Below, one piece after another: positions 1-37,287 of a stretch of 37,287 bases of DNA. The notes beneath the pieces were generated by a model. The model was not told the DNA's origin. It did not search any database and worked only from the letters and a program-made list of their open reading frames with translations. How positions within the stretch are numbered: position 1 is the stretch's first letter; each line of letters opens with the position of its first letter. The stretch covers positions 1 to 37,287 of the forward strand of contig DAIDIE010000005.1 in assembly GCA_027459505.1 (NCBI GenBank), given 5' to 3'. Both the position numbers and the translations under genes were made by a program. Source of the stretch: Acidobacteriota bacterium (GTDB lineage Bacteria; Acidobacteriota; Terriglobia; Terriglobales; SCQP01).

Positions 1-145
1 AGGTGGAGGGCCGCGAAATTCCGAAGGGCGGACCCCTCGCGCGGGAGAGGAGCCCGGCATCGGCGGCTTCACGTTCTCACTGGAGAACGTGCCAGCGACC
101 AACGGGAGCGGGCGGCCTGAAGGAGACGAGGCCGTGCCTCACGAT
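1..145. repeat. Dispersed mosaic repeat, copy A
   Basis: Three blocks here recur elsewhere in the window. Bases 1-18 match 33879-33896. Bases 67-105 match 24949-24989 with one mismatch and one indel. Bases 120-140 match 33896-33916 exactly. Block 2 contains a hairpin with 7-bp arms (CGTTCTC, loop ACTG, GAGAACG) at 72-89. In the 33.9-kb copy, blocks 1 and 3 are directly joined, so about 100 bases including block 2 are absent there. That difference shows a modular element. Open reading frames cross this stretch but have no protein-like features, so 1-466 is judged non-coding. Confidence 0.75.
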
Positions 146-353
146 GCCGCCGGGGGCTCAATCGGCGCCTTCCCGGCCATGCGCCCTGTCCCCTCCACCC
201 GCGCTGATCGACGCGCGAGGGCGGAAGCGCCGCGGCGACAAAGCACCCCTTTTTCCGGCCGACGGGCCGGGCCCGTCGTACGTCCTTTGAACGTGCCGCC
301 CTCGCCCGCCGCCCGGTACGTGCGCGATGCCCATCCACCCGCAACGCCCCACG

Positions 354-409
354 GTGAACTGTGCACTGTGCACCGTGAACTGCCCACTGTGCGCTGTCCA
401 CCGTTCCAC
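354..409. repeat. Heptanucleotide tandem repeat (GTGAACT type), 8 units
   Basis: Eight consecutive 7-bp units with consensus GTG(A/C)ACT: gtgaact, gtgcact, gtgcacc, gtgaact, gcccact, gtgcgct, gtccacc, gttccac. The same unit and orientation recur at 27671-27712 and 34290-34331, and a related GNCAACT form occurs at 26683-26710 and 26770-26797. Heptamer arrays called STRRs are known from cyanobacteria. Relatedness to those is not claimed. Confidence 0.75.
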
Positions 410-466
410 GACCTCAGCGCGGCTCCGGCGCTGCTGGCAATCGTCATTCCGTGTACACTGCAAATC

Positions 467-1258
467 GTGCCCCCTCGGCTTCTTATCCTGAACGGTTCTG
501 GTGGCGAGGCGCCTCTGCACGGAGGCCGCGATCTCGACTCCGCCGTGCGCTTCCTCCTCGAGCGCCGTGGCGCGCGCGGCTGGACCGATTTGGACGCTCG
601 CTCCGCCCTGCAGCGGGAACCGATTCACGCCCTGGTCCGCCTGTTGTTGGAAGATTGGGACGCCCTCCTGCTGGACGGCTGCGCCAAGCGCCGTGAGGAA
701 TTGGCGGCGCTATTGGAACCTGCTCCTGGACAGCAGCGCATCCCTGCCCCGGAGCTGGCGCTCAACGCCGCCGCGGAACTCGCTTTTTACTGGATCGACT
801 GGCCCGCCGCGCGCGACCTGGGCACGCAGGCCGAGTTGCTGTCTGCGGCGGCCGCACTGCTCAACGCGCCCTTGATCCTGCTTGATTTCGCCGGTGGCCG
901 CAATCCACAGGAGCGCCTCCTCGAAAGGCTCGGCGCCACCATGCGCGCGCGCGGCGCCAATGCCCCCCACCATCTCTACAGTCCGTTGTTCTACCAGAAC
1001 GGACTATTGGATTTCGCGGCGGTCTTAGCGGAGCTGCGCCGGCATTGCCCGCAAGGCGCGCCCCTTCTCTGCTCACCACAACTGGACTTCGAACGAGTCG
1101 CGGCGGCCTGGCGACGCCAGCAGGGCCTCGCCCCGGGCAGCCTGCTGCTGGGCGAAAAGCCGGTGTTCTGTCTTTCGCCTTCCGCCTCTGCCGCCGAGCG
1201 CACTGCGGCCCGGCAATGGTTGACGGTACGGCTCACCTCCAGTGCCGCCGCCCGCTGA
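467..1258 (+). CDS. Unrecognised protein, 263 aa
   Basis: I do not recognise this protein. The frame stays open far upstream, but 89-466 is made of dispersed repeats. The GTG at 467, followed by the hydrophobic strand PPRLLILNGSGG, is therefore the most believable start. The product is rich in Ala, Leu and Arg. It has no signal peptide or clear membrane segment and looks like a soluble alpha/beta protein. A further beta-like segment, ALLNAPLILLDFAGG, lies at about residue 130. No catalytic motif is obvious. The gene converges on the small membrane protein gene at 1276, with only 17 bases between the stops. The start is uncertain because no strong ribosome binding site is visible. Confidence 0.6.
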   Translation: MPPRLLILNGSGGEAPLHGGRDLDSAVRFLLERRGARGWTDLDARSALQREPIHALVRLLLEDWDALLLDGCAKRREELAALLEPAPGQQRIPAPELALNAAAELAFYWIDWPAARDLGTQAELLSAAAALLNAPLILLDFAGGRNPQERLLERLGATMRARGANAPHHLYSPLFYQNGLLDFAAVLAELRRHCPQGAPLLCSPQLDFERVAAAWRRQQGLAPGSLLLGEKPVFCLSPSASAAERTAARQWLTVRLTSSAAAR

Positions 1259-1275
1259 TCCGCTCTCTCCATACC

Positions 1276-1584
1276 TTACATCGCGGAGTTGATCTGAGCA
1301 CCTGCCACCGCACCGCCGCCTCGCCCGGCGCCGCTCAGTTCGCCCTCTGAACCGTGCTGCTTGACCATCTTGTTGTAAATTCCGAGCAACAGAAACGGCG
1401 CTGCCCATTGCCCCACAAACAGCGACGCGTGCTCCTTGCCGGAAAGCTTGAGAACGGCGGAGAGCGCCATCGATACAACTGCCGCGCCCAAAAATCCGCT
1501 GGATGGAAGGCGCGCAGTCTTTTCTTCGATAGCCTTAGTAAAGCGATCCTCTCGCCCGGATACACCTGTGGGTTCAACTCGCAC
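1276..1584 (-). CDS. Small membrane protein, 102 aa
   Basis: The frame is open up to 1776, but that part overlaps the end of the S9 peptidase gene and reads as low-complexity sequence. A GTG at 1584 preceded by GAGGTG seven bases upstream is the preferred start. The protein has a charged N-terminal segment (REDRFTKAIEEKTARLPSS). Two probable membrane helices follow, FLGAAVVSMALSAVLKL and FVGQWAAPFLLLGIYNKM, and then a Gly/Ala-rich tail. This pattern resembles short conserved membrane proteins of unknown function that I associate with acidobacterial genomes, from memory only. It lies 98 bases downstream of the peptidase gene on the same strand and may share its transcript. Function unknown. 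Confidence 0.6.
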   Translation of the reverse strand: MRVEPTGVSGREDRFTKAIEEKTARLPSSGFLGAAVVSMALSAVLKLSGKEHASLFVGQWAAPFLLLGIYNKMVKQHGSEGELSGAGRGGGAVAGAQINSAM

Positions 1585-1682
1585 TTGCGGGCACCTCAAT
1601 TGAAATTGTTCAGACCCGCGTTGGGATGCGCCCTTCCCCTCCTGGGAAGCCAGCCGCCAAGTCCCTCCGGAGCATCCCACCC

Positions 1683-3800
1683 TCAATGCCGCTGGTGCTG
1701 GCCGCCAGCTTGTGGTGAAAGTGTCAAATTGAAGAAATCCGTCGTCGCCCGGAACGCCCGGATCCAATCCCGCCACAGCCGGAAATCGTGCGTCTCTCCC
1801 GGAAATACGATCTGCTGGAACGGAATGTGCCCTGCCCTCAGCCGTTGTGCCAGGTCCACCATCTGCAGGAAGGCAACGTTGCGATCGTCGTCGCCCTGAA
1901 TTAGCAGCACAGGTGAGCGCCAGGTGGCCAGTGCCGCTTCTGGCGAGGACTGAAACGCAAGCTGTTGCGCCTGTTGGTAGTCGGGGGCGGTGGCGTCAAC
2001 CGTGTGTTCGGTGCGCCAGTCGTGCACCCCGTGCATGTCCACTCCAGCCGCAAACACATCGGAATTGCGCGCCAACGCGAGCGCCACCAGGTAGCCACCA
2101 TAGGATCCACCCCAGATCCCGATTCTGTGCGGATCGACGCCTTTGAGCGTTTGCAGGTAGCGCCCCGCCGCCAGCACATCCTGGTAGTCGCTCGCCCCGC
2201 GCCAGCCCGCGTTCGGAGGCTCGCGGAACGTGCGGCCATACATCGTGCTGTCGCGGTAGTTGACCGCCAACACCACGTATCCCCGGCTCACCAGGTATTC
2301 GTTTTCGGCGTACCCGTAGTGGTAGTACTTCATGGGATTGAAACCCAGCACCATTTGCCGGTGCGGCCCGCCGTGCACGTACACCAGCGCTGGCCACCCC
2401 TGCGCCGGGGTCGCCCCATGCGGTTCAAACAGTTGCGCGTGAATGGTCCATCCATCACCGCTGGTAAAGACAACCGGTTGCGGCCGCACCAGTCGTTTCG
2501 ACGGAAAACCCTTCAGCAGCCGCTTACCCATAAGAACGCGCTTGGAGTGGCTCACGAAGTACGGCATGGCCGGACTGCGGCCGCTTGATCCCAGGCAGAT
2601 GATGTGGTCACCCCCGCTCACCACCGGACTCCATTCGATCGTTGTGCCTCTGGTCAGCTGCCGCGGCTTGCCTCCCGTGAGAGCCACCCGAAAAAGGTGC
2701 CGCAGATCGCTTTGCCCTGGATTGGCGGCATAGACAACCGAGCGTTGGTCAGAAGACAGCGCCACATCTCCAACCTCAAACTTGCCGCTGGTCAGCCGCA
2801 GAGGCGCGCCCCCGCCGAGAGGCAGCGAATACAGGTGATTCCACCCATCCTGCTCGCTGCTGAACAAAATGCGGTCGCCCGCCACGGCAAACGTCTGGTC
2901 TTCTGTGCGCACCGGCAGCGAGTCCAGCAATCCGGGACCGCTGCACCAAAGCTGCTGGCCTTGCCCACTGCTGAAGTCGTAGCGCCAGATCGCCCAGGGA
3001 CGCGTTGGCAGCGGCAGCATCGGCACGTGCTGCTCGCGCCCGGGGCGCCGTATGAAAACCAGCGTCTTCCCGTCCGCGCTCCAGCGCGGCAGATCGTCGC
3101 GGCTGGTGCTGGGCAGCAAATACTGCACCGCCGGACTCGCCGGATCGTAAATGCCAATGAAACTGTGGTCCTTACGGTCGCTGGTAAAGGCGATGCGGCG
3201 GCTGTCCGGCGCCCAGTGCGGCTCTTCCACCGGCCACTGCGTGTGAACCACAACCTTGGCCACACCCGGCGCTCGCAGCGGCGCTACCCACAACTGATTG
3301 TTTAATCCCCATGCCGCCTGGCTCCCATCAGGGGCGATGGCCACGTATTCGCATCCCTCGCCCTTACAGCCCATCGCGCCCAGCAGCCGCGGCGCACTCG
3401 GTTGTGGCGTAATGTCAACCGCCCAAACCTGCTCCGGCGGTGGCGTGTTGAGGTTTTGCGGGTTGGGCTCTTCCCCGGCCGCGTTTACCTCGTTGCCGCG
3501 CACATACACCAACTCGGTTCCATCATCGGAGAGCGCCAATGCAGGGATCGCCTGACCATCATCATCCTGGTAATGCGTGACCTGCACCGGATGAAACGCG
3601 GGCGCCTGCGCCATCCAGACATTGCGCACTCCGCGCCAGTTGAAGGTCCAGGCCACCACCGGAGCCTGCCGTGCCGCAACCAGCTCGTCCGGAAACGGCG
3701 AGCCCATCACCGCCTGCAAGCTCAGCCGCTGTGCCATCAGCAACGGGCTGCACACCGTCGCCAGCAGCGCCGCACAAACCCATCGGAAAGCAAACCTCAT
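1683..3800 (-). CDS. Secreted S9-family (prolyl oligopeptidase / DPP-IV type) serine peptidase
   Basis: 705 aa. An N-terminal signal peptide (MRFAFRWVCAALLATVCSPLLMAQ, cleavage near residue 23) indicates export to the periplasm or beyond. Residues about 60-420 form a WD40/PD40-like beta-propeller with repeats such as APDGSQAAW, APDSRRIAFTSD and SADGKTLVFIRR. The C-terminal third is an alpha/beta hydrolase. Its nucleophile Ser lies in WGGSYGGY (about residue 566), the acid is in GDDDRN (about 637), and the His is in GETHDF (about 670), so the full triad is present. The size and order match dipeptidyl-peptidase IV / acylaminoacyl-peptidase relatives, which cleave short peptides admitted through the propeller. 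Exact specificity cannot be read from sequence. The ATG at 3800 is supported by the signal peptide. Confidence 0.93.
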   Translation of the reverse strand: MRFAFRWVCAALLATVCSPLLMAQRLSLQAVMGSPFPDELVAARQAPVVAWTFNWRGVRNVWMAQAPAFHPVQVTHYQDDDGQAIPALALSDDGTELVYVRGNEVNAAGEEPNPQNLNTPPPEQVWAVDITPQPSAPRLLGAMGCKGEGCEYVAIAPDGSQAAWGLNNQLWVAPLRAPGVAKVVVHTQWPVEEPHWAPDSRRIAFTSDRKDHSFIGIYDPASPAVQYLLPSTSRDDLPRWSADGKTLVFIRRPGREQHVPMLPLPTRPWAIWRYDFSSGQGQQLWCSGPGLLDSLPVRTEDQTFAVAGDRILFSSEQDGWNHLYSLPLGGGAPLRLTSGKFEVGDVALSSDQRSVVYAANPGQSDLRHLFRVALTGGKPRQLTRGTTIEWSPVVSGGDHIICLGSSGRSPAMPYFVSHSKRVLMGKRLLKGFPSKRLVRPQPVVFTSGDGWTIHAQLFEPHGATPAQGWPALVYVHGGPHRQMVLGFNPMKYYHYGYAENEYLVSRGYVVLAVNYRDSTMYGRTFREPPNAGWRGASDYQDVLAAGRYLQTLKGVDPHRIGIWGGSYGGYLVALALARNSDVFAAGVDMHGVHDWRTEHTVDATAPDYQQAQQLAFQSSPEAALATWRSPVLLIQGDDDRNVAFLQMVDLAQRLRAGHIPFQQIVFPGETHDFRLWRDWIRAFRATTDFFNLTLSPQAGGQHQRH

Positions 3801-3961
3801 GTGCTCCAGCCTACTCTGTTTTGAGCGGCCACTTCCTGTGCTTGCGTTTCACCCGGTGGGCTTGCCAGCAGTTCTCCAGCGGCGAGGGCCCTGGCGGATT
3901 TCCGGTAATGCAAAAGGAGGTGGCCTCAGCCCAGCGGCCAACATGGCAAGATCTTATTACT

Positions 3962-4219
3962 ATGGAGACTCGACTCTCGACCAAAGGGCAGGTCATGCTT
4001 CCGAGCTCCTTCCGGCGCCGTCTGCGTCTTGAACCAGGTGATCGGCTGGACGTGAAACTTGATGGGGACCGCATCGTTCTGATCCCCAAGCTTCCCCGCC
4101 GTTCGGGCCCTCGGATCGTAAAAGATCCCATCTCCGGACTACCGGTTCTGGATGCTGGAAAGAAAGCAACGCTCGTCACCAGCCGGACAGTCCGAAGGAT
4201 CTTAGCGGAATTCGCGTGA
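3962..4219 (+). CDS. AbrB/MazE/SpoVT-type antitoxin, apparently orphan
   Basis: 85 aa. Residues 1-45 (METRLSTKGQVMLPSSFRRR, then LRLEPGDRLDVKLDGDRIVLIP) form the swapped-hairpin DNA-binding domain of AbrB/SpoVT proteins. The C-terminal part, ending RTVRRILAEFA, resembles the toxin-binding tail of antitoxins paired with PIN-domain (VapC-like) ribonucleases. The frame extends upstream to 3671, but that part overlaps the divergent peptidase gene and is not domain-like, so the ATG at 3962 is used. In such pairs the toxin gene usually starts at an overlapping ATG or GTG. A GTGA overlap does exist at 4216, but the sequence beyond about 4228 is a dispersed repeat with no PIN-domain residues. The antitoxin therefore seems to have lost its partner. 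No clear ribosome binding site. Confidence 0.85.
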   Translation: METRLSTKGQVMLPSSFRRRLRLEPGDRLDVKLDGDRIVLIPKLPRRSGPRIVKDPISGLPVLDAGKKATLVTSRTVRRILAEFA

Positions 4220-4227
4220 CCGCGGGA

Positions 4228-4606
4228 GCGAGCCACCGTGCCTCCCTCCTTGCTCCCCCCGGCTTTCGACGTCATCTTCACGAGCCAGGGCCGAGTCGAA
4301 CTGCTTTCGAGTTCGAAATCGCAGGCCGAAGTCGTAGCGACGGTCCGGGGTTGCCGTTTAGGTCCCGCACCGCTGGCGACGCCCGAGTTCGTCACCAGGC
4401 GAGTCGCTGGCACGGAGAAGAGTGCGGCTTTTTTCAACAGAAAAAGCCGCATGCCGCTGGATTGTAGAAGTGCCTCTTTGTGATGAACTCGGGCTAGTAA
4501 TGCGCGGCCACCATCCGTGAGCTTCGGCCGGGGTCCCCTAGCCGCGCCGCGCGGCTAGGGGTGGGGGCGGACACCGAAGCGGGTGGAATAAAAGCGGCCG
4601 TGCCGC
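4228..4606. repeat. Dispersed mosaic repeat, copy D/E (long form)
   Basis: Several blocks of the repeat family occur here. Bases 4228-4250 resemble 33842-33863. Bases 4288-4330 match 13967-14009 at 41 of 43 positions. Bases 4569-4606 are identical over 38 bases to 14032-14069. In the 14-kb copy the last two blocks are only about 22 bases apart, but here they are 238 bases apart, so this copy is longer or carries an insertion. The extra sequence holds two strong hairpins. One at 4423-4451 has 11-bp arms (TGCGGCTTTTT / AAAAAGCCGCA). One at 4535-4561 has 12-bp arms (CCCCTAGCCGCG, loop CCG, CGCGGCTAGGGG). No convincing gene lies between 4220 and 4783. The rest of that gap, 4607-4783, shows nothing recognisable. 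Confidence 0.75.
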
Positions 4607-4783
4607 CTGCCCTACACTCGCTTGCCGGGTGCTTGCGCTCACTGCTTCGCATCGCCGCTTTCCCCAACGCTGGGTTACAATAAAAACCTCGCCTCAGGCA
4701 GAATCTGCGCAATCCGCGTAGCCCTTCGGGACTGCTTACTTGGGTGCATCGTCATTCCACTGAGGCCACGCGAACTCTGATTT

Positions 4784-5557
4784 ATGGACGAAACAAAATA
4801 TATTTCCGCCACGGTGCGCGGCCGCCAGGTCATCGCCGAGGATCTCTGGTCCCTGCAACTGGAGATGAGCGCTCCGTTCAGCTACAAGCCCGGGCAATAC
4901 GCCACGCTCGCGGTCGAAGACGCCGAGGGGGTGCATGAGCGCCCCTACTCCATCGTCTCCAGCCCGCTCGAGCCGCTGGTGCAGTTTTTCATCGAGCTCG
5001 TTCCCCACGGCGAGGTGACGCCGCGGCTCTACAAGTTGAACGACGGAGACAAGCTCTGGGTGCGTAAGTCGGCCAAGGGGCTGTTCACTTTGGACCGCCG
5101 CTCCGGCAATCACAACCACCTGTTCGTGGCCACCGTGACCGGCTTGGCGCCCTTCCTGAGCATGCTCCGCACCATGATCAAGGACCCCTCCTACGCGCCG
5201 CCTGAGACCCGCATCCTCCTCATCGACGCTGGCAGCAAGGCGCACGAGTTCGGCTTCTACGACGAAGTGCAGCAGTTGCAGAAGCAGTTGCCCAACTTCC
5301 AGGCCGTCTTCTCGGTCTCCCGCCCCTGGGATAATCCCGGCTGGACGGGCGAGACCGGTCGCGCCGAGGAACTGGTCCGCAAATACGCCGACCAGAATGG
5401 TTTTACCGCGGGCACCACCACCGCTTACCTCTGCGGCCATCCGCAGATGATCGAGAACACCAAGGGCATCCTCCGGCGCGCCGGCTTCGACAAGAAGTTC
5501 GTGCACGAAGAGATCTACTGGATTCCCGAAAAAGAAACCGCCGCGGTCGGTGCCTAG
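4784..5557 (+). CDS. Ferredoxin-NADP+ reductase-like FAD oxidoreductase
   Basis: 257 aa cytosolic flavoprotein of the ferredoxin-NADP(H) reductase fold. The N-terminal FAD-binding beta-barrel carries KPGQYATL (residues 35-42) and RPYSIVSSP (53-61), the family's RxYS FAD motif. The second half is the NAD(P)H-binding domain, with TGLAPFLSM (119-127) and CGHPQMIENTK (about 217-227) before a C-terminal tail. Length is normal for bacterial Fpr-type reductases. The usual reaction is electron exchange between NADPH and ferredoxin or flavodoxin; the actual partner is unknown. ATG at 4784 is the first start giving a complete barrel. The gene stands alone between a repeat region and a strong terminator. 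Confidence 0.88.
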   Translation: MDETKYISATVRGRQVIAEDLWSLQLEMSAPFSYKPGQYATLAVEDAEGVHERPYSIVSSPLEPLVQFFIELVPHGEVTPRLYKLNDGDKLWVRKSAKGLFTLDRRSGNHNHLFVATVTGLAPFLSMLRTMIKDPSYAPPETRILLIDAGSKAHEFGFYDEVQQLQKQLPNFQAVFSVSRPWDNPGWTGETGRAEELVRKYADQNGFTAGTTTAYLCGHPQMIENTKGILRRAGFDKKFVHEEIYWIPEKETAAVGA

Positions 5558-5581
5558 CGCGCTGACGCATTCAGCACAATT

Positions 5582-5619
5582 CAAAGGGCTCGCGCTCAAC
5601 GCGAGCCCTTTGGCTTTTT
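5582..5619 (+). terminator. Rho-independent terminator of the flavoprotein gene
   Basis: A perfect 13-bp inverted repeat (CAAAGGGCTCGCG, loop CTCAA, CGCGAGCCCTTTG) at 5582-5612 is followed by GG and a run of five T at 5615-5619. It begins 25 bases after the stop of the reductase gene and ends 26 bases before the PhzF-like gene, so the two are probably separate transcription units. Confidence 0.93.
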
Positions 5620-5644
5620 ATTACATCCGTTTCAGGAGGCAGCG

Positions 5645-6517
5645 ATGACCATTTATCAAGTGGACGCCTTTACCGGTCACGCCTTTGGCGGCAATCCCGC
5701 TGCGGTTTGTCTGCTGCGGCAAGCAGCGCCCGAGAGCTGGATGCAAGCCGTGGCGGCGGAGATGAACCTCTCCGAGACCGCCTTCCTCCATCCCGAGTCC
5801 GCGCCGCGTGACGTCCTCCCCTCCTTCCGCCTGCGCTGGTTCACACCTGCGGTGGAAGTGAACCTCTGCGGTCATGCCACGCTGGCCAGCGCCCACGTCT
5901 TGTGGGAAGCCGGCGTCCTGCATCCCTCCCAGCCTGCCCGCTTTCACACCCAGAGCGGCCTGCTGCGTGCGCAGTTGCAACCTGGCGGCGCAGCCAGCAA
6001 GGCTTCCGCCGCCCCCTTGATCGAAATGGACTTTCCCTGCTGGATGCCGGCCCCCGCCGGAATCAACGATTCCACCCCACGTCAGCTCGCTGCGGCCTGC
6101 GGCGTGAGCCCCATCGCATGCGCTCTTTACGAGGGGCGCTGGTTGCTGCATGTGTCCAACGCCGAAGACGTGGCCAACGCCGCCCCCGACTTCGCCGCCC
6201 TCCGCCGCGTCGCCGCTCGCGGTCTCATCCTGACCGCACCTCTGGATACCAGCGGGTTTGTGTCGCGCTACTTCGCCCCTTGGATTGGCATCGACGAAGA
6301 CCCGGTCACCGGCTCGGCGCACTGCATCCTCACCCCCTATTGGCTGCAAACCCTCTCGCCCCGCAATGGCTGGCTTCAGGCGCGCCAGCTTTCCCGCCGC
6401 GGCGGTCAATTGCAGGTGCGCCGCGAAAACGGTCCAAACGGAGAGCGCGTCTGGCTGGCTGGACAAGCGCTCACTGTCCTGCGGGGTGAATGGCTTGGTC
6501 CCCAGCCGCGGCAGTGA
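5645..6517 (+). CDS. PhzF-family (phenazine biosynthesis-like) isomerase/epimerase
   Basis: 290 aa, the usual PhzF length. The N-terminus IYQVDAFTGHAFGGNPAAV is the family hallmark. Glu44 in NLSETAFL corresponds to the catalytic glutamate of PhzF and diaminopimelate-epimerase-fold enzymes. The second half repeats the fold and has GIDEDPVTGSAHC (about 217-229), the other signature. LCGHATLA at about residue 76 is also typical. An ideal AGGAGG sits six bases before the ATG. No other phenazine genes are nearby, so the role is more likely a general isomerase or metabolite-repair enzyme. The substrate cannot be inferred. Confidence 0.92.
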   Translation: MTIYQVDAFTGHAFGGNPAAVCLLRQAAPESWMQAVAAEMNLSETAFLHPESAPRDVLPSFRLRWFTPAVEVNLCGHATLASAHVLWEAGVLHPSQPARFHTQSGLLRAQLQPGGAASKASAAPLIEMDFPCWMPAPAGINDSTPRQLAAACGVSPIACALYEGRWLLHVSNAEDVANAAPDFAALRRVAARGLILTAPLDTSGFVSRYFAPWIGIDEDPVTGSAHCILTPYWLQTLSPRNGWLQARQLSRRGGQLQVRRENGPNGERVWLAGQALTVLRGEWLGPQPRQ

Positions 6518-6637
6518 GCCAAATCCCTAGTGTCACAGGCGCTGCCGCCTATCATCTGCGAGCCCGAAAATGCCCGCCCTCACTTCTTTTCAGGCTCACG
6601 TTTTCGCGCAAATTGGCCGATAATCAGGGCAGCCGTT

Positions 6638-8188
6638 ATGCCTGCAAAATCGCTCATCCGGGTGCTCTTGGTCGATGATGACGAGATTTATTTCTCCATC
6701 ATCTCGCACCTGCTTTTGAGCAGTCAGCGCGCCGATTTCCAGGTCGACTGGTCCTCCAGTTACGCAGCCGGTCAGAAGAGCATCGCCGGCCGCCAGCACG
6801 ACGTTTACCTGCTGGACTACTGCCTGGATGAAAACACCGGCATAGATCTGCTACGCACCGCCCTTGATGCCGGCTGCAGCCAGCCCATGATCATGTTGAC
6901 CGCGCAGGGCGACCATGAGCTCGATCTGCACGCCCTGCAAACCGGCGCTGCCGATTACCTCGATAAGTCGCAGCTCAATCTGGACCAGTTGGAGCGCTCC
7001 ATCTTTCACGCCCTGGAGCGCGCCCGCACCCTCAACGCCCTGCAAGCCAGTCAGGTGGCGCTGGCCGAGAGCGAGGCCCGTTTTCGCAGCCTTTTCATCG
7101 ATGCGCCCATGGGCCTGGCCCGCGTCGGCCGCGACTTGCACCTGCTCCAGGTGAACCATTCGCTCGCCCTCATGCTGGGCTACAACGATGGGGAACTCGC
7201 GGGTCGCGAACTGCTGGACCTGTGCGCCTTTGATGACCGTCCCGCCCTGCGCGAACAACTGGAAAACGTCTTCGGCGCCGCCGCCTCGGGCGCCACAAAA
7301 CCTGAACTTCGCTTTCTCCGCCACAACGGTGACACCATCTGGGTGCGCCTGACTCTGGCCCTCATGCACACTGAAGGCGAGGCCCCTTACGCCTTTGCCG
7401 CGCTGGAAGACGTTACCGACCGCAAACGCCTGGAGACCGAACTGCAACAGGCGCAGCGCCTGGAGGCGGTGGGAACTCTGGCCGGCGGCATTGCCCATGA
7501 CTTCAATAACCTGCTCAGCGTTGTCATGGGACATTGCGAGCTGCTCGAATATCAGGCCGAGCCCGGCAGTCCCCAGGCCAAACACGCCGCGGAAATCCGG
7601 CGCGCCGCCGAAAAGGCCACCATGTTGACGCGCCAGTTGGTCGCCTTCAGCCGCGGCCAGCAGGCACAGCTTAAGCAGGTCAACCTCAACAACGTCATTC
7701 GCGGCACGCAACAGGTCTTGCGCAGCATGATCGGCGAACAGATCGAGCTCATGATGTTGCTCGATCCCGAGTTGGGCCCCATCTGGGCCGACCCCTCTCA
7801 AATGGAGCAGGTGATCTTCAACCTCGCGCTCAATGCGCGTGACGCCATGCCCGGCGGCGGCAAGCTGATTATCGAAACCGCCTCGCAGGAACTGCGCGCC
7901 GAGGTCCAGGGCGGTCTCCCGCCCGGCCATTATGTCCAGCTTTCTGTCACCGATACCGGCATCGGCATGCCCCCCGACATCATGGACCGTATCTTCGAAC
8001 CCTTCTTTACCACCAAGGAAAAGTACAAGGGCACGGGCCTCGGCCTCTCCACCGTCTATGGCATTGTGCAGCAATGCAAGGGCAGCATCCGCGTCGATAG
8101 CACCCCCGGCCAGGGAACCAGCTTCACCCTCTTCTTCCCGCGCTACTGCGCCGACCGCCACCCTGCCTCACACCTCTGCGCCAATTAA
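6638..8188 (+). CDS. Receiver-PAS-histidine kinase (hybrid with N-terminal receiver)
   Basis: 516 aa soluble signalling protein. Residues 7-125 are a receiver domain with acidic residues D13-D15, phospho-acceptor D60 (YLLDY), T88 and K110. Residues about 142-262 are a PAS domain ([18 protein letters not shown], then [12 protein letters not shown]). Residues about 270-345 are the HisKA dimerisation domain with phospho-accepting H287 in [11 protein letters not shown]. Residues about 385-510 are the HATPase with N399 ([10 protein letters not shown]), DTGIGM and [11 protein letters not shown]. There is no transmembrane segment, so the kinase probably responds to a cytosolic signal or to phosphate arriving at its own receiver. 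The frame is open from 6530, but the ATG at 6638, just before [12 protein letters not shown], is the better start. No partner regulator is adjacent. Confidence 0.92.
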
Positions 8189-8203
8189 GGCACCCGCAAT
8201 CCC

Positions 8204-9796
8204 CTAGTGCCCAACATTCCCGCCGCGAATATGCTTGGGACGGCGCATCAGCCACACCAGCGGCACCATCAGGAAGAAAATCACGCCCATCAGCCAGAAC
8301 TCTTCCACAAAGCTGATCAGCGAGGATTGTTGCAGCAGCGAACCATAAATGCCCGCCAGCGCCTGATGTGCCGCGGTCGCCTTGTCATAGCCATGCGCCA
8401 TGAAGTTCGCTTGCGCGCCCGCCAGCGCCGCACGATAGGTCGGATTATAGGGGTTAAGGTTCGAAACCAATATTTGCTGATGCACCTGCTGACGCCTCGC
8501 CAGCAACATCGTCACAAACGCGATACCGATACTGGCGCCCAGATTCCGCATTAGGCTGAACAGGCTCGTGGCGTTGCCCATCTCCTTATTGGAGATCCCG
8601 TCCATCGTGGTCGTGCTGAGCGGCACGAAGATGAAAGACATCCCCATCCCCTGCAGGATCAGCGGCCAGAAAATATCCCAGGTGCCGGAACTCAGGCTCA
8701 TGTGTCCCAGGATGAACATGCTCACCGCGCCCGTGGTGATGCCCAGGGTCAGCAACACCCGCGGATCCCAGCGCTTGCTCAGCAAAATTCCGCACAGCGG
8801 CATGAACAGCAGCGCGCCCACGCCGCGCGGGCTGGTCCAGATGCCCGCCGCCACCGAGGTGTAGTTCAACAACACCTGCAGAAAGATCGGCAGCAGTACA
8901 AGGCTGCCGTACAGCACAAACCCCAGCACCGTCATCAGCGCCACTCCAGTGGCGTAGGTGCGATCCTTGAAGACCCGCAAATGCACGATCGGGTCTTTGG
9001 CATACAGTTCCCAGATGACGAACGCCGTCAGCGCCACCACCGCGGTGACTGCCAATGCGGTAATCAGATGAGACCCGAACCAGTCCAGTTCCTGCCCTTT
9101 ATCGAGCATGATCTGCAACGCGGCAATTCCCACCGCCAGCATGCCCATGCCCCACCAGTCGATGGTCTGCCCGATCTTGCGCTTGACGTACGGAGGATCC
9201 CACAGGTACAGCGACGTCATGATCACGCTGGCGATCCCGACGGGAACGTTAATGTAGAACACCCATCGCCAGGAGTAGGCGTCCGTGAGCCAGCCGCCCA
9301 GCGTGGGCCCCAGAATCGGCGCCACGACGATGCCAACACCCCAAAAGGCCATGGCCTTGCCGCGCTTTTCCGGTGGAAATGTCTCCAACAGCACAGACTG
9401 CGAGATCGGCTGCAGTACGCCCCCGGTCGCTCCCTGAAAGACCCGGAACAGCACCAGCAATCCCAGGGTGGGCGCCAGACCGCACAACACACTGGCGGTG
9501 GTAAAGCCGGTAACCGCAAACATCAACAGACGCTTGCGCCCAAAGCGGTTCCCCAGCCACCCCGTCATCGGAAGAATGATGGCGTTGGCCACCAAGTACG
9601 AGGTCAGTACCCAAGTCGCCTCACTCACCGTCGCCGAAAGGTCGCCGGCGATGTGCGGCAGGCTCACGTTCACCACCGACGTGTCCAGCACCTCGATAAA
9701 CGTGCTGAGCATGACCGTGATGGCGATGATCCAGGGATTGATCACCGGCCGCGCAGGCGTCCGCAGTGTGATGTCATTCTCGCTAGCGACTGGCAA
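8204..9796 (-). CDS. emrB: DHA2-family MFS drug:H+ antiporter (EmrB/QacA type)
   Basis: 530 aa, with about 14 hydrophobic helices as in DHA2 transporters. The N-terminal helix reads MLSTFIEVLDTSVVNVSLPH, containing the LDxTxVNVALP motif of the subfamily. NRFGRKRLLMFAVTG is the MFS motif-A loop and GVGIVVAPILGPTLGG is motif C of antiporters. It is the inner-membrane pump of the operon and would export hydrophobic toxicants through the EmrA-like adaptor and the TolC-like channel encoded upstream on the same strand. The gap to emrA is 113 bases and contains no gene. The stop is 15 bases from the converging kinase gene. The substrate is not predictable. Confidence 0.93.
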   Translation of the reverse strand: MPVASENDITLRTPARPVINPWIIAITVMLSTFIEVLDTSVVNVSLPHIAGDLSATVSEATWVLTSYLVANAIILPMTGWLGNRFGRKRLLMFAVTGFTTASVLCGLAPTLGLLVLFRVFQGATGGVLQPISQSVLLETFPPEKRGKAMAFWGVGIVVAPILGPTLGGWLTDAYSWRWVFYINVPVGIASVIMTSLYLWDPPYVKRKIGQTIDWWGMGMLAVGIAALQIMLDKGQELDWFGSHLITALAVTAVVALTAFVIWELYAKDPIVHLRVFKDRTYATGVALMTVLGFVLYGSLVLLPIFLQVLLNYTSVAAGIWTSPRGVGALLFMPLCGILLSKRWDPRVLLTLGITTGAVSMFILGHMSLSSGTWDIFWPLILQGMGMSFIFVPLSTTTMDGISNKEMGNATSLFSLMRNLGASIGIAFVTMLLARRQQVHQQILVSNLNPYNPTYRAALAGAQANFMAHGYDKATAAHQALAGIYGSLLQQSSLISFVEEFWLMGVIFFLMVPLVWLMRRPKHIRGGNVGH

Positions 9797-9909
9797 ACCA
9801 GACTCCTACCCGGAAATCCCGATCGAGACGGTGGCCGGAGGTGCGCGCTACCCGCAATCAATCGTGCTCCGTGGCGCCGCTCTCACTTTCGTCCCTTAAC
9901 CACAGACTG

Positions 9910-11187
9910 CTACTTGGTATGCACCGTGACTTCCACCGACATGCCCGCCCGCAGCCGGTTCAGCTTGTCGTCCTGACCCGGATTGAAAAGAATCTTTACC
10001 GGCACGCGCTGCACCACTTTGACGTAGTTTCCAGTGGCGTTTTCCGGAGGCAGCAAACTGAAGCGTGCGCCGGTGGCCGTGCCGATCGAGTCGACGTGGG
10101 CCTTGAGCGTTGTCCCAAAGGCGTCCACGGAAACATCCGCGCGCTGCCCCGCACGCATGTCCTGCAGATCGGTCTCCTTGAAGTTGGCAATCACCCACAC
10201 GTCATCCACCGGCTTGCTTAATTGGAAAACGGCCAGCGCCGGCTGCCCCGGCGTAAAGTTCTGCCCCACTTCCACGTGCTTGTTTCCCGCAATGCCGTCC
10301 ACGGGAGAGCGGACCACGGTGTAATCCAGGTTGAGCTGCGCCTGGGCCACCGCCGCCTGCGCCAGCGCGACGCGCGCCTGCGCGGAGTTTTCCTGCGCCC
10401 GGCTCACCGCCACCTGCTGCGGCGCGGTCCCGGCGCTGCGCACCTGCGCGATGGCCTGTGCCACCTTGCCCTGCGAGGCTGTCACATTCGCTTGTTGCGC
10501 GGCAATGTCGTCTTGCGCGGCGGTTACCTGCGCCTGCGCCGACGAAACCGCGGCCTGCGCTGAAATCGCCTGCGCGCGCTCCGCGTCGTAGTGTTGCCGG
10601 CTCACCTCGTTGCGCGCCACCAGCGTCGCATAGCGCCGCTCATCCGCGCTGGCCCGCGCGGCATTGGCCTGCGCCGCCTGCAGGTTCGCCTGCGCCGTCC
10701 TCAATCGCGCTTGCGCCAGCTCCACCTGCTGCTTGGCCACCAGCTCGCCCGCCCGCGCCGCCTCCAGATTCGCCTGCGCTCCGCTCAAACCGCTCCCCGT
10801 CGAGGTGCGCGTGATCGGCACCGAAGCCGTCGCCCCCTTGGCCGCCGCTTCCGCCTGCTGTAAATCCGCCTGCGCCCGCTGCAGAGCCAGTTGATAGTCC
10901 CGCGGATCGAGCCGGAACAGCACCTGCCCCGCTTTCACCTGCTGGTTCTCCCGCACGTCCACTTCCGTCACCGTCCCCGCCACGCGCGGCGCGATCGGAG
11001 CGATGTGCGCCTGAATCTCGGCGTCATCGGTGGTCTCGCGATTGCGCCCATGCCACCAAAAAAACAATACCGCCAACAGCGCGATCACAACCCCGCCTAT
11101 CAACAGGCGCTTCCGCTTCGGCGATGCCGGCTCCTCCGGCAGCGGAGGCGTGCTCTGACGGTTTTCCATCGTCTGGGTCTCTGCCAT
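9910..11187 (-). CDS. emrA: HlyD-family periplasmic adaptor (EmrA type)
   Basis: 425 aa membrane fusion protein. A short cytoplasmic N-terminus is followed by one transmembrane helix (LLIGGVVIALLAVLFFWW, about residues 28-46). A biotinyl-lipoyl-like half-domain then carries the motif APRVAGTVTEVDVRENQQVKAG. A long Ala/Gln-rich alpha-helical hairpin spans about 115-275. The second lipoyl half (LDYTVVRSPVDGIAGNKHVEVG) and a beta-barrel complete it. The Ala-rich hairpin is longer than average, as in EmrA, and should span the periplasm to meet TolC. The start lies next to the stop of the tolC-like gene (11188), so the two are translated from one message. Confidence 0.93.
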   Translation of the reverse strand: MAETQTMENRQSTPPLPEEPASPKRKRLLIGGVVIALLAVLFFWWHGRNRETTDDAEIQAHIAPIAPRVAGTVTEVDVRENQQVKAGQVLFRLDPRDYQLALQRAQADLQQAEAAAKGATASVPITRTSTGSGLSGAQANLEAARAGELVAKQQVELAQARLRTAQANLQAAQANAARASADERRYATLVARNEVSRQHYDAERAQAISAQAAVSSAQAQVTAAQDDIAAQQANVTASQGKVAQAIAQVRSAGTAPQQVAVSRAQENSAQARVALAQAAVAQAQLNLDYTVVRSPVDGIAGNKHVEVGQNFTPGQPALAVFQLSKPVDDVWVIANFKETDLQDMRAGQRADVSVDAFGTTLKAHVDSIGTATGARFSLLPPENATGNYVKVVQRVPVKILFNPGQDDKLNRLRAGMSVEVTVHTK

Positions 11188-12627
11188 TTAATGTGCTCCT
11201 ACGCCCAGCGCCTCTTCCAGGTGCGCCTGAGCCAGCCGCAGTTCGTAAAGACTGGTGATGTAGTTTTCGTTTGAAAGCGCAACTTGCTGCTGCGCTTGTA
11301 CCTCTTCCAGGTTGTCGGCCACCCCGGCATGAAAGCGGTCCTCGGCCAGGTGCAGCTCCTGCTGCGCCAGGTCGCGAGCCCGCGTCGCCACGTCTACCTG
11401 ATCTTCTGCCGTCTTCAGGTCCAGCAGTGCGCCGCGCACCTGCTGTTCGACCGCCGCCCGCATATCGTTGGCCCGCGCTTCCGCCGCCCCCAGCCGCGCT
11501 TGCGCCGCCAGCACGTCTGCGTGAATCCGCCCCCCCGCAAACAGCTCCATTTGCGCGGTGCCGGCCACCGTAAAGGTGGGGTGATTCGAGTTGATGGAGT
11601 GCCCAATCGTCCCGTAGTTGCCATCGATACTCAGCGTCGGCAGATGCTCCGCGTGCGCCGCCGTCACTGCCGCCTTCGCGCTCTTCACCTGATCCTGCGC
11701 GGCGCGGTAGTCGGGCCGCTGCAGCAGCGCCTGCGCAATCACCGCCGAGACCGCTTGCGGCGCCACCGTATGCGGTGCGCGTAAAGGTGAAGTTAGTCGT
11801 AACCGCTGCCCCGGCGGCAGGCCAATCAGCCGCGCCAGTTGCATCCGCTCTTTCGCCAAGGCGTTTTCGTCGGCCAGCAACTGTTGCTGCGCCCGGTCGC
11901 GCTCCACATTGGCGCGCACCACGGAGATCGCTGAGGTCGTCCCCGCCTTTTCCATGTCGCGCGATTGTCCAAACTCCTGCGCCGCCGTGTTCAATGAGGC
12001 CTGGTCGGCGGCCACCCGGCTCTGGCCCGCTTCCGCCAGGTAATAGGCCTGCGTCACCGCTACCGTGACGATCTGCCGCGCTTCCTGGTAATCCTCGCGC
12101 GCCGCCGCCAGTCCCTGCGCGGCCGCGTGCCGCCGCTCCCACGCGGCCAGATCAAACACTGGCGCATGTCCATACAAGCGCGCGTCAAACAGCTTGAAGG
12201 GACCCACGATCTGCGGAAACCCCGGCATGCTGAAGCCATACGCCGCCAGGTTCACCTCCTGATCGCTCTCCGTCACGCCGCCGCGAATGTTGGGCAACAA
12301 TCCCGAAAGCGCCATCGCCAGTTGCGCCCGCGCCTGCCGCGTCGAACTGCGCGACAGCAGAATGTCTAGATTGGTGCGCAGGCCTCGCTGCACCGCGTCC
12401 TGCAGCGTCAGCGGCGTCCCCGAACTCTGCCCCGCGGTCAACTCCGCGCCCGAGCCATTCGCGGCCGGGTTGTTTGGAATTTGTGCCAGCAAGCTGCTCA
12501 GCAGGCCGGCGCCACAGACCGCGAGCCCCGCGCTGCGCAGCCACATCTGCACCGTCGTAGAACGCCGCCGCGGCAAGTTCTTCTTGGTCAGCCGCTCGCT
12601 TCCGCGGCCTTGCATGCTTAGCTTCAT
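11188..12627 (-). CDS. tolC: TolC-family outer membrane efflux protein
   Basis: 479 aa. The protein starts MKLSMQGRGSERLTKKN, with a long basic N-terminus before the export helix LRSAGLAVCGAGLLSSLLAQ (cleavage near residue 50). Two OEP domains follow, with repeated coiled-coil segments (LTLQDAVQRGLRTNLDILL, then VEQQVRGALLDLKTAEDQVDVA). LTLQDAV and YRAAQDQVKSAKAAV are typical of trimeric outer membrane channels. The frame is open to 12678, but the ATG at 12627 overlaps the tetR stop as ATGA, which fixes the start and suggests translational coupling. It provides the outer membrane exit for the EmrAB pump. Confidence 0.92.
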   Translation of the reverse strand: MKLSMQGRGSERLTKKNLPRRRSTTVQMWLRSAGLAVCGAGLLSSLLAQIPNNPAANGSGAELTAGQSSGTPLTLQDAVQRGLRTNLDILLSRSSTRQARAQLAMALSGLLPNIRGGVTESDQEVNLAAYGFSMPGFPQIVGPFKLFDARLYGHAPVFDLAAWERRHAAAQGLAAAREDYQEARQIVTVAVTQAYYLAEAGQSRVAADQASLNTAAQEFGQSRDMEKAGTTSAISVVRANVERDRAQQQLLADENALAKERMQLARLIGLPPGQRLRLTSPLRAPHTVAPQAVSAVIAQALLQRPDYRAAQDQVKSAKAAVTAAHAEHLPTLSIDGNYGTIGHSINSNHPTFTVAGTAQMELFAGGRIHADVLAAQARLGAAEARANDMRAAVEQQVRGALLDLKTAEDQVDVATRARDLAQQELHLAEDRFHAGVADNLEEVQAQQQVALSNENYITSLYELRLAQAHLEEALGVGAH

Positions 12628-13268
12628 GGAATCTCTCTTGCTGTTTGCGAGCCACCCGGGGCCGCCACGCCGCCCCAAAAAAGGTCAAAGACGAACTGCT
12701 CCAGGTCCACTTCTTCCTTTTGCATCCCCATCAGATAGAGCGCCATGGTGTTGCGTAGCAGATCCAGCAGCGCCATCGCGGCCGCCATCGGCGGCATGCG
12801 CCGCAGTTCGCCTCTTTCCATTCCCTCCTGCAGCACCGGCGCCACCAGTTGCGTCGCCTGCAGAAAAAGTTCGCGGAAACGCTCATCCTTCACATGCCGC
12901 TGCTGGCAAAGTTGGCCAAATTCGGTGTAATAAATCCGCCAAAAAGCCTCGTCGGAACGGAAAAACTCCAGTCGCGCCTTGATAATGTTGCGAATGCGCT
13001 CCGCCGCCGTGCTGCCGCTGCTGACCGCCGTCCGCATGCGCGCCATCAGCTCGCTTAAACGGCTGTACATCACCGACTGAAAAATCTCTTCCTTGCTGCT
13101 GAAGTAGAGGTAGAGCGTGCCCTTCGCCAGCCCCGCCTTGCCGGCAATCTCATCCAACGTGGCTTCCCGGAAGCCTCGCTCGGCAAACACTTGGCAGGCC
13201 GCTTCCAGAATTTCCTGGTGGCGGAATTCGGTGAGAACGTCTTTGCGGGTTTTTCCGGAAACCGGCAT
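12624..13268 (-). CDS. TetR-family transcriptional repressor of the efflux operon
   Basis: 214 aa from the ATG at 13268. A TTG at 13316 would add 16 residues. The N-terminal helix-turn-helix spans residues about 15-65 (ILEAACQVFAERGFREATLD, then EIAGKAGLAKGTLYLYFSSK), the TetR signature. The C-terminal all-helical ligand-binding domain contains hydrophobic stretches such as AAMALLDLLRNTMALYLMGM. It is the first gene of the tolC-emrA-emrB operon, so autoregulation with induction by a pump substrate is the natural model. A small palindrome at 13306-13321 upstream is a candidate operator. The TTG start would place that palindrome partly inside the coding region, another reason to prefer 13268. 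Confidence 0.92.
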   Translation of the reverse strand: MPVSGKTRKDVLTEFRHQEILEAACQVFAERGFREATLDEIAGKAGLAKGTLYLYFSSKEEIFQSVMYSRLSELMARMRTAVSSGSTAAERIRNIIKARLEFFRSDEAFWRIYYTEFGQLCQQRHVKDERFRELFLQATQLVAPVLQEGMERGELRRMPPMAAAMALLDLLRNTMALYLMGMQKEEVDLEQFVFDLFWGGVAAPGGSQTAREIP

Positions 13269-13305
13269 AGGGGAACCACAGTCGCGACCTCGCCGGGACA
13301 GTTTT

Positions 13306-13321
13306 ATGACCGGCAAGTCAT
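13306..13321. promoter_or_regulatory. Candidate TetR operator palindrome
   Basis: ATGAC-CGGCAA-GTCAT, with perfect 5-bp arms and a 6-base spacer, lies 38 bases upstream of the preferred tetR start. TetR-family repressors commonly bind such inverted repeats over their own promoter. It is short enough to occur by chance, so this is an inference from position. Confidence 0.35.
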
Positions 13322-13413
13322 GAACCTGAATCGATAGTACGGCTTATTGGATGAAAGGACAAGCCCCGCCTGCTGCCAGGCTCACAAAGGTTGTTGCTGA
13401 AAGAGTGAGTCCC

Positions 13414-13887
13414 CTAGTGCTGCTGGAAAACGTCCCATATGGCCCGCAGCAGTTCCTCCGCTGGAAGCCCTTTACAGACCACGCCCTGCACCAAGCCGCG
13501 CAGCACCGGCGAAACCGCCAGCACATCGGCGGTCACCACCAGGATCGGCAGCAACGGCCAGTGCTCGCGCAGCGCCCGCGCGGTTTGTTCCCCATTCATC
13601 GGATCCATACGCATGTCCAGCAGCACCAGATCGGGAGTCCGTTCCGCCGCCAGTCGTAACGCCTCTCCCCCGCTGGCGGCAACTTCAATCTGATACCCCG
13701 CCATTTCCAGCAGGACCTGCCGGACTTTTAAAACCACGTCATCGTCGTCCACACAAAGAACGAGTGGACGACGCCCGTCAGGCAGCACTGGCGCACGGTA
13801 GCGCTGCACCAATGCGGCGGCGCCGGTGAGGGGCGGACCAGAAGGTTCGGGTGGCTGCCGCTCTTCCATGGGACAATCGCTCCGCAT
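13414..13887 (-). CDS. Stand-alone response regulator receiver protein
   Basis: 157 aa. A Pro-rich N-terminal tail of about 35 residues precedes a single receiver domain (residues about 40-155). It has LVLCVDDDDVVL (acidic pocket), phospho-acceptor Asp in LVLLDMRMDPMNG, the Thr in ILVVTADVLA, and the conserved Lys in VVCKGLPAEELL. There is no output domain, so it probably acts by protein contact or as a phosphate relay, as CheY- or Spo0F-like proteins do. Starts at 13887 and 13869 are both possible; the receiver is complete either way. It is transcribed alone. The receiver-kinase at 6638 is the nearest kinase, but nothing links them except proximity. Confidence 0.88.
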   Translation of the reverse strand: MRSDCPMEERQPPEPSGPPLTGAAALVQRYRAPVLPDGRRPLVLCVDDDDVVLKVRQVLLEMAGYQIEVAASGGEALRLAAERTPDLVLLDMRMDPMNGEQTARALREHWPLLPILVVTADVLAVSPVLRGLVQGVVCKGLPAEELLRAIWDVFQQH

Positions 13888-13954
13888 ACTCCAACATAAC
13901 GGGAATAACTGATCGCCCTCGCCCCACCTAAGACTTATTTGCCGGATAAGCCAG

Positions 13955-14069
13955 CCCTACGCGCTAGGGCCGAGTCGAACTGCTTCCGAGTTCAAAATCG
14001 CAGGCCGAAATAAGCCGCGCGGGCGGGGGCCGGACACCGAAGCGGGTGGAATAAAAGCGGCCGTGCCGC
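13955..14069. repeat. Dispersed mosaic repeat, copy F (short form)
   Basis: Bases 13967-14009 match 4288-4330 at 41 of 43 positions, and 14032-14069 are identical to 4569-4606 over 38 bases. A small hairpin (GCCCTA, loop CGCGC, TAGGGC) at 13955-13971 leads into the first block. The element occupies the gap between the lone receiver gene and the end of the ammonium channel gene. Since the channel gene runs leftward into it, the hairpin may also help end that transcript. Confidence 0.8.
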
Positions 14070-14092
14070 ATTCAGGTACAAACGACCCCGCT

Positions 14093-15289
14093 TCACTCCA
14101 ACGTGAACTCTTCCGCGTGCAGCACAAACTCCGGATACGCGCCTCCTCCAAACTGCTGCGAGTCGGCACCCTGGCGTTCACTCTCCAGGCGCAATGGCAA
14201 TAACTTACCCAGCAGGGCAAAAAGTAAAAACGCCGTGGGAACCAGCACTCCGGCTAGTGTGGTCACAACCACAAGCTGCGCCCAGAATTGCCCCGCCATC
14301 CCAAACACCAGCCCCGGCGACACCGGCAAGCCGGGCTGCGGCCTCACAAACAGACCTGTCGCCAGCAGTCCCCACAACCCCGCCCCCAGATGCATGGAGA
14401 TCGTGCCGGCCGGATCGTCCACCACCGCGCGCACCTCCAGCAACTCCGCCGTCCAAACGACGAGCAGTCCCGCCACCAGCCCCGTCACCAGCGCTAAAGA
14501 AGGCGGCATCGCCAGCGATCCGGCACTGCAAGCGATCAGGCCGGCGACAAAGCCGTTTGCCGCCAATGTCACATCCGGTTTGCGGAAACGCACATGGGTT
14601 GCGTATAGCGCCGAGAGAAAACCGCCCGCCGCGGCCAATAAACAATCTGCCGCCACTCCATAAAGTTGCAGTCCGCTCACCGTATTGGGAGCGGCGACCA
14701 TTGCGGCGGCTGCATTCAGGCTGATGGCCCCTATCAGCACCAGCCAGCAGCCGAACAAAACATAACTGGCGTTGTGCCCCGGTATCGCGGTCGGCTGCCG
14801 TTGGCTGTTGAACTTGCCGCGCCGCGGGCGCAAAACCCACGCCAACGCCAGCGCCACGCAGCCTGCTGCCACATGCAGGTACCCGCTCCCCGCCCAATCC
14901 ACTGGCGTGGCCCCCAGTCCGGCTTGTTTGCAAAGCCCAGGTAACCACACCCACTCCATGCGCCAGGTCAGCGGTAAGAAGATCCCTGCCACCGCCAGCG
15001 ACGCCAGTACCGTCGTGAGTAGCCGCCCCCGGTCCATGCAGATGCCGGTGGGCACAACCAGCGCCCAAAGCAACGCCGCTCCCTGCAGCATCTGCGCACT
15101 TGCGCCGCTGACCCCGCTCCAATGCGCGACTCCCGCCGCCAGCAGGACCGCGCCGCTGCAAATCGCCAGCAGCGGCAACAGCAACGCATGAGAAGTGCTG
15201 CGCGCGCGCCCCATCCCCGCCTGCATCAGACTCGCGCCCGCCGGGGCCGCCAGGCTGAGCAGCGCTAAAACCAAAATGGCCGCCGTCAT
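14093..15289 (-). CDS. amt: Ammonium transporter, Amt/MEP/Rh family
   Basis: 398 aa, about 11 membrane helices, normal for Amt channels. The two conserved pore histidines can be placed. One is in DWAGSGYLHVAAGCVAL, matching the DFAGG..VH motif of helix 5. The other is in SMHLGAGLWGLLATGLF, matching the helix-10 motif DxxxxHGVGGxxG. The sequence diverges from textbook Amt in other stretches, so it may be a distant clade member. It would conduct NH3/NH4+ across the inner membrane. Its start overlaps the stop of the preceding 73-residue membrane protein gene as ATGA. That gene and a porin gene upstream form one operon with it. No glnB/glnK gene is in the window. Confidence 0.88.
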   Translation of the reverse strand: MTAAILVLALLSLAAPAGASLMQAGMGRARSTSHALLLPLLAICSGAVLLAAGVAHWSGVSGASAQMLQGAALLWALVVPTGICMDRGRLLTTVLASLAVAGIFLPLTWRMEWVWLPGLCKQAGLGATPVDWAGSGYLHVAAGCVALALAWVLRPRRGKFNSQRQPTAIPGHNASYVLFGCWLVLIGAISLNAAAAMVAAPNTVSGLQLYGVAADCLLAAAGGFLSALYATHVRFRKPDVTLAANGFVAGLIACSAGSLAMPPSLALVTGLVAGLLVVWTAELLEVRAVVDDPAGTISMHLGAGLWGLLATGLFVRPQPGLPVSPGLVFGMAGQFWAQLVVVTTLAGVLVPTAFLLFALLGKLLPLRLESERQGADSQQFGGGAYPEFVLHAEEFTLE

Positions 15290-15507
15290 TGGCGGCCTCC
15301 CTCAAACGTCCGGCAGCAGCAGAACAGCAACACCAGCCCCCCCGCCGCCATGCCAAACCCGCAGACCAGGAATGCGCGTAGCGCGGCCGCTTGGTGTACC
15401 CAAAGTAAATCGAGAACGTCGAGCAGCATGCCCGAAACCAGCAGAAGCAGCGCGGTAGCGTAGGAGATCAGCGGCGCCGTGCGCGGGCGCGAATTTGCTG
15501 AGGACAA
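15286..15507 (-). CDS. Two-helix small membrane protein in the amt operon
   Basis: 73 aa. Two hydrophobic helices are visible, LISYATALLLLVSGMLLDVL and FLVCGFGMAAGGLVLLFCCC, joined by a short loop; a basic tail follows. The start is a TTG at 15507 with GGGAGG five bases upstream, and the stop overlaps the amt start by ATGA. The tight coupling suggests a small partner or subunit for the Amt-like channel, but I do not recognise a family. The Cys-rich end of helix 2 (FCCC) is unusual. Confidence 0.7.
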   Translation of the reverse strand: MSSANSRPRTAPLISYATALLLLVSGMLLDVLDLLWVHQAAALRAFLVCGFGMAAGGLVLLFCCCRTFEGGRQ

Positions 15508-15613
15508 CGGGGCCTCCCGGAAAATGCGGCGGCGCCGGAGATTGCTCCCCGGCGCGGCCGCGGTTGATTGCCCGCCGCGCTTGTGCGGTGGGCAGCTGTA
15601 AATCTGTGTCCTT

Positions 15614-16747
15614 TTACTTCGACCAGGTAAAAATCACTCCCAATGTCGCCGTCTCCTGGTTCTTATGGGCCGGTACCCCGTAATGGTCCAGAAAGAACGG
15701 CTGGTTGCTGTGGTCAATGCGGTACTCTGCCCGCGTCAGAATGTTGTCGTTAATCTTGAACTCGGGAGTAATCGTCAACTCCTCGAGCTTTTGCGCTGTT
15801 CCGGTCGTGAATCCCTGCGGATCGTTGTACCACTCCACCCGCGGCGTCAACGCCACCCGGCTGTTCAATGCAAACCTGGTATAGGCGGCAATGCCATCCC
15901 AGTGCACCTTCCCGCCCGCCACAGTATCAGACCCGTAGTCGTAGTTCAGCATGTAAGAAAACTTCCCCGTCGGCGTCAACGTCAATACCGTGTCCGTCAA
16001 TTTGCGGTAGTCGTGGTTGTCGTTAGTTTGCTCCGGACCTGTGTATAGATTCTCCACCAGCGAAATCTTGCTGCTCGGAGTGTAGGTAAATCCCCCCCCA
16101 AAGGTCTTGCCCGCGTTGTTGTCGATCACGTTGTTCCAGCCGTTGGCCACCATCCCCCACAGCGACAGCTTTCCGCTCACCGGATACGTCGCGCGCAACC
16201 CGGTATGGAAGTACGGAATCGCATAGCCAAACAATATGCTGTGGCTGTAGTTCCAGTTGGCGTTGGTCTCAATCACCTCCGCGCCCGCGTTGGTCACAAA
16301 CTTGCCGAAGTCAAGCTGCAACCCTTTGCCGATTGGCGCGATATAGGTTCCGTAAGCCTGGAGCAGATTTTTTGTCGAAGTATCACCGGAGGGATCGGAC
16401 GCCGTCACCAAGTTGATGGTGTTGCCCAGCCCCGCCACCAGCGTGAATCCCCAGTCGCCCGGCTTTGCGGTGGCCCGTGTCGCCTTGAACTCCGCCAGCT
16501 CCAACCCAAACGAGTTCGCGCTGGTGTTGAAGTTGTAGAGCTGATTCTGCTCGCCGGCGGGATTGTTGAAATTGCCGCTATAGTAGCCGTCCACCAGGAC
16601 GGATACCGCAATCGGGGTTGGCGTTGCTGCCGGCGTCGCTGCCGCGGTCGCGGCAGGCGCCGCTGTGGAAGTTTGCGCCTTGAGGGTGGCCGCCAGGCAG
16701 AGTAGGCTGCCGGTAGCGAACAAAAGTCGACGAAGTTGCTGATTCAT
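15614..16747 (-). CDS. Outer membrane beta-barrel porin (BBP2/OmpL-like)
   Basis: 377 aa. The signal peptide (LLFATGSLLCLAATLKAQ, cleavage near residue 25) is followed by an Ala/Pro/Thr-rich linker. The rest is a series of alternating amphipathic strands rich in aromatic and polar residues, such as VLVDGYYSGNFNNP, GFTLVAGLGNTINLV and NILTRAEYRIDHSN. The layout matches the putative beta-barrel porin-2 family, and the last strand ends VIFTWSK. It is the first gene of the operon continuing with the two-helix protein and Amt, so it may supply small nitrogen compounds to the periplasm. The 106-base gap to the next gene has two hairpins, 15532-15555 and 15570-15593. Confidence 0.85.
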   Translation of the reverse strand: MNQQLRRLLFATGSLLCLAATLKAQTSTAAPAATAAATPAATPTPIAVSVLVDGYYSGNFNNPAGEQNQLYNFNTSANSFGLELAEFKATRATAKPGDWGFTLVAGLGNTINLVTASDPSGDTSTKNLLQAYGTYIAPIGKGLQLDFGKFVTNAGAEVIETNANWNYSHSILFGYAIPYFHTGLRATYPVSGKLSLWGMVANGWNNVIDNNAGKTFGGGFTYTPSSKISLVENLYTGPEQTNDNHDYRKLTDTVLTLTPTGKFSYMLNYDYGSDTVAGGKVHWDGIAAYTRFALNSRVALTPRVEWYNDPQGFTTGTAQKLEELTITPEFKINDNILTRAEYRIDHSNQPFFLDHYGVPAHKNQETATLGVIFTWSK

Positions 16748-17193
16748 GGTTCACCTATCCAGAGAAAGTTGACCGCTAAGCCTCGTGTTTAACGGGGGTC
16801 TCTTCTTCTCAAGCGCGGAGAAGAGAAACGGCCAGCTTTTGCCGGACAGGCGCCAGTGGCTGGGTCGGACAGGGACCTGCTGCGAATCTACGGCATCCGC
16901 TTCTCCCCGTCCAATTCATTTTTTGGATTTGCTGCCAAAGCGCGGCTAGAGCTGTTCAACGCAGCCCCTCTGCCCCTAGCGGATTCCGCCCGCCCCTCAG
17001 CTCGGGCTCTGCCGCCACCCTCGGACGGTTCGCGCCGTTTGTAAGCGCATAAGTTTCTTGAATCGCAGCCATCCAAATTTATCGCTTGGCGTTTTCTCAG
17101 ACCTGGTGCATCTTAGCGTTCAAGCCGTAAGCCTCGGCTGGCCGGCGCTGTTTTCAGCGCCGGTACAATTCATCAACAACGTGCACCCTGTCT
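16748..17193. promoter_or_regulatory. Divergent intergenic region between porin and permease genes
   Basis: No gene is seen here. Next to the porin start there is an inverted repeat at 16804-16824 (TCTTCTC, 7-base loop, GAGAAGA) that would lie in the porin leader. At 17142-17163 there is a perfect 9-bp hairpin (CCGGCGCTG, TTTT, CAGCGCCGG) with no following T run. Promoters for both directions should lie here, but I cannot place a convincing -35/-10 pair. Confidence 0.5.
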
Positions 17194-17282
17194 GTGCACC
17201 TTTTGCGGGACCTCGATCCGTCCTGTGAGTTCCACGGCCCCTGTCTGGCTGTGACGTTCATCCCGCAAAAGGAGCTGTGCAC
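17194..17282 (+). promoter_or_regulatory. Leader hairpin covering the permease ribosome binding site
   Basis: A perfect 12-bp inverted repeat pairs CCTTTTGCGGGA (17199-17210) with TCCCGCAAAAGG (17261-17272). The pairing can continue after a 4-base bulge, GTGCA (17194-17198) with TGCAC (17278-17282). The Shine-Dalgarno sequence AAAAGGAG (17267-17274) lies in the 3' arm, and the preferred GTG start is at 17283. The 50-base loop contains further short pairings (GTG/CAC around 17225-17235). Folded this way the message would hide its ribosome binding site, so this is a candidate translational switch. No known riboswitch class was recognised. GTGCAC also occurs once more just upstream, at 17181-17186. 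Confidence 0.6.
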
Positions 17283-19067
17283 GTGTCAGATACCACCACT
17301 TCCTCGACTGAGCTGAAGCCTACCCTTGGGCTGACCGGCTTAACTATGAATGCCATGGCGCTGATCGCGCCGGGCGCCTTCCTTTGGCTGACGTTCCAGG
17401 TCCAGGCCGCTACCGGTTCCACCGCACCCGCCATGTGGGCGGGCATTGTCCTGGCCTTGCTGCTCTGCCTGGCCACCGCCGTCTGCTATGCCGAGATGGC
17501 CAAACTCTACCCCGGCACCGGCAGTTCCTATTACTTCGCCGAACAGAGCTTCCTCAACCACGACCGCGCCTGGAAGTACGCTCGCATCTCCAAGTTCATT
17601 GTCGGCTGGGCCTCCCACCTCTATTACTGGATTTATCCCGGCGTGATGGTGGGCGTCATGGGTGTCTTGTGCGGCTACCTCGCCGGTACCCTCTGGCCCA
17701 ATTTCATGAGCGCCACCAATCCTGGACCGCTCTTCATGATGCTGATTGCGGTGGCCACCGCTTTTGGTGTTGCCTACATCGCTCATCGCGGCGTCAATGG
17801 CTCTACCTCGGTCAACATCGCCATCAACATCATCCAGATCTCCGCGCTGCTGGTCTTCTCGGTAATGGCGATTCACTACCGGTCCACCCATCCCGCCGGC
17901 AGCGTGGCGCGCCAGTTTGACCCCACCAGCGGCGCCAGCTACGGCTATCAGTTCCAGACGCAAAAAGACGGCACCATCGTGCGCGACTCCGCCGGCGTTC
18001 CTCAGCCCCTGCTGGGCAGCAACGGCAAACCGGTGGCCTACACCGTCTCTTACCCTGCGAAGGATGCCAGCGGCAACTTCGTCTCCCACCCCAGCGCCTC
18101 CAGCGTGGTGGGCATCCACGGCATGAGTTCCATGTTCATTCAGGCCACCGTGGCCATCCTCATCCTCGTGGGCTTTGAATCCGTAACCGCCATGGGCGGT
18201 GAAGCCAAAGACCCGAAGCGCAACGTCCCCATCGCCGTCATCACCTCACTCGTGGTTCAGGGAGCGTTCTGTTATCTGGTCGAGTACTTTGCCGCTAATT
18301 ACTTGTTAAACAGCGGCTATACCATGACCTTTGCGCAGGGCTCGGCGGCGCCCATCGGCGACATGATGACGCTGGTCGGCGACGCCCTCCTCGGCCCCGG
18401 CAAAGGTCACATCTTCATGTTGATTGAGGCCTTCACCGTCTTCCTGGCCATCATCGGAACCACCCTCTCCTGCATGAACACCGGCGCGCGCGTCACTTAC
18501 GCCATGGGGAAGGACCAGGAGGTCCCCGAGCACTTTGGTATGCTGCACGGCAAAAACCTCACCCCCTACCGCGCCATCTGGACGTTGGCCGGCATCTCCG
18601 CCATCGTCGGCTGTATCGCCGTCAGCATGGTCTTCGGTGACGCCTCCGCGCCCACCGACGCCGCCATCGCCGCACTGCCTCATGGACTGCTCTCCAGTTG
18701 GGGCTACACCTCCCACGCCACCATGGCGGCTTTGCCGCAGTCGATGTTGACCATTACCCTGGCCTCCAACTTCGGCACCTTCCTGCTCTACGGCATGAGC
18801 TGCATCCTCTGCATGGTGGCCTTCTACAAACACCCTAGGTACAGCGTGGTGCGCCACACCCTGATCCCGATCTTCGGGTTGCTTGCCAATCTGGCCTGCA
18901 TGGCCTTCTATCTCATCGGGCCCTTCATGGGTTACGGCACCAAGATGGAACCCCTGCTGGCGTTGGGGATCGCCGCCGTCTGGGGCATCTACGGCGCCAT
19001 CTATTTCGTGCGCTCGTCAAAGAAGACGGGCCGCACCACCCTGGTCGCGGTTCGCGCCTCGCAGTGA
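17283..19067 (+). CDS. APC-superfamily permease
   Basis: 594 aa, about 12 membrane helices. The N-terminus LGLTGLTMNAMALIAPGAFLW is the first helix of amino acid/polyamine/organocation permeases, with a small-residue break in the helix. GFESVTAMGGEAKDPKRNVP is the classic APC segment at helix 6 and the following loop. A polar insert of about 85 residues, around 205-290 (RSTHPAGSVARQF to NFVSHPSASS), interrupts the fold and is probably an external loop; it is longer than usual. The substrate is likely an amino acid or amine. An upstream GTG at 17277 is only two bases from the Shine-Dalgarno site; the GTG at 17283 has an 8-base spacing and is preferred. Confidence 0.88.
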   Translation: MSDTTTSSTELKPTLGLTGLTMNAMALIAPGAFLWLTFQVQAATGSTAPAMWAGIVLALLLCLATAVCYAEMAKLYPGTGSSYYFAEQSFLNHDRAWKYARISKFIVGWASHLYYWIYPGVMVGVMGVLCGYLAGTLWPNFMSATNPGPLFMMLIAVATAFGVAYIAHRGVNGSTSVNIAINIIQISALLVFSVMAIHYRSTHPAGSVARQFDPTSGASYGYQFQTQKDGTIVRDSAGVPQPLLGSNGKPVAYTVSYPAKDASGNFVSHPSASSVVGIHGMSSMFIQATVAILILVGFESVTAMGGEAKDPKRNVPIAVITSLVVQGAFCYLVEYFAANYLLNSGYTMTFAQGSAAPIGDMMTLVGDALLGPGKGHIFMLIEAFTVFLAIIGTTLSCMNTGARVTYAMGKDQEVPEHFGMLHGKNLTPYRAIWTLAGISAIVGCIAVSMVFGDASAPTDAAIAALPHGLLSSWGYTSHATMAALPQSMLTITLASNFGTFLLYGMSCILCMVAFYKHPRYSVVRHTLIPIFGLLANLACMAFYLIGPFMGYGTKMEPLLALGIAAVWGIYGAIYFVRSSKKTGRTTLVAVRASQ

Positions 19068-19162
19068 CAACAACGAGGGCGTCCACCGCCGCTCCGGCGC
19101 TGGACGCCCTTCTCTTCACCCACCGCTCCCCACCGCCCCGCACGCGGTAGCAAGGTACTTGC

Positions 19163-19993
19163 ATGTTGACCCTGGATTACGCCCAGCTCTCTGACCCCGG
19201 CAGTCAGCGCGAGCACAACGAAGACGCCCTCGGCGTGTTCGTCCCCTCCTCTCCTTCGCAAACCCGTAGTCACGGCTTCTTATTCGTGCTGGCCGATGGC
19301 GTTGGTGGCCACTCCCATGGCGAGGTCGCCTCCAACCTCGCCGTTCGCCGGCTTCTCGAGGACTTCGCCGACTCCCCCAGCGCCGAGCTTCCCGCGCCCC
19401 TGCTGCAACGCCTCGCCATCGCCGCCAACACCGCAATATTTGAACAGGGTCTCAAAATGCCCCTGCAGGGCGCCCCCATGGCGACCACTTTGGTCACCTG
19501 CCTCTTGCGCTATGACCGCGCCACCATCGCTCATGTGGGCGACTCGCGCTGCTACCTTCTGCGCGATGGCCGGCTTAAGCTGCTTACCCGCGACCACACC
19601 GTCGCCGCCGACCAGGTGCGCCTCGGCCTGCTCTCGGTACTGGAGAGCGCTCAAGCCGCTACCGCCACCATGCTCAGCCGCTCGCTCGGTTCCGAGTTGA
19701 TGGTCAACGTGGATGTCAATGAAATCCAGGTTTATCCCGGAGACCTCCTCCTGCTCTGCACCGACGGCTTCTATGCCTCACTCCGGGAGCAGGATTTCCT
19801 CGAAGCCCTCAGCCTGCAAGGCCACTACACCGCCCCCGCCCTGGAACGCGCCGCCCGGCAGTTGGTGGCGGTTGCTAATCGCCGGGACGGCAGCGACAAT
19901 ATCAGCGTCCAACTGATCGCTGTGCGCAGCGTCGAGCACATCGGCATGTACCGCGGCCGGCCCTACGCCCTGCGCACCCGGGAGGGCGCATGA
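19163..19993 (+). CDS. PP2C-type protein serine/threonine phosphatase
   Basis: 276 aa soluble phosphatase of the bacterial PrpC/Stp1 kind. Metal-binding acidic motifs are all present: QREHNEDALG (residues 16-25), VLADGVGGHSHGE (42-54), HVGDSRCYLLRDG (124-136), LLLLCTDGFYAS (about 190-201) and DNISVQL (about 249-255). These bind the Mn2+/Mg2+ pair that dephosphorylates Ser/Thr. The gene overlaps the downstream kinase gene as ATGA, so kinase and phosphatase are made together and presumably oppose each other on shared substrates. Confidence 0.93.
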   Translation: MLTLDYAQLSDPGSQREHNEDALGVFVPSSPSQTRSHGFLFVLADGVGGHSHGEVASNLAVRRLLEDFADSPSAELPAPLLQRLAIAANTAIFEQGLKMPLQGAPMATTLVTCLLRYDRATIAHVGDSRCYLLRDGRLKLLTRDHTVAADQVRLGLLSVLESAQAATATMLSRSLGSELMVNVDVNEIQVYPGDLLLLCTDGFYASLREQDFLEALSLQGHYTAPALERAARQLVAVANRRDGSDNISVQLIAVRSVEHIGMYRGRPYALRTREGA

Positions 19994-21003
19994 GCTCGAG
20001 CGCGTCCCTCTCCCAAGGCCCGTCTCTTATGAACGAACTGCGCGCCGGCAGCCGCCTGGATCACTACCTCATCGACGCCCTGGTGGCACGCAGCGGCATG
20101 GCCTCCATCTTCCGCGCCACCGATGAGCGCACCCAGCGCACCGTCGCCATCAAGGTTCCCCACCTCGAAATGGAGAGCGATCCCATTTTCTACGAGCGCT
20201 TCAAACGCGAGGAAACCATTGGCCTGCAGTTGCAGCACCCCGGCGTCATGCGTGTCCTCGCCGATGGTGAGAGCGCTGAGCGCAGCCGCCTATACATCGT
20301 CATGGAGTGGGTTCCCGGGCAGCTCTTGCGCCACGTGCTGCAACAGCAAAAACCCATGCCCATCGAGCGCGCCATCGCCCTCAGCGCCCAGATCTGCGAT
20401 TCCCTGGACTACATTCACGCCCATGGCATCGCTCACCGCGACCTCAAGCCGGAAAACATCATGATCGACGAGCACGATCACGCCAAGCTCATCGATTTCG
20501 GCTTGGCCGCCAGTGAGGCCGCCCGCCGCATCACCTTTACCAGCCTTTCCCAGACCATGGGAACGCCGGACTATATCTCGCCCGAGCAGGTCAAAGGCAA
20601 GCGCGGTGATGCCCGCAGCGATATCTATGCGCTCGGCGTCATGCTCTACGAGATGGTCTCCGGGCACGTTCCCTTCCAGGGCTCCAACGCGCTGGCCACC
20701 ATGAACGACCGTTTGGTCAACGCCCCTGTGCCGCCCACCGTGCATAACCCGTCGATAAGTCCCCAGCTTCAGGAAGTTATCTACCGCGCGCTGGAACGTG
20801 ACCCCGCCGCCCGCTACGCCAGCGCCCGGGAATTTGCCTGGGATCTGCGGCACCTCGATGAGGTGGGTGTCACCGACCGGACCGAGTTGCACGATTGGCG
20901 CCACCGGCGCCCCTCCTGGCTTCGCCGCGGCGGCTTCTACCTGCTGCTGCTGTTGATTCCAGTGGTGGTGTTCGGACTTTTGATTTATGTCGCCCGTCAT
21001 TAA
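19990..21003 (+). CDS. Membrane-anchored Hanks-type Ser/Thr protein kinase
   Basis: 337 aa. The kinase domain spans residues about 24-290, with Lys55 in TVAIKV, Glu74 in the alpha-C helix, catalytic AHRDLKPENIM (D151, N156), IDFGLA (D169) and GTPDYISPEQ. The glycine-rich loop is degenerate: LVARSGMASIF instead of GxGGMGxV. The catalytic residues are intact, so activity is expected. A single C-terminal helix (FYLLLLLIPVVVFGLLIYVA, about 313-333) ends four residues before the stop, so the protein is tail-anchored and has no extracellular sensor domain. A second possible start is the ATG at 20029. The input signal probably comes from partners such as the neighbouring GAF proteins. Confidence 0.93.
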   Translation: MSSSASLSQGPSLMNELRAGSRLDHYLIDALVARSGMASIFRATDERTQRTVAIKVPHLEMESDPIFYERFKREETIGLQLQHPGVMRVLADGESAERSRLYIVMEWVPGQLLRHVLQQQKPMPIERAIALSAQICDSLDYIHAHGIAHRDLKPENIMIDEHDHAKLIDFGLAASEAARRITFTSLSQTMGTPDYISPEQVKGKRGDARSDIYALGVMLYEMVSGHVPFQGSNALATMNDRLVNAPVPPTVHNPSISPQLQEVIYRALERDPAARYASAREFAWDLRHLDEVGVTDRTELHDWRHRRPSWLRRGGFYLLLLLIPVVVFGLLIYVARH

Positions 21004-21108
21004 CGGCGTTGCGCGTCAGCCGCGGCCGCTTACGGCATTGCCGCCGCATATACCCGGCATCTGTATTTTGAATTGGCCTTTACTCGCGCTCACTAACTAA
21101 ACTTACTC

Positions 21109-21783
21109 ATGGCCAACGCATTCAAAACCCTCTTCGAAGCGCCGCCCTCCGAGGCCGTCTCCCCCGAGTCGTTGCTGGAGATGCTCAACGGCGTCGCCAT
21201 CCGTCTCGGGCTGCATCGCGATACCGACCAGATGGTTTACGAGCTCACCCATGTGCTGCTCAAGGGCTGCGCCGCCGACTCCTGCTTTATCTATCTTTAC
21301 GACGAGGCCACCCGCGAACTGGTGCTGCGCGGCGCCAGCAACTCCCATCCCGGCGAACTCGGCCGCCTGCGCATGCGTCTCGGGGAAGGCATCACCGGCT
21401 GGGTCGCCCAGCAGCGCCGCCCCGTCGCCATCAGCTACGGCGCCATGCGCGACCCGCGCTTCAAACTCTATTCCGCGCTGCCCGAGGATCGCTTCGAGGC
21501 CTTCCTCTCCGTCCCCGTCATTCACCAGAACAGCCTGCTGGGGGTCATCAACATTCAGCACGCGGCGGTTCACGAACATTCCTCCATGGAGATTCGCGCC
21601 CTCTCCACCGCTGGCCTGGTCCTGGGCGAAGCCCTCGACCGCCGCGCTCGCGAGCAACAGGCGCTTAGCAACCATGCCGCCCAACTGCGCCGTATCCGGA
21701 ACCGCAACCTCGTGTTCGCCTGCGGCCTCGCGCTGGCCGCTTTGACCGCCGCGTTTCACACGTTCGTCTTTCGTCTGTTCTGA
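21109..21783 (+). CDS. GAF-domain protein with C-terminal membrane anchor
   Basis: 224 aa. A GAF domain covers residues about 20-185 (CFIYLYDEATRELVLRGASN, GEGITGWVAQQRRPVAIS, FEAFLSVPVIHQNSLLGVIN). The C-terminus is one helix (LVFACGLALAALTAAFHTFV), so the protein is tail-anchored like the kinase encoded before it. GAF domains bind small ligands or serve as dimerisation modules; no ligand can be named. The GAF part is closely similar, even at DNA level (compare 21388-21430 with 22066-22108), to the first GAF domain of the next gene, which indicates tandem duplication. The kinase is 105 bases upstream and the next gene 22 bases downstream. Confidence 0.88.
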   Translation: MANAFKTLFEAPPSEAVSPESLLEMLNGVAIRLGLHRDTDQMVYELTHVLLKGCAADSCFIYLYDEATRELVLRGASNSHPGELGRLRMRLGEGITGWVAQQRRPVAISYGAMRDPRFKLYSALPEDRFEAFLSVPVIHQNSLLGVINIQHAAVHEHSSMEIRALSTAGLVLGEALDRRAREQQALSNHAAQLRRIRNRNLVFACGLALAALTAAFHTFVFRLF

Positions 21784-21805
21784 GCCGCTTTAAGGAGACG
21801 TTGTC

Positions 21806-22987
21806 ATGCCCACCATTGCCGAAACCACCTACATCGCCCGCCTGGAGGCGCTGGTCGAAATGCTGCAGGAGGCCGCGCTGCGCCTCAACCGCCACCAGGA
21901 CCTCGAGCAGTTGCTGCATGACGTGGTGGACCTGTGCATGGAGGGAGAGCAGGCCGACTCCTGTTTTGTCTACTTGTACGACTCCCAGACCGGTGAGCTG
22001 GTGCTGCGCGCCGCCAACAACTCCCACCCCGACGAGGTGGGCCGCCTCCGCATGCGCATCGGCGAGGGCATTACCGGCTGGGTCGCCCAGCAGCGCCGTC
22101 CTGTCGCCATCGCTTCGCAGGCCATGAGCGATCCCCGCTTCAAGTTCTACTCCGCTCTGCCGGAAGACCAGTTTGAAGCCTTCCTCTCCGTGCCCATCCT
22201 GTACCGCAACGTGGTGCTGGGCGTTATCAACCTGCAGCACCGTGCCGTGCACCAGCATGACCCGGCGGAAATCAAAGCCCTCACCACCATCGGATTCATG
22301 CTCGGCGAAGCACTCGACCGCAGCCAGCAGACCCAGGCTCGCGACGCCGCGCTGGCGCGCATGCGCCAATTGGCCCGCTTCGCCGATCTGCTGCGCAATC
22401 CGCTGCCCCGCGGCGATAGTGGTGGCCCCTCGCGCATTCTGGAAGCGCTCGCCCAGGGCGCCGCCTTTTCCGCCCTCGCGCTCTGTAGCGGAAGCGCATC
22501 CAAAGCGCCTCGCGTTACCCTCTATGCCGCTCCTGGCGAAGCGCCGCTCAACGTCGAAGACGCCGACTGGAGCGCCCTGCTTGAAGGCGCCGCCAACTCC
22601 CCCTCCGGCCTGCTTTGCTATCCGCTGGCCAGCCATGACGGAACGGTGCTCGGCCTGCTGGCCCGTGCCGCTGCCGCTCCTGCGCAGCCCAGTCCTGACG
22701 CTCTCACCCAGCGCACCGCCCTGCTGCACATGTTGGCTGCCGCCGTCGAACGCGATGAGTTCCGCAACCGCTGCCTGGAATTCGAGCGCACGCTCGAAGA
22801 CCGCAAGATCATCGAGCGCGCCAAGGGCATTATTCAGAAAGAGCGCAACGTCTCCGAAGAGGAGGCCTACCGCCTGCTGCAGCAGGAGAGCCGCCGCAAC
22901 CGCAAGCCCATGGTCACCATCGCCCAGGCTTTGCTCACTAGCCGCTCGCTGGTCTCCGACAACCCGCCCCGCACCGAGGCGCAGTAG
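21806..22987 (+). CDS. GAF-ANTAR protein, probable RNA-binding antiterminator
   Basis: 393 aa. Residues about 15-175 are a GAF domain nearly the same as in the preceding gene. Residues about 205-320 look like a second, degenerate GAF domain (LCYPLASHDGTVLGLLARAA). Residues about 325-385 are an ANTAR domain (DRKIIERAKGIIQKERNVSE, then EAYRLLQQESRRNRKPM). ANTAR is a three-helix RNA-binding domain that stabilises paired hairpins with six-base loops and so prevents termination. The start ATG at 21831 in the sequence follows AAGGAGACG closely. Unlike classical ANTAR regulators there is no receiver domain; the GAF domains presumably carry the signal. It ends the kinase/phosphatase/GAF cluster. I found no certain target RNA in the window. 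Confidence 0.9.
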   Translation: MPTIAETTYIARLEALVEMLQEAALRLNRHQDLEQLLHDVVDLCMEGEQADSCFVYLYDSQTGELVLRAANNSHPDEVGRLRMRIGEGITGWVAQQRRPVAIASQAMSDPRFKFYSALPEDQFEAFLSVPILYRNVVLGVINLQHRAVHQHDPAEIKALTTIGFMLGEALDRSQQTQARDAALARMRQLARFADLLRNPLPRGDSGGPSRILEALAQGAAFSALALCSGSASKAPRVTLYAAPGEAPLNVEDADWSALLEGAANSPSGLLCYPLASHDGTVLGLLARAAAAPAQPSPDALTQRTALLHMLAAAVERDEFRNRCLEFERTLEDRKIIERAKGIIQKERNVSEEEAYRLLQQESRRNRKPMVTIAQALLTSRSLVSDNPPRTEAQ

Positions 22988-23057
22988 CTCAGGCCGGCTG
23001 GCGTCCGCACCCCTAAACAATGTAAAATCATAGGGTTCTCTATTTCATCTGGCGCTC

Positions 23058-23075
23058 ACAGGGCGCCCTGTTTTT
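23058..23075. promoter_or_regulatory. Palindrome with T run before the zinc-ribbon gene
   Basis: ACAGGGCGCCCTGT is a 14-bp perfect palindrome (23058-23071) followed by five T (23071-23075). It may end the GAF-ANTAR transcript or act as an operator or leader for the small gene starting at 23090, whose ribosome binding site GGAGGA is at 23078-23083. A possible -10 box TAAAAT lies at 23023-23028. Both readings are inferences. Confidence 0.5.
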
Positions 23076-23089
23076 GTGGAGGAAGTCCG

Positions 23090-23266
23090 ATGGGCAAGGT
23101 AGCCAAGACCGGTGATCGCGCCAAGGCGTCGGCGGAAGTGCAGCAGAGCTGCCCCAAGTGCGGCAAGCCGGTGCGTATTGTCAAGCGGGTTCGCAATCGC
23201 GAAATGGGCATCGCGGGAGGCATGTTCCTCTCCTGCTCCGCCTGCGAATTCGCCGAAAAGCTGTAG
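23090..23266 (+). CDS. 58-residue zinc-ribbon protein
   Basis: 58 aa. The start ATG has GGAGGA six bases upstream. Two CxxC knuckles are visible, C21-P-K-C24 and C49-S-A-C52, separated by a basic segment (PVRIVKRVRNRE). This is a treble-clef or zinc-ribbon arrangement typical of small nucleic-acid-binding or ribosome-associated proteins. The N-terminus is rich in Lys and Ala. The gene is flanked by a palindrome upstream and a strong terminator downstream, so it appears to be its own transcription unit. Function unknown. It is not homologous to any named ribosomal protein that I can recognise. Confidence 0.8.
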   Translation: MGKVAKTGDRAKASAEVQQSCPKCGKPVRIVKRVRNREMGIAGGMFLSCSACEFAEKL

Positions 23267-23303
23267 GCTGCGCCTCGCGCCGCTCTGCAGCCGCAAAAAG
23301 TTC

Positions 23304-23345
23304 AGGGCGCCGGAACCCTTCGTCCCGGCGCCCTTTAGCTTTTCT
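23304..23345 (+). terminator. Terminator after the zinc-ribbon gene
   Basis: Perfect 10-bp arms (AGGGCGCCGG at 23304-23313, CCGGCGCCCT at 23325-23334) with an 11-base loop are followed by TTAGCTTTTC. It lies 38 bases after the stop of the 58-residue gene and 30 bases before the end of the converging pyruvate kinase gene. Confidence 0.8.
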
Positions 23346-23374
23346 TTCCGCCTCTCTCACGCGGCCAGCGCCGC

Positions 23375-24805
23375 CTACTCTCCCGCCCGCAAAATCTTCA
23401 TCAGGTTCGTCCGCCCCGCGATCCCGAACGGCGAGCCCGCCACAATGGCCAGCACGTCCCCTTCCCGCACCAGCCGCAGGTCCAGCAAAAGCCGCTCCGC
23501 CTTGCCCAGCATCTCGTCTGTCGTGAGAATCTCCGGCGACGGAATCGGCGACACGCCCCAGAACAGCGCTAGACGGTTTTGCGTGCGCGGGTCGGGGGCC
23601 AGCGCGTAAATCGGGCAGCGTGGACGGTAGTTGCTCACCAGCCGCGCCGTCGAACCCCCCTTGGTGAACACCGCAATTGCCCCCATGTGCAGGTCCTGCG
23701 CCGCGTGCGACACCGTCTCGGCAATGGTTTCCGGAATCGAGAGCGTCTCCCCATGCCGCCGTTGCGGAATCGGCCGCGCCATCGACTCCGCCTCCTCGAT
23801 GATGCGCGCCATCATCCGCACCGACTCCACCGGATACTTGCCGCTGGCCGTCTCCGCCGACAGCATCACCGCGTCCGTTCCGTCCAGAATCGCGTTGGCC
23901 ACGTCGCTGGCCTCCGCCCGCGTCGGCCGCGGATGTTCGGTCATCGACTCCAGCATCTGCGTTGCCGTAATCACCGGCAGCCGGTGCTCACGCGCCTTGT
24001 TGATAATGCGCTTCTGCAGCCCCGGGACCCGCTCCGGCGGCACCTCCACCCCCAGATCGCCGCGCGCCACCATCACCCCATCGGAAAACGACAGAATCTC
24101 GGAAAGCCGCTCGATCGCCTGCGGCTTCTCCAGCTTCGCGATGATCGGCGTGTCGATGCCACGCCCTTTGTTGCGTCCGGCAAAGTGCCGTATCCGTTCC
24201 CGCAGAATCTGCACGTCCTGCTCGCTGCGCACAAACGACAGCGCCACGTAATCAACGCCCTGCTCCAGGCCAAACTCCAGGTCCGTCAGGTCCTTTTCCG
24301 TTACCGCCGGAATCGAGAGACTGCTGCCCGGCAGGTTGATGCCCTTCTTTTCACGCAGCTCGCCTCCAGCCACCACCGTACAGCGCACCGTGCGCCCTTC
24401 GATGGCGTCCACGCGCAGCTCCATCAGGCCGTCGTCCAGCAGGATCGGCTCGCCCGGCCGCACCTCCGCCGCCAGATCGATGCTGGTGTAGACCCGCTCC
24501 GGCCCGCCATCCTGATCGCCGCACTCCAGACACAGGGTGCAGCCGGCAACCAGTTGCACCGCTTTGCGCTCCCGCAATTTGCCAATGCGAATCTTGGGCC
24601 CGGAAAGATCCTGCAGAATCGCAATCGGCCGCGCCAGTTCGCTGCTCACCTTGCGCAGGTTGCGGATCACCTCGCCATGCACGGCATGCTCGCCGTGCGA
24701 GAAGTTCAATCGCGCCACATCCATGCCGGCGCGCGCCAGCTCTCGCAGCATGCTGATATCGCTGGAGGCCGGCCCGATAGTGCATACAATTTTGGCTCTT
24801 CGCAT
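23375..24805 (-). CDS. pyk: Pyruvate kinase
   Basis: 476 aa, normal for bacterial pyruvate kinase, which makes pyruvate and ATP from phosphoenolpyruvate and ADP in glycolysis. The N-terminus RRAKIVCTIGPASSD and MDVARLNFSHGEH are family signatures. The catalytic Lys is in TPIIAKLEKPQAIE and the Mg/PEP site is in SDGVMVARGDLGVEVP. TRAEASDVANAILDGTDAVM completes the barrel. The C-terminal allosteric domain is present (AVFTKGGSTARLVSNYRP). The frame is open to 24892, but the ATG at 24805 is where homology should start. The gene is monocistronic. Confidence 0.96.
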   Translation of the reverse strand: MRRAKIVCTIGPASSDISMLRELARAGMDVARLNFSHGEHAVHGEVIRNLRKVSSELARPIAILQDLSGPKIRIGKLRERKAVQLVAGCTLCLECGDQDGGPERVYTSIDLAAEVRPGEPILLDDGLMELRVDAIEGRTVRCTVVAGGELREKKGINLPGSSLSIPAVTEKDLTDLEFGLEQGVDYVALSFVRSEQDVQILRERIRHFAGRNKGRGIDTPIIAKLEKPQAIERLSEILSFSDGVMVARGDLGVEVPPERVPGLQKRIINKAREHRLPVITATQMLESMTEHPRPTRAEASDVANAILDGTDAVMLSAETASGKYPVESVRMMARIIEEAESMARPIPQRRHGETLSIPETIAETVSHAAQDLHMGAIAVFTKGGSTARLVSNYRPRCPIYALAPDPRTQNRLALFWGVSPIPSPEILTTDEMLGKAERLLLDLRLVREGDVLAIVAGSPFGIAGRTNLMKILRAGE

Positions 24806-24948
24806 AGCAGGAAACACACGCCCACTCGTTCCCCGGCTGGGCATCCCGCGGCTTCCCGGGGCGGGCAGGTTCCAGTGCGAGTCTTCGAGCAAACGGAAGT
24901 ATCAATTTTACACTCCCATTGGAGCCAGACCCCGAGTCCTCATCACCA

Positions 24949-24989
24949 GCTTCACGGTCTCACTGGAGAACGTGCCAGCGACCCAACGG
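24949..24989. repeat. Dispersed mosaic repeat, copy C
   Basis: This stretch matches 67-105 with one mismatch and one indel, including the small hairpin around CACTGGAGAA. Downstream, to about 25035, there is a looser match to block 3 (GACGGGCCGTGCCTC compared with GACGAGGCCGTGCCTC). The element fills the gap between pyk and trmFO, which are divergent, so their promoters must lie in or around it. Confidence 0.7.
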
Positions 24990-25072
24990 AAAGCAATGCC
25001 GGCGGCCGGCTCAGCAGACGGGCCGTGCCTCTCCGCGCCGCCAACGCTCATTCCCCCCTGCCATAATGAAGC

Positions 25073-26539
25073 GTGTCCTCTCCCCCTCTGGTTCACGTCA
25101 TCGGCGGCGGCCTCGCCGGCCCGGAAGCCGCTTGGCAACTGGCCCGCGCCGGCCTCCGCGTGCGCCTCTTCGAGATGCGTCCCCGCGTCTTCACCCCGGC
25201 TCACAAAACCAGTGGCTTGGGAGAACTGGTCTGCTCCAACTCGCTCAAGTCGGAGGCGCTGCACTCCGCCCCCTGGCTCCTCAAGCAGGAGTTGCGCCGC
25301 GCCGGCTCGCTCTTGCTGGCCTGCGCCGATGCCTGCGCCGTCCCCGGCGGTCAGGCCCTCACGGTGGACCGCGAGCGCTTCTCCGCTCTCATCGAAGACC
25401 GCCTCCGCGCCCTGCCCAATCTGCAGATCGTGCGCCACGAGGCCACCTGCATCTTCGCCTCCGATACGGGCGCCGATACCGCCGCCGAGACCGCCGCAGC
25501 CGACACCCTGCCGCAGGCCGTTGTCGTGGCCAGCGGCCCTTTGACCTCCGGACCCCTGCTGCACGACCTCACCCGCCACACCGGCGCCGAAAGTCTTGCT
25601 TTCTACGACGCCATCAGCCCCATCGTCGACGCCGAGTCGATTGATTACTCCCGCGTCTTTGCCGCCTCACGCTACGGCAAGGGCGGTGACGATTACCTGA
25701 ATTGCCCTTTCACGCGCGAGGAGTACGAACGCTTTTACGCCGCCCTGTGCGCGGCCGAAAGCTATCCGCTGCACGCCTTCGAGGAGCCGCACTTCTTCGA
25801 GGCCTGCCTCCCGCTGGAGGAGTTGGCGCGCCGCGGACCGGAAACCCTGCGCTTTGGTCCCATGAAACCCGTCGGCCTGCCTGACCCCCGCACCGGCAAA
25901 ACCCCCTATGCGATCGTGCAGTTGCGCCGCGAGAACCTCCGCGCCGACTCTTTCAACCTGGTCGGTTTCCAAAACCACTTGCGCACCGCCGAGCAGGCGC
26001 GCGTGCTGCGCCTCATTCCTGGACTGGAAAACGCTCGCTTCCTCCGCTTTGGCCAGGTGCACCGCAATACCTACCTGCGCGCCCCCGCTGTGCTCAGCGC
26101 GCAGCTTCACCTGAAAAACGATCCGCGCGTTTATATCGCCGGGCAGCTCTGCGGCACGGAAGGTTACATGGAGGCCATTGCTACCGGCTTCTGCGCCGGA
26201 ACCTTTGCCGCACGCCGCCTGCGGGGTGAGAACCCCGCTGCCCCGCCGCGTGAGACCGCTCTCGGCTCGCTGCTGCATTACATCAGCACCGCGCCCGCCG
26301 AGGATTACTCTCCCGCCAACATGACGTTTGATCTGCTGCCACTTTGGGAAGGACCGCCGGTGCGCGATAAAAAACTGCGTCACCAGTTGCAATGTGAACG
26401 CGCCCTGCAAGCCTTTCAATCCTGGTGGCAGCAGATGCAAGGTGACAGTGGCGCCCACGACCCGGATTGGAAGCGCCCTCTGGAATGCAGCCCCTCAGGG
26501 CAGCCGCTCCCTGCCGCTGAAAACAGCCCCGGGCGTTAA
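25073..26539 (+). CDS. trmFO: TrmFO: folate-dependent tRNA (uracil-54-C5)-methyltransferase
   Basis: 488 aa, slightly longer than the usual 430-470 because of a variable C-terminal tail. The FAD-binding Rossmann motif VIGGGLAGPEAAWQLA (residues 9-24) starts the protein. FEMRPRVFTPAHKTSGLGEL and VCSNSLKSEAL are near-invariant in TrmFO. YIAGQLCGTEGYMEAIATG and an NMTFDLLP segment lie near the end. The enzyme uses methylenetetrahydrofolate and FADH2 to make ribothymidine-54 in the T-loop of tRNA. GTG at 25073 is the start in frame; the ATG at 25066 is out of frame. The last 25 or so residues look non-conserved. Confidence 0.95.
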   Translation: MSSPPLVHVIGGGLAGPEAAWQLARAGLRVRLFEMRPRVFTPAHKTSGLGELVCSNSLKSEALHSAPWLLKQELRRAGSLLLACADACAVPGGQALTVDRERFSALIEDRLRALPNLQIVRHEATCIFASDTGADTAAETAAADTLPQAVVVASGPLTSGPLLHDLTRHTGAESLAFYDAISPIVDAESIDYSRVFAASRYGKGGDDYLNCPFTREEYERFYAALCAAESYPLHAFEEPHFFEACLPLEELARRGPETLRFGPMKPVGLPDPRTGKTPYAIVQLRRENLRADSFNLVGFQNHLRTAEQARVLRLIPGLENARFLRFGQVHRNTYLRAPAVLSAQLHLKNDPRVYIAGQLCGTEGYMEAIATGFCAGTFAARRLRGENPAAPPRETALGSLLHYISTAPAEDYSPANMTFDLLPLWEGPPVRDKKLRHQLQCERALQAFQSWWQQMQGDSGAHDPDWKRPLECSPSGQPLPAAENSPGR

Positions 26540-26624
26540 TCCCACAAGCCGCGCAGTATCCCTCACTGCGAATATCGCCAACTCCATCGCCAAGCTATCA
26601 CCTGATTAAGTGATTAAGGCAGCG

Positions 26625-26812
26625 CCTTCCATCCCCCCTGCCTCCTTCGACCCGGCCTCCCGGCGTATCGCCACTCTCTACAGACAACTGACAACCGGCA
26701 ACTGTCAACTCTCCTTCCATCCCCCCTGCCTCCTTCGACACGGCCTCCGGCGTACCGCCACTCCCTACAGACAACTGACAACCGGCAACTGTCAACTCCC
26801 CTGCTGTCAACT
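26625..26812. repeat. Tandem 87/88-bp repeat containing heptamer arrays
   Basis: Two nearly identical copies (about 26625-26712 and 26713-26799) lie head to tail, with a partial remnant to 26812. Each copy ends in four 7-bp units of the form GNCAACT/C (26683-26710 and 26770-26797). Bases 26807-26809 form the stop codon of the moaD-moaE gene, which reads in from the right, so the repeat array abuts that coding end. The remainder of the gap from trmFO, 26540-26624, shows no gene. Confidence 0.8.
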
Positions 26813-27541
26813 TTCCTTCGCTCCCAGGCTTTTCCCCAGCTCCCCTTCCACCCACACTGCGCCACCTTCAAAGTATTCTTTCTTCCAGATCGGCACGCTG
26901 GTCTTGAGGGTATCGATGGCATAGCGGCAGGCTTCAAATGCTGGTGCGCGATGCGCCGAGCTGACGGCGACGATCACGCTGCTCTCCCCTATCTCCAACC
27001 GCCCCAGCCGGTGCGCCAGCGCGATCGCGTGCACGGAAAACATCTCCAGCGCCTCTTCACCAATCGCGCGCATGAGCTTGAGCGCCATCGCCTCGTAACC
27101 GTCGTAGTCCAGGTACAGAGTGGATGTGGGACCGTTCTCTCCAGGCATGCGGCTGTGGTCGCGCACCACACCATCGAAGGTCACCAATGCCCCGGCGCGT
27201 GGCGACTGCACCCGCTGCTCCAGCGCCAGCCGGTCCAGGGGCGTTCGCGTGAGCGCCACAAAGACCCGGTCCGCCTCCTGCGATCCCCCACTCATCGGCG
27301 GCAGGAACGCCACTTCATCGTTCTCCGCCAGCGCCGTGGTGAGCCCGGCGAAATCCTGGTTCACCGCCACCAGAAACGTCTTCTCGAACTGCCACTGCGG
27401 TTGCGGCAATTTCAATTCCCGCAGCAGCGTGGCCACCGTGATCACACCACTCCCGCTGGAAGCGGCTTCCAACACCATCGTCCGCTCGCGCGTGCCCAAT
27501 TGCTCCGCCATGGGACCGAAAAACAGCAGTCGCACCTGCAT
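26807..27541 (-). CDS. moaD-moaE: MoaD-MoaE fusion, molybdopterin synthase
   Basis: 244 aa. Residues 1-86 are MoaD, a ubiquitin-fold sulfur carrier starting MQVRLLFFGPMAEQLG and ending PPMSGG. Residues about 90-235 are MoaE, with AHRLGRLEIGESSVIVAVSS, HRAPAFEACRYAIDTLK and the active-site stretch VPIWKKEYF. Together they convert cPMP to molybdopterin in molybdenum-cofactor synthesis. MoaD normally needs a free C-terminal Gly-Gly for thiocarboxylation, but here SGG runs straight into SQEADR of MoaE. Mycobacterial MoaX, a similar fusion, is reported to be cleaved after this glycine. ATG at 27541 is preferred; the frame stays open upstream through repeats. No other moa genes are in the window. 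Confidence 0.92.
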   Translation of the reverse strand: MQVRLLFFGPMAEQLGTRERTMVLEAASSGSGVITVATLLRELKLPQPQWQFEKTFLVAVNQDFAGLTTALAENDEVAFLPPMSGGSQEADRVFVALTRTPLDRLALEQRVQSPRAGALVTFDGVVRDHSRMPGENGPTSTLYLDYDGYEAMALKLMRAIGEEALEMFSVHAIALAHRLGRLEIGESSVIVAVSSAHRAPAFEACRYAIDTLKTSVPIWKKEYFEGGAVWVEGELGKSLGAKES

Positions 27542-27670
27542 GCAGGTATTATGCCGGGGAAGCCGGCGAGCGGGAAACCCGAGCGGGAAAACAATGCTGC
27601 CTGAGCTAAGGGTAGAGTGCTCGTGGTCGAATCGCCTTGCCCCCGCGCCGCGTCTCTTGCCCACCCCGCG

Positions 27671-27712
27671 CTGCACAGTGCACGGTGAACGGTGCACTGT
27701 GAACTGTGCACA
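27671..27712. repeat. Heptanucleotide tandem repeat (GTGAACT type), 6 units
   Basis: Units: ctgcaca, gtgcacg, gtgaacg, gtgcact, gtgaact, gtgcaca. The units gtgaact and gtgcact are identical to ones at 354-367 and lie in the same orientation. It is in the divergent gap between moaD-moaE and the TPR gene. Confidence 0.75.
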
Positions 27713-27746
27713 TTCAGCCTTGCCACAAAACTTCACGCTCGCCCCC

Positions 27747-27811
27747 GATCCACCCCGTCGATTCACCCACCCGATTCACCCACCCGATTCACCCAACCAA
27801 TCCACCAAATC
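27747..27811. repeat. 13-bp tandem repeat, 5 units
   Basis: Five consecutive 13-base units, the clearest being GATTCACCCACCC at 27760-27772 and 27773-27785, flanked by diverged copies. Codon-like translation of this stretch gives a Pro/His/Thr-rich string that extends the following open frame, but it is judged non-coding. Confidence 0.75.
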
Positions 27812-27858
27812 GATCCTTCGCAACCATTACCCCCACTCGGGCGTCTTCTAGGACAGAC

Positions 27859-28746
27859 ATGCAAAACGCCGTGCTATCCTCCGCCGTGCCCGCCTCCTCG
27901 GCACTATGCACCCCAGCGCCCCGCTCCCGCGTGCTCTCCAGGAGCGGTCTCCTCGCCGTTCTCTTGTGCGGATTGTTGTTGGCACCCGCGGCGCTCTTCG
28001 CTGGCCCGGCGGCCCGCAAGAACGCTGTTCACAAGTCGGCGGCATCCTCCGCGTTTGAGCGGCTGCTTACCCGCGCCCGCGAAGAATACAAGAGCGCTGA
28101 CGCGGGCTCCGCCCTGCGCGACTACGCCGCGGCGCTGAACCTGCAGCCGCGGGCCTTTGAACCCCGCGCCGAGTTGGCCCGCATTTATGGAGAGCAGGGA
28201 GTGGAACTGAAGAAGGAGGGAGAGGCTTCCGCCGCCGCTGACTTGCAGCGCGCCCTGCAGTACGCCCGGGAACTGGTTTCCATGTTTCCGCAAAATGCGG
28301 AAGCCTGGTATCTGAAGGGCATGGCCGACGGCAACTTGGCCAAAATTTCCAGTGGCATCGAGAAGCTGCAACTGGCCCGCAAGGTGGAAGAGGATGGCAG
28401 CAAGGCCATTCAATTGAAGAGCGATTACGCGCCCGCGTATGCCCTTCTCGGCATTCTCGACCTGGAGCTTTCCAGGGTGAGCTTTATGGAGCGCACTATG
28501 GCCAGCGCCGCCGGCGGATTGCCTCCCGGCAACGCCCAGGACGCGGTCAACATGCTGCAAAAGGCGGTGCAGTTGGATCCGGGCTTCATTTACGCCCGCT
28601 ACAAGTTGGCCGAGGCGTTGCTGGCCACGCACAATAAATCCGCCGCCCGCCAACAGTTGTTCGCCCTCTTACAGCTTCCGCCCCGCTCCGGCTTCGAACG
28701 CGACACCCAAAACGATGCCCGCGCCAAGCTGCAGGGGCTGAGCTAA
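27859..28746 (+). CDS. Exported TPR-like repeat protein
   Basis: 295 aa from the ATG at 27859. An N-terminal hydrophobic segment (LLAVLLCGLLLAPAALFAGP, about residues 32-51) is a signal peptide or membrane anchor, with a long N-region that may mean a later start. The rest is helical with TPR-like 34-residue repeats: GSALRDYAAALNLQPRAFEP, AWYLKGMADGNLAKISSGIE and DAVNMLQKAVQLDPGFIYAR. Such proteins usually act as periplasmic scaffolds. The upstream gap holds the heptamer and 13-bp repeats, and no clear ribosome binding site is visible. The gene converges on ccmD. A specific role is not predictable. Confidence 0.78.
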   Translation: MQNAVLSSAVPASSALCTPAPRSRVLSRSGLLAVLLCGLLLAPAALFAGPAARKNAVHKSAASSAFERLLTRAREEYKSADAGSALRDYAAALNLQPRAFEPRAELARIYGEQGVELKKEGEASAAADLQRALQYARELVSMFPQNAEAWYLKGMADGNLAKISSGIEKLQLARKVEEDGSKAIQLKSDYAPAYALLGILDLELSRVSFMERTMASAAGGLPPGNAQDAVNMLQKAVQLDPGFIYARYKLAEALLATHNKSAARQQLFALLQLPPRSGFERDTQNDARAKLQGLS

Positions 28747-28808
28747 TGACGAATGGTCCGGGCGGCCTCCCAGGACCGCCCACTGGCCGCTCGCCGTAGC
28801 AACCTGCT

Positions 28809-28937
28809 CTACTCCCGCCCCAGCGCCTTCAAGGTCTCCAGCGATTGCCGCAGTTCCTTCTCGCGCGCTCCCAGCGTGAACAGGTAAATCATGTGGATGG
28901 CCCAGGCCACCCCATATGCCGCAACCACGTATGCCAT
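28809..28937 (-). CDS. ccmD: CcmD-like small membrane protein, 42 aa
   Basis: The 42-residue product begins MAYVVAAYGVAWAIHMIYLF, a single membrane helix, and continues into a charged helix (GAREKELRQSLETLKALGRE). This matches CcmD, the tiny subunit that helps release haem-loaded CcmE from the CcmABC complex. It is 50 bases downstream of ccmC on the same strand, the usual position. Conservation of CcmD is low in general, so assignment rests mainly on position, size and topology. It ends the ccm operon. Confidence 0.82.
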   Translation of the reverse strand: MAYVVAAYGVAWAIHMIYLFTLGAREKELRQSLETLKALGRE

Positions 28938-28986
28938 AGTCAATCTCCCGCGTTCCCAGCCAGTGATCCCTATCTCCTGGCTTCGG

Positions 28987-29769
28987 CTAGCTCCTGATCC
29001 CGGGCCCCTGGTCCGTGACCCCCAACTCCCCCTGCGTCAGCAGCACGCCGCGCCGCCGCGCCTCCAGCCAGTGCTTCACAATCTCCTGCTCGTAGCGGAA
29101 GCGCACCAGCGTCGCCATTAACGCCAGAAAGGCGATCTCACAGCACAGCACCGCGAAATACATGTGCGGATCGAGACCCGAATTCTTGCCGCCCAGGATC
29201 ACCGGCGCCGGATGCTGCGTCCGCCACCAGCGGATCGCCATGTAATCGATGGGCACGGCGGCAAAAATAAAAATGCCCAGCGCCGCCGACAGCCGTGGCT
29301 GCAACTCCGCGCTCGGCGTGAACTGCCGCAGCACGATGTAGCTGACATACATCACCCAGATGATCAGCGTCAGCGTCAGCCGTGCGTCCCAGGTCCACCA
29401 GATGCCCCACACCGGCTTGGCCCAGATCGGCCCGGTGGTCAGGTTGATGGAGAGAAACGCCAATCCCACCTCGGCGGTGGCAATGGCCAATGCGTCGGCT
29501 CGCGGGCTGCGCTTCAGCAGGTACCAAATGCTGGCTAAAAAGTTGATGAAAAACGACAGAAACCCGATCATCGCCGCCGGCACATGGAAGTAGAAAATGC
29601 GCTGGTAGATGCCCATTGTCGCCTCCGTCGGCGCCCCTATCAGCGCCTCATAGAGGCCCAGCAGCAATAGGGCAAAGGTGATGCTGGCCCACAGCCGCAC
29701 CCAGTTTTTCGCCGCCGGCGGTTGTGGAATCCGCAGCAGCTCCTCGGGCAATTGTCCGTTGGTCGCCAT
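28987..29769 (-). CDS. ccmC: CcmC haem-handling protein of cytochrome c maturation
   Basis: 260 aa, about six membrane helices. The tryptophan-rich WWD-type motif is at residues 121-128 (WGIWWTWD). A His flanks it on each side, one in FYFHVPAAM (H62) and one in RTQHPAPV (about 188); these are the axial haem ligands of the family. CcmC loads haem on to CcmE. The gene lies between ccmB and ccmD on the same strand. The last 20 residues (TQGELGVTDQGPGI) are not conserved in the family. Confidence 0.93.
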   Translation of the reverse strand: MATNGQLPEELLRIPQPPAAKNWVRLWASITFALLLLGLYEALIGAPTEATMGIYQRIFYFHVPAAMIGFLSFFINFLASIWYLLKRSPRADALAIATAEVGLAFLSINLTTGPIWAKPVWGIWWTWDARLTLTLIIWVMYVSYIVLRQFTPSAELQPRLSAALGIFIFAAVPIDYMAIRWWRTQHPAPVILGGKNSGLDPHMYFAVLCCEIAFLALMATLVRFRYEQEIVKHWLEARRRGVLLTQGELGVTDQGPGIRS

Positions 29770-29787
29770 AGCGCTCCCTTGCTTTCT

Positions 29788-30462
29788 CTACTCCGCTTCC
29801 AGCACCAGGTCGGCCAGCAGCAGGCCCAGCACGGTGTAGATCACGTCAAATCCAAACAGCAGTTTGAGCCAATAGTGTGCCACGCCCTCTCCAGTGAGGT
29901 AGACCTGCGTGGCCTGCACCATGGCAATCACCGCCGGCACCGAAACCGGCAGCAGCAGCAGCGGCAGCAGCAGGCTGCGCTGCCGCGCGTAGTTGCTCAT
30001 GGCCGAGAAGTAAGTGCCGTTGGTCGCCAATGCCCACGTCCCCAGCACCGCCGTCCCCACAATCCCGCCCCAGTGCGCGGTGGGCGGCGCGTTGAACAAC
30101 ACCGCGAACAGCGGCAGCAGGATCGCCTCCGTCACCGCCATCATCAGAAAGCTGGAGGCGAATTTGCCCGCCAGAAATGCCGAGCGCGATGCCGGCGACA
30201 TGCGTACCCCGGCCAGGCAGTTGTCCGGCTGCTCGCGCCCCAGCGCCCGGTCCAGCGCCACCATCCCCGCAAACAGAAACGCCACCCACAACAGCCCGCC
30301 GCCCACCCGGGTCGTCAGACTCGCTTCGGCCTCAAAGGCGAAGCTGAAGATCACGATCACCAGCAGCGCGTAGAACAGCATCGCGCTCATCGCTTCCCGT
30401 GTGCGCAGCTCCAGCCGCAGATCGCGCTTGACCGTTTCCAGCGTAAGGGAGACGAAGCTCAC
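29788..30462 (-). CDS. ccmB: CcmB ABC-type membrane subunit
   Basis: 224 aa with about six helices. The N-terminus SLTLETVKRDLRLELRTREA and the long hydrophobic loops (GGGLLWVAFLFAGMVALDRA) are typical of CcmB. SPASRSAFLAGKFASSFLMM is also conserved. CcmB forms the ABC complex with CcmA that drives release of holo-CcmE. Its start overlaps the end of ccmA by four bases (ATGA at 30459-30462). Confidence 0.92.
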   Translation of the reverse strand: MSFVSLTLETVKRDLRLELRTREAMSAMLFYALLVIVIFSFAFEAEASLTTRVGGGLLWVAFLFAGMVALDRALGREQPDNCLAGVRMSPASRSAFLAGKFASSFLMMAVTEAILLPLFAVLFNAPPTAHWGGIVGTAVLGTWALATNGTYFSAMSNYARQRSLLLPLLLLPVSVPAVIAMVQATQVYLTGEGVAHYWLKLLFGFDVIYTVLGLLLADLVLEAE

Positions 30463-31322
30463 CGCCGCACCCCCCTGGGATCCACACCTTGGTTCGCGCT
30501 TTCACCGCGTTGATTCAATGCCGGCTGCGACGCCCGGCCGCCGCCGGCCGCTTCGCGCCCCGTCACCGCTGCGGCTACGTGATCGTCGAGCCGCCGTCCC
30601 TCCGCTTCCCCTTCTATCCCCTGCCGGCTGATCGCCATGCCCCGCTCCAGGTGCAGGAACTGGTCGGCCCAGCTTTCAATCAGGTGTTCGGTGTGGGTGC
30701 TGATCATCAACGCGATGCCGTCGGCGCGCAGTTGCCGCAGGCTCTCCAGCAGGCTGGCGACGCTGGCGCGATCCAGGCTGGCAAACGGCTCGTCCAGCAG
30801 CAACAGGCTGGGGCGATGCAACAGGGTGCGCGTGAGTGCGGCTTTCTGCCGCATGCCCTGCGACAGCTCGGCCACCCGCAGCTTAAGAAGATGTTGCGCC
30901 CCGGCGCGCTCCGCCGCCGCCGCAATCGCCGCCGGCGCGTCGTCTATGCCATAAAGCTGCCCGTAATACGCCAGGTTCTCCGCCACGCTCAGAGCGGGAT
31001 GCAGAAAGCTTTCGTGCGACAGCAGCCCTACCTGGCGCTTGGCCCCTTCGCCGGGCAGTTCCACGCCGGCAATGGAGACCGTGCCGTAAGTGGGCCGCAG
31101 CGCGCCGGCGATGATGCGCAGCAGAGTGCTTTTGCCCGCCCCGTTTGATCCCAGCAGCGCCAGCATCCGTCCCCGCTCCAGACGGAAGCTGACGTTGCGC
31201 AGTGCGGGGAAAGAGCCAAAAAAACGGCTCACCTGCCGGCACTGCAGCGCCGGTGTCGCTTCTCGTCCGCCGCCCGGCAGCTCCGCCGGCAATGCTTGCG
31301 CTCCTTCAGGCTCTGAACTCAT
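30459..31322 (-). CDS. ccmA: CcmA ABC-type ATPase of cytochrome c maturation
   Basis: 287 aa. The ATPase domain has Walker A GSNGAGKST (residues 58-66), signature LSQGM (153-157), Walker B LLLLDEP (173-179) and switch His in MISTHTEH. Both ends are longer than usual CcmA: about 25 residues before the domain, and a C-terminal tail of about 50 residues rich in Gly, Arg and Ala (DDHVAAAVTGREAAGGGRAS). The tail overlaps the start of ccmB. The long tail may be a local extension that is not part of the family core. It follows ccmE by 92 bases, a gap holding a 21-bp-spaced direct repeat (CGGCTGGCGCCCAGG at 31353 and 31374). Confidence 0.93.
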   Translation of the reverse strand: MSSEPEGAQALPAELPGGGREATPALQCRQVSRFFGSFPALRNVSFRLERGRMLALLGSNGAGKSTLLRIIAGALRPTYGTVSIAGVELPGEGAKRQVGLLSHESFLHPALSVAENLAYYGQLYGIDDAPAAIAAAAERAGAQHLLKLRVAELSQGMRQKAALTRTLLHRPSLLLLDEPFASLDRASVASLLESLRQLRADGIALMISTHTEHLIESWADQFLHLERGMAISRQGIEGEAEGRRLDDHVAAAVTGREAAGGGRASQPALNQRGESANQGVDPRGVRR

Positions 31323-31414
31323 AAATTAGGCGCGGAGCGCTACCATTCTCTTCGGCTGGCGCCCAGGTCTCTCCGGCTGGCGCCCAGGCAAAGCAATGCG
31401 CACAACCGGCGCGT

Positions 31415-31843
31415 TTACATCTGGGTCGACGTGCGGGGCGCCCGCCCCATCTGGCGCGCCCCTTTGGGCTCGTACTTGGACGCACACTTCGCCTGCACAA
31501 TGCTCGCCTCTAGCGTCCCGTCGTGCAGCCGTCCCGTCGCGATGGCGTCGGCGTGGGACACAAACGTGTCTGGCAGTGGCGAGCTCCCGGTGTAGACCAC
31601 TGGCAGTTCACTCTTGTTCTGCTCCAGCACGAAGTGCACGCCCTGAGCCGTGCGCTGGATACTGCCCGGCACCACGGTCCCCTCTACCCGCAGCCGCCGG
31701 CTCTGGGCGTTCTTCATGGCGCTCAGCTCCGACACTTTCACGTAATAGCTCTTGCTCTGCTCAATGCCGGTAAAGGCGAGCCACGACAGCGTGACCACCA
31801 TAACGGCGATGGCGGCGACGAACTTCCAATGCTTGGCGGTCAT
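31415..31843 (-). CDS. ccmE: CcmE haem chaperone, cysteine-type (CxxxY)
   Basis: 142 aa. An N-terminal membrane anchor (KFVAAIAVMVVTLSWLAFTG) is followed by an OB-fold with KSYYVKVSELSAM, LRVEGTVVPGSIQ and VVYTGSSPLPDTF, the usual CcmE strands. The haem-binding motif is C120-ASK-Y124. Most CcmE proteins have HxxxY here; a CxxxY form is known from some deltaproteobacteria and archaea, where the system lacks CcmH. No ccmH, ccmF or ccmG is in the window. The protein carries haem from CcmC to the ligase and sits in the periplasm. It is the first gene of the operon. Its leader contains TATACA 10-20 bases upstream of the start. Confidence 0.93.
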   Translation of the reverse strand: MTAKHWKFVAAIAVMVVTLSWLAFTGIEQSKSYYVKVSELSAMKNAQSRRLRVEGTVVPGSIQRTAQGVHFVLEQNKSELPVVYTGSSPLPDTFVSHADAIATGRLHDGTLEASIVQAKCASKYEPKGARQMGRAPRTSTQM

Positions 31844-32266
31844 AGATGTATACAGCTCCGGAGCAGTTCAATTATATCGCCCTGCCTGCAATTTGCGGGC
31901 CGCGTCACATCGGCCCAAATCCACGTACTGTGCGCCTTAACCCAGGCCGCCCGCCATCCCGTTCTGGGTGAAATGCCGCAGCAGCGTGCGGAAGCACACA
32001 GCTACATCACCAGGCGGCACGTCCCGCCCAGCGGGACGCTCTGGAAAGTAGCGAGTGGTGAAACCGCTGGCTACTCCGCAAAATATAAACCCGCGTGGCG
32101 GAGCCACGCCCATCGCCACGCCAGGCTACAACCCGCCGAGCCACTCCGAGAGCGCAGGCACAGCTGACAGCGAAGCTCCGGGGCCTCCTTCCGCCCTCGT
32201 CTTCATATAGTTCCCCAAGGAACTTTGAATCGCCGCTCAGCTCCCCCCGCCGTTAAAATCCTTGCC
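31844..32266. repeat. Intergenic array of trinucleotide-loop hairpins
   Basis: No gene is seen in this 423-base gap. Three strong hairpins with 3-base loops follow one another. 32020-32038 has CGTCCCGC, CCA, GCGGGACG. 32049-32073 has 11-base arms with two mismatches around GAA (TAGCGAGTGGT / ACCGCTGGCTA). 32093-32109 has GCGTGGC, GGA, GCCACGC. Hairpins of the same style are at 4535-4561, 32868-32884 and 33857-33871. The promoter of dinB must lie after 32110; TAAAAT at 32254-32259 is a possible -10 box. Confidence 0.65.
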
Positions 32267-32788
32267 ATGGCGGAAACTGCCCAGCAATACATCGACCGCA
32301 TGCTCAACTTTGCCGGTGGCGACGATCCTGTGAGCCTGCAGGCCCAGACCCCAGCGCAGTTGCAGCACTTGATTCTCGGTCTTTCGGAGACAACGTTACG
32401 AACGCCACCCGCACCGGGCAAGTGGTCGATTATCGAAATCCTCGCCCACCTGGCCGACACGGAAATCGCCATCGGCTTCCGGTTGCGCCAGATCCTGGCC
32501 ACTCCCGGCATCGCACTGCAGCCGTTTGATCAGGATGCCTGGGCCGCCACCGGCAACTACCCGCGGCGCGATCCGCGTCAGGCGCTCGAACAATTTCGCG
32601 TGCTGCGCGAAGCCAACCTCGCGCTCTATCAATCGCTCAGCGAGGAGCAGCGTGACCGGGCCGGCATGCACGCCGAACGCGGCCCCGAATCGATTCGCCA
32701 CATCATGAAGCTGATCGCCGGCCACGACCGCAACCACCTGCAACAGATCGAGAAGATCATGGCCGAGTCCTCCGCTGTCGCCGGGTGA
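32267..32788 (+). CDS. DinB-family putative metal-dependent protein
   Basis: 173 aa from the ATG at 32267. The four-helix DinB/YfiT-like fold is indicated by PGKWSIIEILAHLADTEIAI and by IAGHDRNHLQQIEKIM near the end. The histidines in LAHLADTE and GHDRNHL match the metal-binding triad of the family. Members are often thiol transferases or have no known activity, so only the family can be named. The gene is separate from its neighbours, with repeats on both sides. Confidence 0.87.
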   Translation: MAETAQQYIDRMLNFAGGDDPVSLQAQTPAQLQHLILGLSETTLRTPPAPGKWSIIEILAHLADTEIAIGFRLRQILATPGIALQPFDQDAWAATGNYPRRDPRQALEQFRVLREANLALYQSLSEEQRDRAGMHAERGPESIRHIMKLIAGHDRNHLQQIEKIMAESSAVAG

Positions 32789-32867
32789 TTTTCGGGGTAA
32801 GCGATGCGAGTGCCATTCATCCGCGCGCAACCACCTGCGCAATAGCACCAGGCTCACGCTACACGCG

Positions 32868-32917
32868 ACTCGCCACCGGCGAGTTCTCCGCAGCGTAGCG
32901 GCACACTTGCGTGCCGC
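32868..32917. repeat. Paired hairpins upstream of the PLP enzyme gene
   Basis: ACTCGCC, ACC, GGCGAGT at 32868-32884 is another 3-base-loop hairpin. GCGGCAC, ACTTGC, GTGCCGC at 32898-32917 is a second hairpin. Together they lie 50-100 bases before the start of the PLP enzyme gene and could influence its expression or merely be repeat copies. Confidence 0.55.
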
Positions 32918-32967
32918 CCCGCGCTATCTTGAATCCAGCCCTGTTGTTCAGGGACGAGGATTCCGCC

Positions 32968-34269
32968 ATGCCAGACGCCAACGATTGCTTTGCGCGCAGT
33001 CTGCATCACCTCACCCGCAAGGTCCGCCCCGGTGAGCCTTTCGAGCCCAGCATCGTCCCTGCCAGCATTTATCACCTCGCCGGCGAGCCCAGCGGCAGGT
33101 ACCAATATGGCCGCTGGACCAATCCCACCTGGGACGCACTCGAGGAGGCGCTCGCCATCATCGAAGACGCTGGAGCGGTGATTTTTCCTTCCGGCATGGC
33201 GGCAATTGCGGCGCTCCTCTATTCCCACCTCAAGCCGGGTGACCGCCTGTTGTTGCCCTCTGACGGCTATTACTCTACCCGCGCCTGGGCGGAGAAATAC
33301 CTCGTTCCCTTTGGTGTCAACGTAGACACCTGCGCAACCGTTGACTTCCCCGCCCGTGATCTTACTGGATACCGTCTCGTCTGGGTCGAGACGCCCTCCA
33401 ATCCTGGTCTGCACATTTGCGACATCCGCGCCGTCGCGGAGAAGGCCCGCCAAGCGGGCGCGCTGCTGGTGGCCGATAACACGACCATGACCCCGTTGGG
33501 ACAGCGTCCCCTGGACCTGGGCGCGGACGCGGTGGTCTACTCCGACACCAAAGCCATGAGCGGCCACTCGGACGTGATCTTCGGCCACGTCGCCTCCCGC
33601 AATGCGGAGCTGCTTGCCGCGGTGGGCGATTGGCGGAAGCTCTCCGGCGCCATCCCTGGCCAGTTCGAAGCCTGGCTGCTGCATCGCAGCCTGCAGACCC
33701 TGGAAGTACGCTTTGACCGCATGTGCCGTAACGCGGAGATCATCGCCGGGCGCCTGGAGGAATTCACAGCGAAACGCGCCCCGGACAAAGCGCCGGAACA
33801 AAGCCCGCAGCCGGCTGCGGAGCACAGCGCGCAACCTCAGAAGCGAGCCACCGAGCCCTCCCTGCGGGAGGAGATCGCAGGTGGAGGGCCGCGAAAAGGA
33901 GACGAGGCCGTGCCTCCTGCCGCCAGATCGGCAAATGCGCCAAAACCGGATTCCGGACACCGGCTTGTGCAGCGCGTGCAGTACCCCGGCCTCGCCTCGC
34001 ATCCCGCGCATGCCATCGCGAAAGCACAGATGCTGCGCTACGGCGTCATGATTGGACTAACCCTGGCGGATAAAGACTCCGCCGAACGCTTTATCAATAG
34101 TTGTGAATTCATTCGTCCCAGCACCAGCTTTGGCGGTGCCCACACCTCCGCGGAGCGCCGTGCCCGCTGGGGCGAAGACGTCGACCAAGGCTTCATCCGC
34201 CTCTCCATAGGCTGCGAACCCACCGAACAACTCTGGAAAGCGATCCAGGAGGCGCTGGCGGTGGCGTAA
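32968..34269 (+). CDS. Cystathionine gamma-synthase/lyase-family PLP enzyme with an internal repeat insertion
   Basis: 433 aa. The fold-type I PLP core is complete: YQYGRWTNPTWDALEEALA, SGMAAIAALLYSHLKPGDRL, VETPSNPGLHICD, ADNTTMTPLGQRPLDLGAD and Schiff-base Lys195 in SDTKAMSGHSD. The C-terminal domain has VQYPGLASHPAHAIAKAQML and IRPSTSFGGAHTSAE. Relatives use sulfur amino acids such as cystathionine, homoserine esters or methionine; the exact reaction is unknown. Between NAEIIAGRLEEF and LVQRVQYPGL, about residues 267-333, lies a low-complexity segment that relatives lack. Its DNA is a copy of the dispersed repeat (33842-33916), inserted in frame. ATG at 32968 with GAGGA upstream is preferred over the GTG at 32911. 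Confidence 0.9.
   Translation: MPDANDCFARSLHHLTRKVRPGEPFEPSIVPASIYHLAGEPSGRYQYGRWTNPTWDALEEALAIIEDAGAVIFPSGMAAIAALLYSHLKPGDRLLLPSDGYYSTRAWAEKYLVPFGVNVDTCATVDFPARDLTGYRLVWVETPSNPGLHICDIRAVAEKARQAGALLVADNTTMTPLGQRPLDLGADAVVYSDTKAMSGHSDVIFGHVASRNAELLAAVGDWRKLSGAIPGQFEAWLLHRSLQTLEVRFDRMCRNAEIIAGRLEEFTAKRAPDKAPEQSPQPAAEHSAQPQKRATEPSLREEIAGGGPRKGDEAVPPAARSANAPKPDSGHRLVQRVQYPGLASHPAHAIAKAQMLRYGVMIGLTLADKDSAERFINSCEFIRPSTSFGGAHTSAERRARWGEDVDQGFIRLSIGCEPTEQLWKAIQEALAVA
33842..33916. repeat. Dispersed mosaic repeat, copy B, inside a coding region
   Basis: 33842-33863 resembles 4228-4250, 33879-33896 matches 1-18, and 33896-33916 is identical to 120-140. A 3-base-loop hairpin (CCTCCC, TGC, GGGAGG) is at 33857-33871. 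The surrounding in-frame insert, by comparison with the enzyme family, covers roughly 33770-33963. Confidence 0.8.
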
Positions 34270-34289
34270 GAGCATCACCCCGCCCTACA

Positions 34290-34331
34290 GTGAACTGCTA
34301 ACTATTTACTGTGAACCGCGCACTGTTGCGA
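34290..34331. repeat. Heptanucleotide tandem repeat (GTGAACT type), about 6 units
   Basis: Units: gtgaact, gctaact, atttact, gtgaacc, gcgcact, gttgcga, in the same orientation as the arrays at 354 and 27671. It lies just after the PLP enzyme gene, at the left edge of the Rhs-related region. A fragment similar to the mosaic repeat (ACGAGCCAGGGCCGAG, compared with 4280-4295) follows at 34349-34364. Confidence 0.65.
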
Positions 34332-34345
34332 TACTGAGCCTGGCC

Positions 34346-34972
34346 TTACGAGCCAGGGCCGAGGCCGCTGACCGGCTTTCGAGAGAACCCCCTGGCCCCC
34401 TTCACGCGTTGAACTGCCACGTACGAACGCCAAACCTTGTGGAGTCGGTTGTCGTTGAATGAGGCAGATGCCCTCCTGATCGTTTTCACGAATGCTTTCG
34501 TGCAGTCAGGTTTACCCCTTCCGCCACTACTGACAAAGATGAAGGTTTGCCCATCCCCATCGACGCAGAACGGCTGGCCCCACTCATCTACCAAAGAGGT
34601 CCGTGTCAGCCCCCGTATTGTTGTACTCAATGCAGGACCGAAGGGCTTAGCGTCAGCAGCGCTTAGGGCTAAAGTCAGGCGAGCCGCGCGCTTCCATGTC
34701 CTAACAAGGAGGTCTCTTTGCTTGGTTACTTGGGGACTCGCCATTTCCTGACCTAAAATGCCAGTGTTACGCTTCCTGAGTGGATAAGCTGGCAATGCGT
34801 CAGGAGCCACAAACAGTGGCGCAAGCGCGGCATCCGCAACGGCCACCGGAGCGATCGCGGGCCACTTCTCGACGCGCGTCTGCCTGTAATAATGCCGCCA
34901 GATGCAGTACGGTGCTACCAGGATCACGCCCGACATAAAAATTGACGCCGATACTGTGGCTCGCTTGTTCAT
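34346..34972 (-). CDS. Membrane-anchored protein with a pseudopilin-like C-terminal motif
   Basis: 208 aa from the ATG at 34972; a TTG at 34987 is an alternative. The N-terminus (MNKRATVSASIFMSGVILVA) is one membrane helix or uncleaved signal. The middle is Ala/Pro-rich. Near the end, LVDEWGQPFCVDGDGQTFIF followed by VSSGGRGKPDCTKA resembles the D-x-WG-x-P/F...SxGxDG segment of GspG-type pseudopilins. No type IV prepilin cleavage site (G-F-T-x-x-E) is present, so it is not an ordinary pseudopilin. The last part overlaps repeat sequence near 34349-34364, so the final residues may be recent additions. It belongs to the region carrying the Rhs fragments. Function unknown. Confidence 0.55.
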   Translation of the reverse strand: MNKRATVSASIFMSGVILVAPYCIWRHYYRQTRVEKWPAIAPVAVADAALAPLFVAPDALPAYPLRKRNTGILGQEMASPQVTKQRDLLVRTWKRAARLTLALSAADAKPFGPALSTTIRGLTRTSLVDEWGQPFCVDGDGQTFIFVSSGGRGKPDCTKAFVKTIRRASASFNDNRLHKVWRSYVAVQRVKGARGFSRKPVSGLGPGS

Positions 34973-35305
34973 AAGGTGGCCGAGCAACTCTTTATCACAA
35001 CACCTTTAGGGTGTCCTACCCGCGGCCGTGTGCACGTCAGCGCGCTGAGCTGAACGCGAGGGCCACCAGCATTGAGACAACGCCTGTGAGTGCCACGGGT
35101 TGGCAAAGACGACTCATCAAATGCTCGACTATGACTTGGGAGTTGGTCACATTGTGGCCGCTCAGGGGTTTCGTGTCAATCGGTAGTCCCGCCGCCTTGC
35201 GACGGTTGCAGGCGACATAAACGGCTCTCCCACCCGTCCCATGGGATCGGCTCCTCGTACCCCACATCTCGATCGCCGCTAATCATCGCTCCTCGGCCGC
35301 CGACC
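34973..35305. other. Non-coding gap in the Rhs-related region
   Basis: No convincing gene. A minus-strand open frame at 35037-35267 would encode 76 residues ending in a hydrophobic stretch (VALTGVVSMLVALAFSSA), but it lacks a ribosome binding site and family features. No strong repeats or hairpins were noticed. Confidence 0.4.
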
Positions 35306-35533
35306 TCACCAAACGAGGAGCAAAAACCCCAATATTATTGCGACCACCATTGCTTCCCTCGTCTCCTTGCGAACCGGAAGCATCAGGGTGGCGACCAACC
35401 CTGGGAGCGCCCCCAAGGTCAAAGCAAGCGCCCGGTGTGCAGGAAATGCCGCTGCCAGGAGCTGGGCCGGCACGAAGACCATGAAACTGACAACCGCCAT
35501 GACCAAAAGCATTTTGAGAAATCTGGTCGCCAT
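35306..35533 (-). CDS. Small two-helix membrane protein, candidate immunity protein
   Basis: 75 aa. Two membrane helices, LLVMAVVSFMVFVPAQLLAA and LALTLGALPGLVATLMLP, and a third hydrophobic end (AMVVAIILGFLLLVW). ATG at 35533 is preferred; the frame extends upstream into the end of the Rhs remnant. The gene begins 44 bases after the stop of the orphan Rhs tail on the same strand, the position where Rhs loci keep immunity genes. No family is recognised; the immunity role is an inference from position and size. Confidence 0.6.
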   Translation of the reverse strand: MATRFLKMLLVMAVVSFMVFVPAQLLAAAFPAHRALALTLGALPGLVATLMLPVRKETREAMVVAIILGFLLLVW

Positions 35534-35576
35534 CCGGCAATGCCTTGCTGATTGTGTGTTGAACTGGGCAACTACG

Positions 35577-36335
35577 CTAAAAGCCGCAGACATTACATGT
35601 TACGCCGTTCGCTGGCGGCTGGCTTGACTGCAAACATTCGTTGTCCGCCGCGACATAAATAGCTGCTTTGTCTGCGGCGTGGCTGGCGGAGCCGTGAACC
35701 AAGTCCGAAGCCGCTCCGACGAGACCCGTTTTCGGGAGATAGGCGCCGTACGTTGCCAGGCCCATATGCCCGCCAGACGTGCTATGACCGCTTGAAGTAT
35801 CGCCCAAGTCGCAGCCAACATGGCCAAAACGAAGCGGGTGGCCGAGATCCTACATAGTGGGGGTCGGTGACCAGCTCGCCACTGCCCAGCCCTTTGGCGT
35901 GCACGTAGCCATTCAGCGCCGCGACGTCATTGGCCTCCGCCCCATAAAGTGCGGTGGCGCCCAGCGGCAGCGGCACGCGCGCCCAAAACTCATTTGCCCC
36001 ATCCATCATGATCCGCACCCCACCCATGGGCAGGTGAATGAGGTCAGTATAGTCCCCTGTCCCCTGCCGAGTCTCGACCGCCTGTCCAAAGGCGTCATAG
36101 ACGACGTTCACGGTGGTTCCGCCGCTCACGTTCAACAGGGTACCGTCGGCGCCCCAGGTGTAGGTGTTGGCGGGGTTGACGCTAGCGTCGGTGGTCAAGT
36201 TGCCATCGGCGTCGTAGGTGTAACCGCTGCCGCCGGGATACTGGTTATTGGTGAAGCTGGAGACGCTTACGCCCTGCGCGTTGCCGCCGGACTTAACCGA
36301 AACCGCTTCGAGAACAGTCGCGCCCGCCGCCCGCT
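35577..36335 (-). pseudogene. Orphan Rhs tail, frameshifted
   Basis: The frame entering at about 36335 reads SGYTYDADGNLTTDASVNP, TYTWGADGTLLNVSGG and VVYDAFGQAVETRQGTGDYT, which are YD/RHS repeat units. It then reads FWARVPLPLGATALYG, as in Rhs core regions. There is no start codon or N-terminal part. At the T4 run on the coding strand (35826-35829) the frame shifts by one base. Removing one T joins RPPASFGHVGCDLGDTSSGH into the frame ending at 35577, which carries a short unrecognised tip (GAASDLVHGSASHAADKAAI). This is a displaced Rhs C-terminal end, as left behind when tips are exchanged. A sequencing error in the T run cannot be excluded. Confidence 0.75.
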
Positions 36336-36737
36336 CTACTGCTCCGGATCTTTGTCCTTCTTTGAAGACTCGGAGAAGAGCTTATCGGCAAGTCCTAGGG
36401 CGCCCCAGACCAAACCGTATTCGAGAAAACCGAACGGCAGTGCATAAGCGAGCGTCGGCACGCCTTTGGGTGCTCGAAACGCCAGGGCCACCGGAACATT
36501 GATTACCAACGCGAGAACCGAGATAACCCAGAACCAGACGTGGCCTCGGAGCTCCCATCGAAACTTCATAGCAACAATGATGACACCTGAAACGATGCAG
36601 AGTGCAAAGCCGACGTCTTCCCTGCCGAGGGACATGAATATGAGGTAGATGGGCGAAAGCAACGCCGCAATAATTAGACCGGTGTAGTCCCTCGGATTGC
36701 TTTCCTCACTTTCCTCGCGTTGCTCTTCTCCGAACAT
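36336..36737 (-). CDS. Four-helix membrane protein, candidate Rhs immunity protein
   Basis: 133 aa. The acidic N-terminus (MFGEEQREESEESNPRDYTG) is followed by about four hydrophobic helices: LIIAALLSPIYLIFMSLG, VGFALCIVSGVIIVAM, VWFWVISVLALVINVPVALA and TLAYALPFGFLEYGLVWGAL. A charged tail (SESSKKDKDPEQ) ends it. A strong AGGGGAG sits five bases before the ATG at 36737. The start is 16 bases after the stop of the Rhs C-terminal gene, so they are co-transcribed. Toxin-adjacent membrane proteins often protect against membrane-active tips. Not a recognised family. Confidence 0.72.
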   Translation of the reverse strand: MFGEEQREESEESNPRDYTGLIIAALLSPIYLIFMSLGREDVGFALCIVSGVIIVAMKFRWELRGHVWFWVISVLALVINVPVALAFRAPKGVPTLAYALPFGFLEYGLVWGALGLADKLFSESSKKDKDPEQ

Positions 36738-36753
36738 GTTTCTCCCCTAAGCT

Positions 36754-37287
36754 CTATTGGTACTTACCGGACGACAAGCACTTATTGTACGAGCGGCGGT
36801 TAATCTCGTAGATGTCGTGCACAGCTGAAGCGCCGGAGATGAATTCGCCCACAACCGGAATCGCCTTCGTTCCACCTACGACTGCATCCGTAATTGTCAA
36901 CCCGAGGCCCGTCCCAGCCAACGCCTCCCCTGTGGGTGCTTCGTCGTTAAGGCTCATGGCCGATCCCGCTATGCCACCGCCCCATGCGATGCCGTTGTCG
37001 ATGGCCTTGGCCGTGGAGTCGGCCGCGGATAGCAGGTTTCCGAGCGGGAACATGCCGGCCACATCCATGGCCAGTGAGAAACCGTTCCCATTCTGTAGCA
37101 GCGAGTCGCCAAGACAGAAAAACCCGCTAAAATCCGGGGCCGAGCTGACGTTCGTAGGCCCTTCGTTCGGCCCTGGGTGAGCCGGAATGACGACATTTTC
37201 AGTATAGGTTTGAATTCCGTCTATGCCGTCGTCCTGGGATGAACTGGGCGTTAGGCCCAACAGCCAGTCATCGGGCATCGGAACCCA
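36754..37287 (-). CDS. C-terminal end of an Rhs/polymorphic-toxin-like protein (partial)
   Basis: At least 177 residues; the frame runs off the right edge, so the start is outside the window. The methionine at 37278 is unlikely to be the true start. The segment has FSLAMDVAGMFPLGNLLSAA, then a Gly/Ala-rich hydrophobic stretch (AWGGGIAGSAMSL), then DAVVGGTKAIPVVGEFISGA and a C-terminal HDIYEINRRSYNKCLSSGKY. This Gly/Ala-rich, Asp-Val-Ala pattern before a short basic tip resembles the post-core ends of acidobacterial Rhs proteins as I remember them. The YD-repeat core itself is not visible here. The tip shows no known nuclease motif and may be membrane-active. It is followed at once by a candidate immunity gene. 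Confidence 0.6.
   Translation of the reverse strand, partial: WVPMPDDWLLGLTPSSSQDDGIDGIQTYTENVVIPAHPGPNEGPTNVSSAPDFSGFFCLGDSLLQNGNGFSLAMDVAGMFPLGNLLSAADSTAKAIDNGIAWGGGIAGSAMSLNDEAPTGEALAGTGLGLTITDAVVGGTKAIPVVGEFISGASAVHDIYEINRRSYNKCLSSGKYQ

Follow-up and report, generated by a model that had tools for sequence, protein, structure and literature searches.

Copies of a small dispersed repeat lie in frame within a cystathionine gamma-lyase-like gene and other protein genes of an acidobacterium

Where do the extra residues of a PLP enzyme come from that its relatives do without, and did a dispersed DNA repeat contribute them? The best-known small mobile repeats that enter proteins in frame are those of Rickettsia and Wolbachia, and some cases have come from enterobacteria and neisseriae. 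A 2024 review calls the same route no more than “conceivable” in other prokaryotes (PMC10969869). Our literature search, incomplete in its coverage, yielded no account of such elements in the phylum Acidobacteriota. The window analysed here is a stretch of 37,287 nucleotides, contig 32 of a draft genome of 45 contigs and 4.06 Mb. We consider it probable (roughly 0.87) that a mobile repeat, termed element A, entered several genes of this genome, that its in-frame copies were tolerated and that one of them added 25-26 residues to the window enzyme.

The gene at 32968..34269 (+ strand) is an intact reading frame for a cystathionine gamma-lyase-like PLP enzyme of 433 aa. The protein scores 518.6 bits with NCBIfam NF005758 (cystathionine gamma-lyase, cut-off 440) and matches Pfam PF01053 (5e-72) in two stretches that are split at an insert. 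The PLP-site residues K195, Y101 and D170 occupy invariant columns of a 38-sequence alignment, the C-terminal domain beyond the insert is conserved, and the frame is open throughout; an intact catalytic core and a continuous reading frame had both been predicted from the sequence alone.

The insert comprises 64 residues (267-330; 33766..33957, + strand) and is missing in every orthologue and homologue examined, as shown by alignment with L232-L241 and by phmmer against the PDB. The four nearest orthologues found (L232-L235) share 64-67% identity over the large domain and lack the entire 64-residue insert, reading '..RLAEH-KVQQVKFPG' where the window enzyme has 'RLEE-[64 aa]-HRLVQRVQYPG'; they belong to the same class and another family, the search within the own family having yielded only paralogue-level matches for the PLP enzyme. 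With the PDB homologues, the match is split at 260/264 and 330/334, where about 5 residues face about 69 in the window enzyme. The comparison with relatives that had been proposed as a check thus upheld the insert. In an AlphaFold2 model (mean pLDDT 78.9), the core mostly reaches 85-98 and residues 271-330 reach 34-53; the insert lies between helix 245-268 and strand 334-338, and the PLP fold is kept. Since the confidence is high in the core and low in the insert, there is room for the latter as a disordered loop between the large and the C-terminal domain, with the predicted fold intact.

The repeat-derived part of the insert is an internally deleted copy of element A of 78 bp or 26 codons (33839..33916, + strand), which agrees with the consensus at 76 of 78 bases and encodes (Q)KRATEPSLREEIAGGGPRKGDEAVP; the peptide stretch KRATEPSLREEIAGGGPR likewise lies within the insert. 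The copy fuses 58 bp from the 5' part of the element to 20 bp from the 3' part, and the missing middle amounts to 102 or 111 bp, depending on the length class, either being a multiple of 3. The repeat accounts for 25-26 of 64 residues; in nucleotides, its share of the insert is 78 of 192, or about 40%. Upstream of it, a Pro/Ala/Gln-rich part (FTAKRAPDKAPEQSPQPAAEHSAQP-; 33766..33838, + strand) is not repeated in the genome, as the own-genome DNA search returned only itself and weak matches, the best other one being 30 nt at 87%. Downstream, (P)AARSANAPKPDSG (33917..33957, + strand) has no match in 0.5 Mb of own-genome DNA around copies. These other 38-39 residues are unique, disordered sequence with no genome match found, and the search for another repeat in the flanks returned nothing, for the 3' flank within the same 0.5 Mb.

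The sequence-only reading had placed the repeat at 33770-33963 and had counted about 65 extra residues between the domains. A repeat is indeed present and 64 residues are extra relative to the four orthologues, but the span shrinks to 33839-33916 (78 bp) and the repeat gives only 25-26 residues. The blocks 33879-33896 = 1-18 and 33896-33916 = 120-140, from which the repeat had been recognized, are exact identities, and the 3-base-loop hairpin CCTCCC-TGC-GGGAGG is present as a part of element A. The first 40 bp of 33839-33916 match element A as well; this could not be recognized from the window, because the contig starts inside an element A copy.

Element A is dispersed through the own genome of 4.06 Mb. 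A scan for both ends in about 0.5 Mb of DNA around copies, which misses those without both searched ends, gave 89 two-ended copies, and there are partial copies besides. The usual length is 180 or 189 bp, and the 180- and 189-bp classes, counted without the leading AG in the consensus comparison, show a mean identity to the consensus of about 97%. Longer copies carry additional hairpin modules, and shorter ones are internal deletions. The AGGTGGAGGGCCGCGAAA block has 104 genome matches with up to 2 mismatches (reversed control: 1), the GAGACGAGGCCGTGCCTC block has 133 under the same threshold (reversed control: 0), and the 33-nt 5' end has 88 own-genome matches with up to 3 mismatches (control: 0). 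These genome-wide counts rule out a chance origin of the blocks and settle the early concern that matching blocks might be few or fortuitous.

Within the window, the contig end truncates a copy (1..140, + strand) that aligns to consensus positions 41-189 (blastn), and several further contigs of the assembly start or stop within a copy. An intergenic copy just upstream of trmFO (24921..25031, + strand; blastn, 91%) also carries an internal deletion, consensus 2-22 lying at 24921-24941 and 98-189 at 24941-25031. At 4225..4247 (+ strand), the sequence GGAGCGAGCCACCGTGCCTC is a probable scar, in which the 5' end is followed at once by the last bases of the 3' end (blastn, 91.7% over 24 columns, E 0.002).

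No Rfam match up to E 0.5 was obtained for five copy-bearing loci. The RNA fold of element A is no better than that of shuffled sequence (z-score -0.98; 32 of 200 shuffles as good), which rules out a strong selfish palindrome, and the ends AGGAGCGAGCC and GAGGCACGGCC, compared by inspection, are identical at 4 of 11 positions, i.e., they form no terminal inverted repeat. Element A would hence be described as a small, non-coding, modular repeat with a core of about 180-190 bp, extended by hairpin modules in longer copies; its dispersion suggests that it is mobile. Diverged repeats that have the core GGCCGCGAAATTCCGNAGGGCGGC in common with element A occur in other genera of the family (G001, G004, G005, G006, G010, G011, G013; L261-L277), and these relatives of one element A segment indicate a wider repeat superfamily in the same family.

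An empty site illustrates the probable mode of insertion. An HTH paralogue reads CTCATC/CTGAAT where the occupied gene reads CTCCTG-[189 bp]-CTGAAC, with an equal number of codons and no target duplication, and the ends of 81 copies show no consistent direct repeat; both results rule out a target duplication on insertion. In 86 of 89 copies, three variable bases separate the element from a C at the fourth upstream nucleotide, and the conserved 5' bases read C-NNN-AGGAGCGAGCC; the right side of the copies bears no comparable mark. Element A would thus insert 4 bp downstream of a C without target-site duplication, and the one-sided C could either reflect the choice of target or be left over from the element.

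When every full copy was read in its surroundings, the secure in-frame insertions came to nine in eight genes, including the window enzyme. A TIGR01777 oxidoreductase (C10:97324-97503) and a ComEC/Rec2 protein (C25:15994-16173) score above their curated cut-offs with the insert in place (225.4 bits over 207.35 and 247.9 over 190.05, respectively). A rusticyanin-like cupredoxin carries 222 bp (C9:67169), which its homologue L393 lacks, reading through. Further copies reside in the HTH protein L357, where two occur in two different reading frames (C39:21512 and 21033), in its HTH paralogue L341 (one copy, C31:75792), in a Pro-rich linker protein (C34:164171) and in an acyltransferase (Acyl_transf_3; C10:78693), the C-terminal tail of which reads element A antisense. 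The HTH family of L357 and L341, which hosts 3 of the 9 in-frame copies, has at least 10 further paralogues in the genome, several of which lie close to the end of a contig or to a Y1 transposase gene. A tenth copy, in the N-terminus of the decarboxylase L351 (C36:53995), is doubtful, as the true start may follow the repeat. An antisense copy at C37:145054 breaks a gene by a stop codon. Rejected as in-gene copies were C25:1586 and C34:166048 (chance 18-mers), C9:37649, C25:9134 and C6:1 (upstream of the start codon) and C10:1 (contig edge).

Could the window insert have arisen without element A? An ordinary lineage-specific low-complexity linker, grown by slippage and resembling the repeat by convergence or through a chance block, would account for the 38-39 of 64 Pro/Ala/Gln-rich residues that match nothing else in the genome, and the other in-frame copies are likewise located in Pro-rich disordered stretches. 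This origin is very unlikely for the insert as a whole, given the near-consensus sequence of the 78 bases, in which the two element ends follow each other correctly, and about 90-130 genome occurrences of the blocks, against which the controls gave next to none; it is refuted for 33839-33916 but could still apply to the flanking residues. Even less credible is a mis-assembly from collapsed repeats. The many draft contigs that end in element A copies do suggest that the repeat troubles the assembler, but the gene copy is, at 78 bp, below typical read length, both its flanks belong to the same enzyme, and all eight genes have gene-continuous flanks and a preserved frame. The insertion of element A is the reading we retain: the window copy would have shrunk to 78 bp by losing 102 or 111 bp from its middle, contributing its residues to a lineage-specific insert that would form a disordered loop and leave the fold intact. 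The longer protein is probably translated. For gmk in Rickettsia, the inserted protein was shown to be made and active (PMC2229807, PMC10969869).

Element A shares several properties with the Rickettsia palindromic elements (RPEs) and their Wolbachia counterparts, which are small dispersed repeats (about 100-190 bp). RPE copies, too, are found between genes and in frame within several unrelated protein genes, the host gene products keep their domains, and one reading frame recurs. The analogy to RPEs had been drawn from the window sequence; it gains strength from the other in-frame copies within genes, but fold and ends gave no evidence that element A is palindromic. Unlike RPEs, element A lacks a terminal inverted repeat and a significant long stem-loop, a smaller share of its copies, about 10%, is in genes (RPEs: 19 cases within genes, or 'nearly half'; PMC2229807, PMC10969869), and it occurs in another bacterial lineage with a C-N-N-N target mark. 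Accordingly, we do not file it as an RPE; judged by structure, the two are apparently unrelated. Element A works like the in-frame ERIC, Correia and YPAL repeats (PMC2229807, PMC10969869). It is set apart from ERIC, the 107-bp Correia/NEMIS and YPAL by their descriptions, which list terminal inverted repeats and target-site duplications for Correia/NEMIS and ERIC and only the latter for YPAL (PMC2229807), as element A shows neither. The same two features, judged by inspection of the ends as well as by the 81 copies and the equal-length empty HTH site, also distinguish it from classical MITEs.

A relation to REP/BIME elements is conceivable but doubtful. According to this proposal, element A is a REP-like element moved by resident Y1 (RAYT/IS200-type) transposases. 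The REP/BIME-RAYT system likewise comprises high-copy, extragenic, structured repeats without target duplication, the lack of which fits single-strand Y1 transposition together with the one-sided base preference; longer A copies contain additional REP-like hairpin modules, and two Y1_Tnp genes are present in the own genome (L396, C40:8475-8750, and L397, C42:123703-123957), each near a nearly identical HTH/ankyrin-like protein (L390, L391). However, in the flanks as read, these genes are bordered by other hairpins and not by element A or its ends, and REPs are 20-40 bp palindromes with a GTAG/CGTC tag, whereas element A lacks the tag and is far longer (180-190 bp, up to 300 bp in extended copies).

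Are the copies in genes merely tolerated, or do they bring a benefit? Intergenic copies make up 69 of 89, while about 78% of the DNA around copies is coding, as estimated with a simple hexamer gene-caller; thus, insertions into genes were mostly purged or avoided. Most copies would persist between genes, and the minority that landed within genes would owe its survival to an inserted length divisible by 3 and to the scarcity of stop codons in the GC-rich repeat. With random phase and orientation, a random copy keeps the frame open with a probability of 0.38, and about 9-10 frame-preserving copies versus one disruptive copy have a P of about 0.0005-0.006, an in-frame excess that is suggestive only, since the events are few and decayed pseudogenes are missed. 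The stop-free frames in element A correspond to the composition-matched expectation (P 0.41 and 0.84), which rules out that the element is built for coding. The plainest reading would be tolerance of frame-preserving insertions rather than coding design.

Selection of the repeat-encoded peptide for a function (exaptation) would go beyond tolerance. It could draw on one reading frame (E/K-RATE.SLREEIAGGGPR) that is common to five secure in-gene copies, or six with L351, but it appears very improbable, since two other sense frames or strands are used in genes as well (one shared by L296, L331 and L357, and the antisense reading of L294), open frames are as numerous as base composition predicts, the insert is predicted to be disordered, and the window copy lacks its middle. 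Broader in scope, and somewhat less improbable, is the notion that a TSD-free, C-targeted family of mobile repeats serves this lineage as a continuing source of protein segments, where copies decay through internal deletions that preserve the frame and selection retains some of the segments.

The broader implication is that a mobile DNA repeat, present in at least eight protein genes, would lengthen proteins much as in Rickettsia, with a repeat that is apparently unrelated, in a different lineage with a GC-rich genome of 4 Mb. The hosts comprise an amino-acid enzyme, a DNA-uptake protein, a redox protein and putative DNA-binding proteins, and the exact empty site together with the recurring reading frame makes tolerance versus benefit testable.

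The window also contains a second dispersed repeat (ACGAGCCAGGGCCGAG ... GCGGCCGTGCCGC) at 4280-4606, 13959-14069 and 34348-34363. Its ends resemble those of element A, and some A copies are located within or beside it, e.g., at C10:88321 and C9:37649. Finally, an imperfect tandem duplication of about 88 bp, with pieces that are 95-97% identical, occupies intergenic DNA after trmFO (26625-26802).
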